Shown piece after piece: positions 1 through 44,216 of a stretch of DNA of 44,216 nt (the first letter of the stretch is position 1; every line of letters starts with the position of its first letter). Position numbers and translations under genes: made by a program. The DNA is from a virus, in IMG/VR virus record IMGVR_UViG_3300010396_000061, positions 1-44,216 of that record; one strand, 5' to 3'. A model generated the notes under the pieces. That model was not told where the DNA came from and made no database searches. It worked only from the letters and a program-made list of their open reading frames with translations.

Positions 1-1
1 C

Positions 2-517
2 CTCACCGGGCCGAAGCAGTCCGCCGCCTATTTCGAGCAGATCGACCGCTTCCTGCGCCTCGCGCTGGGCGACGCGGTGGCCGCGCACTACCAGATCATC
101 GTGGACGATCCGGCTGCGGTGGCAAGGGCGATGGCCAGAGGCATCGACAAGGTGCGCAACAACCGGCTCGACACCAAGGACGCGTTCTTCTTCAACTGGG
201 CGCTGCGCGTCCCGCTGGAATTCCAGACGCCGTTCCGCCCCACCCACGAGGCGATGCGCAGCCTTCAGCTGCGCCACGGCCGCCCGCTGCACGATCTGGC
301 GGCCGACCTGCGCCGCGCGTTCTCCGGCATCGTGGCCGGCAACGTGAAGGAGGAGGGTGTGCAGGCGATCGAGCAGAACGGCCCGTTCGACATCGACGGC
401 GACCGCGACATCATGCAGGCGCTGGACAAGCTGCTGCGGGCCTTCGTGGAGCAACATCGCATGAAGCTCCCCGGCGGCGCGGCCTACGTGCCGTGCTATC
501 GCGTGATCACCGGCTGA
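2..517 (+). CDS. ppnN: PpnN (YgdH) nucleotide 5'-monophosphate nucleosidase, C-terminal part
   Basis: The reading frame is open from the left edge, so the 5' end lies outside the window. About 171 C-terminal residues are visible and end at TGA. The sequence matches my memory of the C-terminal region of the LOG-family pyrimidine/purine nucleotide nucleosidase PpnN (E. coli YgdH): an LTGP start, YFEQIDRFL, a central FRPTHEAM, AFSGIVAGNVKEEGV and a final MKLPGG..YVPCY. The family hydrolyses nucleoside monophosphates to base plus ribose 5-phosphate and is regulated by (p)ppGpp in E. coli. The C-terminal part seen here is the DUF3412-type region. It is a host gene, 68 bp upstream of tRNA-Asn. Recognition is from sequence memory only. 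Confidence 0.85.
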   Translation, partial: LTGPKQSAAYFEQIDRFLRLALGDAVAAHYQIIVDDPAAVARAMARGIDKVRNNRLDTKDAFFFNWALRVPLEFQTPFRPTHEAMRSLQLRHGRPLHDLAADLRRAFSGIVAGNVKEEGVQAIEQNGPFDIDGDRDIMQALDKLLRAFVEQHRMKLPGGAAYVPCYRVITG

Positions 518-585
518 TAGGGCGTATACGGGACGTCCCGGCGGCTTGACAGTCCGCCGCCCGATCGACAAACTACGCAGCTCCC

Positions 586-662
586 GCCCGAATAGCTCAG
601 CTGGTTAGAGCACTTGACTGTTAATCAGGGGGTCGCTGGTTCGAGTCCAGCTTCGGGCGCCA
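586..662 (+). tRNA. tRNA-Asn(GTT)
   Basis: The acceptor stem GCCCGAA (586-592) pairs with TTCGGGC (652-658). The discriminator is G659 and CCA is encoded at 660-662. The anticodon GTT is at 620-622 inside GACTGTTAATC, the typical tRNA-Asn loop, and the T-loop TTCGAGTC is present. The 3' end from 640 onward is the phage attachment core, and it is repeated at the far end of the prophage, so integration restored an intact tRNA. Confidence 0.97.
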
Positions 663-663
663 G
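640..663 (+). repeat. attL core (24-bp direct repeat, tRNA-Asn 3' end)
   Basis: The 24 bases here recur identically at 41107-41130. They cover the T-arm, acceptor 3' strand and CCA of tRNA-Asn plus one G. Flanking bases differ on both sides (G versus T before, T versus A after), so 24 bp is the full identity. An integrase gene follows directly, as expected for attL of a tRNA-integrating phage. Confidence 0.95.
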
Positions 664-706
664 TAGTAGGTCTGCCGGGGTCTCCCGACATCACCGAAAC
701 CCTCAG

Positions 707-735
707 AAACCCCGCCACTGTGCGGGGTTTTTGTT
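707..735 (+). terminator. Intrinsic terminator downstream of tRNA-Asn, inside attL
   Basis: The stem AAACCCCGC (707-715) pairs with GCGGGGTTT (722-730), with a 6-nt loop, and is followed by T-rich TTGTTTT. It lies inside the prophage. It probably terminates tRNA-Asn transcription, because the chromosomal terminator that normally follows the tRNA has been moved to 41139-41166. Confidence 0.8.
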
Positions 736-774
736 TTCTGGCATCTGCCATTGTCGGCTGGCATCGTCTCAACC

Positions 775-794
775 TGTGAGTAAGACTGTGAGTA
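775..794 (+). repeat. Tandem TGTGAGTA arm-type sites, left
   Basis: Two direct copies of TGTGAGTA (775-782 and 787-794) start 12 bp apart. The same pair at the same spacing occurs at 41033-41052 near attR. An inverted copy (TTACTCACA, 827-835) abuts the integrase start. Placement near both att cores suggests integrase arm binding sites. This is inference from position and repetition. Confidence 0.65.
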
Positions 795-826
795 CAGTCG
801 CCCCGTTCGCGCCACGACAGGGAACC

Positions 827-835
827 TTACTCACA
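827..835 (-). promoter_or_regulatory. Inverted arm-type site overlapping the integrase start
   Basis: TTACTCACA is the reverse complement of the arm repeat TGTGAGTAA and ends on the A of the integrase ATG (835). Integrase bound here could block its own translation or transcription start. Autoregulation is an inference. Confidence 0.5.
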
Positions 836-2043
836 TGCCGCTTAACGACACGAGGCTCCGCGGCCTCAAGCCACGCCCGAAGGTCTACCGGGTCGCGGAC
901 ATGGATGGCCTGTGCATCGAGGTGCGCCCCACGGGAGCCCGATGCTGGCGCTTCCGCTACCGCTTCGCCGGCCGCGCGAACATGCTGGACCTGGGCGCCT
1001 ACCCGGCAGTGAGCCTGCATGACGCGCGCAGGGAGCGCGACAGGCTTCGCGCCATGGTGAGGCAAGGGGTCGACCCCAGCGCTGCGCGCAGGAACGAGCA
1101 GGCGCAGCTACAGGCCGAAGATGACCGCTTCGAGGCGGTGGCGCTGGAATGGCTGGGCAAGCAAGGGGCGTGGTCGGATGCCACCCGCGACAAGGCCACG
1201 GCGCTCCTGGAGACCTGGGCGTACCCATGGCTCGGCAAGCGTCGACTGCGCGAGATCACGGTGACCGACATGCTGGTGCTGATCCAGCGCCCCGAGGCGC
1301 AAGGCAAGATCGAAACGGCTCAGCGGCTCAAGCAGCGGTGCGGCCAGATCTTCCGCTACGGGTTCCGCACGGGGCGTTGCGACAGCGACCCGACAGCGAC
1401 CCTGAAGGACGTGCTGAAGACCGTGAAGGTGCGCCACCACGCCAGCCTGACGGATCGGAAGCGCGTGGGCGGTCTGCTGCGTGCGATCGACACCTATCCC
1501 GGCACCTTCGTGGTGATGTGCGCGATGAAACTCTCCGCGCTGACCTTAGTGCGGCCCGGCGAGCTGCGGGCATGGGAATGGGGTGAGATCATCGAAGACG
1601 GCGCGCTGTGGCGCCTGCCCGCCGAGAAGATGAAGATGCGTGTGCCGCACCTGGTGCCGCTGGCGCGACAGACGCGCGAGGTGCTGGACGAGCTACGGCC
1701 GATGACCGGATCGGGCCCCTACGTGCTCCCCGGCGCCCGCGGCGGTGGCCGTTCGCTGTCCGAGAACGCAGTGCGTGTCGCACTACGCTCGCTGGGGTTC
1801 ACGAACGACGAGATGACGGCGCACGGCTTCCGATCGATGGCGTCCACGCTGCTCAACGAAGATGGCTGGAACGGCTATTGGATCGAGCGGCAGCTGGCGC
1901 ACGTGGAGACGAACAAGGTGCGCGGTTCGTACAACTACGCGGAATACCTGCCGGGCCGGCGCGACATGATGCAAGCCTGGGCCGACTTGCTGGACAAGCT
2001 CCGGCGCGGCGGCCAGGTGGTGCCGATCCGCGCCATCGGCTGA
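835..2043 (+). CDS. int: Tyrosine-recombinase integrase (P4/DUF4102 type)
   Basis: This 402-residue protein has the usual length for P4-like integrases and would catalyse integration and excision at tRNA-Asn. The N-terminal DUF4102-like arm-binding region covers about residues 1-85 (MPLNDTRLRGLKP, then LDLGAYPAVSLHDAR). A SAM-like core-binding region covers about 95-200 and the catalytic domain about 205-385. Visible catalytic residues are Arg240 (RPGEL), His330 and Arg333 (HGFRS), His356 (LAH) and Tyr366 (SYNYAEY). It lies 172 bp inside attL, faces into the prophage and converges on the leftward early operon. The ATG overlaps an inverted arm-type repeat. Confidence 0.95.
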   Translation: MPLNDTRLRGLKPRPKVYRVADMDGLCIEVRPTGARCWRFRYRFAGRANMLDLGAYPAVSLHDARRERDRLRAMVRQGVDPSAARRNEQAQLQAEDDRFEAVALEWLGKQGAWSDATRDKATALLETWAYPWLGKRRLREITVTDMLVLIQRPEAQGKIETAQRLKQRCGQIFRYGFRTGRCDSDPTATLKDVLKTVKVRHHASLTDRKRVGGLLRAIDTYPGTFVVMCAMKLSALTLVRPGELRAWEWGEIIEDGALWRLPAEKMKMRVPHLVPLARQTREVLDELRPMTGSGPYVLPGARGGGRSLSENAVRVALRSLGFTNDEMTAHGFRSMASTLLNEDGWNGYWIERQLAHVETNKVRGSYNYAEYLPGRRDMMQAWADLLDKLRRGGQVVPIRAIG

Positions 2044-2047
2044 CGGT

Positions 2048-2473
2048 TCAACGCGGAACGCCGCGCCAGACGAAATCGCCCTTGTCTTCGACGATGGCTG
2101 GCTCGTCAGCCTTGCACGCGCACTCCATGCCTACGAATCGATCAGCGACGGGGCGCCAGAAATTGCGCACCTTCCCGCCGGGCACGTGATTGTCTTCCTC
2201 CGCGCCTTCCATGCCGAAATCAACGAGCACCTTGCGCGCATCCGTGCTGCTGCAGCGTTCGCCGTACCTGCTGATCGACAGGTGGTACTCGGGGTCGCGA
2301 TCGATGCCGTCTGCATCCTTCGCGACCTCGACCGCGCTTATCACGCCGATGCCTGCACCGGGGTGCCGATAGGCCTTCCCGGCGAAGCCCAGCGTGATCC
2401 ATGCGGGAATCGACGGCATCAACTGCCAGCCGGCGTCGGCTTTCGGGGCCAATGGTTGGATGATGTCGGTCAC
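2048..2473 (-). CDS. Hypothetical phage protein, last gene of the early operon
   Basis: This 141-residue protein starts at GTG, whose last two bases overlap the TGA of the AlpA-like gene (a GTGA junction), which indicates translational coupling. I do not recognise the family. It is a soluble, mixed-charge protein with no signal peptide or membrane segment, and a C-terminal Cys-Ala-Cys. It is the most distal gene of the leftward operon and ends 5 bp from the integrase stop, so the two transcription units converge here. Confidence 0.7.
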   Translation of the reverse strand: MTDIIQPLAPKADAGWQLMPSIPAWITLGFAGKAYRHPGAGIGVISAVEVAKDADGIDRDPEYHLSISRYGERCSSTDARKVLVDFGMEGAEEDNHVPGGKVRNFWRPVADRFVGMECACKADEPAIVEDKGDFVWRGVPR

Positions 2474-2715
2474 GCCGCAGCCTGCTGCTGATCGCGCTCA
2501 CGCATCCGCGCGGCGATGTACTCGTCGATCTCGGATTCCACCCAGCGCGAGGAGCTGCCGAGCTTCACTGGTTTCGGGAAGCGCCCGGCTTTGATTTCCG
2601 CGTAGATGGTCGACGGGTGCATGCCGACACGGTCGCGAACGCCCTTTCGGACAGGCTGCTCCGGCTGCTTCGGATCGGCGCGCGGGGTTTTCATGGGGAT
2701 CAGTACGTAGCTCAT
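2470..2715 (-). CDS. AlpA/excisionase-like helix-turn-helix regulator
   Basis: The 81-residue protein carries the AlpA/MerR-like winged helix pattern: GMHPSTIYAEIKAGRFPKP, a wing with SSRWVESEI, and DEYIAARMRER. Proteins of this type act as phage regulators or recombination directionality factors. Lying at the distal end of the early operon, close to integrase, it is a good candidate for excisionase or a controller of int. It is coupled upstream to a 17-codon micro-ORF (ATGA) and downstream to the hypothetical gene (GTGA). The excisionase role is inferred from position. Confidence 0.8.
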   Translation of the reverse strand: MSYVLIPMKTPRADPKQPEQPVRKGVRDRVGMHPSTIYAEIKAGRFPKPVKLGSSSRWVESEIDEYIAARMRERDQQQAAA

Positions 2716-2765
2716 GCTGTCGCCTCCTCGTAGGCCTTGGTGATGCGGTGGAAATGCTTAGCCAT
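2712..2765 (-). CDS. 17-codon coupled micro-ORF
   Basis: It encodes MAKHFHRITKAYEEATA. The ATG overlaps the stop of the upstream 119-residue gene and its TGA overlaps the ATG of the AlpA-like gene, so both junctions are ATGA. Its 3' codons (GAGGAGGCG) also supply a Shine-Dalgarno sequence for the next gene. It may exist mainly to carry ribosomes across a short gap rather than to make a functional peptide. Confidence 0.45.
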   Translation of the reverse strand: MAKHFHRITKAYEEATA

Positions 2766-3124
2766 CACTCCCCCTCCCGCATCGCGGCGTCGATTGCCGA
2801 ATCTATTGCAGCATCCATCTGCTCGCGCGGCACCCGCGCACTCGCCAGCATCGGCGCGATTCGATCAGCGATGGCACGGAAATGTGGTATATCGTCGCCC
2901 GACAGCATATTGCCTTGTAGTGCCCAGTTCTCCAGCACAGTCAGTGCTTCGGCGAGGCTGCATGGTGTTTCGTGGGCACTTTCATCCGTGGCCGACCCCA
3001 TCGCCGATTCGCGCTCGCGCAGGAGGGCGGCGTAGTCGCGGAGCATTTCACTTGCAATAAGTGATCGACGGGCCATGACGGTCATCGCCTGCATTTCCAC
3101 ATCTTCCACCGTGTACTTGTTCAT
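2765..3124 (-). CDS. Hypothetical phage protein
   Basis: The 119-residue product starts at the ATG (MNKYTVEDVEMQ) that overlaps the TGA of the upstream 85-residue gene. A longer frame reaches 3385, but its extra part is Arg/Pro-rich antisense-like text overlapping the neighbour, so I reject that start. The protein is mainly helical and acidic, with a regular pattern in the last 60 residues. No family is recognised. It sits in the ATGA-coupled tail of the early operon. Confidence 0.75.
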   Translation of the reverse strand: MNKYTVEDVEMQAMTVMARRSLIASEMLRDYAALLRERESAMGSATDESAHETPCSLAEALTVLENWALQGNMLSGDDIPHFRAIADRIAPMLASARVPREQMDAAIDSAIDAAMREGE

Positions 3125-3378
3125 TGCGTCACTCCCATGATTTCCAGGTCTATGTCGTCGACGCGATTGCGCAGTTGGTGCCGTGCATGCCGAAGCTCGT
3201 CCGCGATGAACTCGCGCTGGTCGCGGTCCGAGTACGCGTGCAGCGAACAGTGCAGGCGCCCGGACTGGTCGCGGCGGAATAGGCGCCAGATCACCATGCC
3301 GCGAGCTAGATCGGGCGAACGTCCCCATGCGAAGGGGCGACAGTGCGCGGGGAGCTTGCGGGTGTAGGGGTGGGTCAT
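3121..3378 (-). CDS. Hypothetical phage protein
   Basis: An 85-residue basic protein beginning MTHPYTRKLPAHCRPFAWG, with YSDRDQREFIADELRHARHQ in the middle. Both ends join neighbours by ATGA overlaps (Dam methylase upstream, 119-residue gene downstream). No family is recognised. Its small size and coupling fit an accessory early phage gene. Confidence 0.75.
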   Translation of the reverse strand: MTHPYTRKLPAHCRPFAWGRSPDLARGMVIWRLFRRDQSGRLHCSLHAYSDRDQREFIADELRHARHQLRNRVDDIDLEIMGVTQ

Positions 3379-3878
3379 GCGGCACTCCGTCGCGCCACCG
3401 GCATCACGAGTGCGCCGTCGATGCCAGACCGCTGCAACGCGGCGACGTTGTGCACGCCGTAGGCGATCAGCACCATCGGTCCACCGCTATTGCCCGCGGC
3501 ACGTGTGCCGTCTGGCCGATGGAAGTGCGGCCGCTTCGCCATGAACAGCAGCGCATCAGCATGCGGCCAGACGAACCGCTGGAACATCGCCGTTTCGGTG
3601 CGCGCGAACACCAGCGCGATACCGTCGCCATGCTCGGCCATCCTGCCAAGCCACGCGGCGGTGTGCGGGCCATAGGGCGGATTCAGCCAAACGCGACCTT
3701 CCCAGCGCGCGACTAGGCCATCATCGTGCGGCGCGGTCATCCTTGACGCTGTTGGCCATGGTTGACCGGCTGCAGCGCAGGGATCGAGATCGAATGCGCC
3801 GAGGGATCGCACGATCTCTGGCGGCGTCAGCCAGTCGTGCGTAGCCGCATTCGGGCGCGAGGCATAGGGGTGGCTCAC
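3375..3878 (-). CDS. dam: Phage DNA N6-adenine methyltransferase (Dam type)
   Basis: The start is GTG at 3878, overlapping the TGA of the upstream gene (GTGA), giving 167 residues. A longer open frame upstream is non-coding in character. The protein has the phage Dam (PF05869-like) layout: DWLTPPEIV near the N-terminus, LDPCA at about 31-35, and the catalytic NPPY at 66-69 (VWLNPPYGP). It would methylate adenine in phage DNA, either to resist host restriction or as a regulatory mark. It is one gene away from the DGR reverse transcriptase. A link between adenine methylation and adenine-directed mutagenesis is tempting, but nothing in the sequence supports it. Confidence 0.88.
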   Translation of the reverse strand: MSHPYASRPNAATHDWLTPPEIVRSLGAFDLDPCAAAGQPWPTASRMTAPHDDGLVARWEGRVWLNPPYGPHTAAWLGRMAEHGDGIALVFARTETAMFQRFVWPHADALLFMAKRPHFHRPDGTRAAGNSGGPMVLIAYGVHNVAALQRSGIDGALVMPVARRSAA

Positions 3879-4465
3879 GCGAACAACTCCATCTGCTTCG
3901 GCTCGCGCTGCGCAAGAAGCGATTGCAGCCACGCGACGATGGTCGTGGTCTGCTTCTTGGAATCTTGCCATCCAGTCAGTAGTTCGCCCAGCATTTCCTG
4001 CGCGCCGGCATTGAGCGCTTCGTCGCGACTGGTCGCGAACTTGCCCCACTTCTCCAGCGGCGCATAGCCCATGCCTCCCGTGTTGCAGGTGAACGAAATG
4101 CCCCACATCCAGCGGCCATCGGAAGCCTGCGCCACGCGCACCTCGGCGCGAGGTAATGCCACGTAGTAAGGTCGACTCGGACGCTTCGGGTTGACGTAGG
4201 AGACGCCATCGAACTGTGTTCCGTCATATTGCGTCGGTGCCATCTGCCTCTCGCGACGGAGCGCCAAGAGATGCTCGATAGCCGAATGGATGTGCCTCGA
4301 TGCGGCGTCTATCGCCTCTCCGAATGACCAGAGCATCAGTCCCGAGTTCTGGTTGTAGGGTTCGCCGCCGAGGCGAAAGAACTTGGCCACGGCAATGCAG
4401 TCACGCGCCCACAACTTGTGGCGGTACGCGGCCAGCTCATGGCCGGGTTGTATGCCGTCAGCCAT
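3875..4465 (-). CDS. Hypothetical protein directly downstream of the DGR reverse transcriptase
   Basis: This 196-residue protein starts 8 bp inside the 3' end of the reverse transcriptase gene, so the two are likely translated together. The N-terminal half looks helical (LWSFGEAIDAASRHIHSAIEHLL). The second half is a mixed region with an ISFTCNTGGMGYAPLEKWG stretch. The C-terminus, QMELFA, resembles short acidic/aromatic tail motifs used to bind partners, but that is speculation. No DGR accessory family (Avd, HRDC or MSL) is recognised in it. Confidence 0.75.
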   Translation of the reverse strand: MADGIQPGHELAAYRHKLWARDCIAVAKFFRLGGEPYNQNSGLMLWSFGEAIDAASRHIHSAIEHLLALRRERQMAPTQYDGTQFDGVSYVNPKRPSRPYYVALPRAEVRVAQASDGRWMWGISFTCNTGGMGYAPLEKWGKFATSRDEALNAGAQEMLGELLTGWQDSKKQTTTIVAWLQSLLAQREPKQMELFA

Positions 4466-5813
4466 GGAACACCTCGATCCGCACCGTGCGCCCTTCCAGC
4501 CGATGGCTGAACCGCCGCTTCGTGTTTGCGAGCGGCGCTAACCAAGGCTGGCGGCGATGGATGGTTTGCTGCAGGCGGTGGGCGTTCGCGTGGCGCATGT
4601 GGCCGACGTAGCTTGACCACACGGACTGCAGGCGCCGGAAGTCGGCCGGCGTGCCGGTGGCAAGACGCCCGTGCAGGTGTTCCTTGCGCCACGCCTGCAA
4701 CTTCTCGGCAGCGTGGCTCAGGACGCGGCGACGCACGCGGGTATGCGTGGGGTAGACCACATAGCCGAGGAAGTCGCAGCCGGCCGACAGCGGACGCAGG
4801 CGCACATCGTCCTTGAGCTTCAGCTGCAGCTCGTCAGCCAGAAACTGCTCGATACGCTCCTTCCACTCGGCGAGCACGGCGCGGTCGTGATGGACCAGCA
4901 CGAAGTCGTCCACGAACCGCACGTAGCGTTTCGCCTTGAGCACGTGCTTCACGAACTGGTCGAGCTTGTCCAGGTACACGTTCGCGAAGAACTGCGACGA
5001 GAGGTTGCCGATCGGTAGGCCGCAGCCTGCGGGCGCGTTCTCCAGGCGCTTGTGCATCGGCACGCGGGCGCGCTCAGCTTCCGTGCAGCGGTAGCGGATG
5101 CCTTGCACCTGCACAGGATGGCGGAGCAGCGCATGCGTGGTGCGCAGCGCGACATCGGACAGGCCTGCGCGCGTCAGGCGCTCCTTGAGCATCGCCCACA
5201 GCGTCGGCCGGTGGATGCTCGGAAAGAAGTTCTTCACGTCGAGCTGCAGATACCATCCGCCACCCTGGCCAGAATGCACCTCGCGCACGAACTGGCGCAC
5301 GCGCTCTACGGCCTTGTGCGTGCCTTTGCCCTTGCGGTTCGAGTACGAGTCGAAGATGAAGCCGAGCTCGTAGATCGCCTCCAGCTGTGGCACGAGCCAG
5401 TGATGCACGACGCGGTCGCTGAAATCCGGCGCGTGGATCTCACGCGCCTTCGGCCGAGAGGCGATGAAGCACGTGGTCGGCAGCGGGCTCCACGTGCCGG
5501 CGTTCAATCGCTGCTGCAGCTCCAGCAGTCGATCCATCCAGCGCACCTCGAAAGCGAGTTGGTTGCGACTGGGCTGCTTGCGCCGGCGTGCCGCTTTCCA
5601 TGCGTGGTGCAGCGCCTCGACGCTGACCTGTCCACCCTTACACTCACCGGGACGCGGCACCAGGCGACACGGCCGCACGACGCCGCTGTTGTTGTCGCGG
5701 TTGTCGTAGTTGACGTTGCCGTTGTAGCCGTTGACCTGCCAGAGCGCGCGAGGTGCTTTCCCGTTCACTTGCGACCCGGCCACACAGCCGTCGAGGTAGC
5801 GTGGCGTCGTCAT
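4458..5813 (-). CDS. DGR reverse transcriptase; ORF begins with the in-frame template repeat
   Basis: The 451-codon frame starts at an ATG that overlaps the avd stop (ATGA), with a GAGG element upstream. Residues about 19-57 are the template repeat read in frame, and the RT proper begins near residue 62. RT motifs are clear: ARRRK at 75-79, DRVVHHWLVPQLE at 133-145, DSYSNRKGKGTH at 155-166, LDVKNFFPSI at 191-200, the DGR-specific GLPIGNLSSQ at 265-274 (retroviral RTs have QGxxxSP), and RFVDDF at 299-304 with Asp302/Asp303. The active-site tyrosine of YxDD is Phe here. With Avd it would make mutagenised cDNA from TR RNA. No ATG lies between the TR and RT block 0, so the N-terminus is either the TR-encoded one or begins at an internal GTG (for example codon 46 or 52, both inside TR). 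Confidence 0.95.
   Translation of the reverse strand: MTTPRYLDGCVAGSQVNGKAPRALWQVNGYNGNVNYDNRDNNSGVVRPCRLVPRPGECKGGQVSVEALHHAWKAARRRKQPSRNQLAFEVRWMDRLLELQQRLNAGTWSPLPTTCFIASRPKAREIHAPDFSDRVVHHWLVPQLEAIYELGFIFDSYSNRKGKGTHKAVERVRQFVREVHSGQGGGWYLQLDVKNFFPSIHRPTLWAMLKERLTRAGLSDVALRTTHALLRHPVQVQGIRYRCTEAERARVPMHKRLENAPAGCGLPIGNLSSQFFANVYLDKLDQFVKHVLKAKRYVRFVDDFVLVHHDRAVLAEWKERIEQFLADELQLKLKDDVRLRPLSAGCDFLGYVVYPTHTRVRRRVLSHAAEKLQAWRKEHLHGRLATGTPADFRRLQSVWSSYVGHMRHANAHRLQQTIHRRQPWLAPLANTKRRFSHRLEGRTVRIEVFHG
5646..5756 (-). repeat. DGR template repeat (TR)
   Basis: This 111-bp segment matches VR2 (10815-10925) and VR1 (6285-6392) except at adenines of its minus (coding) strand. The mutable stretch is rich in AAC, TAC and GAC codons, the usual DGR design that allows wide amino-acid change and avoids stop codons. 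Read in frame it encodes the same C-terminal segment as the target proteins (PRALWQVNGYNGNVN onward). At the IMH side the first base outside the repeat is G on the coding strand, where both VRs have C (GGTGAG versus GGTCAG). It lies inside the RT open reading frame. Confidence 0.96.
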
Positions 5814-6247
5814 GCGTTGGCCTCACCGATCGAGGCGGAACGGGCACTCAGTGTATTGGCGCTCTGCCCATGCACTACGGCCTGGGCACTCTGGCCTTGA
5901 GGGTGACTCACGGAGCGATGCCAACCACCGACTTGCTGCCCCAGCTTCGCGGCGTCGCGGTACAACGCCTCGAACTGACGAAAGCTGACGAAGGCACGCA
6001 TCTGCTTGCCAAGCTGCAGGGACAGCTTCAGATCGTCGACCTTGTCGCGTAGCTCCTCCAGCAGTGCCGAACGTCGCTCCGGACGCAACGCAGCCAGATT
6101 GGCCGTGCTGAGCACGGACCAGGCGCGCTCCCGCAGCTCCGCCCCGAAGGCATATCGATGCTTGCGCGGGAACCGCGTTACCGCCTCCTCAATAGTTGAG
6201 GAGAGCGATTCGGCGAGACGTATGGCGGCTGGAAGGGTGAAGATCAT
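5810..6247 (-). CDS. avd: DGR accessory variability determinant (Avd)
   Basis: A 145-residue helical protein, the usual Avd length or slightly longer. It fits the Avd/S23-like four-helix-bundle family: AAIRLAESLSSTIEEAVTRF, then FPRKHRYAFGAELRERAW, the diagnostic RHKYALGERLR-like helix, and an amphipathic helix ending QMRAFVSFRQFE. The C-terminal 40 residues are low-complexity Ser/Gln/Ala. Avd forms a basic pentamer that binds RT and TR RNA and is needed for mutagenic cDNA synthesis. It lies between VR1 and TR, and its TGA overlaps the ATG of the TR-RT frame. Confidence 0.92.
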   Translation of the reverse strand: MIFTLPAAIRLAESLSSTIEEAVTRFPRKHRYAFGAELRERAWSVLSTANLAALRPERRSALLEELRDKVDDLKLSLQLGKQMRAFVSFRQFEALYRDAAKLGQQVGGWHRSVSHPQGQSAQAVVHGQSANTLSARSASIGEANA

Positions 6248-6251
6248 GGAA

Positions 6252-6263
6252 GTCTACGCAGAC
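6252..6263 (-). other. Candidate DGR hairpin downstream of VR1
   Basis: On the coding strand GTCT-GCGT-AGAC forms a 4-bp stem with a 4-nt loop, 21 nt beyond the VR1 edge. DGR target recognition in phage BPP-1 uses a hairpin/cruciform just after the VR. A stronger hairpin sits at nearly the same distance after VR2. The stem alone is too short to be convincing. Confidence 0.4.
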
Positions 6264-6278
6264 AAGGGACGAGGAGAT

Positions 6279-6803
6279 TCACTGACCGGGACGCGGCACC
6301 AGGCGACACGGCCGCACGACGCCGCTGTCGTTGACGCGGGGGCCGGAGCCGACGCTGCCGCCGCAGCCGCTGACCTGCCAGAGCGCGCGAGGCTGTCCTT
6401 CCTCGTTGTTGCCGAGGGGCAGATAGGGCGTGCACGTCCATTCGTACCTCTCGCCCTTGAACGGCGCAGGCATGGCAGGATTGAAGCGCGTGCGATCGAT
6501 GATGGTTTCGCGCTGCTCCAGCGAGGCGATGCCCCAGCCCGACAGACCGCCCAGCTTCAGGTCGGCGACGTACTTCTCGGCCTTCGCATAGGACATGTAG
6601 TCCGTGGTGTCGGTGGCCCACTGGATGCCGGTCTTGTGGTCGGTGACGTAGGAGCCATCCGGCGACAGCTCGAAGCGTGGACGCGATACCTGGGCCTTGT
6701 TCGAAGCCTGCGACAGGTCGAGCTTGCCGAAGTCGACAGGGCCGACCGCCGGAGTGGGCAGGTGGAGGTGCAGGTGCTGCACGTGGATCAGTGGAGAGTT
6801 CAT
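6279..6803 (-). CDS. DGR target protein 1 (DUF1566-like, VR1 at C-terminus)
   Basis: A 174-residue protein starting at MNSPLIHVQHLHLHLP, preceded by AAGGA at 7 nt. The open frame extends to 7493, but that part overlaps another gene in a different frame and is rejected. Residues about 50-125 follow the DUF1566 (Lcl-type, C-type-lectin-like) pattern: TDHKTGIQWATDT, then AEKYVADLKLGGLSGW, GIASLEQRETIIDRT. The VR fills the last 38 residues, with variable positions at 145-159. No signal peptide is visible. The role is probably binding of a changeable ligand. It is expressed from the early operon, next to avd, not with tail genes, so virion location is unproven. Confidence 0.9.
   Translation of the reverse strand: MNSPLIHVQHLHLHLPTPAVGPVDFGKLDLSQASNKAQVSRPRFELSPDGSYVTDHKTGIQWATDTTDYMSYAKAEKYVADLKLGGLSGWGIASLEQRETIIDRTRFNPAMPAPFKGERYEWTCTPYLPLGNNEEGQPRALWQVSGCGGSVGSGPRVNDSGVVRPCRLVPRPGQ
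6285..6392 (-). repeat. DGR variable repeat 1 (VR1)
   Basis: It aligns without gaps to TR (offset 639) over 108 bp. I count 13 differences in the mutable core, all at TR adenines (coding strand): 10 A-to-G/C/T changes in AAC/TAC codons plus three in GAC and CAG-adjacent context. No other base class is altered. The downstream IMH-like 35 bp are identical to TR up to the final GGT. The frame ends in CAG-TGA directly after the repeat. Confidence 0.95.
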
Positions 6804-6901
6804 GCGGGTGTCCTTGGTGAGGATGTGGCAGGGCGCCGCGCTCACGCGGCCTGATCGAGCTCGGCGTTCTTCGCCGGCGGCACCAGCGTGATCTCCACGG
6901 T

Positions 6902-7357
6902 CTACTGGATCAGCTGGCAAAGCTTTCCGATGGTGCGGCCGTCCTGGTTGAAGTTCAGGGCGAACTTCACGGTGCAGCTGCCGCCTTCCAGCGGCTCGAA
7001 GCTGAAGCCGTGCAATTCCACGTCCGTGATCTTGAGCACTTCGTCGAGCGCGAGGCCTGACTGGATCGCGAGCGCGTAGCCCGGGAAGTCCTCGTCCCAC
7101 TTGAGCGGCGCGAGACACGGCAGCTTGCGCGCGGTGAGGCCATCGGCATCGGTGCCCAGCGGCAACTCCGTCTGTTCGCCCGGAGCCGGCTTGCGGTACA
7201 GCAGCTTGCGGAAGCCCTTGTCGAAGATGTCGAGCACGCTGCTGTGCATCGTGGTTTCGAGCTTCATGGTGCCGGCGAGCACGTTCTCTTCGCCGTGCTT
7301 TTCCATGCGCGGCGTGAAGCTGTTGATCTTGGTCTGCTGGTTCGTGAGCTGGAACAT
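6902..7357 (-). CDS. Conserved-looking early phage protein, ended by an in-frame amber
   Basis: A 151-residue protein starting MFQLTNQQTKINSFTPR, with CGGAG 9 nt upstream. It lies between recT and DGR target 1. I recall similar proteins beside phage single-strand annealing genes but can name no function. It has a beta-rich pattern: two long regions around LKWDEDFPGYALAIQS and VELHGFSFEPLEGG, then CTVKFALNFNQDG. It stops at TAG (6902-6904), but coding-like sequence continues in frame for 19 codons (TVEITLVPPAKNAELDQAA) to TGA at 6842-6844. The TAG follows CAG, as if a second CAG had mutated, so the intact product would be about 171 residues. Confidence 0.75.
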   Translation of the reverse strand: MFQLTNQQTKINSFTPRMEKHGEENVLAGTMKLETTMHSSVLDIFDKGFRKLLYRKPAPGEQTELPLGTDADGLTARKLPCLAPLKWDEDFPGYALAIQSGLALDEVLKITDVELHGFSFEPLEGGSCTVKFALNFNQDGRTIGKLCQLIQ

Positions 7358-7492
7358 GTGGCGGTCTCCGTTGCAGGTAAAAGGTGGACGCAGCCATGGC
7401 CCTTTCTTCGCCGAAACTAATCGGCTCTCGCGGCATGCCATGAACCACTAGCGCTTCAGTAGGCGATGCACTGCCTCTGCGTCCGTAAAACA
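7358..7492. other. Gap between recT and the next early gene
   Basis: 135 bp without a convincing gene. A frame starting at 7493 (TGATG overlap with the recT stop) runs through, but it continues as Arg/His-rich antisense-like text over the following gene. I see no strong promoter or terminator. Confidence 0.4.
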
Positions 7493-8521
7493 TCAGGCGT
7501 TGGCCAGCTCCTTCTCGCGCGCGCCGTAGAGCGCATGCAGCGCGCCGCGGCCGGCTTCCGGCGTCAGGTCGATCAGGGAGGCCGCCTCATCCAGCGCGTC
7601 GTGCGTGCTGGCCGCAGCGATGCCGTCGTGGACCTCCTGTGTGGTGAGGCTTTCGGCAGCGTTGCCGGTACGCATCGCTTCAGCGTGCTCCGCAGCCAAC
7701 TCGGCCTGCTGGATGCTGTAGTCGCCCTCGATCACCAGCGGGCTGTCTTGCGGCAGGCCGGCATCGGCCAGTTCGTCGTTCGCGATGGCGGACTGCAACT
7801 CGATGGACACCGGGAGCCACTTGAACAGGCGGCGCGTGACGGTCTTGAGCGCCATCGGCTCCTCGTGCTCCACCCATGGCGTGCTCGGCGGCTGGCCGGG
7901 CTTGGCGTAGCGCATGGCGGTCTTGTAACCCTGCGAGCTGTCGCGCACCTTATGCACGTCCGCGATGCTCATCACCTCGAACTGCACGCCGCCATCCTTG
8001 AGCTTCGCGATGGCATAGACGTGCGTGATCGGGCCGCGGTCGCCCTCGGCCGGAACATGGTGGATGGTTTCGTCGACACCGAACCGGTAGCTGAACTCGT
8101 CGCCCTTGCGCACGGCGCGCGCGGTCAAGCTCACGATCTGGCCAGAGCGGCGCGCGAGATCGAGCATGCCGCGGTAGCCGATGATGAACTGCACCTCTGT
8201 GCGCTCGGCGCGGCGGTTCTCGAACGGGATCAGATAGCAGTGGCCGAGAGCCCCGCCCGGCTCCAGGCCCAGCGCAGCGCACTGCATGATCGCGCCGAGG
8301 AAGCTCGTCTGGTCGCACTGCGCCAGCTTCGGCACCTTGCGAACTTCGGTGAGCGCGATGCGGGCGAGGCGGTTGGCGGTGACGTGCTTCGGCAGCGCGA
8401 GCGCCATCTGCGCCTTGATCGACGGATCGGTGAGCAGGCCGGCGATGGTCTTCGGCTTCTCGGGACGCTGGGCAACGTCGGTGCCCGCGATGTGGTTCTG
8501 CAAAGCGTTGGCCTTGGCCAT
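7493..8521 (-). CDS. recT: RecT-family single-strand annealing protein
   Basis: A 342-residue RecT protein starting MAKANALQNHIAGTD. A longer frame to 8572 adds non-coding-like residues. The family pattern is visible: LPKHVTANRLARIALTEVRK, then SFLGAIMQCAALGLEPG, YLIPF, VQFIIGYRGMLDLARRSG, and an acidic C-terminal tail. RecT anneals complementary single strands during phage recombination. It is paired with the YqaJ-type nuclease upstream (23 bp gap), the usual exonuclease/annealase pair. DGR retrohoming needs cDNA integration at homologous VR, so an adjacent annealase is suggestive, but this link is inference only. Confidence 0.95.
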   Translation of the reverse strand: MAKANALQNHIAGTDVAQRPEKPKTIAGLLTDPSIKAQMALALPKHVTANRLARIALTEVRKVPKLAQCDQTSFLGAIMQCAALGLEPGGALGHCYLIPFENRRAERTEVQFIIGYRGMLDLARRSGQIVSLTARAVRKGDEFSYRFGVDETIHHVPAEGDRGPITHVYAIAKLKDGGVQFEVMSIADVHKVRDSSQGYKTAMRYAKPGQPPSTPWVEHEEPMALKTVTRRLFKWLPVSIELQSAIANDELADAGLPQDSPLVIEGDYSIQQAELAAEHAEAMRTGNAAESLTTQEVHDGIAAASTHDALDEAASLIDLTPEAGRGALHALYGAREKELANA

Positions 8522-8543
8522 GGGTGTTTCTCCTCGGGGTGAT

Positions 8544-9380
8544 TCAGCGGATGCGGAACACGCGGATGCCATCGGCGCGCGCCTTCCAGGTGAGTGCGGG
8601 CTTGCCGTCGACCAGCAGCGTGGTGGCGTCGCGCATGAAGGCCTTGATCGCGTACTCGTGGACGTCTTTGCGCGCCTCGTGCAGCTTCAGCGCCTGTCGC
8701 GCGGCTTCCAGTGCTTCGAGCGATTCGCGGATATCGGCGTCCGCCTCGACGGCGCGGCCGCTGTCGTGCTCGTACAGCTTCAGCACGTCGGCGGCATTCG
8801 TCGGCTGCGGCGGCCGGCGCGCCTCGATGTGCCAGCGCCAGAACTCAGCGGTGCGCTGGCGGATTTCGCGGATCGTCGGCTCGTGTGCCTCGATGCGGTA
8901 CAGACGGTAGTCGTCGAAGCCCACCAGCGCCTGCACGTAGCAGTGCGTCGCAGGGTGCACGCCAAGCCCCCACATCGCCTGCGCGGTGACGTACAGCGGC
9001 GGCTCCTCGCCAGCATCCGGGTCGCCCCAGTCGCGGACGGCGTTCGGGTGCACGGTCTTCGTCTCACCGTTGCCGCCGTCCTCGACCTCGAAATCGATCT
9101 CGGACTTCGCCCATGGGATCATCGCGTCGTCGTAGCGCTGGTTCGCGCGCACCACGGCCAAGCCGGTCTTGCGCGTGAACTTCTTCGCCGCCCACGGCTC
9201 CAGGTCGCGCCGGTCCTCGAGGAACTCCGCCTTCTCCGGCGTGACGACTTCCTCGCGCTCGCCCGTGATCAGCAGGTACTCGTCCAGCGGCGTGCGGAAC
9301 GGGCTGATGCCGAGGATGCCGGCCACGTTGGCGCCCCCGATGTAGCCGACGCGAGAGTGGGGAATGGCTTGGGCGTTCAC
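8544..9380 (-). CDS. YqaJ-type viral recombinase / exonuclease
   Basis: A 278-residue protein with a GTG start at 9380 that overlaps the TGA of the 56-residue gene (GTGA). Extension to 9692 is Arg-rich shadow. It shows the YqaJ nuclease fold: IGGANVAGILGISPFRTPLDEYL, then EPWAAKKFTRKTG, SEIDFEVED (acidic metal site), and the ETKTVHPN catalytic E-x-K. This 5'-3' exonuclease would resect DNA ends for RecT. The C-terminal third is helical. Confidence 0.93.
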   Translation of the reverse strand: MNAQAIPHSRVGYIGGANVAGILGISPFRTPLDEYLLITGEREEVVTPEKAEFLEDRRDLEPWAAKKFTRKTGLAVVRANQRYDDAMIPWAKSEIDFEVEDGGNGETKTVHPNAVRDWGDPDAGEEPPLYVTAQAMWGLGVHPATHCYVQALVGFDDYRLYRIEAHEPTIREIRQRTAEFWRWHIEARRPPQPTNAADVLKLYEHDSGRAVEADADIRESLEALEAARQALKLHEARKDVHEYAIKAFMRDATTLLVDGKPALTWKARADGIRVFRIR

Positions 9381-9547
9381 CGGCCCATCTCCCTTTCGTA
9401 CGCGTCCTGTGCGGCCTCGCGCGCGCAATCTTCCATCTCGCTCCGCATGTCGCGCATGGCCTCGTTGAACTCCTGCTGCGTAATCAGGCCTTCCGCCATC
9501 TGGCGCTCCAGGACTTCTTCCTCGCGCTCGTACCATGGCCGGCTCAT
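9377..9547 (-). CDS. Small acidic helical protein
   Basis: A 56-residue product, MSRPWYEREEEVLERQMAEG, then LITQQEFNEAMRDMRSEMED, ending AREAAQDAYEREMGR. It is joined by ATGA to the coiled-coil gene upstream and by GTGA to the nuclease downstream, so it is a real operon member even though it is very short. The sequence looks entirely alpha-helical and highly charged. No family is recognised. It may be a cofactor of the recombination pair. Confidence 0.8.
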   Translation of the reverse strand: MSRPWYEREEEVLERQMAEGLITQQEFNEAMRDMRSEMEDCAREAAQDAYEREMGR

Positions 9548-10731
9548 GCCGCTGCGCTCCGCTTGGCCGGAACTGCACCCACGACTCCTGCGGCACGCTC
9601 CATCGACTGTCGTGAGACTTCCTCGCCAGCGGACTCTGCCTCGGCATCGTGCTCGTCCTGCATGCGAGCAAGCACGGCATCCAGGTCATCAATCACCTGA
9701 TACTCGCCAGGGTGAAAGGCAGAAACGACGGCCATGGCCGCGGTGTATAGGTCGAGGTTTGCGAGCCTTTCGGCCTCAGCCTTCTCGGCCGCTGCCTTGC
9801 GCTCGCGCTCCAACTTCGCGCGCTCTTCGTCCAGCCGATGTTGTTCGGCCGCCTGGCGCTCGCGCTCGGCGGCCAGCTCAGCCTCGCGTGCCTCGCGCTC
9901 GGCACGCTCCTGCGCTTCACGCGCGGCGCGGGCTTCCTCCTCCTGCCGCTGGCGCTCGGCGCGCTCGGCTTCCTCGCGGGCGCGCTCCTCGACGGTGAGC
10001 CGGTCGCGCTCCTCCTGCGCCTTGCGCTCAGCCTCGGCACGTTCTGACGCGGCGCGCGCTTCGGCTTCCTGCCGCAGCCGCTCGTTCTCGTCGCGCATGC
10101 GTTCCAGTTCCGCGCGCTCGGCCGCGATGCGCCGCTGCTCGGCTTCCTGCTCACGCTGGGCGGTCAGCTGCTGCTCGACGCGGGCGATGGTGGCGGCCAG
10201 GGCATCCTCGGCCTCGCGGAAGCGCTCCGCGTAGAACTCGGGATCGAGCGTCTGCGCGCGCAGCTTCGCCAGTTGACCCTCGACGATCACCGCCGGCTTT
10301 CCGATCAGGGCGCTCGGCACGTTGCGGATCTCCTCGATCGCGCGGGCAATGCCCTCGACGCGCTGCCGCTCGGCCTCCAGTCGCGCCAGCTCCTCGGCTT
10401 GCTTGCGCGCCTCCTCGGCCTTGATCTGCACGTCGATAGGCTCCTCCAGCGCGCGGATCTCATCGGTCAGGCGCTTCGCCTCGGCGTCGAGCAAGCGGCA
10501 ACGCTCCAGCGCGGGCGCCTTGATCTCGATGCGCCGCTTCTCCAGCCCGGTGCGCAGCGTGCGCAGCTCGGCGCGGGCTTCCTTCGCGGCCCGCATCTCC
10601 TTCGGCACGGTCACGTCGTAGACGATGCCATGTTGGCGCTGGCGCAGATCAGCCAGGCCAGCAGCAGTCTCGGTGTACTCGGCGATGGCCGTCAGGTTGC
10701 TGCCGGCGTCCTTGGTGGTGTTCGTGTCCAT
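9544..10731 (-). CDS. Long coiled-coil phage protein
   Basis: A 395-residue protein. Residues about 55-330 are an almost unbroken charged coiled coil of Glu/Arg/Ala heptads (EERARE, ERQRQEEEARAAREAQ and similar). The N-terminus (about 1-50) and the last 65 residues (YTAAMAVVSAFHPGEYQVID) look globular. Such proteins often accompany phage recombination modules, but I know no established function. It starts at MDTNTTKDAG and ends with an ATGA junction to the 56-residue gene. Confidence 0.85.
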   Translation of the reverse strand: MDTNTTKDAGSNLTAIAEYTETAAGLADLRQRQHGIVYDVTVPKEMRAAKEARAELRTLRTGLEKRRIEIKAPALERCRLLDAEAKRLTDEIRALEEPIDVQIKAEEARKQAEELARLEAERQRVEGIARAIEEIRNVPSALIGKPAVIVEGQLAKLRAQTLDPEFYAERFREAEDALAATIARVEQQLTAQREQEAEQRRIAAERAELERMRDENERLRQEAEARAASERAEAERKAQEERDRLTVEERAREEAERAERQRQEEEARAAREAQERAEREAREAELAAERERQAAEQHRLDEERAKLERERKAAAEKAEAERLANLDLYTAAMAVVSAFHPGEYQVIDDLDAVLARMQDEHDAEAESAGEEVSRQSMERAAGVVGAVPAKRSAAA

Positions 10732-10777
10732 GGGAATCTCCTGCCGGCTACCGGCCGGCGCGGTGTTGAATGGGGTG

Positions 10778-10792
10778 TGCGCCTACGGCGCA
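10778..10792 (-). other. Candidate DGR hairpin downstream of VR2
   Basis: On the coding strand TGCGCC-GTA-GGCGCA gives a perfect 6-bp stem with a 3-nt loop, 22 nt beyond the VR2 edge and outside any gene. It mirrors the weaker hairpin 21 nt after VR1. No similar structure follows TR. A role in VR recognition is inferred by analogy with the BPP-1 DGR. Confidence 0.5.
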
Positions 10793-10808
10793 ATCGATAA
10801 ACGAGGAC

Positions 10809-11282
10809 TCACTGACCGGGACGCGGCACCAGGCGACACGGCCGCACGACGCCGCTGTAGGCGTCGCGGGCGTCGCAGAAGACGCTGCCGTAGCAGCCGC
10901 AGACCAGCCAGAGCGCGCGAGGTGCACCGTTCTTATCCTTGCCGCGCCACTCGACGCCGTGCGCCGTCCAGTACCAGTCGCACTCGGCATCGGGAAACAG
11001 GTCGGGATCGGCCGCCGGGCTGCTGTGCCAGTAGTCGGTGGTCAGCAGCTGTATGCGCACATCAGGCGCGAGAATCCAGCCGTCGCCGCCGGCATGCTGC
11101 AGATCGGCGCAACGCTTCGTCGCGGCATCGAAGTTCATGTAGCCGGCGATGCCGTGGCCCACCGCGAACTCCACGCCGAAGTCAGGGTAGCGAATGGCGG
11201 CGTGGCCCTTGACGTTGAGCGGCATGATGTCGCCGGCGGGGCTGATCTTGAGGATGGTGGGCTTGGCGAAGTCGAGATGCAT
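10809..11282 (-). CDS. DGR target protein 2 (DUF1566-like, VR2 at C-terminus)
   Basis: A 157-residue protein starting MHLDFAKPTILKISPAGD, with AGGAG 6 nt upstream. The body (AIRYPDFGVEFAVGHG, FDAATKRCADLQHAGG, DGWILAPDVRIQLLTTDYWH, DCDWYW-like segment) fits a divergent DUF1566/C-lectin fold. The last 38 residues are VR2, with variable positions about 126-142, ending PRPGQ like target 1. It lies 4.4 kb from target 1 and 5.2 kb from TR, with the recombination genes between. No signal peptide is seen. Outside the VR, target 2 shares little obvious sequence with target 1, so the two probably bind different partners or have diverged widely. Confidence 0.88.
   Translation of the reverse strand: MHLDFAKPTILKISPAGDIMPLNVKGHAAIRYPDFGVEFAVGHGIAGYMNFDAATKRCADLQHAGGDGWILAPDVRIQLLTTDYWHSSPAADPDLFPDAECDWYWTAHGVEWRGKDKNGAPRALWLVCGCYGSVFCDARDAYSGVVRPCRLVPRPGQ
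10815..10925 (-). repeat. DGR variable repeat 2 (VR2)
   Basis: A gap-free match to TR (offset 5169) over 111 bp. I count 14 differences, all at TR adenines of the coding strand, including the CAG-to-CTG codon that is unchanged in VR1. Ten of the changed positions are also changed in VR1, and seven differ between the two sets, so the mutagenesis events were independent. The IMH side is identical to VR1 through GGTCAG-TGA. Confidence 0.95.
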
Positions 11283-11295
11283 GCGGTTCTCCTGG

Positions 11296-11439
11296 TCAGA
11301 CGATTCGGATGCGGGGCTTCACGCGGATGCGCGGCTTGGGTTGCGTGTGGTGGAGACCGGCGGCGTAGTAGCGGTAGGCCCACTGCGCACGGCGCTGGTC
11401 AGCGGTAGGGACGCGGCAGGAACGGGTGACGATGCTCAT
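11296..11439 (-). CDS. Small basic protein
   Basis: A 47-residue ORF, MSIVTRSCRVPTADQRRAQW, followed by AYRYYAAGLHHTQPKPRI and a repeated RIRVKPRIRIV end. The ATG overlaps the stop of the upstream gene (ATGA), and CAGGAG lies 9 nt before it. No family is recognised. Strong positive charge at the C-terminus suggests nucleic-acid contact, but this is a guess. Confidence 0.6.
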   Translation of the reverse strand: MSIVTRSCRVPTADQRRAQWAYRYYAAGLHHTQPKPRIRVKPRIRIV

Positions 11440-11633
11440 GCGGTTTGCTCCTGTGAGGATTCGTCGGCCACCACCACGGGCAGGGAGGGGGTTGCCACGC
11501 CGCCAGGGGGTGCGGCGGCGATGGCCGGCGAAAGGTTGAGCGGGACGATTCGCAGCATCCGCGCCAGTTCTGCGCAGACGGCGTGGCGTTCCGCCTCGGA
11601 TTCGTAGACGCTGAGGTCGCTGTAGCCGCTCAT
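11436..11633 (-). CDS. Hypothetical early phage protein
   Basis: A 65-residue protein starting MSGYSDLSVYESEAERHAV, with both junctions as ATGA overlaps. The first half is helical (ERHAVCAELARMLRIVPL) and the second half is Pro/Ala/Val-rich. No family is recognised. Confidence 0.65.
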   Translation of the reverse strand: MSGYSDLSVYESEAERHAVCAELARMLRIVPLNLSPAIAAAPPGGVATPSLPVVVADESSQEQTA

Positions 11634-11920
11634 GGCTTCGCCACCATCTCGGCCACCAACGCCACGGCCAGCAGCGCCGAAACGACGCACAGCCCCGTGA
11701 ACGTGATCAGCCAGAGCAGCCAGTAGCGGCCCAGCACTTGGGCGAGCTCGGCGAAGCGATCGACCGGCACCGGAGCGTCGTCATGCGCGCAGAAGTTGCA
11801 CGGCTCCGGAGGCCGCGGATCGCGCGTGATGGTGTCGCGCTCGACGGCATGGATCGCATCGCGCTTCGCCTCGTTGTAGGTGCGGATGGCGCGACGCTCG
11901 TAGTACGGAGGTGTGTTCAT
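11630..11920 (-). CDS. Small membrane protein with a CxxC
   Basis: A 96-residue protein starting MNTPPYYERRAIRTYNEAKR, coupled by ATGA at both ends. A PCNFCAHDD motif (Cys-x-x-Cys) at about residues 44-52 may bind metal. One hydrophobic segment near the C-terminus (YWLLWLITFTGLCVVSALLA) is a clear transmembrane helix, leaving the N-terminal domain probably cytoplasmic. The longer frame to 12082 is rejected. Function unknown. Confidence 0.7.
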   Translation of the reverse strand: MNTPPYYERRAIRTYNEAKRDAIHAVERDTITRDPRPPEPCNFCAHDDAPVPVDRFAELAQVLGRYWLLWLITFTGLCVVSALLAVALVAEMVAKP

Positions 11921-12405
11921 GCGACCTCCCTCCACGCCGCGACCGCGCGATCCGAAGCCGTGACGCAGTGCGTCGCAGCGGCGCGCATGTCGGCCAACGC
12001 GAGCCCGCTGACGGGCATCACGGCGCGGCGCCGCAGGCTGTCGTAGTGGTCGCGCAGATCGCGAGCATGCTTGCGCGCCCACGCGGCATCGGCATTCACC
12101 TCGCGATCCAGGAGCCCCAACAACGCACGGAATTGCTCAGGCGTCGCGGAGCGCTCGGCGCGCACCTTTGCGCGGGCTTTGGCCAGCAGTTCCAGGATGT
12201 CGCCATAGCCACCCATGCACGGCCAGGTGCCGTGGTGCCAGAGCGGCTTCGGGCCGGTGTCGCGCGATCCAGCGGCGCGCCACGGTTCCTCGCCTGTGCC
12301 TTTGCAGTTGCGGCAGTCCTCGAACACGATCGCTTCGGGATCGTTCCGCAAGCCGCGTTCCTGCCTGCCGTCGCCGCCGCAGGTGTGGCAGGGATGGGCG
12401 TTCAT
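11917..12405 (-). CDS. Zinc-finger protein with two CxxCxG motifs
   Basis: A 162-residue protein starting MNAHPCHTCGGDGRQ. Two DnaJ-type motifs, CHTCGGDG and CRNCKGTG, are spaced to bind one zinc ion. The rest is a helical region (ILELLAKARAKVRAERSATP, then LLGLLDREVNADAAWARKHA). Such small phage zinc fingers are common in early operons, and their role is unclear. ATGA junctions link it to both neighbours. An upstream-extended frame to 12636 is rejected as Arg/Pro-rich shadow. Confidence 0.75.
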   Translation of the reverse strand: MNAHPCHTCGGDGRQERGLRNDPEAIVFEDCRNCKGTGEEPWRAAGSRDTGPKPLWHHGTWPCMGGYGDILELLAKARAKVRAERSATPEQFRALLGLLDREVNADAAWARKHARDLRDHYDSLRRRAVMPVSGLALADMRAAATHCVTASDRAVAAWREVA

Positions 12406-12605
12406 GCCGCCGCTCCCCGCGCCACCTGCAGCTCGCGGCTGCGGCCGAGCCACTTGATCCGCGCCCCGAACCGCGCCTGGTCGCTCGTGTCGTACGTCAG
12501 CCCCGTGCGCGTCAGGACATGGCCGCGCTCGTCCAGCACGACGCCGATCCACTGGCCGGCTACGGTGGCCGAGGGGACGGCCTGGAACTCGACTTGCTGG
12601 TGCAT
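12402..12605 (-). CDS. Hypothetical early phage protein
   Basis: 67 residues, MHQQVEFQAVPSATVAGQWI, with a beta-rich centre (GVVLDERGHVLTRTGLTYDT) and a basic C-terminal stretch. Coupled to the next gene by ATGA, and 3 bp from the upstream gene. No family is recognised. Confidence 0.65.
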   Translation of the reverse strand: MHQQVEFQAVPSATVAGQWIGVVLDERGHVLTRTGLTYDTSDQARFGARIKWLGRSRELQVARGAAA

Positions 12606-12608
12606 GGC

Positions 12609-12812
12609 TCAGGCCTCCCCGCGGTCGGAAAGGCACGTGGCCGCGCCCTCGGTGAGCGCCTCGGCGATTTCCATCGCCTGCTCGGGGGTCAGCAGCAGAT
12701 CGGAGGCATAGACCCCATCGATGGTGCGACCGACGGTCACGCCGTCGACGCTCGAGCTGACCTGCAGATCGATGCCGTCGATGTGGATCGGGGTGGAAGT
12801 CCAGGCTGACAT
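12609..12812 (-). CDS. First gene of the leftward early operon, hypothetical
   Basis: 67 residues, MSAWTSTPIHIDGIDLQVSS, with beta pattern then a helix (LLTPEQAMEIAEALTEGAAT). A strong Shine-Dalgarno (GGAGGG) lies 6 nt before the ATG, and the predicted PL transcript starts about 27 nt upstream. First position under PL suggests an early function such as anti-repression or antitermination, but no homology supports this. Confidence 0.7.
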   Translation of the reverse strand: MSAWTSTPIHIDGIDLQVSSSVDGVTVGRTIDGVYASDLLLTPEQAMEIAEALTEGAATCLSDRGEA

Positions 12813-12845
12813 TGCATTCCCTCCTGCCGTGATGGCGTGGAAGGG

Positions 12846-12874
12846 ATATTAGGAATGCCTACGGCTCCTGTCAA
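12846..12874 (-). promoter_or_regulatory. PL, early leftward promoter
   Basis: On the minus strand TTGACA (12874-12869), 17-bp spacer, TAATAT (12851-12846): consensus -35, one mismatch at -10. It reads into the early operon. Operator OL1 overlaps the -10 side and OL2 abuts the -35, so repressor binding should block it. Confidence 0.88.
12850..12861. promoter_or_regulatory. Operator OL1, TAGGAATGCCTA
   Basis: A 12-bp near-palindrome of the TAGGnnnGCCTA family, overlapping the PL -10 region. Four similar sites occur in the immunity region. Identical in sequence to OR1 at 13701. Confidence 0.85.
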
Positions 12875-12886
12875 TAGGCATGCCTA
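12875..12886. promoter_or_regulatory. Operator OL2, TAGGCATGCCTA
   Basis: A perfect 12-bp palindrome directly upstream of the PL -35, exactly 25 bp from OL1. Confidence 0.85.
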
Positions 12887-12925
12887 AGAAAATTGAAACG
12901 ACGTAGTTCAGTATTTAGGTGTGCT

Positions 12926-12953
12926 CACGAAAAACCCCGCCGGAGCGGGGTTC
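12926..12953 (-). terminator. Terminator of the repressor transcript
   Basis: Stem AACCCCGC (12933-12940) / GCGGGGTT (12945-12952), loop CGGA. On the minus strand the hairpin is followed by TTTTTCG, so it ends leftward transcripts from the repressor before they reach PL. Confidence 0.8.
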
Positions 12954-13104
12954 ATATGCGGAGCAGGGCCTCTGTTGTTATCGGGCCGCGACTCTCAATC
13001 TGCCGTTGTTCTCGTTTTTGCGCCGCCATGCGACCAATCGATCACCAGGACGCGGTCGCTGTTCAGCCGTGGCACTCCCTTCTTCGCCAGATATAAGCCG
13101 CAGA

Positions 13105-13347
13105 TCAGGCTTTGCGTCGAATTCCCCCGGGTTGTTTGCCCGCACCAGTGCCTTGAGTCGGCACACCATCCTCTCGTCCATCCTTCGTCGCCCCCTGTGG
13201 CACCAGAACAGCCAGCTTCCGTCCGAACGCGATCCATTCGTCTTGCGATGGCTCGTCGGACATCCCCGCACGCGTTTGGTAGACCTGCAAGAAGCGCGCC
13301 GGCTCGTCCTCGATGTTGAAGATGCGGCGGGTATCGTGATACAGCTA
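13105..13347 (-). pseudogene. Repressor C-terminal part cut off by the amber codon
   Basis: After the TAG at 13345-13347 the same frame continues for 79 codons to TGA at 13105-13107 (LYHDTRRIFNIEDEPARFLQ, then SQDEWIAFGRKLAVLV). It is charge-balanced, protein-like text with no other stop. I read it as the lost C-terminal half of the repressor. A 67-codon frame (12978-13181) overlaps its end but looks less protein-like. The stretch 12954-13104 holds nothing else I can identify. Confidence 0.65.
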
Positions 13348-13650
13348 GCGCAGAGCCTTGTGCGTCTCGGCGATCATGTCGGGATCCAGTCGCACCGAGT
13401 GCGATTGTTGATCGGATGCGAACTTGACGGCCTCTTTTCCGGTGATGATCCATTCCGGCGTGACGCCCAATCGTTTGGCGACATGGACCAAGTTGTCACC
13501 AGAGAGCATTCGGGTTGGACGTGACCCTTTACCGAACCAACCGCTGACGGAAGATTCCTTGATTCCACAGGCTTTCGCTAGGTCATTTTGCTGCAGGCCG
13601 AGCTCGGTCATGCGGGTATGAATTCGGGTGGCCCAAGGTTCCATTTCCAT
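13345..13650 (-). CDS. CI-like phage repressor, truncated after the HTH domain
   Basis: A 101-residue product with a canonical HTH_3 domain at about residues 8-65: IHTRMTELGLQQNDLAKACG, IKESSVSGWFGKG, then LVHVAKRLGVTPEWIITGKE. It would bind the TAGGnnnGCCTA operators and maintain lysogeny. It is divergent from the Cro-like gene. The start ATG (13650) abuts operator OR3 with no Shine-Dalgarno, so the mRNA is probably leaderless or poorly translated. Its stop is an amber (TAG, 13345), and the frame continues for 79 more codons. The full repressor would be about 180 residues, without an S24 peptidase domain. Confidence 0.85.
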   Translation of the reverse strand: MEMEPWATRIHTRMTELGLQQNDLAKACGIKESSVSGWFGKGSRPTRMLSGDNLVHVAKRLGVTPEWIITGKEAVKFASDQQSHSVRLDPDMIAETHKALR

Positions 13651-13662
13651 TAGGCAAGCCTA
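13651..13662. promoter_or_regulatory. Operator OR3, TAGGCAAGCCTA
   Basis: A 12-bp palindrome directly before the repressor start codon, 25 bp from OR2. Binding here should affect repressor expression (autoregulation or Cro control). Confidence 0.82.
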
Positions 13663-13675
13663 TGCGTTGAGGCCG

Positions 13676-13687
13676 TAGGAGTGCCTA
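13676..13687. promoter_or_regulatory. Operator OR2, TAGGAGTGCCTA
   Basis: Central site of the right cluster, directly upstream of the PR -35, 25 bp from both neighbours. Confidence 0.82.
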
Positions 13688-13716
13688 TTGACGTCGATCG
13701 TAGGAATGCCTAACAT
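13688..13716 (+). promoter_or_regulatory. PR, early rightward promoter
   Basis: TTGACG (13688-13693), 17-bp spacer, TAACAT (13711-13716). The layout copies PL: one operator over the spacer/-10 and one abutting the -35. The expected start is at about 13722-13724, on the ATG of the Cro-like gene. Confidence 0.85.
13701..13712. promoter_or_regulatory. Operator OR1, TAGGAATGCCTA
   Basis: Overlaps the spacer and first bases of the PR -10. Same sequence as OL1. Confidence 0.84.
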
Positions 13717-13722
13717 CGCGCT

Positions 13723-13938
13723 ATGAACAGCCCCCGAGAACCCGACGCCAACGCCATCATCGATGCGCTTGGCGGCACGACCGCTGTTGCGTCGCTGTGC
13801 GACATCAAATCGCCAAGCGTGAGTGAATGGCGCCGAAAGAATGAGATTCCGAAGCCTTGGCTCCGCTATTTCAAGGCGACGCGTCCCGACATCTTCGGCC
13901 CCGCACCCGTATCCCCCAACAAGTCCGAGGCGGCCTGA
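13723..13938 (+). CDS. Cro/YdaS-like DNA-binding protein
   Basis: 71 residues with the short YdaS/Cro-like HTH: ANAIIDALGGTTAVASLCDI, then SPSVSEWRRKNEIPKPWLRY, where the recognition helix is SVSEWRRKN. It is divergent from the repressor and first under PR, the position of Cro, which shuts off repressor synthesis. The ATG lies only 7 nt after the PR -10, so the mRNA should be leaderless. The C-terminus (PAPVSPNKSEAA) is disordered. Confidence 0.88.
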   Translation: MNSPREPDANAIIDALGGTTAVASLCDIKSPSVSEWRRKNEIPKPWLRYFKATRPDIFGPAPVSPNKSEAA

Positions 13939-14031
13939 CCCATGTGCGCATCGCGTGTTCATGGGGTCTAATCGTCCGCGCAGGGCGTTGGTCAACGCGA
14001 GTCATCGATCACGACCCAGCTTGACCTACCC
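13939..14031. other. Gap between the Cro-like and CII-like genes
   Basis: 93 bp with no ORF. It may hold a rightward terminator or a CII-type promoter, but I see no clear hairpin with a T tract. Confidence 0.3.
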
Positions 14032-14415
14032 ATGCGCGGCCAGCCCGTCGTCATCGACGTAGCCGACGTGGAACGCCAGCAATCATGGGGCGCCGTGCTC
14101 ACGTATTGCGCGAGCAAGTCCGGGTTGCTGGACAAGATCGTCGCGGCAGATGTCGGCATGCAGGATGCCGTGTGGTCGCGCTGCAAGACCGGCCAGAACG
14201 CGCCCAACGGCGAACAGCTTGTGCGGCTGATGCAGCGCTGCGGCAATCACGCGCCGCTCGTCTGGCTGCTTCTGCGGCTGGGCTTCGATCCCGCCAGCCT
14301 GCGACCTCTGGAGTCTGAGACCGAACGCCACCTCCGCGAGGCCCGCGAACAGCTGGACGCCGAGCGCATGAAGGTGCGCGTGCTGACTGAGGCGCTGACC
14401 GGGAGGGCTGCATGA
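14032..14415 (+). CDS. CII-like phage regulatory protein
   Basis: 127 residues. The N-terminal half (LTYCASKSGLLDKIVAADVG, DAVWSRCKTGQNAPNGEQLV) resembles CII-type HTH proteins that bind as tetramers. The C-terminal half is a helix/coiled coil (LESETERHLREAREQLDAER). Second gene under PR, the usual place of CII. The similarity is weak, so the name rests mainly on position. Confidence 0.6.
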   Translation: MRGQPVVIDVADVERQQSWGAVLTYCASKSGLLDKIVAADVGMQDAVWSRCKTGQNAPNGEQLVRLMQRCGNHAPLVWLLLRLGFDPASLRPLESETERHLREAREQLDAERMKVRVLTEALTGRAA

Positions 14416-14567
14416 AACCCTCCCTCCCTCCTACACAGTGGCTCGTCTTCACGCCGCGCGCCGTCAACGGCACGCACTGGCACCGACTTCCCAGCCGCAA
14501 GGCGCAGCGCGACTTCGCTGACGCCCACGGCGGCTTCCGCTACGACCTGCGCAGGAGCAAGCACTGA
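14412..14567 (+). CDS. Small hypothetical protein
   Basis: 51 residues, MKPSLPPTQWLVFTPRAVNG, then THWHRLPSRKAQRDFADAHG. ATGA overlap upstream and TGATG overlap downstream show it belongs to the rightward operon. No family is recognised. Confidence 0.6.
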   Translation: MKPSLPPTQWLVFTPRAVNGTHWHRLPSRKAQRDFADAHGGFRYDLRRSKH

Positions 14568-14764
14568 TGTCCAAATCACGCGAATACCAGAGCACGAACG
14601 GCATTGGCTTCACCGGCCTACTGACCCTGATCTTCATCACCCTGAAGCTGACGCACGTCATCACCTGGTCGTGGTGGTGGGTGCTGTCTCCTTCCCTCAT
14701 CTCGTTCGCCCTGATCGGGCTGATCTTCCTTGTGGCCTTCGCCGTTGCGGTCATAGCGGATTAG
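14567..14764 (+). CDS. Small two-helix membrane protein (phage 'Fragile-X-F'-type)
   Basis: 65 residues with two membrane helices: GIGFTGLLTLIFITLKLTHV and, after WSWWWV, LISFALIGLIFLVAFAVAVI. Small phage proteins with the GIGF..LL.I.FITLKL..VI.WSWWWVL pattern are often annotated as 'transmembrane Fragile-X-F', a name with no functional meaning. Ends in TAG. Confidence 0.7.
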   Translation: MSKSREYQSTNGIGFTGLLTLIFITLKLTHVITWSWWWVLSPSLISFALIGLIFLVAFAVAVIAD

Positions 14765-14769
14765 TCGGC

Positions 14770-14952
14770 ATGAAGCGCATCTCCGACAACGGCGACCTGG
14801 AACCGCTCCCGTTCGACAACGACCCGGAGATGGTCAAGTGGGCGCGCTACGGCGTGGCCCAGCTCAAGGCTCAGAACGCCGCCAGTGCCGAGTACGAACA
14901 GGCCGAGCGCGACTACCACAAGCACAACCCGAACCTGGACGGGCAGTCATGA
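14770..14952 (+). CDS. Small acidic hypothetical protein
   Basis: 60 residues starting MKRISDNGDLEPLPFDNDPE, with helix VKWARYGVAQLKAQNAASAE. Its TGA overlaps the next ATG. No family is recognised. Confidence 0.6.
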   Translation: MKRISDNGDLEPLPFDNDPEMVKWARYGVAQLKAQNAASAEYEQAERDYHKHNPNLDGQS

Positions 14953-15287
14953 ACGCCATCACCGGCGACCTGTTCGCCATGCCTCTTCGCCGCGTCGAGA
15001 CGCCGATCGCGCGCAAGTCGGATCCGGCTTCGTCGCATCTGGCTGCGGCTGAGATCACGGCCAGTGGCACCCGCGCCCACCAGCAGGCCCAAGCCATCGC
15101 TGCTGTGCGCGCCTATCCGGGCCGCACCAGCCAGGAGCTTGCCGAGCTGACGCAGATCGACCGGTACACGCTCGCCAGGCGCCTGCCTGAGTGCGTGACG
15201 GCCGGCGCAGTGCGGAAGGGCGGGCAGTGTAGGTGCAAGGTCACGGGGCGGCTGGCGTTGACGTGGTGGCCGCTGGGGGCTGCATGA
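14949..15287 (+). CDS. Winged-helix phage protein
   Basis: 112 residues. The pattern is that of a MarR/ArsR-like winged helix: AIAAVRAYPGRTSQELAELT, then QIDRYTLARRLPECVTAGAV, with a wing VRKGGQCRCKVTGRLALTWW. Just before the replication gene (ATGA), such proteins are common in temperate phages of Xanthomonadales and Burkholderia. DNA binding is likely; the target is unknown. Confidence 0.7.
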   Translation: MNAITGDLFAMPLRRVETPIARKSDPASSHLAAAEITASGTRAHQQAQAIAAVRAYPGRTSQELAELTQIDRYTLARRLPECVTAGAVRKGGQCRCKVTGRLALTWWPLGAA

Positions 15288-16258
15288 TCTATTTCGAGCT
15301 CTACCCCGGCGACTACCTGCGCGACACGACGCGGCTCACGCTCGTCGAGCACGGCGCCTATCTGCGGCTGCTGATGGCGTACTACGCCGAGGAAGAACCT
15401 CTCCCCGCCGAGTATGACGCACTTTTCACCATCGCTGGCGCCACGAAATCCGTCGAAAAAGAGGCTGTAAAACGGGTCGCCGACAAGCACTTTCCAGTGG
15501 GTTCTGACGGGCTGCGCCACAACAGCCGCGCGGACGAGGAAATCGCCAAAGCGGCCGAGCGCATCGAAGCGGGAGCGGAGCGTCGCAGCAACGATGCGGA
15601 GCGCCAGAAGCGAGCCAGGGAGCGGCGTCGCGCCATGTTCGACCAATTGCGCGAGCAGGGAATCACCCCGGCGTTCAATGCCACGACCGCCGAATTGGAG
15701 GCGCTGATCGCCGAACACGTCACGTCAACGCGTCACGTGACAGGAGGCGTGACAGGGCGTGACTCGGGGCGTGACATCACGCGTGACAACACGGCTACCA
15801 CACGCCACACGCCATATACCAACCAAAAGCAAAAAGCTTCTCCGCACGCGCCGCTTTCGCCTGAACCTCCCGCGAGCCCCCCGATGACGACCGACGCAGG
15901 GCGCGCGTGCCTGCTGATGCGCCAGGCCGGCTGCATCCAGACCAACCCCAGCCACCCGGACCTGCTCGCTGCGCTAGCCGAAGGAGTCAGCCCGGAAGCG
16001 CTCCGCGACACCGCCGCCGAGGGCATCGCCGCCGGCAAGTCCAAGCCCTTCGCCTGGGCCATCACCACGGCCCGATCGCGTCACGCCGAAGGTGCCAGCG
16101 CACTGCCCGCAGGCCCACCGCGAGCCGCGCGCCCCTCCGCCCCCAGCAAGACGCTCCAAGGCATCCACGCACTGCAGGAACTCGGCAATGGCCACACCCG
16201 ACTGGATTCTCCACGAGATCGCCCAGGGCTTGACGCGCCTCACGACGCTGAGCCTTGA
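15284..16258 (+). CDS. DUF1376 replication protein (O-like)
   Basis: 324 residues. The N-terminal domain is DUF1376: YFELYPGDYLRDTTRLTLVE, HGAYLRLLMAYYAEEEPLP. A charged helix follows (RRSNDAERQKRARERRRAMF), then a Thr/Arg-rich linker (about residues 145-185) and a C-terminal helical domain. DUF1376 proteins replace lambda O as replication initiators in many phages. The linker DNA holds a cluster of CGTGAC repeats and an A-rich stretch, as in the lambda origin. The start overlaps the previous stop; the frame from 15233 is rejected. Confidence 0.85.
   Translation: MIYFELYPGDYLRDTTRLTLVEHGAYLRLLMAYYAEEEPLPAEYDALFTIAGATKSVEKEAVKRVADKHFPVGSDGLRHNSRADEEIAKAAERIEAGAERRSNDAERQKRARERRRAMFDQLREQGITPAFNATTAELEALIAEHVTSTRHVTGGVTGRDSGRDITRDNTATTRHTPYTNQKQKASPHAPLSPEPPASPPMTTDAGRACLLMRQAGCIQTNPSHPDLLAALAEGVSPEALRDTAAEGIAAGKSKPFAWAITTARSRHAEGASALPAGPPRAARPSAPSKTLQGIHALQELGNGHTRLDSPRDRPGLDAPHDAEP
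15719..15840 (+). repeat. Iteron-like CGTGAC cluster and A/T-rich stretch (candidate origin)
   Basis: CGTGAC occurs at 15736, 15748, 15758, 15770 and 15782, at 10-12 bp spacing (one helical turn). Inverted copies GTCACG occur at 15719 and 15732. An A/T-rich run (15811-15840: CCATATACC, AACCAAAAGCAAAAAGC) follows. The order of iterons then A/T-rich DNA, inside the initiator gene, matches the lambda origin. Confidence 0.6.
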
Positions 16259-16580
16259 CCGCACCCCGGCCATGGACGTGATCCACGGCACCGCCATGGC
16301 CTGGCACGAAGCCATCACGGAAGGGCGCCAATTCGACCAGCAGCGCGACCGCGAGCGCTTCCGCTCAGCCTTCCGCACGCTGGCCGCCACCTGTACGCAA
16401 TGGCCCGCCCCGCGGCACTTCCTCGAGGCGCTGCCGCCCATCCCGAGGACCGAGGAAGTGCAGAAGCTCGAGCACGAGGAGCGCCGCCTGCGCGGACTCG
16501 AGCACCTGGCCGACATCGCGAAAAACATGGGCTACGACATGCCGGAGGATCGCAGCGATGCGCCCGCAACCGCTCCGTGA
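16188..16580 (+). CDS. Hypothetical replication-module protein
   Basis: 130 residues, starting ATG at 16188, which overlaps the DUF1376 gene by 71 bp. Sequence MATPDWILHEIAQGLTRLTT and, later, RFRSAFRTLAATCTQWPAPR. This gene often follows the initiator in such phages; a helicase-loader (P-like) role is conceivable from position only. The last 40 residues form a charged helix. The frame start at 16092 is rejected. Confidence 0.65.
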   Translation: MATPDWILHEIAQGLTRLTTLSLDRTPAMDVIHGTAMAWHEAITEGRQFDQQRDRERFRSAFRTLAATCTQWPAPRHFLEALPPIPRTEEVQKLEHEERRLRGLEHLADIAKNMGYDMPEDRSDAPATAP

Positions 16581-16761
16581 TCGCATCGTCGCCGCGCTGC
16601 GACTGCAGCCGATGACCTTCGACCAGCTCGCCCGCGCACTCAGCGCCAGCCATTCCGGCATCGAGCACGCCGTCCAGGAACTGCACCAGGAACAGCGCGT
16701 GCTGCCGTGCAACAAACGGCGCGTGGCCTACCGGCCGAGGATCGTCTGGGGGATCGCATGA
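16558..16761 (+). CDS. Small winged-helix protein
   Basis: 67 residues with a wHTH pattern: RDRIVAALRLQPMTFDQLAR, ALSASHSGIEHAVQELHQEQ, then a basic wing (CNKRRVAYRPR). It overlaps the previous gene by 23 bp and the next by ATGA. It may be a small transcription regulator or DNA-binding cofactor. Confidence 0.7.
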   Translation: MRPQPLRDRIVAALRLQPMTFDQLARALSASHSGIEHAVQELHQEQRVLPCNKRRVAYRPRIVWGIA

Positions 16762-17351
16762 CCGCCCAACCCGCCCACATCGCGCGCGTGACTGACCGTG
16801 ACGGCTGCGATCCGCGAAACGAAGCCCATGCGGCTGCCGCGCCATCGCCCTTGCGCCTGACTATCGGCGTCGACCCGGGCATCCTCGGCGCCTTGGTGGT
16901 GCTTGGCGACGGCGAGCCGCTGCAGTTCATCGACATGCCGACGCGGCCGCGCAAGACCAGCGGCAACGAGGTGGACGCGTTCCGGTTGGCCTCGATCGTG
17001 CGCGGCATCGTGCAGCAGGCGCGCGGGGCGCACGTGATGGCGGTGCTGGAGCCGCCGTCGACGCGGCCCGGCGAATCGCCGACGCACGGCCAGCATTCCG
17101 GCGAGGGCTACGGCGTGCTGAAGGGCGTCTTCGCGACGCTCGGCATCCGCTGGGTGGAGGTGCGGCCGCAGACCTGGAAGCGCTACTTCGGCCTGCTCAA
17201 GACCGAGAAGGACGTGGCGCGGCAGTTCGCGATGAACCGCTTCCAGCGACACGCGGTGTACCTGGCGCGCAAGAAGGACAACGGCCGCGGCGATGCCACG
17301 CTGATCGCGCTGTGGGCGTGGGAGACGGAGCAGCACGCGGAGGTGGCATGA
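16758..17351 (+). CDS. RuvC-like Holliday-junction resolvase
   Basis: 197 residues, starting MTAQPAHIARVTDRDG. The RNase-H fold is visible: catalytic Asp39 in LTIGVDPGILGALVVL, a second acidic strand with VLEPPSTRPG, and C-terminal GRGDATLIALWAW supplying the last acidic residue. It would resolve branched recombination or replication intermediates, as phage RusA/RuvC-like enzymes do before packaging. Coupled by ATGA on both sides. Confidence 0.85.
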   Translation: MTAQPAHIARVTDRDGCDPRNEAHAAAAPSPLRLTIGVDPGILGALVVLGDGEPLQFIDMPTRPRKTSGNEVDAFRLASIVRGIVQQARGAHVMAVLEPPSTRPGESPTHGQHSGEGYGVLKGVFATLGIRWVEVRPQTWKRYFGLLKTEKDVARQFAMNRFQRHAVYLARKKDNGRGDATLIALWAWETEQHAEVA

Positions 17352-17551
17352 CCTGGCACACCGACCGCCCGAAACGCCAAGGGGAATACCTGATCCTCGA
17401 CACGTGGCAGAACCGCGCTATCGCGCAGTACCGACTCGACATCGGCTGGTGCGTGCGCGGTCACTGGGTAGGCCACGATGGCGCGGTGTGCTGGATGGAC
17501 GTCAACGACTTGCCGGCGATTCCGGCGCATCTGCTGCGGGAGAGGTGGTGA
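17348..17551 (+). CDS. Small hypothetical protein
   Basis: 67 residues, MTWHTDRPKRQGEYLILDTW, with aromatic-rich beta pattern (YRLDIGWCVRGHWVGHDGAV) resembling small DUF551-like phage proteins; I am not sure of the family. ATGA upstream and TGATG downstream. Confidence 0.6.
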   Translation: MTWHTDRPKRQGEYLILDTWQNRAIAQYRLDIGWCVRGHWVGHDGAVCWMDVNDLPAIPAHLLRERW

Positions 17552-17973
17552 TGGGCACAGTCGCAGAACGAAAGGCCGAGAGTATCGCGCTGATGCTCGG
17601 CAAGACGGCATACCGTGACCTGCGCAACGGATTCGCGACGGTGACGCGGATCGAAGATTCCGACATGGCGATCAAGGCCGCGCTGGGTGCAGCGCAGAGC
17701 CGGGCTGGCATCATTCCCGTGAAGGCCATGGAGACGAAGTACGCCTCGACGCTGATGCACGAGCGACTGTTGCGGCGAGCCTATGACGCGGCGAGCCAAG
17801 CGCCGGAAGATTCGTCCGTGTACGCAGTCCGGCGCATGGCCGTCTCGCTCGCCATACGCCGGCACGCCGGCTTGCGGATCGGCCGCAATGAGGTGGCGGA
17901 GTACGCATGGATCCTGCATGTCCGCCGCGAAACGCTGGATGGCGCGCTGCATCGCGCAGGCTCATGGCTGTAG
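17551..17973 (+). CDS. Possible late regulator (antiterminator-Q position)
   Basis: 140 residues, starting MGTVAERKAESIALMLGKTA, basic and helical, ending RNEVAEYAWILHVRRETLDG, an HTH-like C-terminal stretch. It is the last gene before a 157-bp gap with a terminator-like hairpin and the lysis genes, the position of Q-type antiterminators. No sequence motif proves the function. If it is Q-like, it could also explain the many internal terminators in the late region. Confidence 0.5.
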   Translation: MGTVAERKAESIALMLGKTAYRDLRNGFATVTRIEDSDMAIKAALGAAQSRAGIIPVKAMETKYASTLMHERLLRRAYDAASQAPEDSSVYAVRRMAVSLAIRRHAGLRIGRNEVAEYAWILHVRRETLDGALHRAGSWL

Positions 17974-18130
17974 GAAATCACCTTCACCGCACTGGCGTAC
18001 TTCACGAAGGCGCTTCGCGATCCGCCAGTTGACGGGACCAAAAAACGGGCATAGATTGCCACCGTCCGAAATAGTCACCACCCGAAAGCCTCGCCCTCAC
18101 CGGCGGGGCTTTTTCGTTGCCGGAATCCCG
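17974..18130 (+). promoter_or_regulatory. Gap before the lysis genes with terminator-like hairpin
   Basis: The hairpin AGCCTCGCC / GGCGGGGCT (about 18088-18111) is followed by TTTTTC, at 5'-flank AAAAAACGGGC. A late promoter and antitermination site would be expected here, but I cannot identify them. Confidence 0.55.
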
Positions 18131-18628
18131 ATGATCGACCTCCCCGCCACCCCGCAAACCGTGCTGGCGAAGGTCATCGTGCCGGCGCTTGCGCTGCTTC
18201 CGGCGCACATGGACACGCCCGAGGCTCGGGTGATGCTGCTGGCGATCGGCGGCCAGGAATCGGGCTATCGGACGCGGCAGCAGAATGGCGGCCCGGCCCG
18301 CGGGATGTGGCAGGACGAGCGGCCGGTGGAGCAGCTGCTGCTGGACAACCAGGCCAGCGCCGCCGAGGTGCACGCGCTGTGCAAGGCGCGCGCGGTCGCA
18401 CCAGTGGCGTCGGACATGTACTGGGCCGTCGGCACGGACGACGTCTTCGCCGCCGGCATCGCGCGGCTGATCCTGTGGTGCGACCTGGAGCCGCTGCCGG
18501 CCGTGGGTGACCAGGCCCGCGCCTGGGCCTGCTACCTGCGCGTGTGGGGTCCTGGCAAGCCGCGGCCGGCGGACTGGCCGGCCAACTACGGAGCGGCGCT
18601 CGCAGCCGTCACTGGATCATGCGCATGA
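18131..18628 (+). CDS. Lysozyme-like endolysin
   Basis: 165 residues from ATG 18131. The motif AIGGQESGYRTRQQNGGPAR places Glu43 where lysozyme/SLT-fold enzymes have the catalytic acid, followed by GMWQ. The rest is helical, as in phage lysozymes that cut peptidoglycan. No signal peptide is present, so it needs the holins that follow. The frame from 17783 is rejected. Confidence 0.75.
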   Translation: MIDLPATPQTVLAKVIVPALALLPAHMDTPEARVMLLAIGGQESGYRTRQQNGGPARGMWQDERPVEQLLLDNQASAAEVHALCKARAVAPVASDMYWAVGTDDVFAAGIARLILWCDLEPLPAVGDQARAWACYLRVWGPGKPRPADWPANYGAALAAVTGSCA

Positions 18629-18816
18629 GCGTCGCCAACGAAGCCGCGATGGCGGTAGTGCGCACCGCGCCTCCGGCGGCCGTCATCTGGGCCAGCATGG
18701 CTGGCTGGGGTCCGCAGGACTGGATGTACGCGCTGACGACCGTCTACGTCGCCCTCCAGATCGCGCATCTCGGATGGCGCTGGCTGCGGGAAATCCGCCG
18801 AGGCAAGAACGCATGA
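18625..18816 (+). CDS. Holin-like small membrane protein
   Basis: 63 residues, starting MSVANEAAMAVVRTAPPAAV, overlapping the lysin stop (ATGA); ATG at 18619 is an alternative. Two hydrophobic segments (residues about 8-24 and 32-50) and a basic tail (WRWLREIRRGKNA) fit a class II holin that forms inner-membrane pores for lysin release. Confidence 0.7.
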   Translation: MSVANEAAMAVVRTAPPAAVIWASMAGWGPQDWMYALTTVYVALQIAHLGWRWLREIRRGKNA

Positions 18817-19067
18817 AGCTCGTCGACGACGCCGCCAACTGGTGGAAGTGGCACAGCAGCCGCGTGCTGGCGCTGCTGGTGGTGCTGCCTGCGGCATGGG
18901 CCTCGTCGCCCGACCTGCAGGCCGCGATCCCGCCGAAGTGGGCGGCCAGCATCGGCGCTGGCATCTCGATGCTTGGGCTGCTGGGCCGCGTGCTCAAGCA
19001 GGGCGCCGATCCGGTGGCACCGACCGTCCCGCAGCCTTTCGACTCTGACACCAACCCCAAGGGGTAA
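18813..19067 (+). CDS. Second holin-like membrane protein
   Basis: 84 residues: MKLVDDAANWWKWHSSRVLA, TM1 (VLALLVVLPAAWASS), then QAAIPPKWAASIGAGISMLG with TM2. The N-terminal DDAANWWKWHS pattern recurs in DUF7940-type phage holins. It may act with the preceding protein as holin and antiholin. ATGA junction upstream. Confidence 0.75.
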   Translation: MKLVDDAANWWKWHSSRVLALLVVLPAAWASSPDLQAAIPPKWAASIGAGISMLGLLGRVLKQGADPVAPTVPQPFDSDTNPKG

Positions 19068-19071
19068 TCCG

Positions 19072-19563
19072 ATGAAACGCATGTCCCTGCTGGTGGCCTT
19101 GGCCGCCATGGTTTCGCTCGCCCTGATCGCCGGCTGCGGCGTCAAGCCTCAGCAGCTCAACGCGCAGCAGATCGCCGCAATCGCGTGCCCGCAGTTGAAC
19201 CTGGTGCATACGCAGCTGGTCGCCTTCAACGCCGCGCTGGAGGCTGACCCGGCCACTGCCGCCACCGGCAAGCAGGCGCAGGCCCAGCTCGATGCCGTGC
19301 ACCCCATCGTGGCCGCGGTCTGCAATGGCGCGCAGGCGGCTCCGTCCGTCGACCTGTCCAGCATCCAGGCGCTGATCTCCACCGGCCTGCCGGCGCTCGG
19401 CCATCTGGCCGGATCGCTACCGCTGCCGCCCGCCCAGCAGGCGCAGGTGCAGGCCGCTCTTGTCGTCGCAGAAACCGCGGTCGGCGTCGTCGGCGTTGTC
19501 GAGGAGCAGATCAAGGCGGCGCAGGCGGCTCCGGCGCCAGCAGCGAGTACGGCCAAGCCATGA
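19072..19563 (+). CDS. Phage lipoprotein in the lysis cassette
   Basis: 163 residues. An N-terminal signal peptide ends in the lipobox LIAGC (residues about 18-22), so it should be lipidated at the cysteine and membrane anchored. The mature part is Ala/Gln-rich and helical (IACPQLNLVHTQLVAFNAAL, QAQVQAALVVAETAVGVVGV). Its position after the holins suggests an outer-membrane spanin-like role, but it is larger than Rz1. Confidence 0.75.
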   Translation: MKRMSLLVALAAMVSLALIAGCGVKPQQLNAQQIAAIACPQLNLVHTQLVAFNAALEADPATAATGKQAQAQLDAVHPIVAAVCNGAQAAPSVDLSSIQALISTGLPALGHLAGSLPLPPAQQAQVQAALVVAETAVGVVGVVEEQIKAAQAAPAPAASTAKP

Positions 19564-19751
19564 GCTGGAGCGTCTTTCCGGGAGATGGCAACGAACGCCA
19601 TGTCATCCCGAACTTCGGGCGCGAGCACGAGCGTCGCATGGGGTGCTGGTGCACACCGAAACGGGATGCCGATGATGCCGACGTGATCGTCCATTGGGCT
19701 CACGACAACGTGGTCAACATCGATGCGCGCGATTCGGTGGCCAAGCCGTGA
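19560..19751 (+). CDS. Small hypothetical protein
   Basis: 63 residues, MSWSVFPGDGNERHVIPNFG, with HERRMGCWCTPKRDADDADV (a CWC cysteine pair). Overlaps both neighbours by ATGA and GTGA. No family is recognised. Confidence 0.65.
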   Translation: MSWSVFPGDGNERHVIPNFGREHERRMGCWCTPKRDADDADVIVHWAHDNVVNIDARDSVAKP

Positions 19752-20314
19752 ACCCCGTCGACTACGCTCTGCTGGCCCAGCGCGCCTACACGGACGCGCC
19801 GACGGTGGGGAAGGCGGACAGCGCCTCGCGCATGCACGTCTACGGCGACGTGCACGTGTTCCGCGGCTCCGATGACCTGGCCTCGTTCATCGCGGACTCC
19901 GACTGCGACACGATTCCGGTCGAGGGGCTGGGCAAGCTGCACAAGGGGTTCTACGGCGCGCTGGCGTCGATCCTGCCGCAGTGCCTGGCGCTCCCGCGGC
20001 CATCCGCCGTCGCCGGCCACAGCCTCGGCGCCGCCATGGTGATCATCTACGTCGCGGTGCTGGCGCAGCTGGGCCATGTCGTGCCGGTCTACGCCTTCGA
20101 GCCGCCTCGGCTCTGCGCGGATGCCGCGATGCAGGACCTGCTGGCGGCCAACAAGGTGCCGTGGTTCGCGACCCGCAATGGCCTGGACATCGTGACGCAG
20201 GTGCCGTTCGGCCTGACGCTGCCCGGGCCGCTGACCAAGATCGGCCGGCCCTCGTTCTCCCTCGACAACCTCACCGACCACGGCATCGGGCGCGTGATCG
20301 AGGCTCTCGCATGA
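19748..20314 (+). CDS. Class 3 lipase-like alpha/beta hydrolase
   Basis: 188 residues with a GTG start overlapping the previous TGA. Lipase class 3 features: VHVFRGSDDLASFIADSDCD (oxyanion region), the nucleophile elbow GHSLGAAM with Ser92, and YAFEPPRLCADAAM. It probably hydrolyses an ester, perhaps lipid of the host envelope, and sits in the lysis cassette rather than the tail. No signal peptide is seen. Function in lysis is inferred. Confidence 0.85.
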   Translation: MNPVDYALLAQRAYTDAPTVGKADSASRMHVYGDVHVFRGSDDLASFIADSDCDTIPVEGLGKLHKGFYGALASILPQCLALPRPSAVAGHSLGAAMVIIYVAVLAQLGHVVPVYAFEPPRLCADAAMQDLLAANKVPWFATRNGLDIVTQVPFGLTLPGPLTKIGRPSFSLDNLTDHGIGRVIEALA

Positions 20315-20400
20315 ACGCTCGCAACCTCAGCCGCAGCCAGCTTCGGCACACGATGCTGGCGCCGTGCATCCGTGCGGCGATCATGAGCTGGTGGAGCTGA
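20311..20400 (+). CDS. 29-codon ORF before terminase
   Basis: MNARNLSRSQLRHTMLAPCI, then RAAIMSWWS. It is ATGA-coupled to the lipase gene and ends 3 bp before the terminase start. Too short to identify; it may serve translational coupling. Confidence 0.35.
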   Translation: MNARNLSRSQLRHTMLAPCIRAAIMSWWS

Positions 20401-20403
20401 GTC

Positions 20404-20883
20404 ATGGTCCATCCACGCGAATACGACCGCGAATCGGTGGTGCCCGCAATCTGCGCGCGCCTGGCAACCGGTGAGCCGCTCACGGTGATCTGCTGGGACA
20501 TGGGCATACCGCGCCGCACGGTCAACCAGTGGCGGCAGGACGACGAGGAGATCGCTGCGCAGTTCGATGAGGCGCGCGATGTCGGCTACGACAAGCTGGC
20601 ATGGCGCACGCACCTGCGTTCTCGCAATCTCAACGAGGACGGAGCGCCGCGCGCTTACAAAGACACCACGACCCGCGTGCTGCGTGATCGGCTGGCCTGC
20701 GAGGTCGACGAAAAGCTGCGCGCCAAGTGGGACCCGCGCCGCTACAGCGAGCGCACCGTCACCGAGAACACCCACCACACGACCGTGGAAATCGTGGACA
20801 CCGATGAAATGGACCGCCGCCTCGATCGCGCAATTGCCGCCGCCTGTGCGGCAAGCGGCGCTGGCAAGCCTGACGGCGGCTGA
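20404..20883 (+). CDS. terS: Terminase small subunit (Sf6 type)
   Basis: 159 residues. The N-terminal HTH (VPAICARLATGEPLTVICWD, MGIPRRTVNQWRQDDEEIA) is the DNA-recognition domain of Sf6-type small subunits. The middle helical stretch and acidic C-terminus (VEIVDTDEMDRRLDR) support oligomerisation and large-subunit contact. It marks the start of the packaging module. Confidence 0.85.
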   Translation: MVHPREYDRESVVPAICARLATGEPLTVICWDMGIPRRTVNQWRQDDEEIAAQFDEARDVGYDKLAWRTHLRSRNLNEDGAPRAYKDTTTRVLRDRLACEVDEKLRAKWDPRRYSERTVTENTHHTTVEIVDTDEMDRRLDRAIAAACAASGAGKPDGG

Positions 20884-22141
20884 GCGCGAACAGCTAGCAT
20901 GGAGCTGGCAGTTTGTCGCGCGCCCGTCGCAACTGCGCCCTGAAGGCGAGTGGATCTACTGGCTGCTGATGTGCGGCCGAGGTTTCGGCAAGACGCGCAC
21001 CGGCGCGGAAACAGTCCGACAGTGGGTCAAGGAAGGTCACAACTACGTCAACCTGATCGGCGCGACGGCAGACGATGCCCGCGACGTGATGGTGCAGGGC
21101 GAGAGCGGCATCCTTGCCATCTGCCCGAAGTGGGAGCGGCCCGAGTACAAGGCCAGCCAGCGCAAGCTGGTATGGCCGAACGGCGCGGAGTCGCTGATCT
21201 TCACCGCCGACGAGCGTGACCGGCTCCGAGGCAAGCAGCACGAAAAGCTGTGGGCCGACGAGCTGGCCGCATGGCGCTACGCCGACGCCTGGGACCAGGC
21301 GAAGTTCGGCCTGCGCTTGGGAGCCCACCCGCAGTCCGTCATCACGACGACGCCGCTGCCCACCGCTTTGGTGCGCAGCATCATCGCGGATCCGGCCACG
21401 CACGTAACGCGCGGCAGCACGCTGGACAACCGGGCGAACCTGGCCGGCGCGTTCGTCGACGCGGTGATCAAGAAGTACGAGGGAACGCGGCTCGGTCGGC
21501 AGGAAATCGACGGCGAGGTTCTGGAAGACAACCCCGGCGCGCTCTGGAAGCGCTCGGACATCGACCAGCACCGCGTGGTAGCCGCGCCCAAGCTGCAGCG
21601 GATCGTGGTGGCGATCGACCCGGCGGCCAAGAGCCGCGCGGACTCCGATGACACAGGCATCGTGGCGGCCGGTGTGGCGAGCATCGAAGGCGTGCCGCAC
21701 GGCTTTGTGCTGGAAGACGCCACGATGGCCATGGCGAAGCCCGAGGCGTGGGCAACGCAGGCCGTGCAGCTCTATCACCGCCTGAAGGCTGATCGCATCG
21801 TCGCGGAGTCGAACAACGGCGGCGAGATGATCGAGTCGGTCATCCGGGCGAAGGACATGAATGTGCCGGTCACCCTGGTGACGGCCACGCGCGGCAAGGA
21901 AATTCGCGCCGAGCCGGTTTCGGCGCTCTACGAACAAGGCCGCATTCATCACGTCGGCAGCTTGGCAAAGCTGGAAGACGAGATGTGCGAGTGGGACCCA
22001 GCGGATTCCACGAAGGCGTCGCCGAACCGCATGGATGCGCTGGTTTGGGCGATCACCGAGCTGATGCTCGCCGAACGAAACGATTCGATCCTGAATTTCT
22101 ACCGCCAGCAGGCCGACAGCCTGAAGGCCAAAGAGACCTGA
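20804..22141 (+). CDS. terL: Terminase large subunit
   Basis: I choose ATG 20804 (MKWTAASIAQLPPPV), overlapping terS by 80 bp; GTG at about 20846 is an alternative, and the track frame from 20567 is rejected. About 445 residues. ATPase domain: Walker A MCGRGFGKTRTGAE at about 56-69, Walker B-like KLWADELAAW. The nuclease domain begins VVAIDPAAKSRADSDDTGIV, with further acidic residues in MDALVWAITELM. It packages DNA into proheads (Terminase_6 family). Confidence 0.93.
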   Translation: MKWTAASIAQLPPPVRQAALASLTAAEREQLAWSWQFVARPSQLRPEGEWIYWLLMCGRGFGKTRTGAETVRQWVKEGHNYVNLIGATADDARDVMVQGESGILAICPKWERPEYKASQRKLVWPNGAESLIFTADERDRLRGKQHEKLWADELAAWRYADAWDQAKFGLRLGAHPQSVITTTPLPTALVRSIIADPATHVTRGSTLDNRANLAGAFVDAVIKKYEGTRLGRQEIDGEVLEDNPGALWKRSDIDQHRVVAAPKLQRIVVAIDPAAKSRADSDDTGIVAAGVASIEGVPHGFVLEDATMAMAKPEAWATQAVQLYHRLKADRIVAESNNGGEMIESVIRAKDMNVPVTLVTATRGKEIRAEPVSALYEQGRIHHVGSLAKLEDEMCEWDPADSTKASPNRMDALVWAITELMLAERNDSILNFYRQQADSLKAKET

Positions 22142-22144
22142 CGC

Positions 22145-24442
22145 ATGCCCACCCTGACGCCCGGCGCGAAGACAACCGATCTGTCCGCGCAGGTCGCGAT
22201 GATGCGCCAGAGCCCGTGGGGCCGCGTCAAGGCTGCCGTCCGCTACGCCATCGCCGGGGTGACGCCCGACACCTGGATGTCGCCGAACCAGCCGGTGGCG
22301 CCGGTGGCGCAGGAAGCCTTCGGCCGAGTTCGCGATTACCCGGTCGGCTACAACCTGCGGTACACGCCACGCGGCGGCGAGCTGACCAGCTTCGCGCAGC
22401 TCCGCGCCCTGGCCGACAACTGCGACCTGGTGCGCCTGGCGATCGAGACCCGCAAGGACCAGATCGCGGCGCTGCAGTGGAACATCGCGCACGTCGACGC
22501 GAAGAAGGACGCCAGCAACGACCCGCGCGTGAAGAAGCTGGAGGCCATGCTCAAGCGGCCGGACGGCATCCACGACTGGGACGAGTGGGTGCGCATGTTG
22601 CTGGAGGACGTGCTCGTCATCGATGCGCCGGCCGTGCTGCCGGTCAAGCTCAACAGCGGCGCGGTGAACGGCTTCGAGGTCATCGACGGCGCGATGATCA
22701 AGCCCCTCGTCGACGACAAGGGCCGTCAGCCGCAGCCGCCTTCGCCCGCGTACCAGCAGAACATCAAGGGGCTGCCGGCGGTCGACTACACCGCCGAGGA
22801 GCTGATCTACAAGCCGCGCAACCCGCGCAGCCACAAGTTCTACGGCTACTCGCAGGTCGAGCAGATCCTGCTGACGGTCAACACCGCGATTCGCCGCGGC
22901 CTGTCGCAGCTCCAGTACTACACCGAGGGCAACATCCCGGCGGCGTTCGTGAACGTGCCGGCGAACTGGACGCCGCAGCAGATCGAGCAGTTCCAGGCCT
23001 ACTGGGACACGGTGATCGAGGGCGACCAGGCGCAGAAGCGCAAGGTGCGGTTCGTGCCGGAGGGCACGAAGCCGGCCACACTGCAGGAGGCGCCGCTCAA
23101 GGACGAGTTCGACGAGTGGCTGGCACGCGTCGTCTGCTACTGCTTCAGCCTGCCGCCGACCGCGTTCGTCAAGCAGATGAACCGGTCGACCAGCGAGACG
23201 CAGCAGGACACCGCCGACAAGGAAGGCCTGGCGCCGCTGATGAGCTGGGTGAAGCGGTTTATGGACTTCCTACTGCAGGTGCACTGCGGTGCGCCTGACC
23301 TGCAGTTCAAGTGGCTGGAGGAGGAGGTCATCGACCACTCCGTCCAGGCCACGGTGCTGACCGAATACCAGAAGTCGGGCATCTACACGATCAACGAGAT
23401 CCGCGCCAAGCTGGGCGAAGACCCGATCCAGGGCGACGGCGGCGATGACCGGCTGATCATCACGGGCGCCAGCGTGACGCGCCTCGAAGACGCGATCCAG
23501 CCGCCGCAGCCACCCCCGGCGCTGGGCGGCGACCCGACGCAGCCGGGCGAGTCGCCGAAACCCGGCGCGTCGGCACCGAAGGGCGAGACGAAGCCGGGCG
23601 CCCCGGCCGAGAAGCACGACCACGGCCACTTGCACAAGGCCGACACGTCGGCGCTGACGCCCGAGATGACGAAGCTGCGCGACGGCTTTGCCGCAGCGCT
23701 GGAGACCGTGCGCGACGAGGCCGTGAAGGCTGCGCGCCGCGTCAGGAAGGCCAGCGAGCCGACGGACGACCGCGGCGGCGGCTATGAGCGCGACGCCGAG
23801 GACGTGGCGTGGTGGGAAGGCTTCGCCGACACCCTCAACACCGAGGCGCTGTCGCTGGTGTACGACGACTACACGGACACCCTGCAATCGGTCTCGACCA
23901 GCGGCGCGCGCGAGGAAGTGGCGCGGATCGTGGCCGCCGACCCGGACGTGCAGCCCGCGGCGACCGGCGCCGGCTTCGACCTGTTCGACCACCAGGACCC
24001 TGCCGCCGTGGACTGGGCGCGCGAGCATGCCGCCGAGATGCTCAACAGCGACGGGCAGGGCGGCAAGCTCGCCGAGGCGACCCGCGACATGGTGCGCCGG
24101 ACCATCGCGGGCGCGCTGGAGGAAAACGTCATGGACGAGGAGATTGCGCGCCGGCTGGAGAACGCCTACGCCTTCAGCCCGCAGCGTGCGGAGCTGATCG
24201 CGCGCACCGAGGTGCGCAACGCGCTGGGCGCGGGCGGACTCGCCGGTGCGGTCGCGGTGGGCATGCAGTCGAAAAGCTGGCTGCTGAGCAACGACGAGGG
24301 TCCGTGCCCGAAGTGCGAGGCGAACGCCGCGCAGGGCTGGATCGCGATCAGCAAGGCCTACGTGTCAGGCGCGAAGGCGCCGCTTCAACACCCCCACTGC
24401 CGGTGCGACCAGGTGTATCGCCGGCAACCCGCAGAGGATTGA
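22145..24442 (+). CDS. Portal protein fused to a MuF-like head morphogenesis domain
   Basis: 765 residues, longer than normal portals (about 400-500). Residues about 1-440 are portal-like (VRLAIETRKDQIAALQWNIA, PPTAFVKQMNRSTSETQQDT). A Pro/Gly/Lys-rich linker (about 450-495) leads to a MuF domain: ELIARTEVRNALGAGGLAGA, PCPKCEANAAQGW, PLQHPHCRCDQVY. Portal forms the packaging vertex; MuF proteins help assembly and sometimes carry C-terminal effectors, here none. Four bases separate it from terL and from the next gene. Confidence 0.9.
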   Translation: MPTLTPGAKTTDLSAQVAMMRQSPWGRVKAAVRYAIAGVTPDTWMSPNQPVAPVAQEAFGRVRDYPVGYNLRYTPRGGELTSFAQLRALADNCDLVRLAIETRKDQIAALQWNIAHVDAKKDASNDPRVKKLEAMLKRPDGIHDWDEWVRMLLEDVLVIDAPAVLPVKLNSGAVNGFEVIDGAMIKPLVDDKGRQPQPPSPAYQQNIKGLPAVDYTAEELIYKPRNPRSHKFYGYSQVEQILLTVNTAIRRGLSQLQYYTEGNIPAAFVNVPANWTPQQIEQFQAYWDTVIEGDQAQKRKVRFVPEGTKPATLQEAPLKDEFDEWLARVVCYCFSLPPTAFVKQMNRSTSETQQDTADKEGLAPLMSWVKRFMDFLLQVHCGAPDLQFKWLEEEVIDHSVQATVLTEYQKSGIYTINEIRAKLGEDPIQGDGGDDRLIITGASVTRLEDAIQPPQPPPALGGDPTQPGESPKPGASAPKGETKPGAPAEKHDHGHLHKADTSALTPEMTKLRDGFAAALETVRDEAVKAARRVRKASEPTDDRGGGYERDAEDVAWWEGFADTLNTEALSLVYDDYTDTLQSVSTSGAREEVARIVAADPDVQPAATGAGFDLFDHQDPAAVDWAREHAAEMLNSDGQGGKLAEATRDMVRRTIAGALEENVMDEEIARRLENAYAFSPQRAELIARTEVRNALGAGGLAGAVAVGMQSKSWLLSNDEGPCPKCEANAAQGWIAISKAYVSGAKAPLQHPHCRCDQVYRRQPAED

Positions 24443-24445
24443 ACC

Positions 24446-26034
24446 ATGCAGATTTTCGCGCGCATCACCAAGGTCGACGAGGCCACCGGCAAGGTCTACG
24501 GCCGCGCCGTGCAGGAGGTCGTTGACCGCTCCGGCGAGATCTTCGACTACGAGACCAGCAAGCCGAACTTCGCGAAGTGGTCGGAAGCCGCGGCCCAGGC
24601 GACGGACGGCAAGAGCGTGGGCAACCTGCGCGCCATGCACGGCAAGGTCGCCGCCGGCAAGCTGACCGAGATCAGCTTCCAGGACGCCGAGAAGGCCATC
24701 GACATCGTGGCTGAGGTGGTCGATCCGGTCGAGCGCGAGAAGTGCCTGAAGGGCGTCTACACCGGCTTCAGCATCGGCGGCCGGTACGCCAAGAAGTGGG
24801 ACGACGGCGTGCAGAAGGGCGTGAGCCGCTACACCGCCGAGCCGACCGAGATCAGCCTGGTCGACCTGCCGTGCGTGCCGACCGCGCAGTTCACCGTCGT
24901 GAAGGCGGACGGCGCCGAGGAGCTGCGCAAGTTCGAGACCAGCGTGGACGATGCCGAGGCGCTGGCGAAGTGGGTCGAAGGCCTGACCGACGAGCAGCGC
25001 GAGCAGCTCGCCAAGATCGCCAAGCGCCCGGACGTGGACCCGAAGGAAGGCGAGGGCAAGTACGGCAACGTCGAGTACGCCGACCCGAAGAACAAGAAGT
25101 ACCCGCTCGACACCGCCAAGCACATCCGTGCGGCCTGGTCGTACATCCACATGCCGAAGAACGCCGCGAAGTACAGCGACGAGGACGTGAAGGCCATCAA
25201 GGCGAAGATCGTCGCCGCGTGGAAGGACACCATCGGCGGCGAGCCCGACGAGGCCGAGAAGATGATGGCCGCGCAGGCGGATCGACTGGCCAAGAACGCC
25301 AACGCCGCGCCGTTCGCCGCCGCGATCGCCACGCTGATCGGCTTCGAGCCGCAGCTGGAAAAGGGCTTGTGGCGGTGGCGCAGTTCGCCGGGCTGCTGGA
25401 GCAGCTGGCCTGCATGGCCGATGGCGTCGACTGGGAGGAGGAGTACGAGGGCGACGACTCGTCGCTCCCCGCGCAGATGCGCGCCGCGCTGAAGCCGCTG
25501 GCGCAGGCCTTCCTCGCCATGGCCGAGGAGGAGACCAACGAGGCGCTGCACGGCCAGCTCAACGACGACGCGGCGCTGGAACTCGCCGCCGGCAACGAGG
25601 GACTGGCCAAGCGCGGCGCCAAGCACAGCGCCGCCACGAAGGCGCACTTCGACGGCATGCGCGCGGCGCACAAAGCGATGGGCGAGCACCTGGACGCCCT
25701 GCAGGCCGAGCCGGACGGCGACGAGGACGGCGGCGATGCCGAGAAGCTCGCCAAGGCCGCGGGCGAGCTGCAGAAGGTGACCGCCGAGCGCGACGATGCC
25801 TTGGCCAAGCTGACCGAGATCGCCAAGCAGCATGCCGCGTGGCTGACCCAGCGCGCCGATCCGAAGGGCGCGGCCAAAGTCGTGGTCGTCGAAAAGACCC
25901 TGTCCACCGACACCGGCGGTAACGCCGATGCCGATGATTCGCCGGTGTTGAAAGCGGACGGCACCGTCGATCACGAAGCGACCGCGGCCAAGCTGATGAA
26001 GGTCGCGTACCGCAAGCCGATGACCGCCCGCTGA
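24446..26034 (+). CDS. XkdF-type prohead protease/scaffold, frames joined by -1 shift
   Basis: The zero frame encodes 348 residues (24446-25492), the last 40 of which are Trp/Arg-rich non-protein-like. Another frame is protein-like from about 25360 to 26034 (QFAGLLEQLACMADG onward). Joining them by -1 gives about 529 residues: XkdF-like protease (about 1-165, GVYTGFSIGGRYAKKW, EISLVDLPCVPTAQF), a small DUF6582-like region (VEYADPKNKKYPLDTAKHIR), then a coiled scaffold. The heptamer A-AAG-GGC (25360-25366) sits at the crossing. It may be programmed frameshifting, or a lost G in a natural gene or in the assembly. Confidence 0.7.
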
Positions 26035-26060
26035 TCCCTTCCATCCATCACCACCGACGA

Positions 26061-26088
26061 AGCCGCCTTCGAGCGGCTTTTTCTTTCC
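26061..26088 (+). terminator. Intrinsic terminator before the capsid gene (first of two)
   Basis: AGCCGC-CTTCGA-GCGGCT followed by TTTTCTTT. Confidence 0.75.
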
Positions 26089-26092
26089 CCGA

Positions 26093-26117
26093 AGCCCGCG
26101 CAAGCGGGCTTTTTCTT
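26093..26117 (+). terminator. Intrinsic terminator before the capsid gene (second of two)
   Basis: AGCCCGC-GCAA-GCGGGCT followed by TTTTCTTT, ending 13 bp before the capsid start. The GGAG just after the T tract is the capsid ribosome site. Confidence 0.75.
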
Positions 26118-26129
26118 TGGAGCTGACCC

Positions 26130-27608
26130 ATGAGCATGAACGACCAGACCCTCCAGCTGCTGAAGGGCAGCTACCAGAACCCGCTGGCCAAGGCCGGCAA
26201 CACCGTCACGACCGCCGCCGGCCTGGTCAACTACGACCTGCAGGCGCCAGCCAAGAACCTCTACCCGGTGATCACCATCCTCGGCAAGCGCATCCCGCGC
26301 GTGCGCGGCAAGGGCGGCACCGCGACCAACTGGAAGTCGGTCGATGCGATCCAGGGTTCCGGCTGGGACAACACCGGCTGGGTGCCGGAAGGCCAGCGCG
26401 CCGGCGCGATGTCGCTGAGCACCAACAACCATGCCGCGTCCTACGCCACCCTCGGCGAGGAAGGCGCGCTGACCTTCGAGGCCGCGTCCGCCGCGGAAGG
26501 TTTCGAGGACGAGCGCTCGCGCACCTCCATCCGCGTGCTGCAGAAGGCCATGCTGAAGGAGGAGTCCGCGATCCTGGGCGGCAATGCCTCGCTGGCGCTG
26601 GGCACCGCCAACACCGCGACCCTGAGTGCGGCCGGCACCGGCGCGACGCTGCCGGCGGCGACCTACAGCGTGATCGTGGTCGGCCTGACACTGGAAGGCT
26701 TCCTGAACTCGTCCGTCGCCAACGGCGTGGCCACCAGCAAGACGGTGACCGGCCAGGACGGCCAGACCTTCACCCTGAACGGCGGCAGCGGCAACAAGTC
26801 GGCCTCGGCGAAACAGGCTGTCACGCTGGGCCAGACCCTGAGCGCCTCGGTCACCCCGAAGGCGGGCGAACTGGCGTGGGCCTGGTTCGTCGGCACCGCC
26901 GGCAACGAGGTGCTGCAGTCGATCACCACCGTGCCGAACGCCACGTTCGCCGCGCCGCTGACCAGCGGAACGCAGGCGGCCACGGCGATCACCGCCGACA
27001 GCTCGCGCAACGCGAACACCGCGTTCGACGGCTTGCTGACCACGGCGCTGAAGTCGGGCAGTGGCGCCTACGTGAAGTACCTCGGCGGCAGCACGCTGAC
27101 CGGTTCGGGCGCCGGCACGGTGAACGAAATCGACGCCATGCTGCAGAACATGTGGGACAACTACCGCGTCTCGCCGACCGTCCTGCTGGTGAACAGCCAG
27201 GAGCTGAAGAACATCAGCAACAAGTGCCTGAGCGCCGGCACCTCGGGCGGTTCCGTCGCTCCGCTGCTGCGCGCGAACCGCACCATGGACGCCGAAGGCT
27301 TCATGGCGGGCCAGATCATCGCCTTCTACTACAACCCGTTTGCGCTGGGTGGTGGCGTGAAGATCCCGGTGGTGCTGCACCCGAACGTCCCGGCCGGCAC
27401 CATCCTGGCCTGGTCGGAAGACCTGCCGGCGCAGTACCAGAACGACAACGTGCCGAACGTGGCCGAGATGCACGTGCGCCGCGACTGGTACGACATCGAG
27501 TGGCCGCTGGTGACCCGCAGCTACCAGCACGGCATCTACGCCGAGGAAGTGCTGGCGGTCTACGCGCCGTTCGCCATGGGCGTGATCACCGGCATCGGCA
27601 ACGGCTGA
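26130..27608 (+). CDS. Major capsid protein with an inserted domain
   Basis: 492 residues. HK97-fold-like outer parts: N-arm (LLKGSYQNPLAKAGNTVTTA), E-loop-like MSLSTNNHAASYATLGEEG, P-domain and A-domain to the C-terminus (MHVRRDWYDIEWPLVTRSYQ, VLAVYAPFAMGVITGIG). Residues about 155-290 are Ser/Thr/Ala/Val-rich with a repeated beta pattern (TLPAATYSVIVVGLTLEGFL, TPKAGELAWAWFVGTAGNEV) resembling an Ig-like surface insertion. The start has GGAG at 9 nt. Confidence 0.88.
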   Translation: MSMNDQTLQLLKGSYQNPLAKAGNTVTTAAGLVNYDLQAPAKNLYPVITILGKRIPRVRGKGGTATNWKSVDAIQGSGWDNTGWVPEGQRAGAMSLSTNNHAASYATLGEEGALTFEAASAAEGFEDERSRTSIRVLQKAMLKEESAILGGNASLALGTANTATLSAAGTGATLPAATYSVIVVGLTLEGFLNSSVANGVATSKTVTGQDGQTFTLNGGSGNKSASAKQAVTLGQTLSASVTPKAGELAWAWFVGTAGNEVLQSITTVPNATFAAPLTSGTQAATAITADSSRNANTAFDGLLTTALKSGSGAYVKYLGGSTLTGSGAGTVNEIDAMLQNMWDNYRVSPTVLLVNSQELKNISNKCLSAGTSGGSVAPLLRANRTMDAEGFMAGQIIAFYYNPFALGGGVKIPVVLHPNVPAGTILAWSEDLPAQYQNDNVPNVAEMHVRRDWYDIEWPLVTRSYQHGIYAEEVLAVYAPFAMGVITGIGNG

Positions 27609-27630
27609 TCTACCGCAGGGCCGTGACGTT

Positions 27631-27658
27631 GGGGCGCCTTCGGGCGCCCCGTTCTTTC
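27631..27658 (+). terminator. Intrinsic terminator after the capsid gene
   Basis: Perfect GGGGCGCC-TTCG-GGCGCCCC stem, then GTTCTTTC. It lies between capsid and the next gene. Confidence 0.65.
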
Positions 27659-27679
27659 CTCTCCCCTCTGGAGAACTCC

Positions 27680-27967
27680 ATGAGCAACGTTCCCGTTCGC
27701 GGCCCGCAGGGCTGCGCCAAGACGCTGTCGTTCGGCGGCGAAACCATCACGGCCAACAAGCGCGGCGTGTTCCTGGTGCCTGCCGAAGCGGCCGAGCACC
27801 TGAAGCGCCACGTCTTCGTGATCGACGGCGAGGAGCCGGCCGAGACCGATGAGGAGCGCCAGGCGCGCGAACAGGCCGAAGCCGAGGAAGCCGCGCGCGC
27901 TGCCAAGGAAGCGGAAGCTGCCCGGGTCGCCGCTGAAGCCGCTGCCAACGGTGGCAAGCAGCCGTGA
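27680..27967 (+). CDS. Head-associated small protein
   Basis: 95 residues, MSNVPVRGPQGCAKTLSFGG, a compact beta-rich N-half with VFLVPAEAAEHLKRHVFVID, then an Ala/Glu coiled coil. Between capsid and connector, it may be a minor head or decoration protein. No family is recognised. Its stop overlaps the next GTG. Confidence 0.65.
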   Translation: MSNVPVRGPQGCAKTLSFGGETITANKRGVFLVPAEAAEHLKRHVFVIDGEEPAETDEERQAREQAEAEEAARAAKEAEAARVAAEAAANGGKQP

Positions 27968-28542
27968 GCCAGCTCTGCCAGCTGTCGGACGTCAAGACGT
28001 ACCTGGGCATCACCGACAGCAACAGCGACGCCGTGCTCACCACGTTGATCGGCAACGTTTCGACGGCCATCGAGTCGTTCTGCAATCGCGTGTTCGCGCA
28101 GGCGAGCTACAGCGAGAACCGGAACGGCGGCTGCGGCCAGAAGATGTTCCTGTATCAGGGGCCGGTCACGGCGGTGACGTCGGTCACGGTGAACGGCCAG
28201 AGCGTGCCGCAGGCGCCGGATCAGGTGAGCTACGGCTTCGTGTGGGATGACACGACGGTCTATATCCGGCCCGGCCAAGGCGGGGGCTCCGGTGGTCCGC
28301 AGGAGTTCTACAAGGGCATCCAGAACGTCACCGTCGACTACACCGCCGGCTACGCCTCGGTGCCGCCGGACGTGAACCAAGCCTGCGTGCTCTGGGTCGC
28401 CACGCTGTACGCGAAGCGCTCCCGCGTCGACAAGCGCAGCGAGACGCTTGGCCAGCAGCAGACGCAGGCCTACGACATGTCGGCCATGCCGGCGGCGGTG
28501 CAGTCGATGCTGCAGTCCTACCAGCGCTGGGGGCCGCGATGA
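27964..28542 (+). CDS. Head-tail connector (gp6-like)
   Basis: 192 residues, GTG start. Pattern of gp6-type connectors: LSDVKTYLGITDSNSDAVLT, TTLIGNVSTAIESFCNRVF, then WDDTTVYIRPGQ, VNQACVLWVATLYAKRSRVD. It would form the ring under the portal. Confidence 0.82.
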   Translation: MSQLCQLSDVKTYLGITDSNSDAVLTTLIGNVSTAIESFCNRVFAQASYSENRNGGCGQKMFLYQGPVTAVTSVTVNGQSVPQAPDQVSYGFVWDDTTVYIRPGQGGGSGGPQEFYKGIQNVTVDYTAGYASVPPDVNQACVLWVATLYAKRSRVDKRSETLGQQQTQAYDMSAMPAAVQSMLQSYQRWGPR

Positions 28543-29039
28543 TCAGCCTGGAGATCACCGGCACCGAGCGCGTCATCAGCGGCTTCAACCTGCGCGTCGA
28601 GCGCGTGCGCGTCGCAGCGAAATCGACGCTGGACGCGTGGGCCATGGAACTGGCCGGATACATCAAGGCCAACAAGCTTTCGGGCAGCCCGCTGCATCGT
28701 CGCAGCGGGCGCCTGTCGGCCTCGGTGCACCCGTTCGACCAGAGCACGCCGGATGCGGTCACGGCCGGCGCGGCGTCGGGCGGCAACGTGCCGTATGCCC
28801 GCATCCAGGAGTACGGCGGCACGATCCACCACCCGGGCGGCACCGCGTACTTCATCAGCGCGCTGCTTGGCCGCGCGTTCTTCGTGTCGAACGCCTCGGC
28901 CATCGCCGCCAGCCTGCCGCGCACCAAGCCGCACGACATCCCGATCCCGGAGCGCAGCTACATGCGCAGCAGCTTGCGGGAGGAGGCGCCGCGCGGGATT
29001 GAAATGCTGCGCGCCGCGGTGAAGGAGGCGATCGCATGA
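28539..29039 (+). CDS. HK97 gp10-like neck/tail protein
   Basis: 166 residues: MISLEITGTERVISGFNLRV, central PLHRRSGRLSASVHPF, YARIQEYGGTIHHPGG, and the C-terminal IPERSYMRSSLREEAPRG. This order is that of gp10/HK97-type tail completion proteins at the head-tail junction. ATGA junctions on both sides. Confidence 0.78.
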   Translation: MISLEITGTERVISGFNLRVERVRVAAKSTLDAWAMELAGYIKANKLSGSPLHRRSGRLSASVHPFDQSTPDAVTAGAASGGNVPYARIQEYGGTIHHPGGTAYFISALLGRAFFVSNASAIAASLPRTKPHDIPIPERSYMRSSLREEAPRGIEMLRAAVKEAIA

Positions 29040-29473
29040 GCCGCGCCAGCCGCGAGTCGATCTACGCCGCCCTGTTCGCGCAGCTGCAGAGCATCACGGG
29101 GCTCGCCTCGTCGAGCCGGCGCCTGAAGAACATCCAGGACGTTGCGCCGGAAGACTTTCCGGCGGCCTTCCAGGTGCAGGAGAAGCAGTCGGGCAAGTAC
29201 ACCGGCACAACGCCCACGCGCCTCACTCTGCGCGCCTCGTGGCTGTTCTACGCGTACAGCAGCGACGTCACCGTGGCGCCATCGACGGCGCTGAACAACC
29301 TCGTCGACCAGGCCTCCGCAATCCTTGCACCGGCCAACCCGGCGCTGCGCAACACCCTCGGCGGACTCGTGGAGTACGCCGCCATTTCCGGCGACATCGA
29401 GATCTTCGAGGGCGTCCTCGGGGACAGAGCCATCGCCATCGTTCCCGTCGAGATCGTCCTCCCGGGCTTCTGA
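29036..29473 (+). CDS. Tail terminator-like protein
   Basis: 145 residues: MSRASRESIYAALFAQLQSI, FPAAFQVQEKQSGKYTGTTP, RASWLFYAYSSDVTVAPSTA, ending AIAIVPVEIVLPGF. Size and position fit the tail completion/terminator protein (gpU-like). No single diagnostic motif. Confidence 0.7.
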   Translation: MSRASRESIYAALFAQLQSITGLASSSRRLKNIQDVAPEDFPAAFQVQEKQSGKYTGTTPTRLTLRASWLFYAYSSDVTVAPSTALNNLVDQASAILAPANPALRNTLGGLVEYAAISGDIEIFEGVLGDRAIAIVPVEIVLPGF

Positions 29474-29483
29474 GGAACCACCC

Positions 29484-29708
29484 ATGAACGAAGACACCGC
29501 ATCGGCGCAAGCCGAGGGCGAAGCGTTGCCCGCATCGCTGCCTCCTCCGCTTCCCGTCGCCCCGCATCCGCGCGCCATCGAGGCCGTCGAGCGCTGGTAC
29601 GGCGCCCACTTCCACGCCGCTGCCGTTGCCGGCCGCGCGCCCATCACTGCCGAGGACAAGGCGTCGCTCATCGCGCACGTCTCCGCGGCGCTCACCCCGA
29701 AGGAGTAA
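29484..29708 (+). CDS. Small hypothetical protein before the tail tube gene
   Basis: 74 residues, MNEDTASAQAEGEALPASLP; N-half Ala/Pro-rich and disordered, C-half helical (AIEAVERWYGAHFHAAAVAG). No family is recognised. Confidence 0.6.
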   Translation: MNEDTASAQAEGEALPASLPPPLPVAPHPRAIEAVERWYGAHFHAAAVAGRAPITAEDKASLIAHVSAALTPKE

Positions 29709-29714
29709 CCGACC

Positions 29715-30455
29715 ATGTCCGGCATCACCCAGCTTGGGAGCTTCGGCTCCGGCATCATGTACGCAACCCCTTCGGGCGCGAACGGCACTCCGCTGCAGTT
29801 CGGCGCGCTGCAGGACATCAGCGCCGACCTGTCGCGCACCGTGAAGTCGCTCTACGGCCAGAACCAGCAGCCGCTGGCGATCGGCGGCGGCGAGATCAAG
29901 GCCTCCGTCAAGGCGAAGATGGGCTTCATCAACGCCGCCACCTACGCGTCGATCTTCTACGGCGCCAGTACCTCGTCGGGCACCGTCTCGCTGGCGGCCA
30001 ACGAGGCGCACAGCGTGCCGGCGGTGACCACCTACACCGTGACCGTCACCAACTCGGCCAACTGGTCGAAGGACCTCGGCGTCACCTACGCGAACGGCAA
30101 CCCGATGACGCAGGTGGCGAGCGGCCCAACGGCCGGCCAGTACAGCGTCGCCGCGGGCATCTACACCTTCGCGGCAGCCGACGCCAGCGCCAATGTGCTG
30201 ATCAGCTACGAGTACACCAGCGCCAGCAGCGGCACGACGGTCGCCGTCGGCGCCATCCTGCAGGGCGTGCAGCCGATCATCACGCTCGACCTGTACCGCG
30301 GCTACAACGGCACCGGCGAGCGCCACCGCTTTTGGGCTGCGGTCTGCTCGAAGCTCACCATCCCGACCAAGATGGCCGACTTCGGCATCTCCGAACTGGA
30401 CTTCGAGTGCTTCCTCGACAGCCAGGGCCGCTTCCACGACGTGTTCACGGATTGA
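29715..30455 (+). CDS. Major tail tube protein
   Basis: 246 residues. N-terminal MSGITQLGSFGSGIMYATPS, PLQFGALQDISADLSRTVKS, LAIGGGEIKASVKAKMGFIN; C-terminal PIITLDLYRGYNGTGERHRF, KMADFGISELDFECFLDSQG. This is the known tail-tube fold of siphophages. Residues about 90-175 (TYTVTVTNSANWSKDLGVTY, QYSVAAGIYTFAAADASANV) look like an inserted surface domain. Confidence 0.85.
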   Translation: MSGITQLGSFGSGIMYATPSGANGTPLQFGALQDISADLSRTVKSLYGQNQQPLAIGGGEIKASVKAKMGFINAATYASIFYGASTSSGTVSLAANEAHSVPAVTTYTVTVTNSANWSKDLGVTYANGNPMTQVASGPTAGQYSVAAGIYTFAAADASANVLISYEYTSASSGTTVAVGAILQGVQPIITLDLYRGYNGTGERHRFWAAVCSKLTIPTKMADFGISELDFECFLDSQGRFHDVFTD

Positions 30456-30463
30456 GGTGAGGC

Positions 30464-30895
30464 ATGAGGCCCGGGATCACACTGACCGACGGGACGACGA
30501 CCATCGTCGTCCCGCCTATGAACCTTCGCATCCAGACCGACGAAGAAAACGAGCAACATCTCGACCGGATTTTCCGTGGCGATATCACCGACGGCAAAGC
30601 ATTCACGAATTCGTGCATCACGATTCTGCTCGCCTGCGCGCGGCTCAATCACCCGGATCTGAAGCGAGAGACGCTGCTTGATGTGGTGGACGCTGCAGAC
30701 CTAGGCAAGCTCGTTTCCTCCGTGCTGTCCAAGAGCGGGTTCAAGCCACGCCCTTTGGGGGAAACGAGCGCGGAGCAGGAGGCTCCGGCGAACCCATCAC
30801 CCGCGCCCGCATCATCGGACAGCTCGTCAATGCCACCGGATGGTTCCCCGACGACATCCTCGACCGACTCACCTGGGGCGATTACGCCGATCTGA
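30464..30895 (+). CDS. Tail assembly chaperone, short form (gpG-like)
   Basis: 143 residues in the zero frame, starting MRPGITLTDGTTTIVVPPMN. It ends Pro/Ser-rich and disordered after residue about 98, where a slippery site lies. It is the abundant short chaperone of tape measure assembly, as in lambda gpG. Confidence 0.8.
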   Translation: MRPGITLTDGTTTIVVPPMNLRIQTDEENEQHLDRIFRGDITDGKAFTNSCITILLACARLNHPDLKRETLLDVVDAADLGKLVSSVLSKSGFKPRPLGETSAEQEAPANPSPAPASSDSSSMPPDGSPTTSSTDSPGAITPI

Positions 30896-31038
30896 CGACG
30901 TACTGGCTGGATCATCCCCCGGTGCAATGGATGGTGCAGGCTTACCTTGGCATCAAACCGAAGGAAGAGGTGCGCATGCCAACGCAGGAAGAGTGCACGG
31001 CCTACCTCGAAACCATGGCAGCAAAAGCCAAGAAATAG
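30464..31038 (+). CDS. Tail assembly chaperone, -1 frameshift form (gpGT-like)
   Basis: Slippage at C-CCT-TTG (30751-30757) or T-TTG-GGG (30754-30760) continues as FGGNERGAGGSGEPITRARI, IIGQLVNATGWFPDDILDRL, TWGDYADLTTYW, ending in TAG at 31036-31038, about 191 residues. The -1 frame is clearly protein-like and has no start of its own. The expected ratio of forms controls tape measure assembly. Confidence 0.85.
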
Positions 31039-31047
31039 GCCTTCCGG

Positions 31048-31314
31048 ATGCACGTTTTTAGGGTGTACGCTTCGCGCACCAAACACATTCGGAATTGCGT
31101 CGTGGACACTGCATTGCTGTGCGTCATCCTGCTTGCCGCAGTGGCGGTGTATTTCATTCCTTCCTTCGTGGCAAGGATGCGTCACCACCATAACGAAAAC
31201 GCCATCGTCATCATCAATTTCTTTCTTGGCTGGACGTTCATCGGATGGGTTGTGGCGCTCGCATGGGCTTTTTCTAGCCAACCTGCGCAATCTGTCGAAA
31301 AAACGCCGACGTAA
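31048..31314 (+). CDS. Superinfection immunity-like membrane protein
   Basis: 88 residues from ATG 31048, or about 70 from GTG 31102, which fits the family better. Two membrane helices: VDTALLCVILLAAVAVYFIP and, after SFVARMRHHHNENAIVI, NFFLGWTFIGWVVALAWAF. This YFIPS..A..R.H.N...I..LN..LGWT..GW..AL.WA pattern is the T4 Imm/superinfection-immunity family. Base use is less GC-rich than its neighbours, and it interrupts the tail genes, as morons do. Confidence 0.78.
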   Translation: MHVFRVYASRTKHIRNCVVDTALLCVILLAAVAVYFIPSFVARMRHHHNENAIVIINFFLGWTFIGWVVALAWAFSSQPAQSVEKTPT

Positions 31315-31341
31315 TCGCGACTCCTCCAGATCCCATTCAAG

Positions 31342-31366
31342 GCCGCCTTCGGGCGGCTTTTCTTTT
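31342..31366 (+). terminator. Terminator between the moron and the tape measure
   Basis: GCCGCC-TTCG-GGCGGC followed by TTTTCTTTT, ending 16 bp before the tape measure ATG. Confidence 0.8.
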
Positions 31367-31381
31367 GCCTGAGAAACGCGC

Positions 31382-34171
31382 ATGGCATCGAATGACGAAG
31401 AAATCCGCGTAGCCATCACCGCGCAGGCCGACCAGTTCAATGCGGCGATGACCGAGGCGGGCGTGTCTGCGGAAGGCTTGGCAGCCCAGCTTCAGGCGGC
31501 GAACATCGACATCGTGGCGCAGGGCGCCGCTCTCCAGCGATTGGACGCGGCGTTTGCGGGGCCGATCAACACCGCTAAGCAATTGGCCGAGGCCGAAGGC
31601 GCACTCGATGCAGCGATGCGCGTCGGCGCGATCACCGCCGAACAACAGGCGGGATATCTTGCGCAGGTATCGGCATCGCAGGCCGCGGTAGCCGAGACGG
31701 CGCAGCTTGCGGCAGGCGCCACCGAGGAACTGGCGACCGCGCAGACCGTCACGGGCGGCACGGCGCGCGAATTGGGCGTCCTGATCGGAGAGTTGGCCCG
31801 CGGCAACTACACGCGCTTGGAAGGCTCCACGATCACGCTGGCGAACCGGACCGGCGTCCTCGCCCAGGCATTCACGCCGCTCGGCCTCTCTGTGTTGGCT
31901 GCGGGCGGCAGCCTCGTCGCCATGATTGCGTGGATGGCAGAGGGAGCGGAGGAAGCCGACAAACTGCGTGCCTCACTGATCGCGACCGGTGATTCCTCCG
32001 GGTACAGCTACGGCCAACTCCGGCAACTCGCCGACTCGCTGCGATCTTCAGTGACGACGGCCGGTGAGGCGGACCAGGCGGTTCTGAAGCTGTCGCAATC
32101 GGGCCGCTTCATGGGCGATTCCTTGGCCGAAGCCGCACGTGGCGCGGTGGACATGGCGGCGCTCACCGGACAATCGATCGACAAGGTGGTGGGTGACTTC
32201 GAAAAGCTGGCCGAAAACCCGGTCAAGGCAATCAAGACGCTCAACGATCAGTACAACCTGATCAGCCCCTCCGAGGCCGCAGAGATCAAGCGATTGCAGG
32301 ACGAGGGGAATGTTGCCGAGGCCGCTGCGCGCGCGATCCGCGACGTGGCGCAGGCCGAACAGCAGCGTACTGCGCAACTCGCGCAAGGCGAGGGATTCGT
32401 CGGTCGGTTCGTGAACTCCTGGAAGTCCGGGTTCTCGAACATGAAGGCCGCAGTCATGAACTGGGGCGCGCCGGAGACGCTGCAGCAGCAGCTCAGCGCC
32501 ACGAACAAGGAGCTGAACGACTTCATCAGTCATGCGCAGGCCCGCTTCAAGGAAGTGAACGGGAAGGTGGAATTCGATCCCACGGGCGCGAGCACTGTTT
32601 ACGTTCAGCAGGTCAACGCGCTGTTGGAGCGTCGCGAAGGGTTGTTGCGTCAGCTCACCGCTGAACAGCAGAAGCAGAAGGCCACCGCATCACAGACCCA
32701 GCAAAACAAGAACGGCGTCGACAGCGCTCTCGGCAACGAAACGAAGGACCTTGAGGCCGAGCTGCGTCGGCGTGAGGCCGACCAGCAGATCAGCTACGAC
32801 AAGCGGCTGACGTTCGAGCAAAGCTACTGGCAAGACGTCCTCATGTCCTCGAAAGAGGGGAGTGCCCAGTACGTCGAGGCGTGGCAGCGCGTCCAGAGTC
32901 TGCAGGAACAGGTCGACCACGCGCGCACGGCCGATGTGAAGCGCCAGCAGGCCGAGCAGACGCAAGCCGAGCGACAGGCCGCGGAAGCACGGCGACGCGC
33001 CAATGCCGAGGAGATGAACGAGTTGGAGGAGGAGCGCGCGGCGACGCAAGCCAAGACCGCCGAACGCATCCAGGCCGACGCCGCGATCCTTGCCAGTGCC
33101 ACACGCCTTTACGGAGCGATGTCGTCGGAACAGCGTCGCGCCATACAGCAGATGGTCGCCGACGGTCGCGCCTACGATGCGGCCGTACTGCAACAGCAGG
33201 AGGGGGCGCTGCAGACGCAGGTACGCGTCGATGAGGCCGCTGCGAACGAGAAGCGCGCTGCAGCACAGCAGGCACTTGCTGACGGGCGCATCACGGCACA
33301 ACAGGCGCTGGCTATCGAGGAGGACGCGAACCAGCAGGCGCTGAACTCCTACGCCCAATACATCGCCGCCAAGATCGCACTTGACCAAGGCAGCGTGCCG
33401 GCGCTGAACAAAGACGCGCAGGACTGGGTGACGTTTTCGGCATCGATGACAAAGCGCATGCAGCAGGATCAGCAAACCTCCGCGCGCCAAATTCAGCAGC
33501 AGTGGATGCACGCCTTCCGACCGATCACGCAAGCCTTTGACCAGTCCATCACCGGCATGATCCAAGGCACCAAGACCCTGTCTCAGGCGTGGCACAGCCT
33601 GATGGCCGACCTGCTCATGTCGGAGATTCGGGCCGGCGCACAGCGGTTGTCGCAATGGATCGCGACGGAGATGGCCAAGAAGGCAGCAAGCGCGGCCAGC
33701 ACACAGTCGATCGTTGCGATCCAGGCCGCAGGCGCCGCCGAAAGCAAGACCATCGACGCCACGACCGGCAAGAGCCAGATCGGCACCGCGGCGGCCACCG
33801 GTGCGGCCAAGGCCTACCAGGCGATGGTGGGGATTCCCTATGTCGGCCCGATCATCGCGCCGATTGCGGCGGCGGTCGCCTTCGCCGGCATCGAGGCCTT
33901 CGGCGGCAGCATCAGCTCGGCGGCCGGCGGCTGGGACCGCGTCCCGGTGGACGACGCGCCGGCACTGCTCCACCGGAACGAGATGGTGCTCCCCGCCAAT
34001 CTGGCCGACCGGGTGCGCGGGATGACCGATCAAGGTGGCGGTGGAGGCGATACCCATCACCACCACTACAACATCAACACGGTAGATGGCCGCAGCCTCA
34101 AGGACACGCTGCGTCGCAACCCGCACCTGTTGGCTGATGCTGCGATGCATGCGAAGCGCAAGGGGTACTGA
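31382..34171 (+). CDS. Tape measure protein
   Basis: 929 residues, sized for a tail of roughly 140 nm by the usual relation of residues to length. N-terminal coiled regions (VAITAQADQFNAAMTEAGVS), a hydrophobic stretch at about 160-185 (LGLSVLAAGGSLVAMIAWMA), long Gln/Ala/Glu coiled coils in the centre, and a C-terminal membrane-compatible region (GIPYVGPIIAPIAAAVAFAG). C-terminus GGWDRVPVDDAPALLHRNEM, VLPANLADRVRGM matches lambda-type tape measures. Confidence 0.9.
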   Translation: MASNDEEIRVAITAQADQFNAAMTEAGVSAEGLAAQLQAANIDIVAQGAALQRLDAAFAGPINTAKQLAEAEGALDAAMRVGAITAEQQAGYLAQVSASQAAVAETAQLAAGATEELATAQTVTGGTARELGVLIGELARGNYTRLEGSTITLANRTGVLAQAFTPLGLSVLAAGGSLVAMIAWMAEGAEEADKLRASLIATGDSSGYSYGQLRQLADSLRSSVTTAGEADQAVLKLSQSGRFMGDSLAEAARGAVDMAALTGQSIDKVVGDFEKLAENPVKAIKTLNDQYNLISPSEAAEIKRLQDEGNVAEAAARAIRDVAQAEQQRTAQLAQGEGFVGRFVNSWKSGFSNMKAAVMNWGAPETLQQQLSATNKELNDFISHAQARFKEVNGKVEFDPTGASTVYVQQVNALLERREGLLRQLTAEQQKQKATASQTQQNKNGVDSALGNETKDLEAELRRREADQQISYDKRLTFEQSYWQDVLMSSKEGSAQYVEAWQRVQSLQEQVDHARTADVKRQQAEQTQAERQAAEARRRANAEEMNELEEERAATQAKTAERIQADAAILASATRLYGAMSSEQRRAIQQMVADGRAYDAAVLQQQEGALQTQVRVDEAAANEKRAAAQQALADGRITAQQALAIEEDANQQALNSYAQYIAAKIALDQGSVPALNKDAQDWVTFSASMTKRMQQDQQTSARQIQQQWMHAFRPITQAFDQSITGMIQGTKTLSQAWHSLMADLLMSEIRAGAQRLSQWIATEMAKKAASAASTQSIVAIQAAGAAESKTIDATTGKSQIGTAAATGAAKAYQAMVGIPYVGPIIAPIAAAVAFAGIEAFGGSISSAAGGWDRVPVDDAPALLHRNEMVLPANLADRVRGMTDQGGGGGDTHHHHYNINTVDGRSLKDTLRRNPHLLADAAMHAKRKGY

Positions 34172-34209
34172 TTCAGCAACACCGCTGATCGATCACCACT
34201 CCACCAAAC

Positions 34210-34250
34210 GAAAGCCCCGGCAGCGCGAACTGACCGGGGCTTTCTGTTTC
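34210..34250 (+). terminator. Terminator after the tape measure
   Basis: An 11-bp stem GAAAGCCCCGG (34210-34220) / CCGGGGCTTTC (34234-34244) with a 13-nt loop, then TGTTTC. Confidence 0.75.
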
Positions 34251-34276
34251 CGCCCCTGCAGCACCAGGAGAGGACG

Positions 34277-34426
34277 TTGCGAAAGTATACCAAGGGCAAA
34301 TTGACCGTGAGCAAACAAGGCATCCAGTTCGACGGGATTTTCTCCCCGTGGCTGCGTTTCTGCGTGGGGCTTGCCATTGTGCTGTTGGCGCTCGCGCCAC
34401 TGATCCATGCGATTCGGTGGTGGTGA
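34277..34426 (+). CDS. Small membrane protein with a TTG start
   Basis: 49 residues: (TTG)RKYTKGKLTVSKQGIQF, DGIFSPWLRF, then one hydrophobic helix (CVGLAIVLLALAPLIHAI) and RWW. AGGAGAGG lies 3 nt before the TTG, which decides the start. The stop is 1 bp before the next ATG. It may be another moron. No family is recognised. Confidence 0.6.
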   Translation: MRKYTKGKLTVSKQGIQFDGIFSPWLRFCVGLAIVLLALAPLIHAIRWW

Positions 34427-34427
34427 C

Positions 34428-35006
34428 ATGTCCTACAACGTCTTCCCTACCTTCGCTGGTCGAGGGTGGGGCATCAAGAAGCGCCCGATCACCCGGACAC
34501 TGATCCAGCAGGCCGACTCCGGCGCCGAATACCGCACGCAGCGCTACCAGTACCCGCTGTACGAGTTCGACATCGCAATCCCGTACCTCACGCAGGCGGA
34601 TTCCGACACGCTGATCGGCTTCTACAACCAGCAGGGCGGCCCGTTCCAGCCGTTCTACTTCAGCGCCGACAACGACAACAGCGTGACGAATCACGCGTTC
34701 GGCACCGGCGACGGCACCACGACGCAGTGCCAACTGACGAAGGCGAACGGGAGTTACTGGAGCGAGCCGATTGCCGGGGTGCAGGGCACGCCGACGATCT
34801 ACGTCAACGGCACGCCGACGACGCCCTCGTCCATCTCGCCCTCGGGCCTTGTGACCTTCAGCGCCGCGCCGGCCAGCGGCGCCGCGCTCACCTGGACCGG
34901 CCAGTACTACTACCTGCTGCGCTTCAAGGATGACCAGATCGAGACCACGCAGACGCTCTCGCAGATCTACGAGGCGACCACGCTGACGCTGCGGAGCGTG
35001 CGATGA
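34428..35006 (+). CDS. DUF2460 minor tail protein
   Basis: 192 residues, MSYNVFPTFAGRGWGIKKRP, then YQYPLYEFDIAIPYLTQADS, NQQGGPFQPFYFSADNDNSV and YYLLRFKDDQIETTQTLSQI. This is the DUF2460/TIGR02217 family seen before tail tip genes in many phages and gene transfer agents. It forms part of the distal tail. ATGA overlap downstream. Confidence 0.88.
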   Translation: MSYNVFPTFAGRGWGIKKRPITRTLIQQADSGAEYRTQRYQYPLYEFDIAIPYLTQADSDTLIGFYNQQGGPFQPFYFSADNDNSVTNHAFGTGDGTTTQCQLTKANGSYWSEPIAGVQGTPTIYVNGTPTTPSSISPSGLVTFSAAPASGAALTWTGQYYYLLRFKDDQIETTQTLSQIYEATTLTLRSVR

Positions 35007-35998
35007 AGACCGTCAGCGGCGCCTTCCTGACCATGCTGCAGGACAACGCCTCGCTGGTGCAGGCCGACCTCTACACGATCACCCTGAGCAGCGGCACCGT
35101 GCTGCGCTACACGTCCGCGCAGCAGCCCATCGTGTACGGCGGCAACACCTATGCCGCAGCGCTCCTGGACAGCGCGCCGGGCTTCCACCGCGGGCAGTGG
35201 CGCTGCTCGCGCGGGCTGAACGCCGACGATCTCGAAGTCGACATCCTCTACGACGCGACGACGCGCATCCTCGGCCTGACGCCGGCCGCGTTCGCCGCAG
35301 CGGGTGGCTTCGACCTCGCGAGGATCCAGGTCGACAAGGCGATGGCGCCGGACTGGTCGAACCCGGTCGTGAACGGCGTCGTGAACGTCTTCACCGGCAT
35401 CGTGGCCGAGACGAAGAGTGGCGACAGCAAGGTCGCCTTGACGGTCAACTCCATGACCGTGCTGCTGAACGCCGCTTTCCCGCGCAATTACTTCCTGCCG
35501 CAGTGCAACCACGCGCTGTTCGACGGCGGCTGCGGCCTCGCCAAGACGTCCTACGCGGTCAGCGGCACAGTCAGCTCCACCGGTGGCGCGCCTGCCGTCG
35601 GCGCCTTCAACTCATCCTGCACGCAGGCCGACGGCTGTTTCGCGCTGGGCAGCGTCGTGTGGACTTCAGGCGTCAATGCGGGACTGACGAGCGTGGTGAA
35701 GACCTACGCCAACGCGAACGGCGCGTTCGCGCTGATCTATCCGCTGCCGGCGATCCCGGCGGTCGGCGACACCTTCACCGCCTACCCGGGCTGCGACAAG
35801 ACGCAGACGACCTGCACCTCTAAGTTCGGCAACGCCGCGAAGTTCCGCGGCTTCCCCTACGTGCCCACACCGGAGACGTTGGAGGTGGGCGGCACGGGCA
35901 GCCAGCCGCCGACGCCCACGGGCGGCATGGGCGGTGCCGGCATTCCCCACATCGGCCGAGGCCCGGGCGGCCTGGCTGGCAACTTCAAGCAGCAGTAG
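35003..35998 (+). CDS. DUF2163/BR0599 minor tail protein
   Basis: 331 residues. N-domain DUF2163 (YGGNTYAAALLDSAPGFHRG, LEVDILYDATTRILGLTPAA); C-domain with the conserved YPGCDKTQTTCTSKFGNAAK, FRGFPYVP of the BR0599 family (Cys pair near 270). The C-terminus is Gly/Pro-rich. It works with the DUF2460 and NlpC proteins at the tail tip. Ends in TAG. Confidence 0.87.
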   Translation: MKTVSGAFLTMLQDNASLVQADLYTITLSSGTVLRYTSAQQPIVYGGNTYAAALLDSAPGFHRGQWRCSRGLNADDLEVDILYDATTRILGLTPAAFAAAGGFDLARIQVDKAMAPDWSNPVVNGVVNVFTGIVAETKSGDSKVALTVNSMTVLLNAAFPRNYFLPQCNHALFDGGCGLAKTSYAVSGTVSSTGGAPAVGAFNSSCTQADGCFALGSVVWTSGVNAGLTSVVKTYANANGAFALIYPLPAIPAVGDTFTAYPGCDKTQTTCTSKFGNAAKFRGFPYVPTPETLEVGGTGSQPPTPTGGMGGAGIPHIGRGPGGLAGNFKQQ

Positions 35999-36001
35999 CG
36001 C

Positions 36002-36427
36002 ATGACCGCCGCCTCGCCGCATGCATCCGCCATCGTCGCGGAGGCCTTGTCATGGGTGGGCACGCCGTACCACCACGCTGCGGGCGTGAAGGGCGTCGGC
36101 GTCGACTGCGCCATGTTGCCGGTGCGCGTGTTCGTCGGCCTCGGCCTCGTGCCGCCCTTCGACCCGCGCCCCTACCCCCACGACTGGATGCTGCACCGGG
36201 ACGAGGAGCGCTATCTCGGCTGGGTCGAGCGCTTCGCCGATCGCGTGGAAGAGGGCGCCCCGGGCGACGTGGTGCTGTTCCGTGTCGGCCGGTGCCTCGC
36301 GCACGGCGGCATCGTCATCGAACCCGGCGTGATGGTGCACGCCGACCTGCACGCCGGCCGGGTCGAGCGGTGCGACATCCGTCGCTGGGCTGACCGCATC
36401 GGCGGCTACTGGAGAATCCGCGAGTGA
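36002..36427 (+). CDS. NlpC/P60 tail peptidase (gpK-like)
   Basis: 141 residues. Catalytic Cys36 in GVGVDCAMLPV and His101 in LAHGGIVIEPG, with PGDVVLF between. Such tail enzymes cut peptidoglycan during DNA entry or help tip assembly. Start ATG at 36002, 3 bp after the previous stop; the stop overlaps the next GTG. Confidence 0.87.
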   Translation: MTAASPHASAIVAEALSWVGTPYHHAAGVKGVGVDCAMLPVRVFVGLGLVPPFDPRPYPHDWMLHRDEERYLGWVERFADRVEEGAPGDVVLFRVGRCLAHGGIVIEPGVMVHADLHAGRVERCDIRRWADRIGGYWRIRE

Positions 36428-39400
36428 GCAACCTTTTCGGTGGAGGCGCGAAGGTCGCCTCGATGACGCCCACGCGCGCCATGGGCATCCAGTTCATGTC
36501 GTCGCAGTACGGCCCCCCGGTGCCCGTCGTCTATGGCACCGGCAAGGTCGGCGGACAGTGCCAGTGGTACGGCGATTTCACGTCGACCGCGCACTCGCAG
36601 AAGACGGGCAAGGGCGGTGGCGGATCCAGCAACAGCAGCTACACCTACAGCGCCTCGTTCATGCTCGGCCTGTGCGAGGGCCCGATCACCAGCATCGGCA
36701 CGGTCTACGACGGCACGTCCACCGTCAGCCTGTCGTCCGTGGGCGCCGTCACCGCGACCGGCACCGCCGGCCAGGCGCCGTGGTCGCACCTCTCCGGCTC
36801 CGCCGCGCTCGGCTACAGCCAGACGGCCTGGATCGCGGTGCAGAACCTGCAGCTCGGCTCCAGCGCGAGCCTGCCGAACTGGAATGTCGAGGTCACCGGC
36901 CTGCACCCCTACACGGGATCAAGCGACGCCAACCCGGCCGACATCCTCACCGACATCTGTACGGACACCTCGCACGGCATCAACTTCAACTACCTCGGCA
37001 CGCTGACCCAGTACAGCAACTACTGCGTGGCAACGGGCCTGCTGCTGTCGCCGGTCTACGACCAGGAGCAGACCGCCCAGCAGACGCTTGACGACCTGTT
37101 CAAGTTCACCAACAGCGCGGCGTACTTCAGCGAGGGCGTGCTCAAGGTCGTCCCCTACGGCGACACCGCCGTGACGGGCAACGGCGTGACCTACACGCCG
37201 AACAACTCGCCACTGGTGAACCTCGGCACGGCCGACTACATCGTGAGCCCGGGCGAGGACCCCATCCAGATCACGCGCAAAGCGCCAGCCGACGCCATGA
37301 ACATGGTGCGCGTGCAGTTCCAGGACCGCACGAACACTTATCACGACTCGGTGGTGGTGGCGTCGATCGACGAGGACGTGATCGTCAACGGCGGCCGTGC
37401 CGACACCACTGAAGACGTCAGCATGTGCAAGGTGGCGGCGACGGCGCGGTTCATCGCGCAGAACCTGGTGCAGCGGTCGTTCTTCATCCGCAACACCTAC
37501 GAATTCAAGCTCGGGTGGCGCTACTGCTACCTGGAGCCGATGGATATCGTCACGCTGACGGACCCGAACACCGGCCTCAATCTCTGGCCCGTGCGCATCG
37601 TCGACGTGACCGAGGACGAGAGCGGCGACCTGTCGATCACCGCGGAGGAATACCCGGAGGGCGTCGGCCACAGCGCGATCTACAACACGCAGCCGAACAA
37701 CGGCGGCAGCGTCGACCCGAACGCCGACCCGGGCGCGGTGAACCCGCCCTACATCTTCCGCGGTCCCGGCTTCCTGGTGTCGAACGCCGGCCCAGAGATC
37801 TGGCTCGCGATCAACGGCTCGAACCCCTTGTGGGGCGGCGCTGACGTCTACCTCAGCCACGACGGCACCAGTTACAGCTACGCGGGCACCGTGGCGCAGC
37901 CTGCGCGCTACGGGGCGCTCGCCACGGCGTTGCCGACCGGCGCCGACCTGGACACCACGAACACGCCGGAAGTGACCGTCTACGCGCCGGCGCAGCTGCT
38001 GGGCGGTTCGCAGGCGGATGCTGACAACCTCGTCACGCTGGCGATGGTCGACACCGAGATCGTCAGCTACGAGACCTCGACGCTCGTCGGCACGGAGACC
38101 TACCAGCTCGGCTACCTGCGTCGCAGCGCGTACGGCTCGGCAGTGGCCACGCACAGCGCTGGCGCTCCGTTCGTCCGGCTCGACGACGCGATCTTCCGCC
38201 TCCCGATCGACCCGTCGCTGATCGGCCAGACGGTCTACCTCAAGTTCCTGTCGATCAACGCCTTCGGTCGCACCCCGCGCACCTTGGCCGGCGAGACGGC
38301 CTACACCTACGTCGTCGGCACGAACGTCGAACTGCCTGACGTGCCGCCCGTGCCGGCTTCCTTCGGCACGCAGGGCATCGCCGATGGCGTCAACATCACC
38401 TGGAACAACACCAACCCGTCCGCGGTTGGCTGCACCTCCATCGAGCGTTCCACAGCTTCAGGCGGTCCATGGACGGTGATCGCGCAGGTCGGCCCGACCA
38501 CCACCGGGTACACCGACCACTTCACGAGCGGCGCGACGTACTACTACCGCGCCCGCGCGCGCGGTCCTCTGGTGTCGTCCGGTTGGTCCGCCTACACGAG
38601 CGTGTTCAACAGCTCGGGCACGAACGTCAACGCCATCAGCGCCACGGCCAACACCGCCAACACCCTCGCCACCCAAGCCCCGATCATTAATGGCGGTTTC
38701 GACGCGACGCCCTACGGCACCGGCTGGACGATGGATTCGCAGTGGACGGTGAAGTCGGACGGCCTTGGCCCCGGTGTCGGGCCTGGCTATGCGCAGTTCA
38801 CGCCGAACGGCTCGAACGGAGCGATCTACAACGGCGGTCGCGTCGGCGTCGTTACGGGACAGACCTACAAGACGCAGGCGCTCATCCGAGCGACCGCGGC
38901 GAACGGTGACGCCTACGCGCGTATCCGCTGGCTGGACGCCACGGGCACCGAGATCGCGCACAAGAATGGCAACGTCATCACCGGCTCCGTCACGACTGGC
39001 TCCTATGCGATCGACCAGGCGCCCTCGGGCGCCGTCTACGCGGCAACCAGCATCGAGGTGGATAGCTGCACGACGGGTACGTACCAAATCGACAACGTGG
39101 TGGCGACGTTGCAGCCGTCCACCGTCGACGAAGTGCCTGATGGATCCACCTATGGGCGGCCATGGCTGTCACGTCTTAATGGCGGTCGCCCATGGATCGA
39201 TTTCAGCGAAGCGATCCATGCGAACAAGACACAAGACTTCGTGCCCGATGGCTCGACCTACCTGCGATCGATCCAGCTCTCGCATGCGGCCGGCGCGCTT
39301 ACGGTGGACAACGCGACGTTCCAGCAATCCGCATCGACAGGCTGGACTGTTTCATCCGGAGCTAGCTCGTACACGCAGAGCGCCAGCCCGTCGCCAAGTA

Positions 39401-40560
39401 TCGGCGCGCAGTACGTCGTGATTGCATCAGGATCGGGCGGCGCAGCTTCGATCACCGCAAACCGCGTCTACTCCTGCAACCCAGGCGATTTCGTTTCAGT
39501 GGGCGGAATCGTGTACGCATTTGGCGCTGTTTTGGCTTCGGTCCAAGCAGATTTCTACACGGGGGCTGGCGCTTACATCAGCTCGATTGTTGCCTCCTCT
39601 TCCGGCGTTGGCTGGGCGGCCATACAAAAATCCGGCGTGGTGCCAGCGGCAGCGGGACGCATGCAATTGTCCGTGCAGTGTCACTCGGCATCGTCGTTTA
39701 CCGGCGTCAATTACGTGTGGGCATCGATCAACGATGTGCGCGTGGCAGGCAGCGGCGCACGCGTCGGCGAACAGCGCAATCTCTTGCAGCGCACGATCAC
39801 CAACTACCCGTCGAAGGTCTCGCCCGGCGTCAGCTACTCGGCCTCGGCGGGAACGCCGGCCACGGCCACGATCAGTGTCGCCGCCTTCACTGCGCTGCTG
39901 GGCTCCGTCAGCGTGTCCTACAACGCAGCCTCGGCCAGCGTGACCGGCACCAACGGCACGAACGTCAACTATTACCTCTACTTCAACGATCCGACTTACG
40001 GCGGCGGCACGCAAACGCTCGTTGCCACCACGAACCAAAACGACCTCTACAGCGGTGACGGCTACGTGTATGTCGGCTACGTGACGGTGGCGTTCCCGCC
40101 CAGCGGCTCCGGAAGCGGGGGAGGGACGGGATGCCCACTGCGCACAGCTTGGGTGATTCGTCGAGGGCGCCATGGGCGCCCTCAGTTTGTCCGGGCCGGG
40201 AAAGTGCGCGTCGGCGACTGGCTGCTGCGCACCGACGTCAAGTGGGCCGAGGTGACGTTCTCGCGACCTGAACTGCAGCCATGCGTGCGCCTGGTGGCGG
40301 ACGGCTTCGGCACGCTGGGCTGCTCGATCAGCGCGCCCATGCAGCTGCGTGAAGGGTCCGCACTTTCCATCGACTGCCTCGATCGCGAGGTGGTCGCGCG
40401 CGCTGCTGGTGTGTGCGGGCATGTTGTGGTCACTGCCTTGCGCAATCTCGGAGACCAGTGGGTGCAGCACATCACCCTGGCCAACGCGCCGGACGACTTC
40501 TTCTGGACCGGCGACGCGAAAGACGCCCTGTTCGGTCACCACAACAACAAGCCACCGTGA
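36424..40560 (+). CDS. Tail tip / host-specificity protein (gpJ-like) with C-terminal Hint-like domain
   Basis: 1378 residues, GTG start. About 1-630 is the baseplate hub region (GTGKVGGQCQWYGDFTSTAH, CEGPITSIGTVYDG). About 635-732 is a fibronectin III-like domain (VNITWNNTNPSAVG). About 753-900 and 955-1110 are beta-rich, carbohydrate-binding-like modules (APIINGGFDATPYGTGWTMD); the second has lower GC and is likely exchanged. From Cys1237 (GGGTGCPLRTAWVIRRG) a Hint-like domain runs to HHNNKPP at the end (His1373-Asn1374), with AGKVRVGDWLL and HITLANAPDDFFWTGD between. Receptor choice is expected to reside in the last third. No DGR variable repeat is found here. Confidence 0.88.
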   Translation: MSNLFGGGAKVASMTPTRAMGIQFMSSQYGPPVPVVYGTGKVGGQCQWYGDFTSTAHSQKTGKGGGGSSNSSYTYSASFMLGLCEGPITSIGTVYDGTSTVSLSSVGAVTATGTAGQAPWSHLSGSAALGYSQTAWIAVQNLQLGSSASLPNWNVEVTGLHPYTGSSDANPADILTDICTDTSHGINFNYLGTLTQYSNYCVATGLLLSPVYDQEQTAQQTLDDLFKFTNSAAYFSEGVLKVVPYGDTAVTGNGVTYTPNNSPLVNLGTADYIVSPGEDPIQITRKAPADAMNMVRVQFQDRTNTYHDSVVVASIDEDVIVNGGRADTTEDVSMCKVAATARFIAQNLVQRSFFIRNTYEFKLGWRYCYLEPMDIVTLTDPNTGLNLWPVRIVDVTEDESGDLSITAEEYPEGVGHSAIYNTQPNNGGSVDPNADPGAVNPPYIFRGPGFLVSNAGPEIWLAINGSNPLWGGADVYLSHDGTSYSYAGTVAQPARYGALATALPTGADLDTTNTPEVTVYAPAQLLGGSQADADNLVTLAMVDTEIVSYETSTLVGTETYQLGYLRRSAYGSAVATHSAGAPFVRLDDAIFRLPIDPSLIGQTVYLKFLSINAFGRTPRTLAGETAYTYVVGTNVELPDVPPVPASFGTQGIADGVNITWNNTNPSAVGCTSIERSTASGGPWTVIAQVGPTTTGYTDHFTSGATYYYRARARGPLVSSGWSAYTSVFNSSGTNVNAISATANTANTLATQAPIINGGFDATPYGTGWTMDSQWTVKSDGLGPGVGPGYAQFTPNGSNGAIYNGGRVGVVTGQTYKTQALIRATAANGDAYARIRWLDATGTEIAHKNGNVITGSVTTGSYAIDQAPSGAVYAATSIEVDSCTTGTYQIDNVVATLQPSTVDEVPDGSTYGRPWLSRLNGGRPWIDFSEAIHANKTQDFVPDGSTYLRSIQLSHAAGALTVDNATFQQSASTGWTVSSGASSYTQSASPSPSIGAQYVVIASGSGGAASITANRVYSCNPGDFVSVGGIVYAFGAVLASVQADFYTGAGAYISSIVASSSGVGWAAIQKSGVVPAAAGRMQLSVQCHSASSFTGVNYVWASINDVRVAGSGARVGEQRNLLQRTITNYPSKVSPGVSYSASAGTPATATISVAAFTALLGSVSVSYNAASASVTGTNGTNVNYYLYFNDPTYGGGTQTLVATTNQNDLYSGDGYVYVGYVTVAFPPSGSGSGGGTGCPLRTAWVIRRGRHGRPQFVRAGKVRVGDWLLRTDVKWAEVTFSRPELQPCVRLVADGFGTLGCSISAPMQLREGSALSIDCLDREVVARAAGVCGHVVVTALRNLGDQWVQHITLANAPDDFFWTGDAKDALFGHHNNKPP

Positions 40561-40570
40561 GAAATGCCTC

Positions 40571-40990
40571 ATGTCCTACACCGTGATGAACCCGCAGCCC
40601 ACCGGCCTGCAGCCCAACGAAACCGCCGTCACGCTCGACATCGGCGACCTCGTAGCCGTGCAAGCCACCTGCGGCATCGAGGCCAATACCGGCAACCCAT
40701 CCATCGTCGCGGGCGCGCGCGTCATCAACGCCGACGGAACCGACAAGCTGGACGCCGTGGGGCAGCCGATCACCTCAGGGCTGTCTCACGTGACCAACGC
40801 GACGGAGATTGCCGCGGCGGGCAGCATGGCGGCGGTGCAGAAGTGCGTGCTGATGGCACTCCTGGGCGAGTCGACTGCTCCGCTCTGGCAGGACGCCATC
40901 CACGCGACGATCCTGCAGAACGCCAGCATCCGAACGAACCTGGCGAGTGCCGCGCATGCCGGGCCGGTGAATGCGGGGAGCCTGCTGTAA
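40571..40990 (+). CDS. Terminal tail gene, hypothetical
   Basis: 139 residues, starting MSYTVMNPQPTGLQPNETAV, Ala/Thr-rich, with no Cys-rich or membrane features. It follows the tail tip gene, so it may be a chaperone or a fibre-associated protein. No family is recognised. Confidence 0.65.
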   Translation: MSYTVMNPQPTGLQPNETAVTLDIGDLVAVQATCGIEANTGNPSIVAGARVINADGTDKLDAVGQPITSGLSHVTNATEIAAAGSMAAVQKCVLMALLGESTAPLWQDAIHATILQNASIRTNLASAAHAGPVNAGSLL

Positions 40991-41032
40991 CAGCGATCAG
41001 GCGCGGGCCGATGGCCGGGGCACTTCCACCGA

Positions 41033-41052
41033 TGTGAGTAAGGGTGTGAGTA
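41033..41052 (+). repeat. Tandem TGTGAGTA arm-type sites, right
   Basis: TGTGAGTA at 41033-41040 and 41045-41052, the same tandem as at 775-794, 55 bp from attR core. Confidence 0.65.
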
Positions 41053-41106
41053 CGGCATGTGGGTCCGGGTCTTCGGGTGGCGTCACGTCGCCATTTGCGC
41101 CGCCTT

Positions 41107-41130
41107 TTCGAGTCCAGCTTCGGGCGCCAG
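41107..41130 (+). repeat. attR core (24-bp direct repeat)
   Basis: Identical to 640-663. It carries only the tRNA-Asn 3' end, so no functional tRNA exists here. The prophage therefore spans about 640-41106. Confidence 0.95.
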
Positions 41131-41138
41131 ACAAATGA

Positions 41139-41166
41139 AAAGGCCGGCAGCAATGCCGGCCTTTTT
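41139..41166. terminator. Original chromosomal terminator of tRNA-Asn / fimT
   Basis: AAAGGCCGGCA-GCAA-TGCCGGCCTTT with T-tail on the right and AAAA on the left, so it works in both directions. Before integration it followed tRNA-Asn by about 9 bp. Confidence 0.85.
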
Positions 41167-41184
41167 GCGTTCATGCTTTCGCGA

Positions 41185-41772
41185 TTACTGCGCTGCGGCG
41201 CAACTGGTGGCCTGTTCTGCGCTGGCCTTCGCACCGCGGACGCGGCCGGAGTTGGCGATCACCACTACCAATGCCTCGTCCGGCCGGTCGTGGCGGCAGA
41301 AGCGCCAGGTGTTGGTCATGCCGCTGGCGCTGCCGTCGCTCTGGAAGCGCACGAGCCGACGGCCGCTGTCGCCGAGGATGGTGATGCCGGCGTAGGCAGC
41401 CTGGCTACGCAGCGGTGCCGCGTCGGGCTGGCCCTTGCGCGCCGGGTCGTGGCCGATCAACCAGCCGGATTCCCAGCGTGTCTCGCCGCTGCACTGCACG
41501 CCGTCGCGGCTGGGGCAGAACAGGGTGGGCTTGCCGCTGAGCGCCGCGCTGCCGCGCGTGTGCTGCAGGGCGGCGATGAACTCGATTTGCGCGACCTGCA
41601 CCTGGTTGCGCTGGAGCAATGGCGCCAGCGACGGCACGGCGATCGCCGCCAATACGCCGAGGATCGCCACCACCATGATCTGCTCGATCAGGGTGACGCC
41701 GCGTTGCCTCTCACGGTGGCTGCAAGCCTGTCGCATCGCCATGACGCGCTCCTGCACGGGCGGAAGGGCCAT
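41185..41772 (-). CDS. fimT: Type IV pilin-like protein (GspH/FimT family)
   Basis: 195 residues. A prepilin signal RQRGVTLIE places the peptidase cut after Gly25, followed by the hydrophobic helix (QIMVVAILGVLAAIAVPSLA). The C-terminal domain fits FimT/GspH minor pseudopilins of type IV pili or type II secretion (ALQHTRGSAALSGKPTLFCP, RLVRFQSDGSASGMTNTWRF). An alternative start is Met11. Host gene, divergent from uvrB. Confidence 0.87.
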   Translation of the reverse strand: MALPPVQERVMAMRQACSHRERQRGVTLIEQIMVVAILGVLAAIAVPSLAPLLQRNQVQVAQIEFIAALQHTRGSAALSGKPTLFCPSRDGVQCSGETRWESGWLIGHDPARKGQPDAAPLRSQAAYAGITILGDSGRRLVRFQSDGSASGMTNTWRFCRHDRPDEALVVVIANSGRVRGAKASAEQATSCAAAQ

Positions 41773-41830
41773 GCTAGGAAGCCGCGTCCGTGGGGCCAGC
41801 CGGCCGGCGGCTGGCGCCGGCGTCGGCGTC

Positions 41831-41866
41831 TGCTGACAAGAGCTGTCAGCAGCGGCGATTTAATAT
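41831..41866. promoter_or_regulatory. Inverted repeat and -10 element upstream of uvrB
   Basis: TGCTGACA-AGAGC-TGTCAGCA (41831-41851) is a perfect 8-bp inverted repeat. TAATAT (41861-41866) is a likely -10 for uvrB. The repeat may be an operator, but it does not match the E. coli LexA box. Confidence 0.5.
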
Positions 41867-41894
41867 GCGGGCATCCGCCCGCATATCGTCCGCC

Positions 41895-43913
<2,019 letters not shown>

Positions 43914-43989
43914 GCGGGGCTGGGCGGCTTGTGGCTGGCCCGGGAGTCGCCTATACTGCGCGGCTCGTGCGGCCTCTGCCACGCGAATC

Positions 43990-44064
43990 GGGCGGTTAGC
44001 TCAGCGGTAGAGCACTACCTTGACATGGTAGGGGTCACAAGTTCGATCCTTGTACCGCCCACCA
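43990..44064 (+). tRNA. tRNA-Val(GAC)
   Basis: Acceptor GGGCGGT (43990-43996) pairs with ACCGCCC (44054-44060); discriminator A44061, CCA 44062-44064. Anticodon GAC at 44022-44024 with stem CTACC/GGTAG. Follows uvrB by 76 bp. Confidence 0.97.
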
Positions 44065-44077
44065 CCTTCAAACCAGC

Positions 44078-44113
44078 AACGGCGCGGCTTTCGGGCTTTG
44101 CGCCGTTTCTGTT
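44078..44113 (+). terminator. Terminator after tRNA-Val
   Basis: AACGGCGC (44078-44085) pairs with GCGCCGTT (44100-44107), followed by TCTGTTT. Nothing else is recognised to the window end. Confidence 0.7.
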
Positions 44114-44216
44114 TCCGGTGCGGGCTGACCACGCACTGACCCCGCGAAGCCACGGCACGTCTTTCGCCAGATCGGTCAGCTACGCATCGAGCGCCTTGCG
44201 GGCTTTTCCGAAGTAG

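Follow-up and report, generated by a model that had tools for sequence, protein, structure and literature searches.

The template repeat of a viral DGR clade lies within the reverse transcriptase reading frame, next to a conserved RNA element that spans the reverse transcriptase start

The DGR studied here lies on the minus strand of a 44,216-base virus record (IMG/VR record IMGVR_UViG_3300010396_000061, analysed at its full length and referred to as the window). Its template repeat (TR) is contained in the open reading frame of the reverse transcriptase (RT), which raises the question of whether TR is translated as part of the RT, and how the same RNA could then also serve as template. By all the sequence criteria tested (TR/VR pair, RT, Avd and C-type-lectin-like target), the window system is a DGR. 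All mismatches between TR and its two VRs are found on the 20 adenines of TR (13 of 13 for VR1 and 14 of 14 for VR2) and none elsewhere, so TR is a genuine template repeat, and the divergence of VR1 and VR2 implies past mutagenic retrohoming activity. The RT sequence contains the SSQ and VDD residues and nests with DGR RTs in the tree; its best sequence match in the PDB is 8ub7_A (“Reverse transcriptase”), which we take to be the BPP-1 bRT from its length of 328 aa. The window avd scores 32.5 bits against bAvd (PF22296), below the curated cut-off of 40, and carries 33 residues past the bAvd domain (5813-5911), a C-terminal tail that exactly overlies the RNA element described below. The features of the locus are collected in Table 1. 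Both Lcl_C-type targets are small and have a RecT gene (7493-8572) and an integrase gene (835-2043) nearby, with no obvious tail module there. A perfect 8-nt inverted repeat (CTCCTCAA/TTGAGGAG, 3-nt loop) is present at 6185-6203, about 90 bases 3' of VR1, and might form a hairpin for retrohoming comparable to the one in BPP-1.

Table 1 Features of the window DGR (positions in the window; pairs and conservation refer to the aligned relatives)
Feature	Position	Strand	Remarks
RT ORF	4458..5813	-	451 aa; leader + TR + RT core; RVT_1 (Pfam) on residues 122-334
avd	5810..6247	-	145 aa; residues 15-112 match bAvd PF22296, E=1.3e-7
TR	5646..5755 (about; 5' limit approximate)	-	read in RT frame
Target gene 1 (Lcl_C, PF07603)	6279..6803	-	VR1 at 6392-6292
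Target gene 2 (Lcl_C PF07603, under cut-off)	10809..11282	-	VR2 at 10922-10822
ATGA, RT start codon on avd stop	5810..5813	-	invariant in 71/71 aligned loci
RT Shine-Dalgarno GAGG	5821..5824	-	GG at -9,-8 in 71/71; [AG]GG at -10..-8 in 71/73
RT leader codons MTxPRY..GC.AGSQV.G, upstream of TR	5756..5813	-	third codon positions constrained too
Hairpin, two stacked helices, avd 3' coding region	5858..5896	-	10 pairs, all with double-sided changes
P1 5' strand	5838..5844	-	97.8% paired; compensatory changes in each of the 7 pairs formed with 5766-5760
P1 3' strand, last leader codons before TR	5760..5766	-	pairs with 5844-5838
P2 hairpin, pairs RT Shine-Dalgarno	5820..5836	-	4 pairs; 97.4% of cells paired
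P3 hairpin within RT leader codons	5779..5805	-	6 pairs; 93.4% paired; 5 with compensatory changes
P0 5' strand UACACU, in avd reading frame	5850..5855	-	pairs with 5644-5639
P0 3' strand AGUGUA, directly 3' of TR, RT codons	5639..5644	-	pairs with 5855-5850
Invariant A, two nt 3' of P0 5' strand	5848	-	CTGAGT invariant in 58/58; proposed cDNA-priming adenosine

A preliminary description of this DNA had placed the start of the RT ORF on the ATG at 5813, overlapping the avd stop as ATGA, and the coordinates of this ORF are correct. It had also reported that the frame runs through TR into the RT core with no ATG in between, and both observations hold: TR is wholly within the ORF, there is no stop, and downstream of TR no in-frame ATG occurs before codon 93 (5537), which is already inside the core. 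The only in-frame GTGs near the 3' end of TR are at 5678 and 5660, both within TR. The window TR shares its reading frame with the VR target genes and so owes part of its openness to VR coding; in BPP-1, too, the RT frame crosses TR without a stop, although brt begins only 144 nt beyond TR. For these two reasons an open frame in one genome is weak evidence of translation. The open frame could then be a by-product of VR coding and of a short, GC-rich leader and gap, with the RT starting inside or after TR, a reading in line with the unused BPP-1 frame, with the two GTGs and with the fact that TR is in the VR frame in most of the loci described below.

Translation through TR was therefore judged on its conservation across relatives, not on openness alone. 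From IMG/VR and GTDB, 165 related loci were collected, and TR/VR pairs were found in 159 of 166 (window included). The window clade, defined by an RT core at least 55% identical, comprises 107 loci with a TR, or 73 non-redundant ones at 90% redundancy. In all 107, an RT frame without stops extends from a start codon ahead of TR to the end of TR, and this start is ATG in 106 and GTG in one (L073). Between the leader ATG and the core, the RT frame of the 73 loci contains no stop in 4,696 codons, while the other two frames contain 133 and 94; the distance from ATG to core takes 20 values between 168 and 225 nt, every one of them in frame. The avd TGA overlaps the RT ATG in 72 of the 73, and the avd frame is at least 90 codons long in 71 of those 72. 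At least three non-redundant loci (L039, L048 and L102, whose frames were assigned from motifs and ORF ends) use a Thr-rich TR frame different from that of VR, and the frame is open nonetheless. A heuristic taking the longest open frame as the VR frame misassigned several loci and was dropped.

The position of the start is conserved as well. L073/L207 have GTG in place of ATG at the same position, while L047, L054 and L060, which also lack the usual ATG, start 36 nt later or nearby, before TR and overlapping the avd stop. An avd-overlapping start upstream of TR is kept in the four loci without the usual ATG. In L047, L054 and L060 the avd stop and the RT start have shifted downstream together, with the overlap kept and the RNA retained. 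A held-out replicate was obtained from a viral scan with sister RTs (which mostly returned window-clade loci) and consisted of 16 loci with unseen RT DNA, 14 of which have both the coupled start and the open frame. The in-frame TR-RT fusion for which a survey of related RTs had been suggested is thus found clade-wide. A GTG inside TR had been put forward as the alternative start, and here the description is not borne out: no start within or after TR is conserved, and 46 of the 73 loci have no ATG, GTG or TTG at all between TR and core. Together with the near-invariant Shine-Dalgarno and ATGA, the stop-free codons and the three loci open in another frame, this makes the by-product reading extremely improbable. 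An RT with a TR-encoded N-terminal extension beginning at ATG 5813 is most likely, as judged from the conserved Shine-Dalgarno, ATGA overlap and open frame, and the same most likely applies to the clade of more than 100 relatives.

The region around the start also contains a conserved RNA element, which the preliminary description does not mention and which is the more unusual part of the locus. RNAalifold was run on 60 loci and compared with shuffled columns, and helix statistics were computed after realigning 58 loci with MAFFT. From 200 nt upstream of the ATG to the start of TR, the consensus energy is -41.9 kcal/mol, against -0.4 (sd 0.7) in column shuffles; from the end of TR to +220 it is exactly 0 in the same 60 loci, with no conserved fold. 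A BPP-1-like spacer RNA downstream of TR was accordingly rejected, synonymous conservation not being raised in the first 20 codons after TR either. Since local folding z-scores were uninformative, giving a weak signal only, a covariation test was needed. The five helices (27 pairs, 58 loci) are paired in 94.0% of cells compared with 75.3% after shuffling, and 23 of the pairs show double-sided changes. Their covariation is 0.513 against 0.171 in shuffles, a value that none of the 500 shuffles and none of the slid controls reached; the shuffles retain relatedness, so that 0/500 is not a p-value, and the weight is carried by the effect size, the independent combinations and the slid controls. In total, 33 pairs are formed in the avd tail, RT start, leader and P0, 27 of them with compensatory changes, and 32 of the 33 form in the window sequence. 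The RT Shine-Dalgarno and ATG are situated between the two strands of P1. P2 is weakly supported by covariation because two of its four pairs never vary, and its strand is also constrained by the Shine-Dalgarno. An Rfam search of the window returned no known family, with a sub-threshold CsrC match elsewhere only; RT-15 (RF03018) was not matched by the window at E<=1, nor by L003, L005, L006, L087 or L097 at the gathering score.

When the downstream side was joined to the alignment, a long-range helix, P0, was seen, with the consensus GANACU pairing with AGUNUC on either side of TR. In the 58 loci, 99.4% of its cells are paired and its covariation is 0.283, compared with 0.063 in shuffles (0/500). 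The combinations found are GACACT/AGTGTC, GAAACT/AGTTTC, GATACT/AGTATC, GATTCT/AGAATC, GCAACT/AGTTGC and GGAACT/AGTTCC, with TACACT/AGTGTA in the window. All six pairs are present in 15 of the 16 held-out loci, including a new combination, CACACT/AGTGTG.

The leader codons upstream of TR lie within this fold, and differ between loci at codon positions 1, 2 and 3 by 0.26, 0.32 and 0.38, a pattern in which selection on the leader protein and constraint on the RNA cannot be told apart in these alignments. Third positions are strongly conserved in particular codons (ACG, 0.92 observed against 0.37 expected; CGC, 1.00 against 0.38), and RNA constraint is therefore suspected. Conservation at the protein level only was ruled out as the sole cause, as third positions do not vary at the paired sites of the RNA. 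Taken to its limit, this would make the leader an RNA element only, with the ATG and the ORF kept incidentally by the RNA, an idea to which the presence of the RNA in DGRs whose RT starts after TR lends some weight. A covariance model of the element, R1, finds it in held-out clade members at 91-136 bits and, more weakly (15-55 bits), in sister DGRs (Thiotrichaceae, Methylococcales and others), in which the RNA is kept as non-coding sequence and avd generally stops close to where the RNA begins. The TR frame of L113, L117 and L119 ends at a stop, and their RT begins at a separate ATG downstream of TR. In L113 the fold and P0 (CUCACU/AGUGAG) are retained, yet the Shine-Dalgarno has been lost, whereas Shine-Dalgarno, ATGA and frame are near-invariant in the fused clade, where L073/L207 replace the ATG by another start codon. 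The RNA-only explanation is very improbable on this account.

The RT tree places the translated-TR loci in one group (support 100/99), nested with the sister DGRs, and ACA1, VP58.5 and phiARM81mr (VHML-like phages) in a second, separate group. The best reading of this is that avd extended 3' and RT extended 5' over a pre-existing RNA until they met at the ATGA, the direction being taken from the tree and the polarity based on L113, L117, L119 and similar loci (TR/VR calls are poor in L111 and L114).

The extension itself is predicted to be disordered: in an AlphaFold2 model based on 57 full-length rows, residues 1-59 have a pLDDT of 31-43, while the core is mostly above 90. The fusion could also have been selected for a protein function of the TR-encoded tail, for instance binding of RNA or of Avd, which would account for its being kept throughout the clade and for its second occurrence in the VHML-like clade. 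The tail is however highly variable in sequence in addition to its predicted disorder, and some loci read it in another frame as a Thr-rich stretch, so we consider a function of this kind unlikely.

The explanation that best covers these results is a working-looking DGR whose template RNA is fully overprinted by coding sequence, and we hold it to be highly probable. Translation of the RT would be coupled from the end of avd through the Shine-Dalgarno and the ATGA, and the ribosome would read 19 leader codons and TR as a disordered tail before reaching the RT core. The same RNA would fold upstream of TR into the avd hairpin, P1 closing the start region, P2 on the Shine-Dalgarno and P3 in the leader, while P0 would tie this fold to the sequence just 3' of TR and clamp TR in a loop. 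The alignments demonstrate the conservation of the ORF, of the start site and of the helices, P0 included. By analogy with BPP-1, the upstream fold may be bound by RT-Avd as a stand-in for the BPP-1 spacer, and P0 may be the primer-template duplex, with priming from A5848. The passage of a ribosome would unfold the element, so that one RNA molecule would be either message or template, a split that again follows the BPP-1 analogy. Ribosome and template fold would be mutually exclusive because P1 encloses the Shine-Dalgarno and ATG and P2 pairs the Shine-Dalgarno, and it is plausible from the sequences that translation and templating compete on one RNA molecule.

BPP-1 carries its spacer RNA after TR; this spacer recruits bRT-Avd and supplies the adenine that primes cDNA at the 3' end of TR (PMC12875486). 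The BPP-1 sequence AGGUGGU, two nt before the priming A, complements AUCACCU at the TR 3' end, and the window P0 strand (ACU-G-A) has the same spacing to its invariant A. The exact nucleotides in the spacer priming of BPP-1 are A56 and G117. Upstream priming is proposed because of this matching spacing, and we regard the chances that cDNA is primed through P0 as evenly balanced. Binding of RT-Avd would repress RT synthesis if it stabilises the fold, an autorepression that we suggest with some reserve. The arrangement would then amount to a permuted version of that of BPP-1 and act as a switch, in which the RT ribosome-binding site lies inside the template ribonucleoprotein, RT-Avd stops translation and commits the RNA to copying, and cDNA is primed through P0 from an adenosine upstream of TR; this complete scheme is put forward tentatively. 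Competition would not arise if distinct transcripts separated translation from templating, which we consider rather doubtful. A short TR transcript may exist in addition, though no sigma-70-like promoter or terminator was found in 4300-6900 (a weak test), and P0 joins avd sequence to RT codons, so that the template RNA must hold both.

A mutagenic template of this kind would stand under three codes, those of the target-protein codons, the RT codons and the RNA fold. The helices give a precise, mutable prediction of a primer-template duplex in a DGR clade that is large and distinct from BPP-1, and point to a testable way in which a DGR may limit its own enzyme. In practical terms, RT starts in the window clade may be misannotated, and searches for non-coding RNA limited to intergenic regions would miss such elements.

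Compared with known systems, the window shares with BPP-1 (mtd-avd-TR-brt; Rfam Phage_DGR, RF03022) the order avd-TR-RT, adenine mutagenesis, an SQ-type RT, and a TR 3' region paired with a primer-side strand, an A being located two nt past this duplex. The BPP-1-type layout is not that of the window, however: the BPP-1 TR does not code for protein and is followed by the structured RNA (1316-1448), while in the window the structured RNA precedes a TR that is most probably translated, as argued above. In Rfam RT-15 (RF03018; Pseudomonas, Burkholderia), as in the window, a structured RNA extends from the end of avd to the start of TR, and in many loci a CAGAUU at the end of TR is paired with AAUCUG, comparable to P0, although sequence and fold are different, the RNA is largely intergenic and the lineage is a sister one. 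RT-15 ends exactly at the TR start in Pseudomonas, Burkholderia and Shewanella DGRs (L168-L172, L147), and is probably the DGR template RNA of its clade. This clade was considered as a further case of conserved TR translation and is not claimed as such, the picture being mixed (11 of 27 loci open). Some Pseudomonas DGRs (L135, L142, L146, L147 and L161) have an in-frame stop in TR followed by ATGATG, also in TR, and their RT may start within its own template.

The overlap of TR with the end of the annotated RT ORF, which the window has in common with it, defines structural group 3 of DiGReF (PMC3521204), a purely positional class drawn up without analysis of reading frame, start site or RNA. 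In ACA1/ACA2 and VP58.5 (VHML-like), as in the window, the RT CDS begins with a 4-nt overlap on the avd stop and has TR in frame, and the deposited annotations of VP58.5, phiARM81mr and Magia already put TR inside the RT. Their RT lineage is separate and lies next to BPP-1, the window and VHML clades being distinct in the RT tree with 100% support each, and their TR begins about 12 nt after the ATG; R1 and Rfam searches found no counterpart of the window RNA in the ACA/VHML-like DGRs. The RNA element, P0 and the embedded ribosome-binding site are unreported in Rfam and in the literature searched, which lay mostly outside subscription journals. That TR is translated as an N-terminal extension of the RT was already stated for the ACA phages in 2023 (PMC10612066); TR translation itself has this single reported precedent, and the RNA architecture is the new part.
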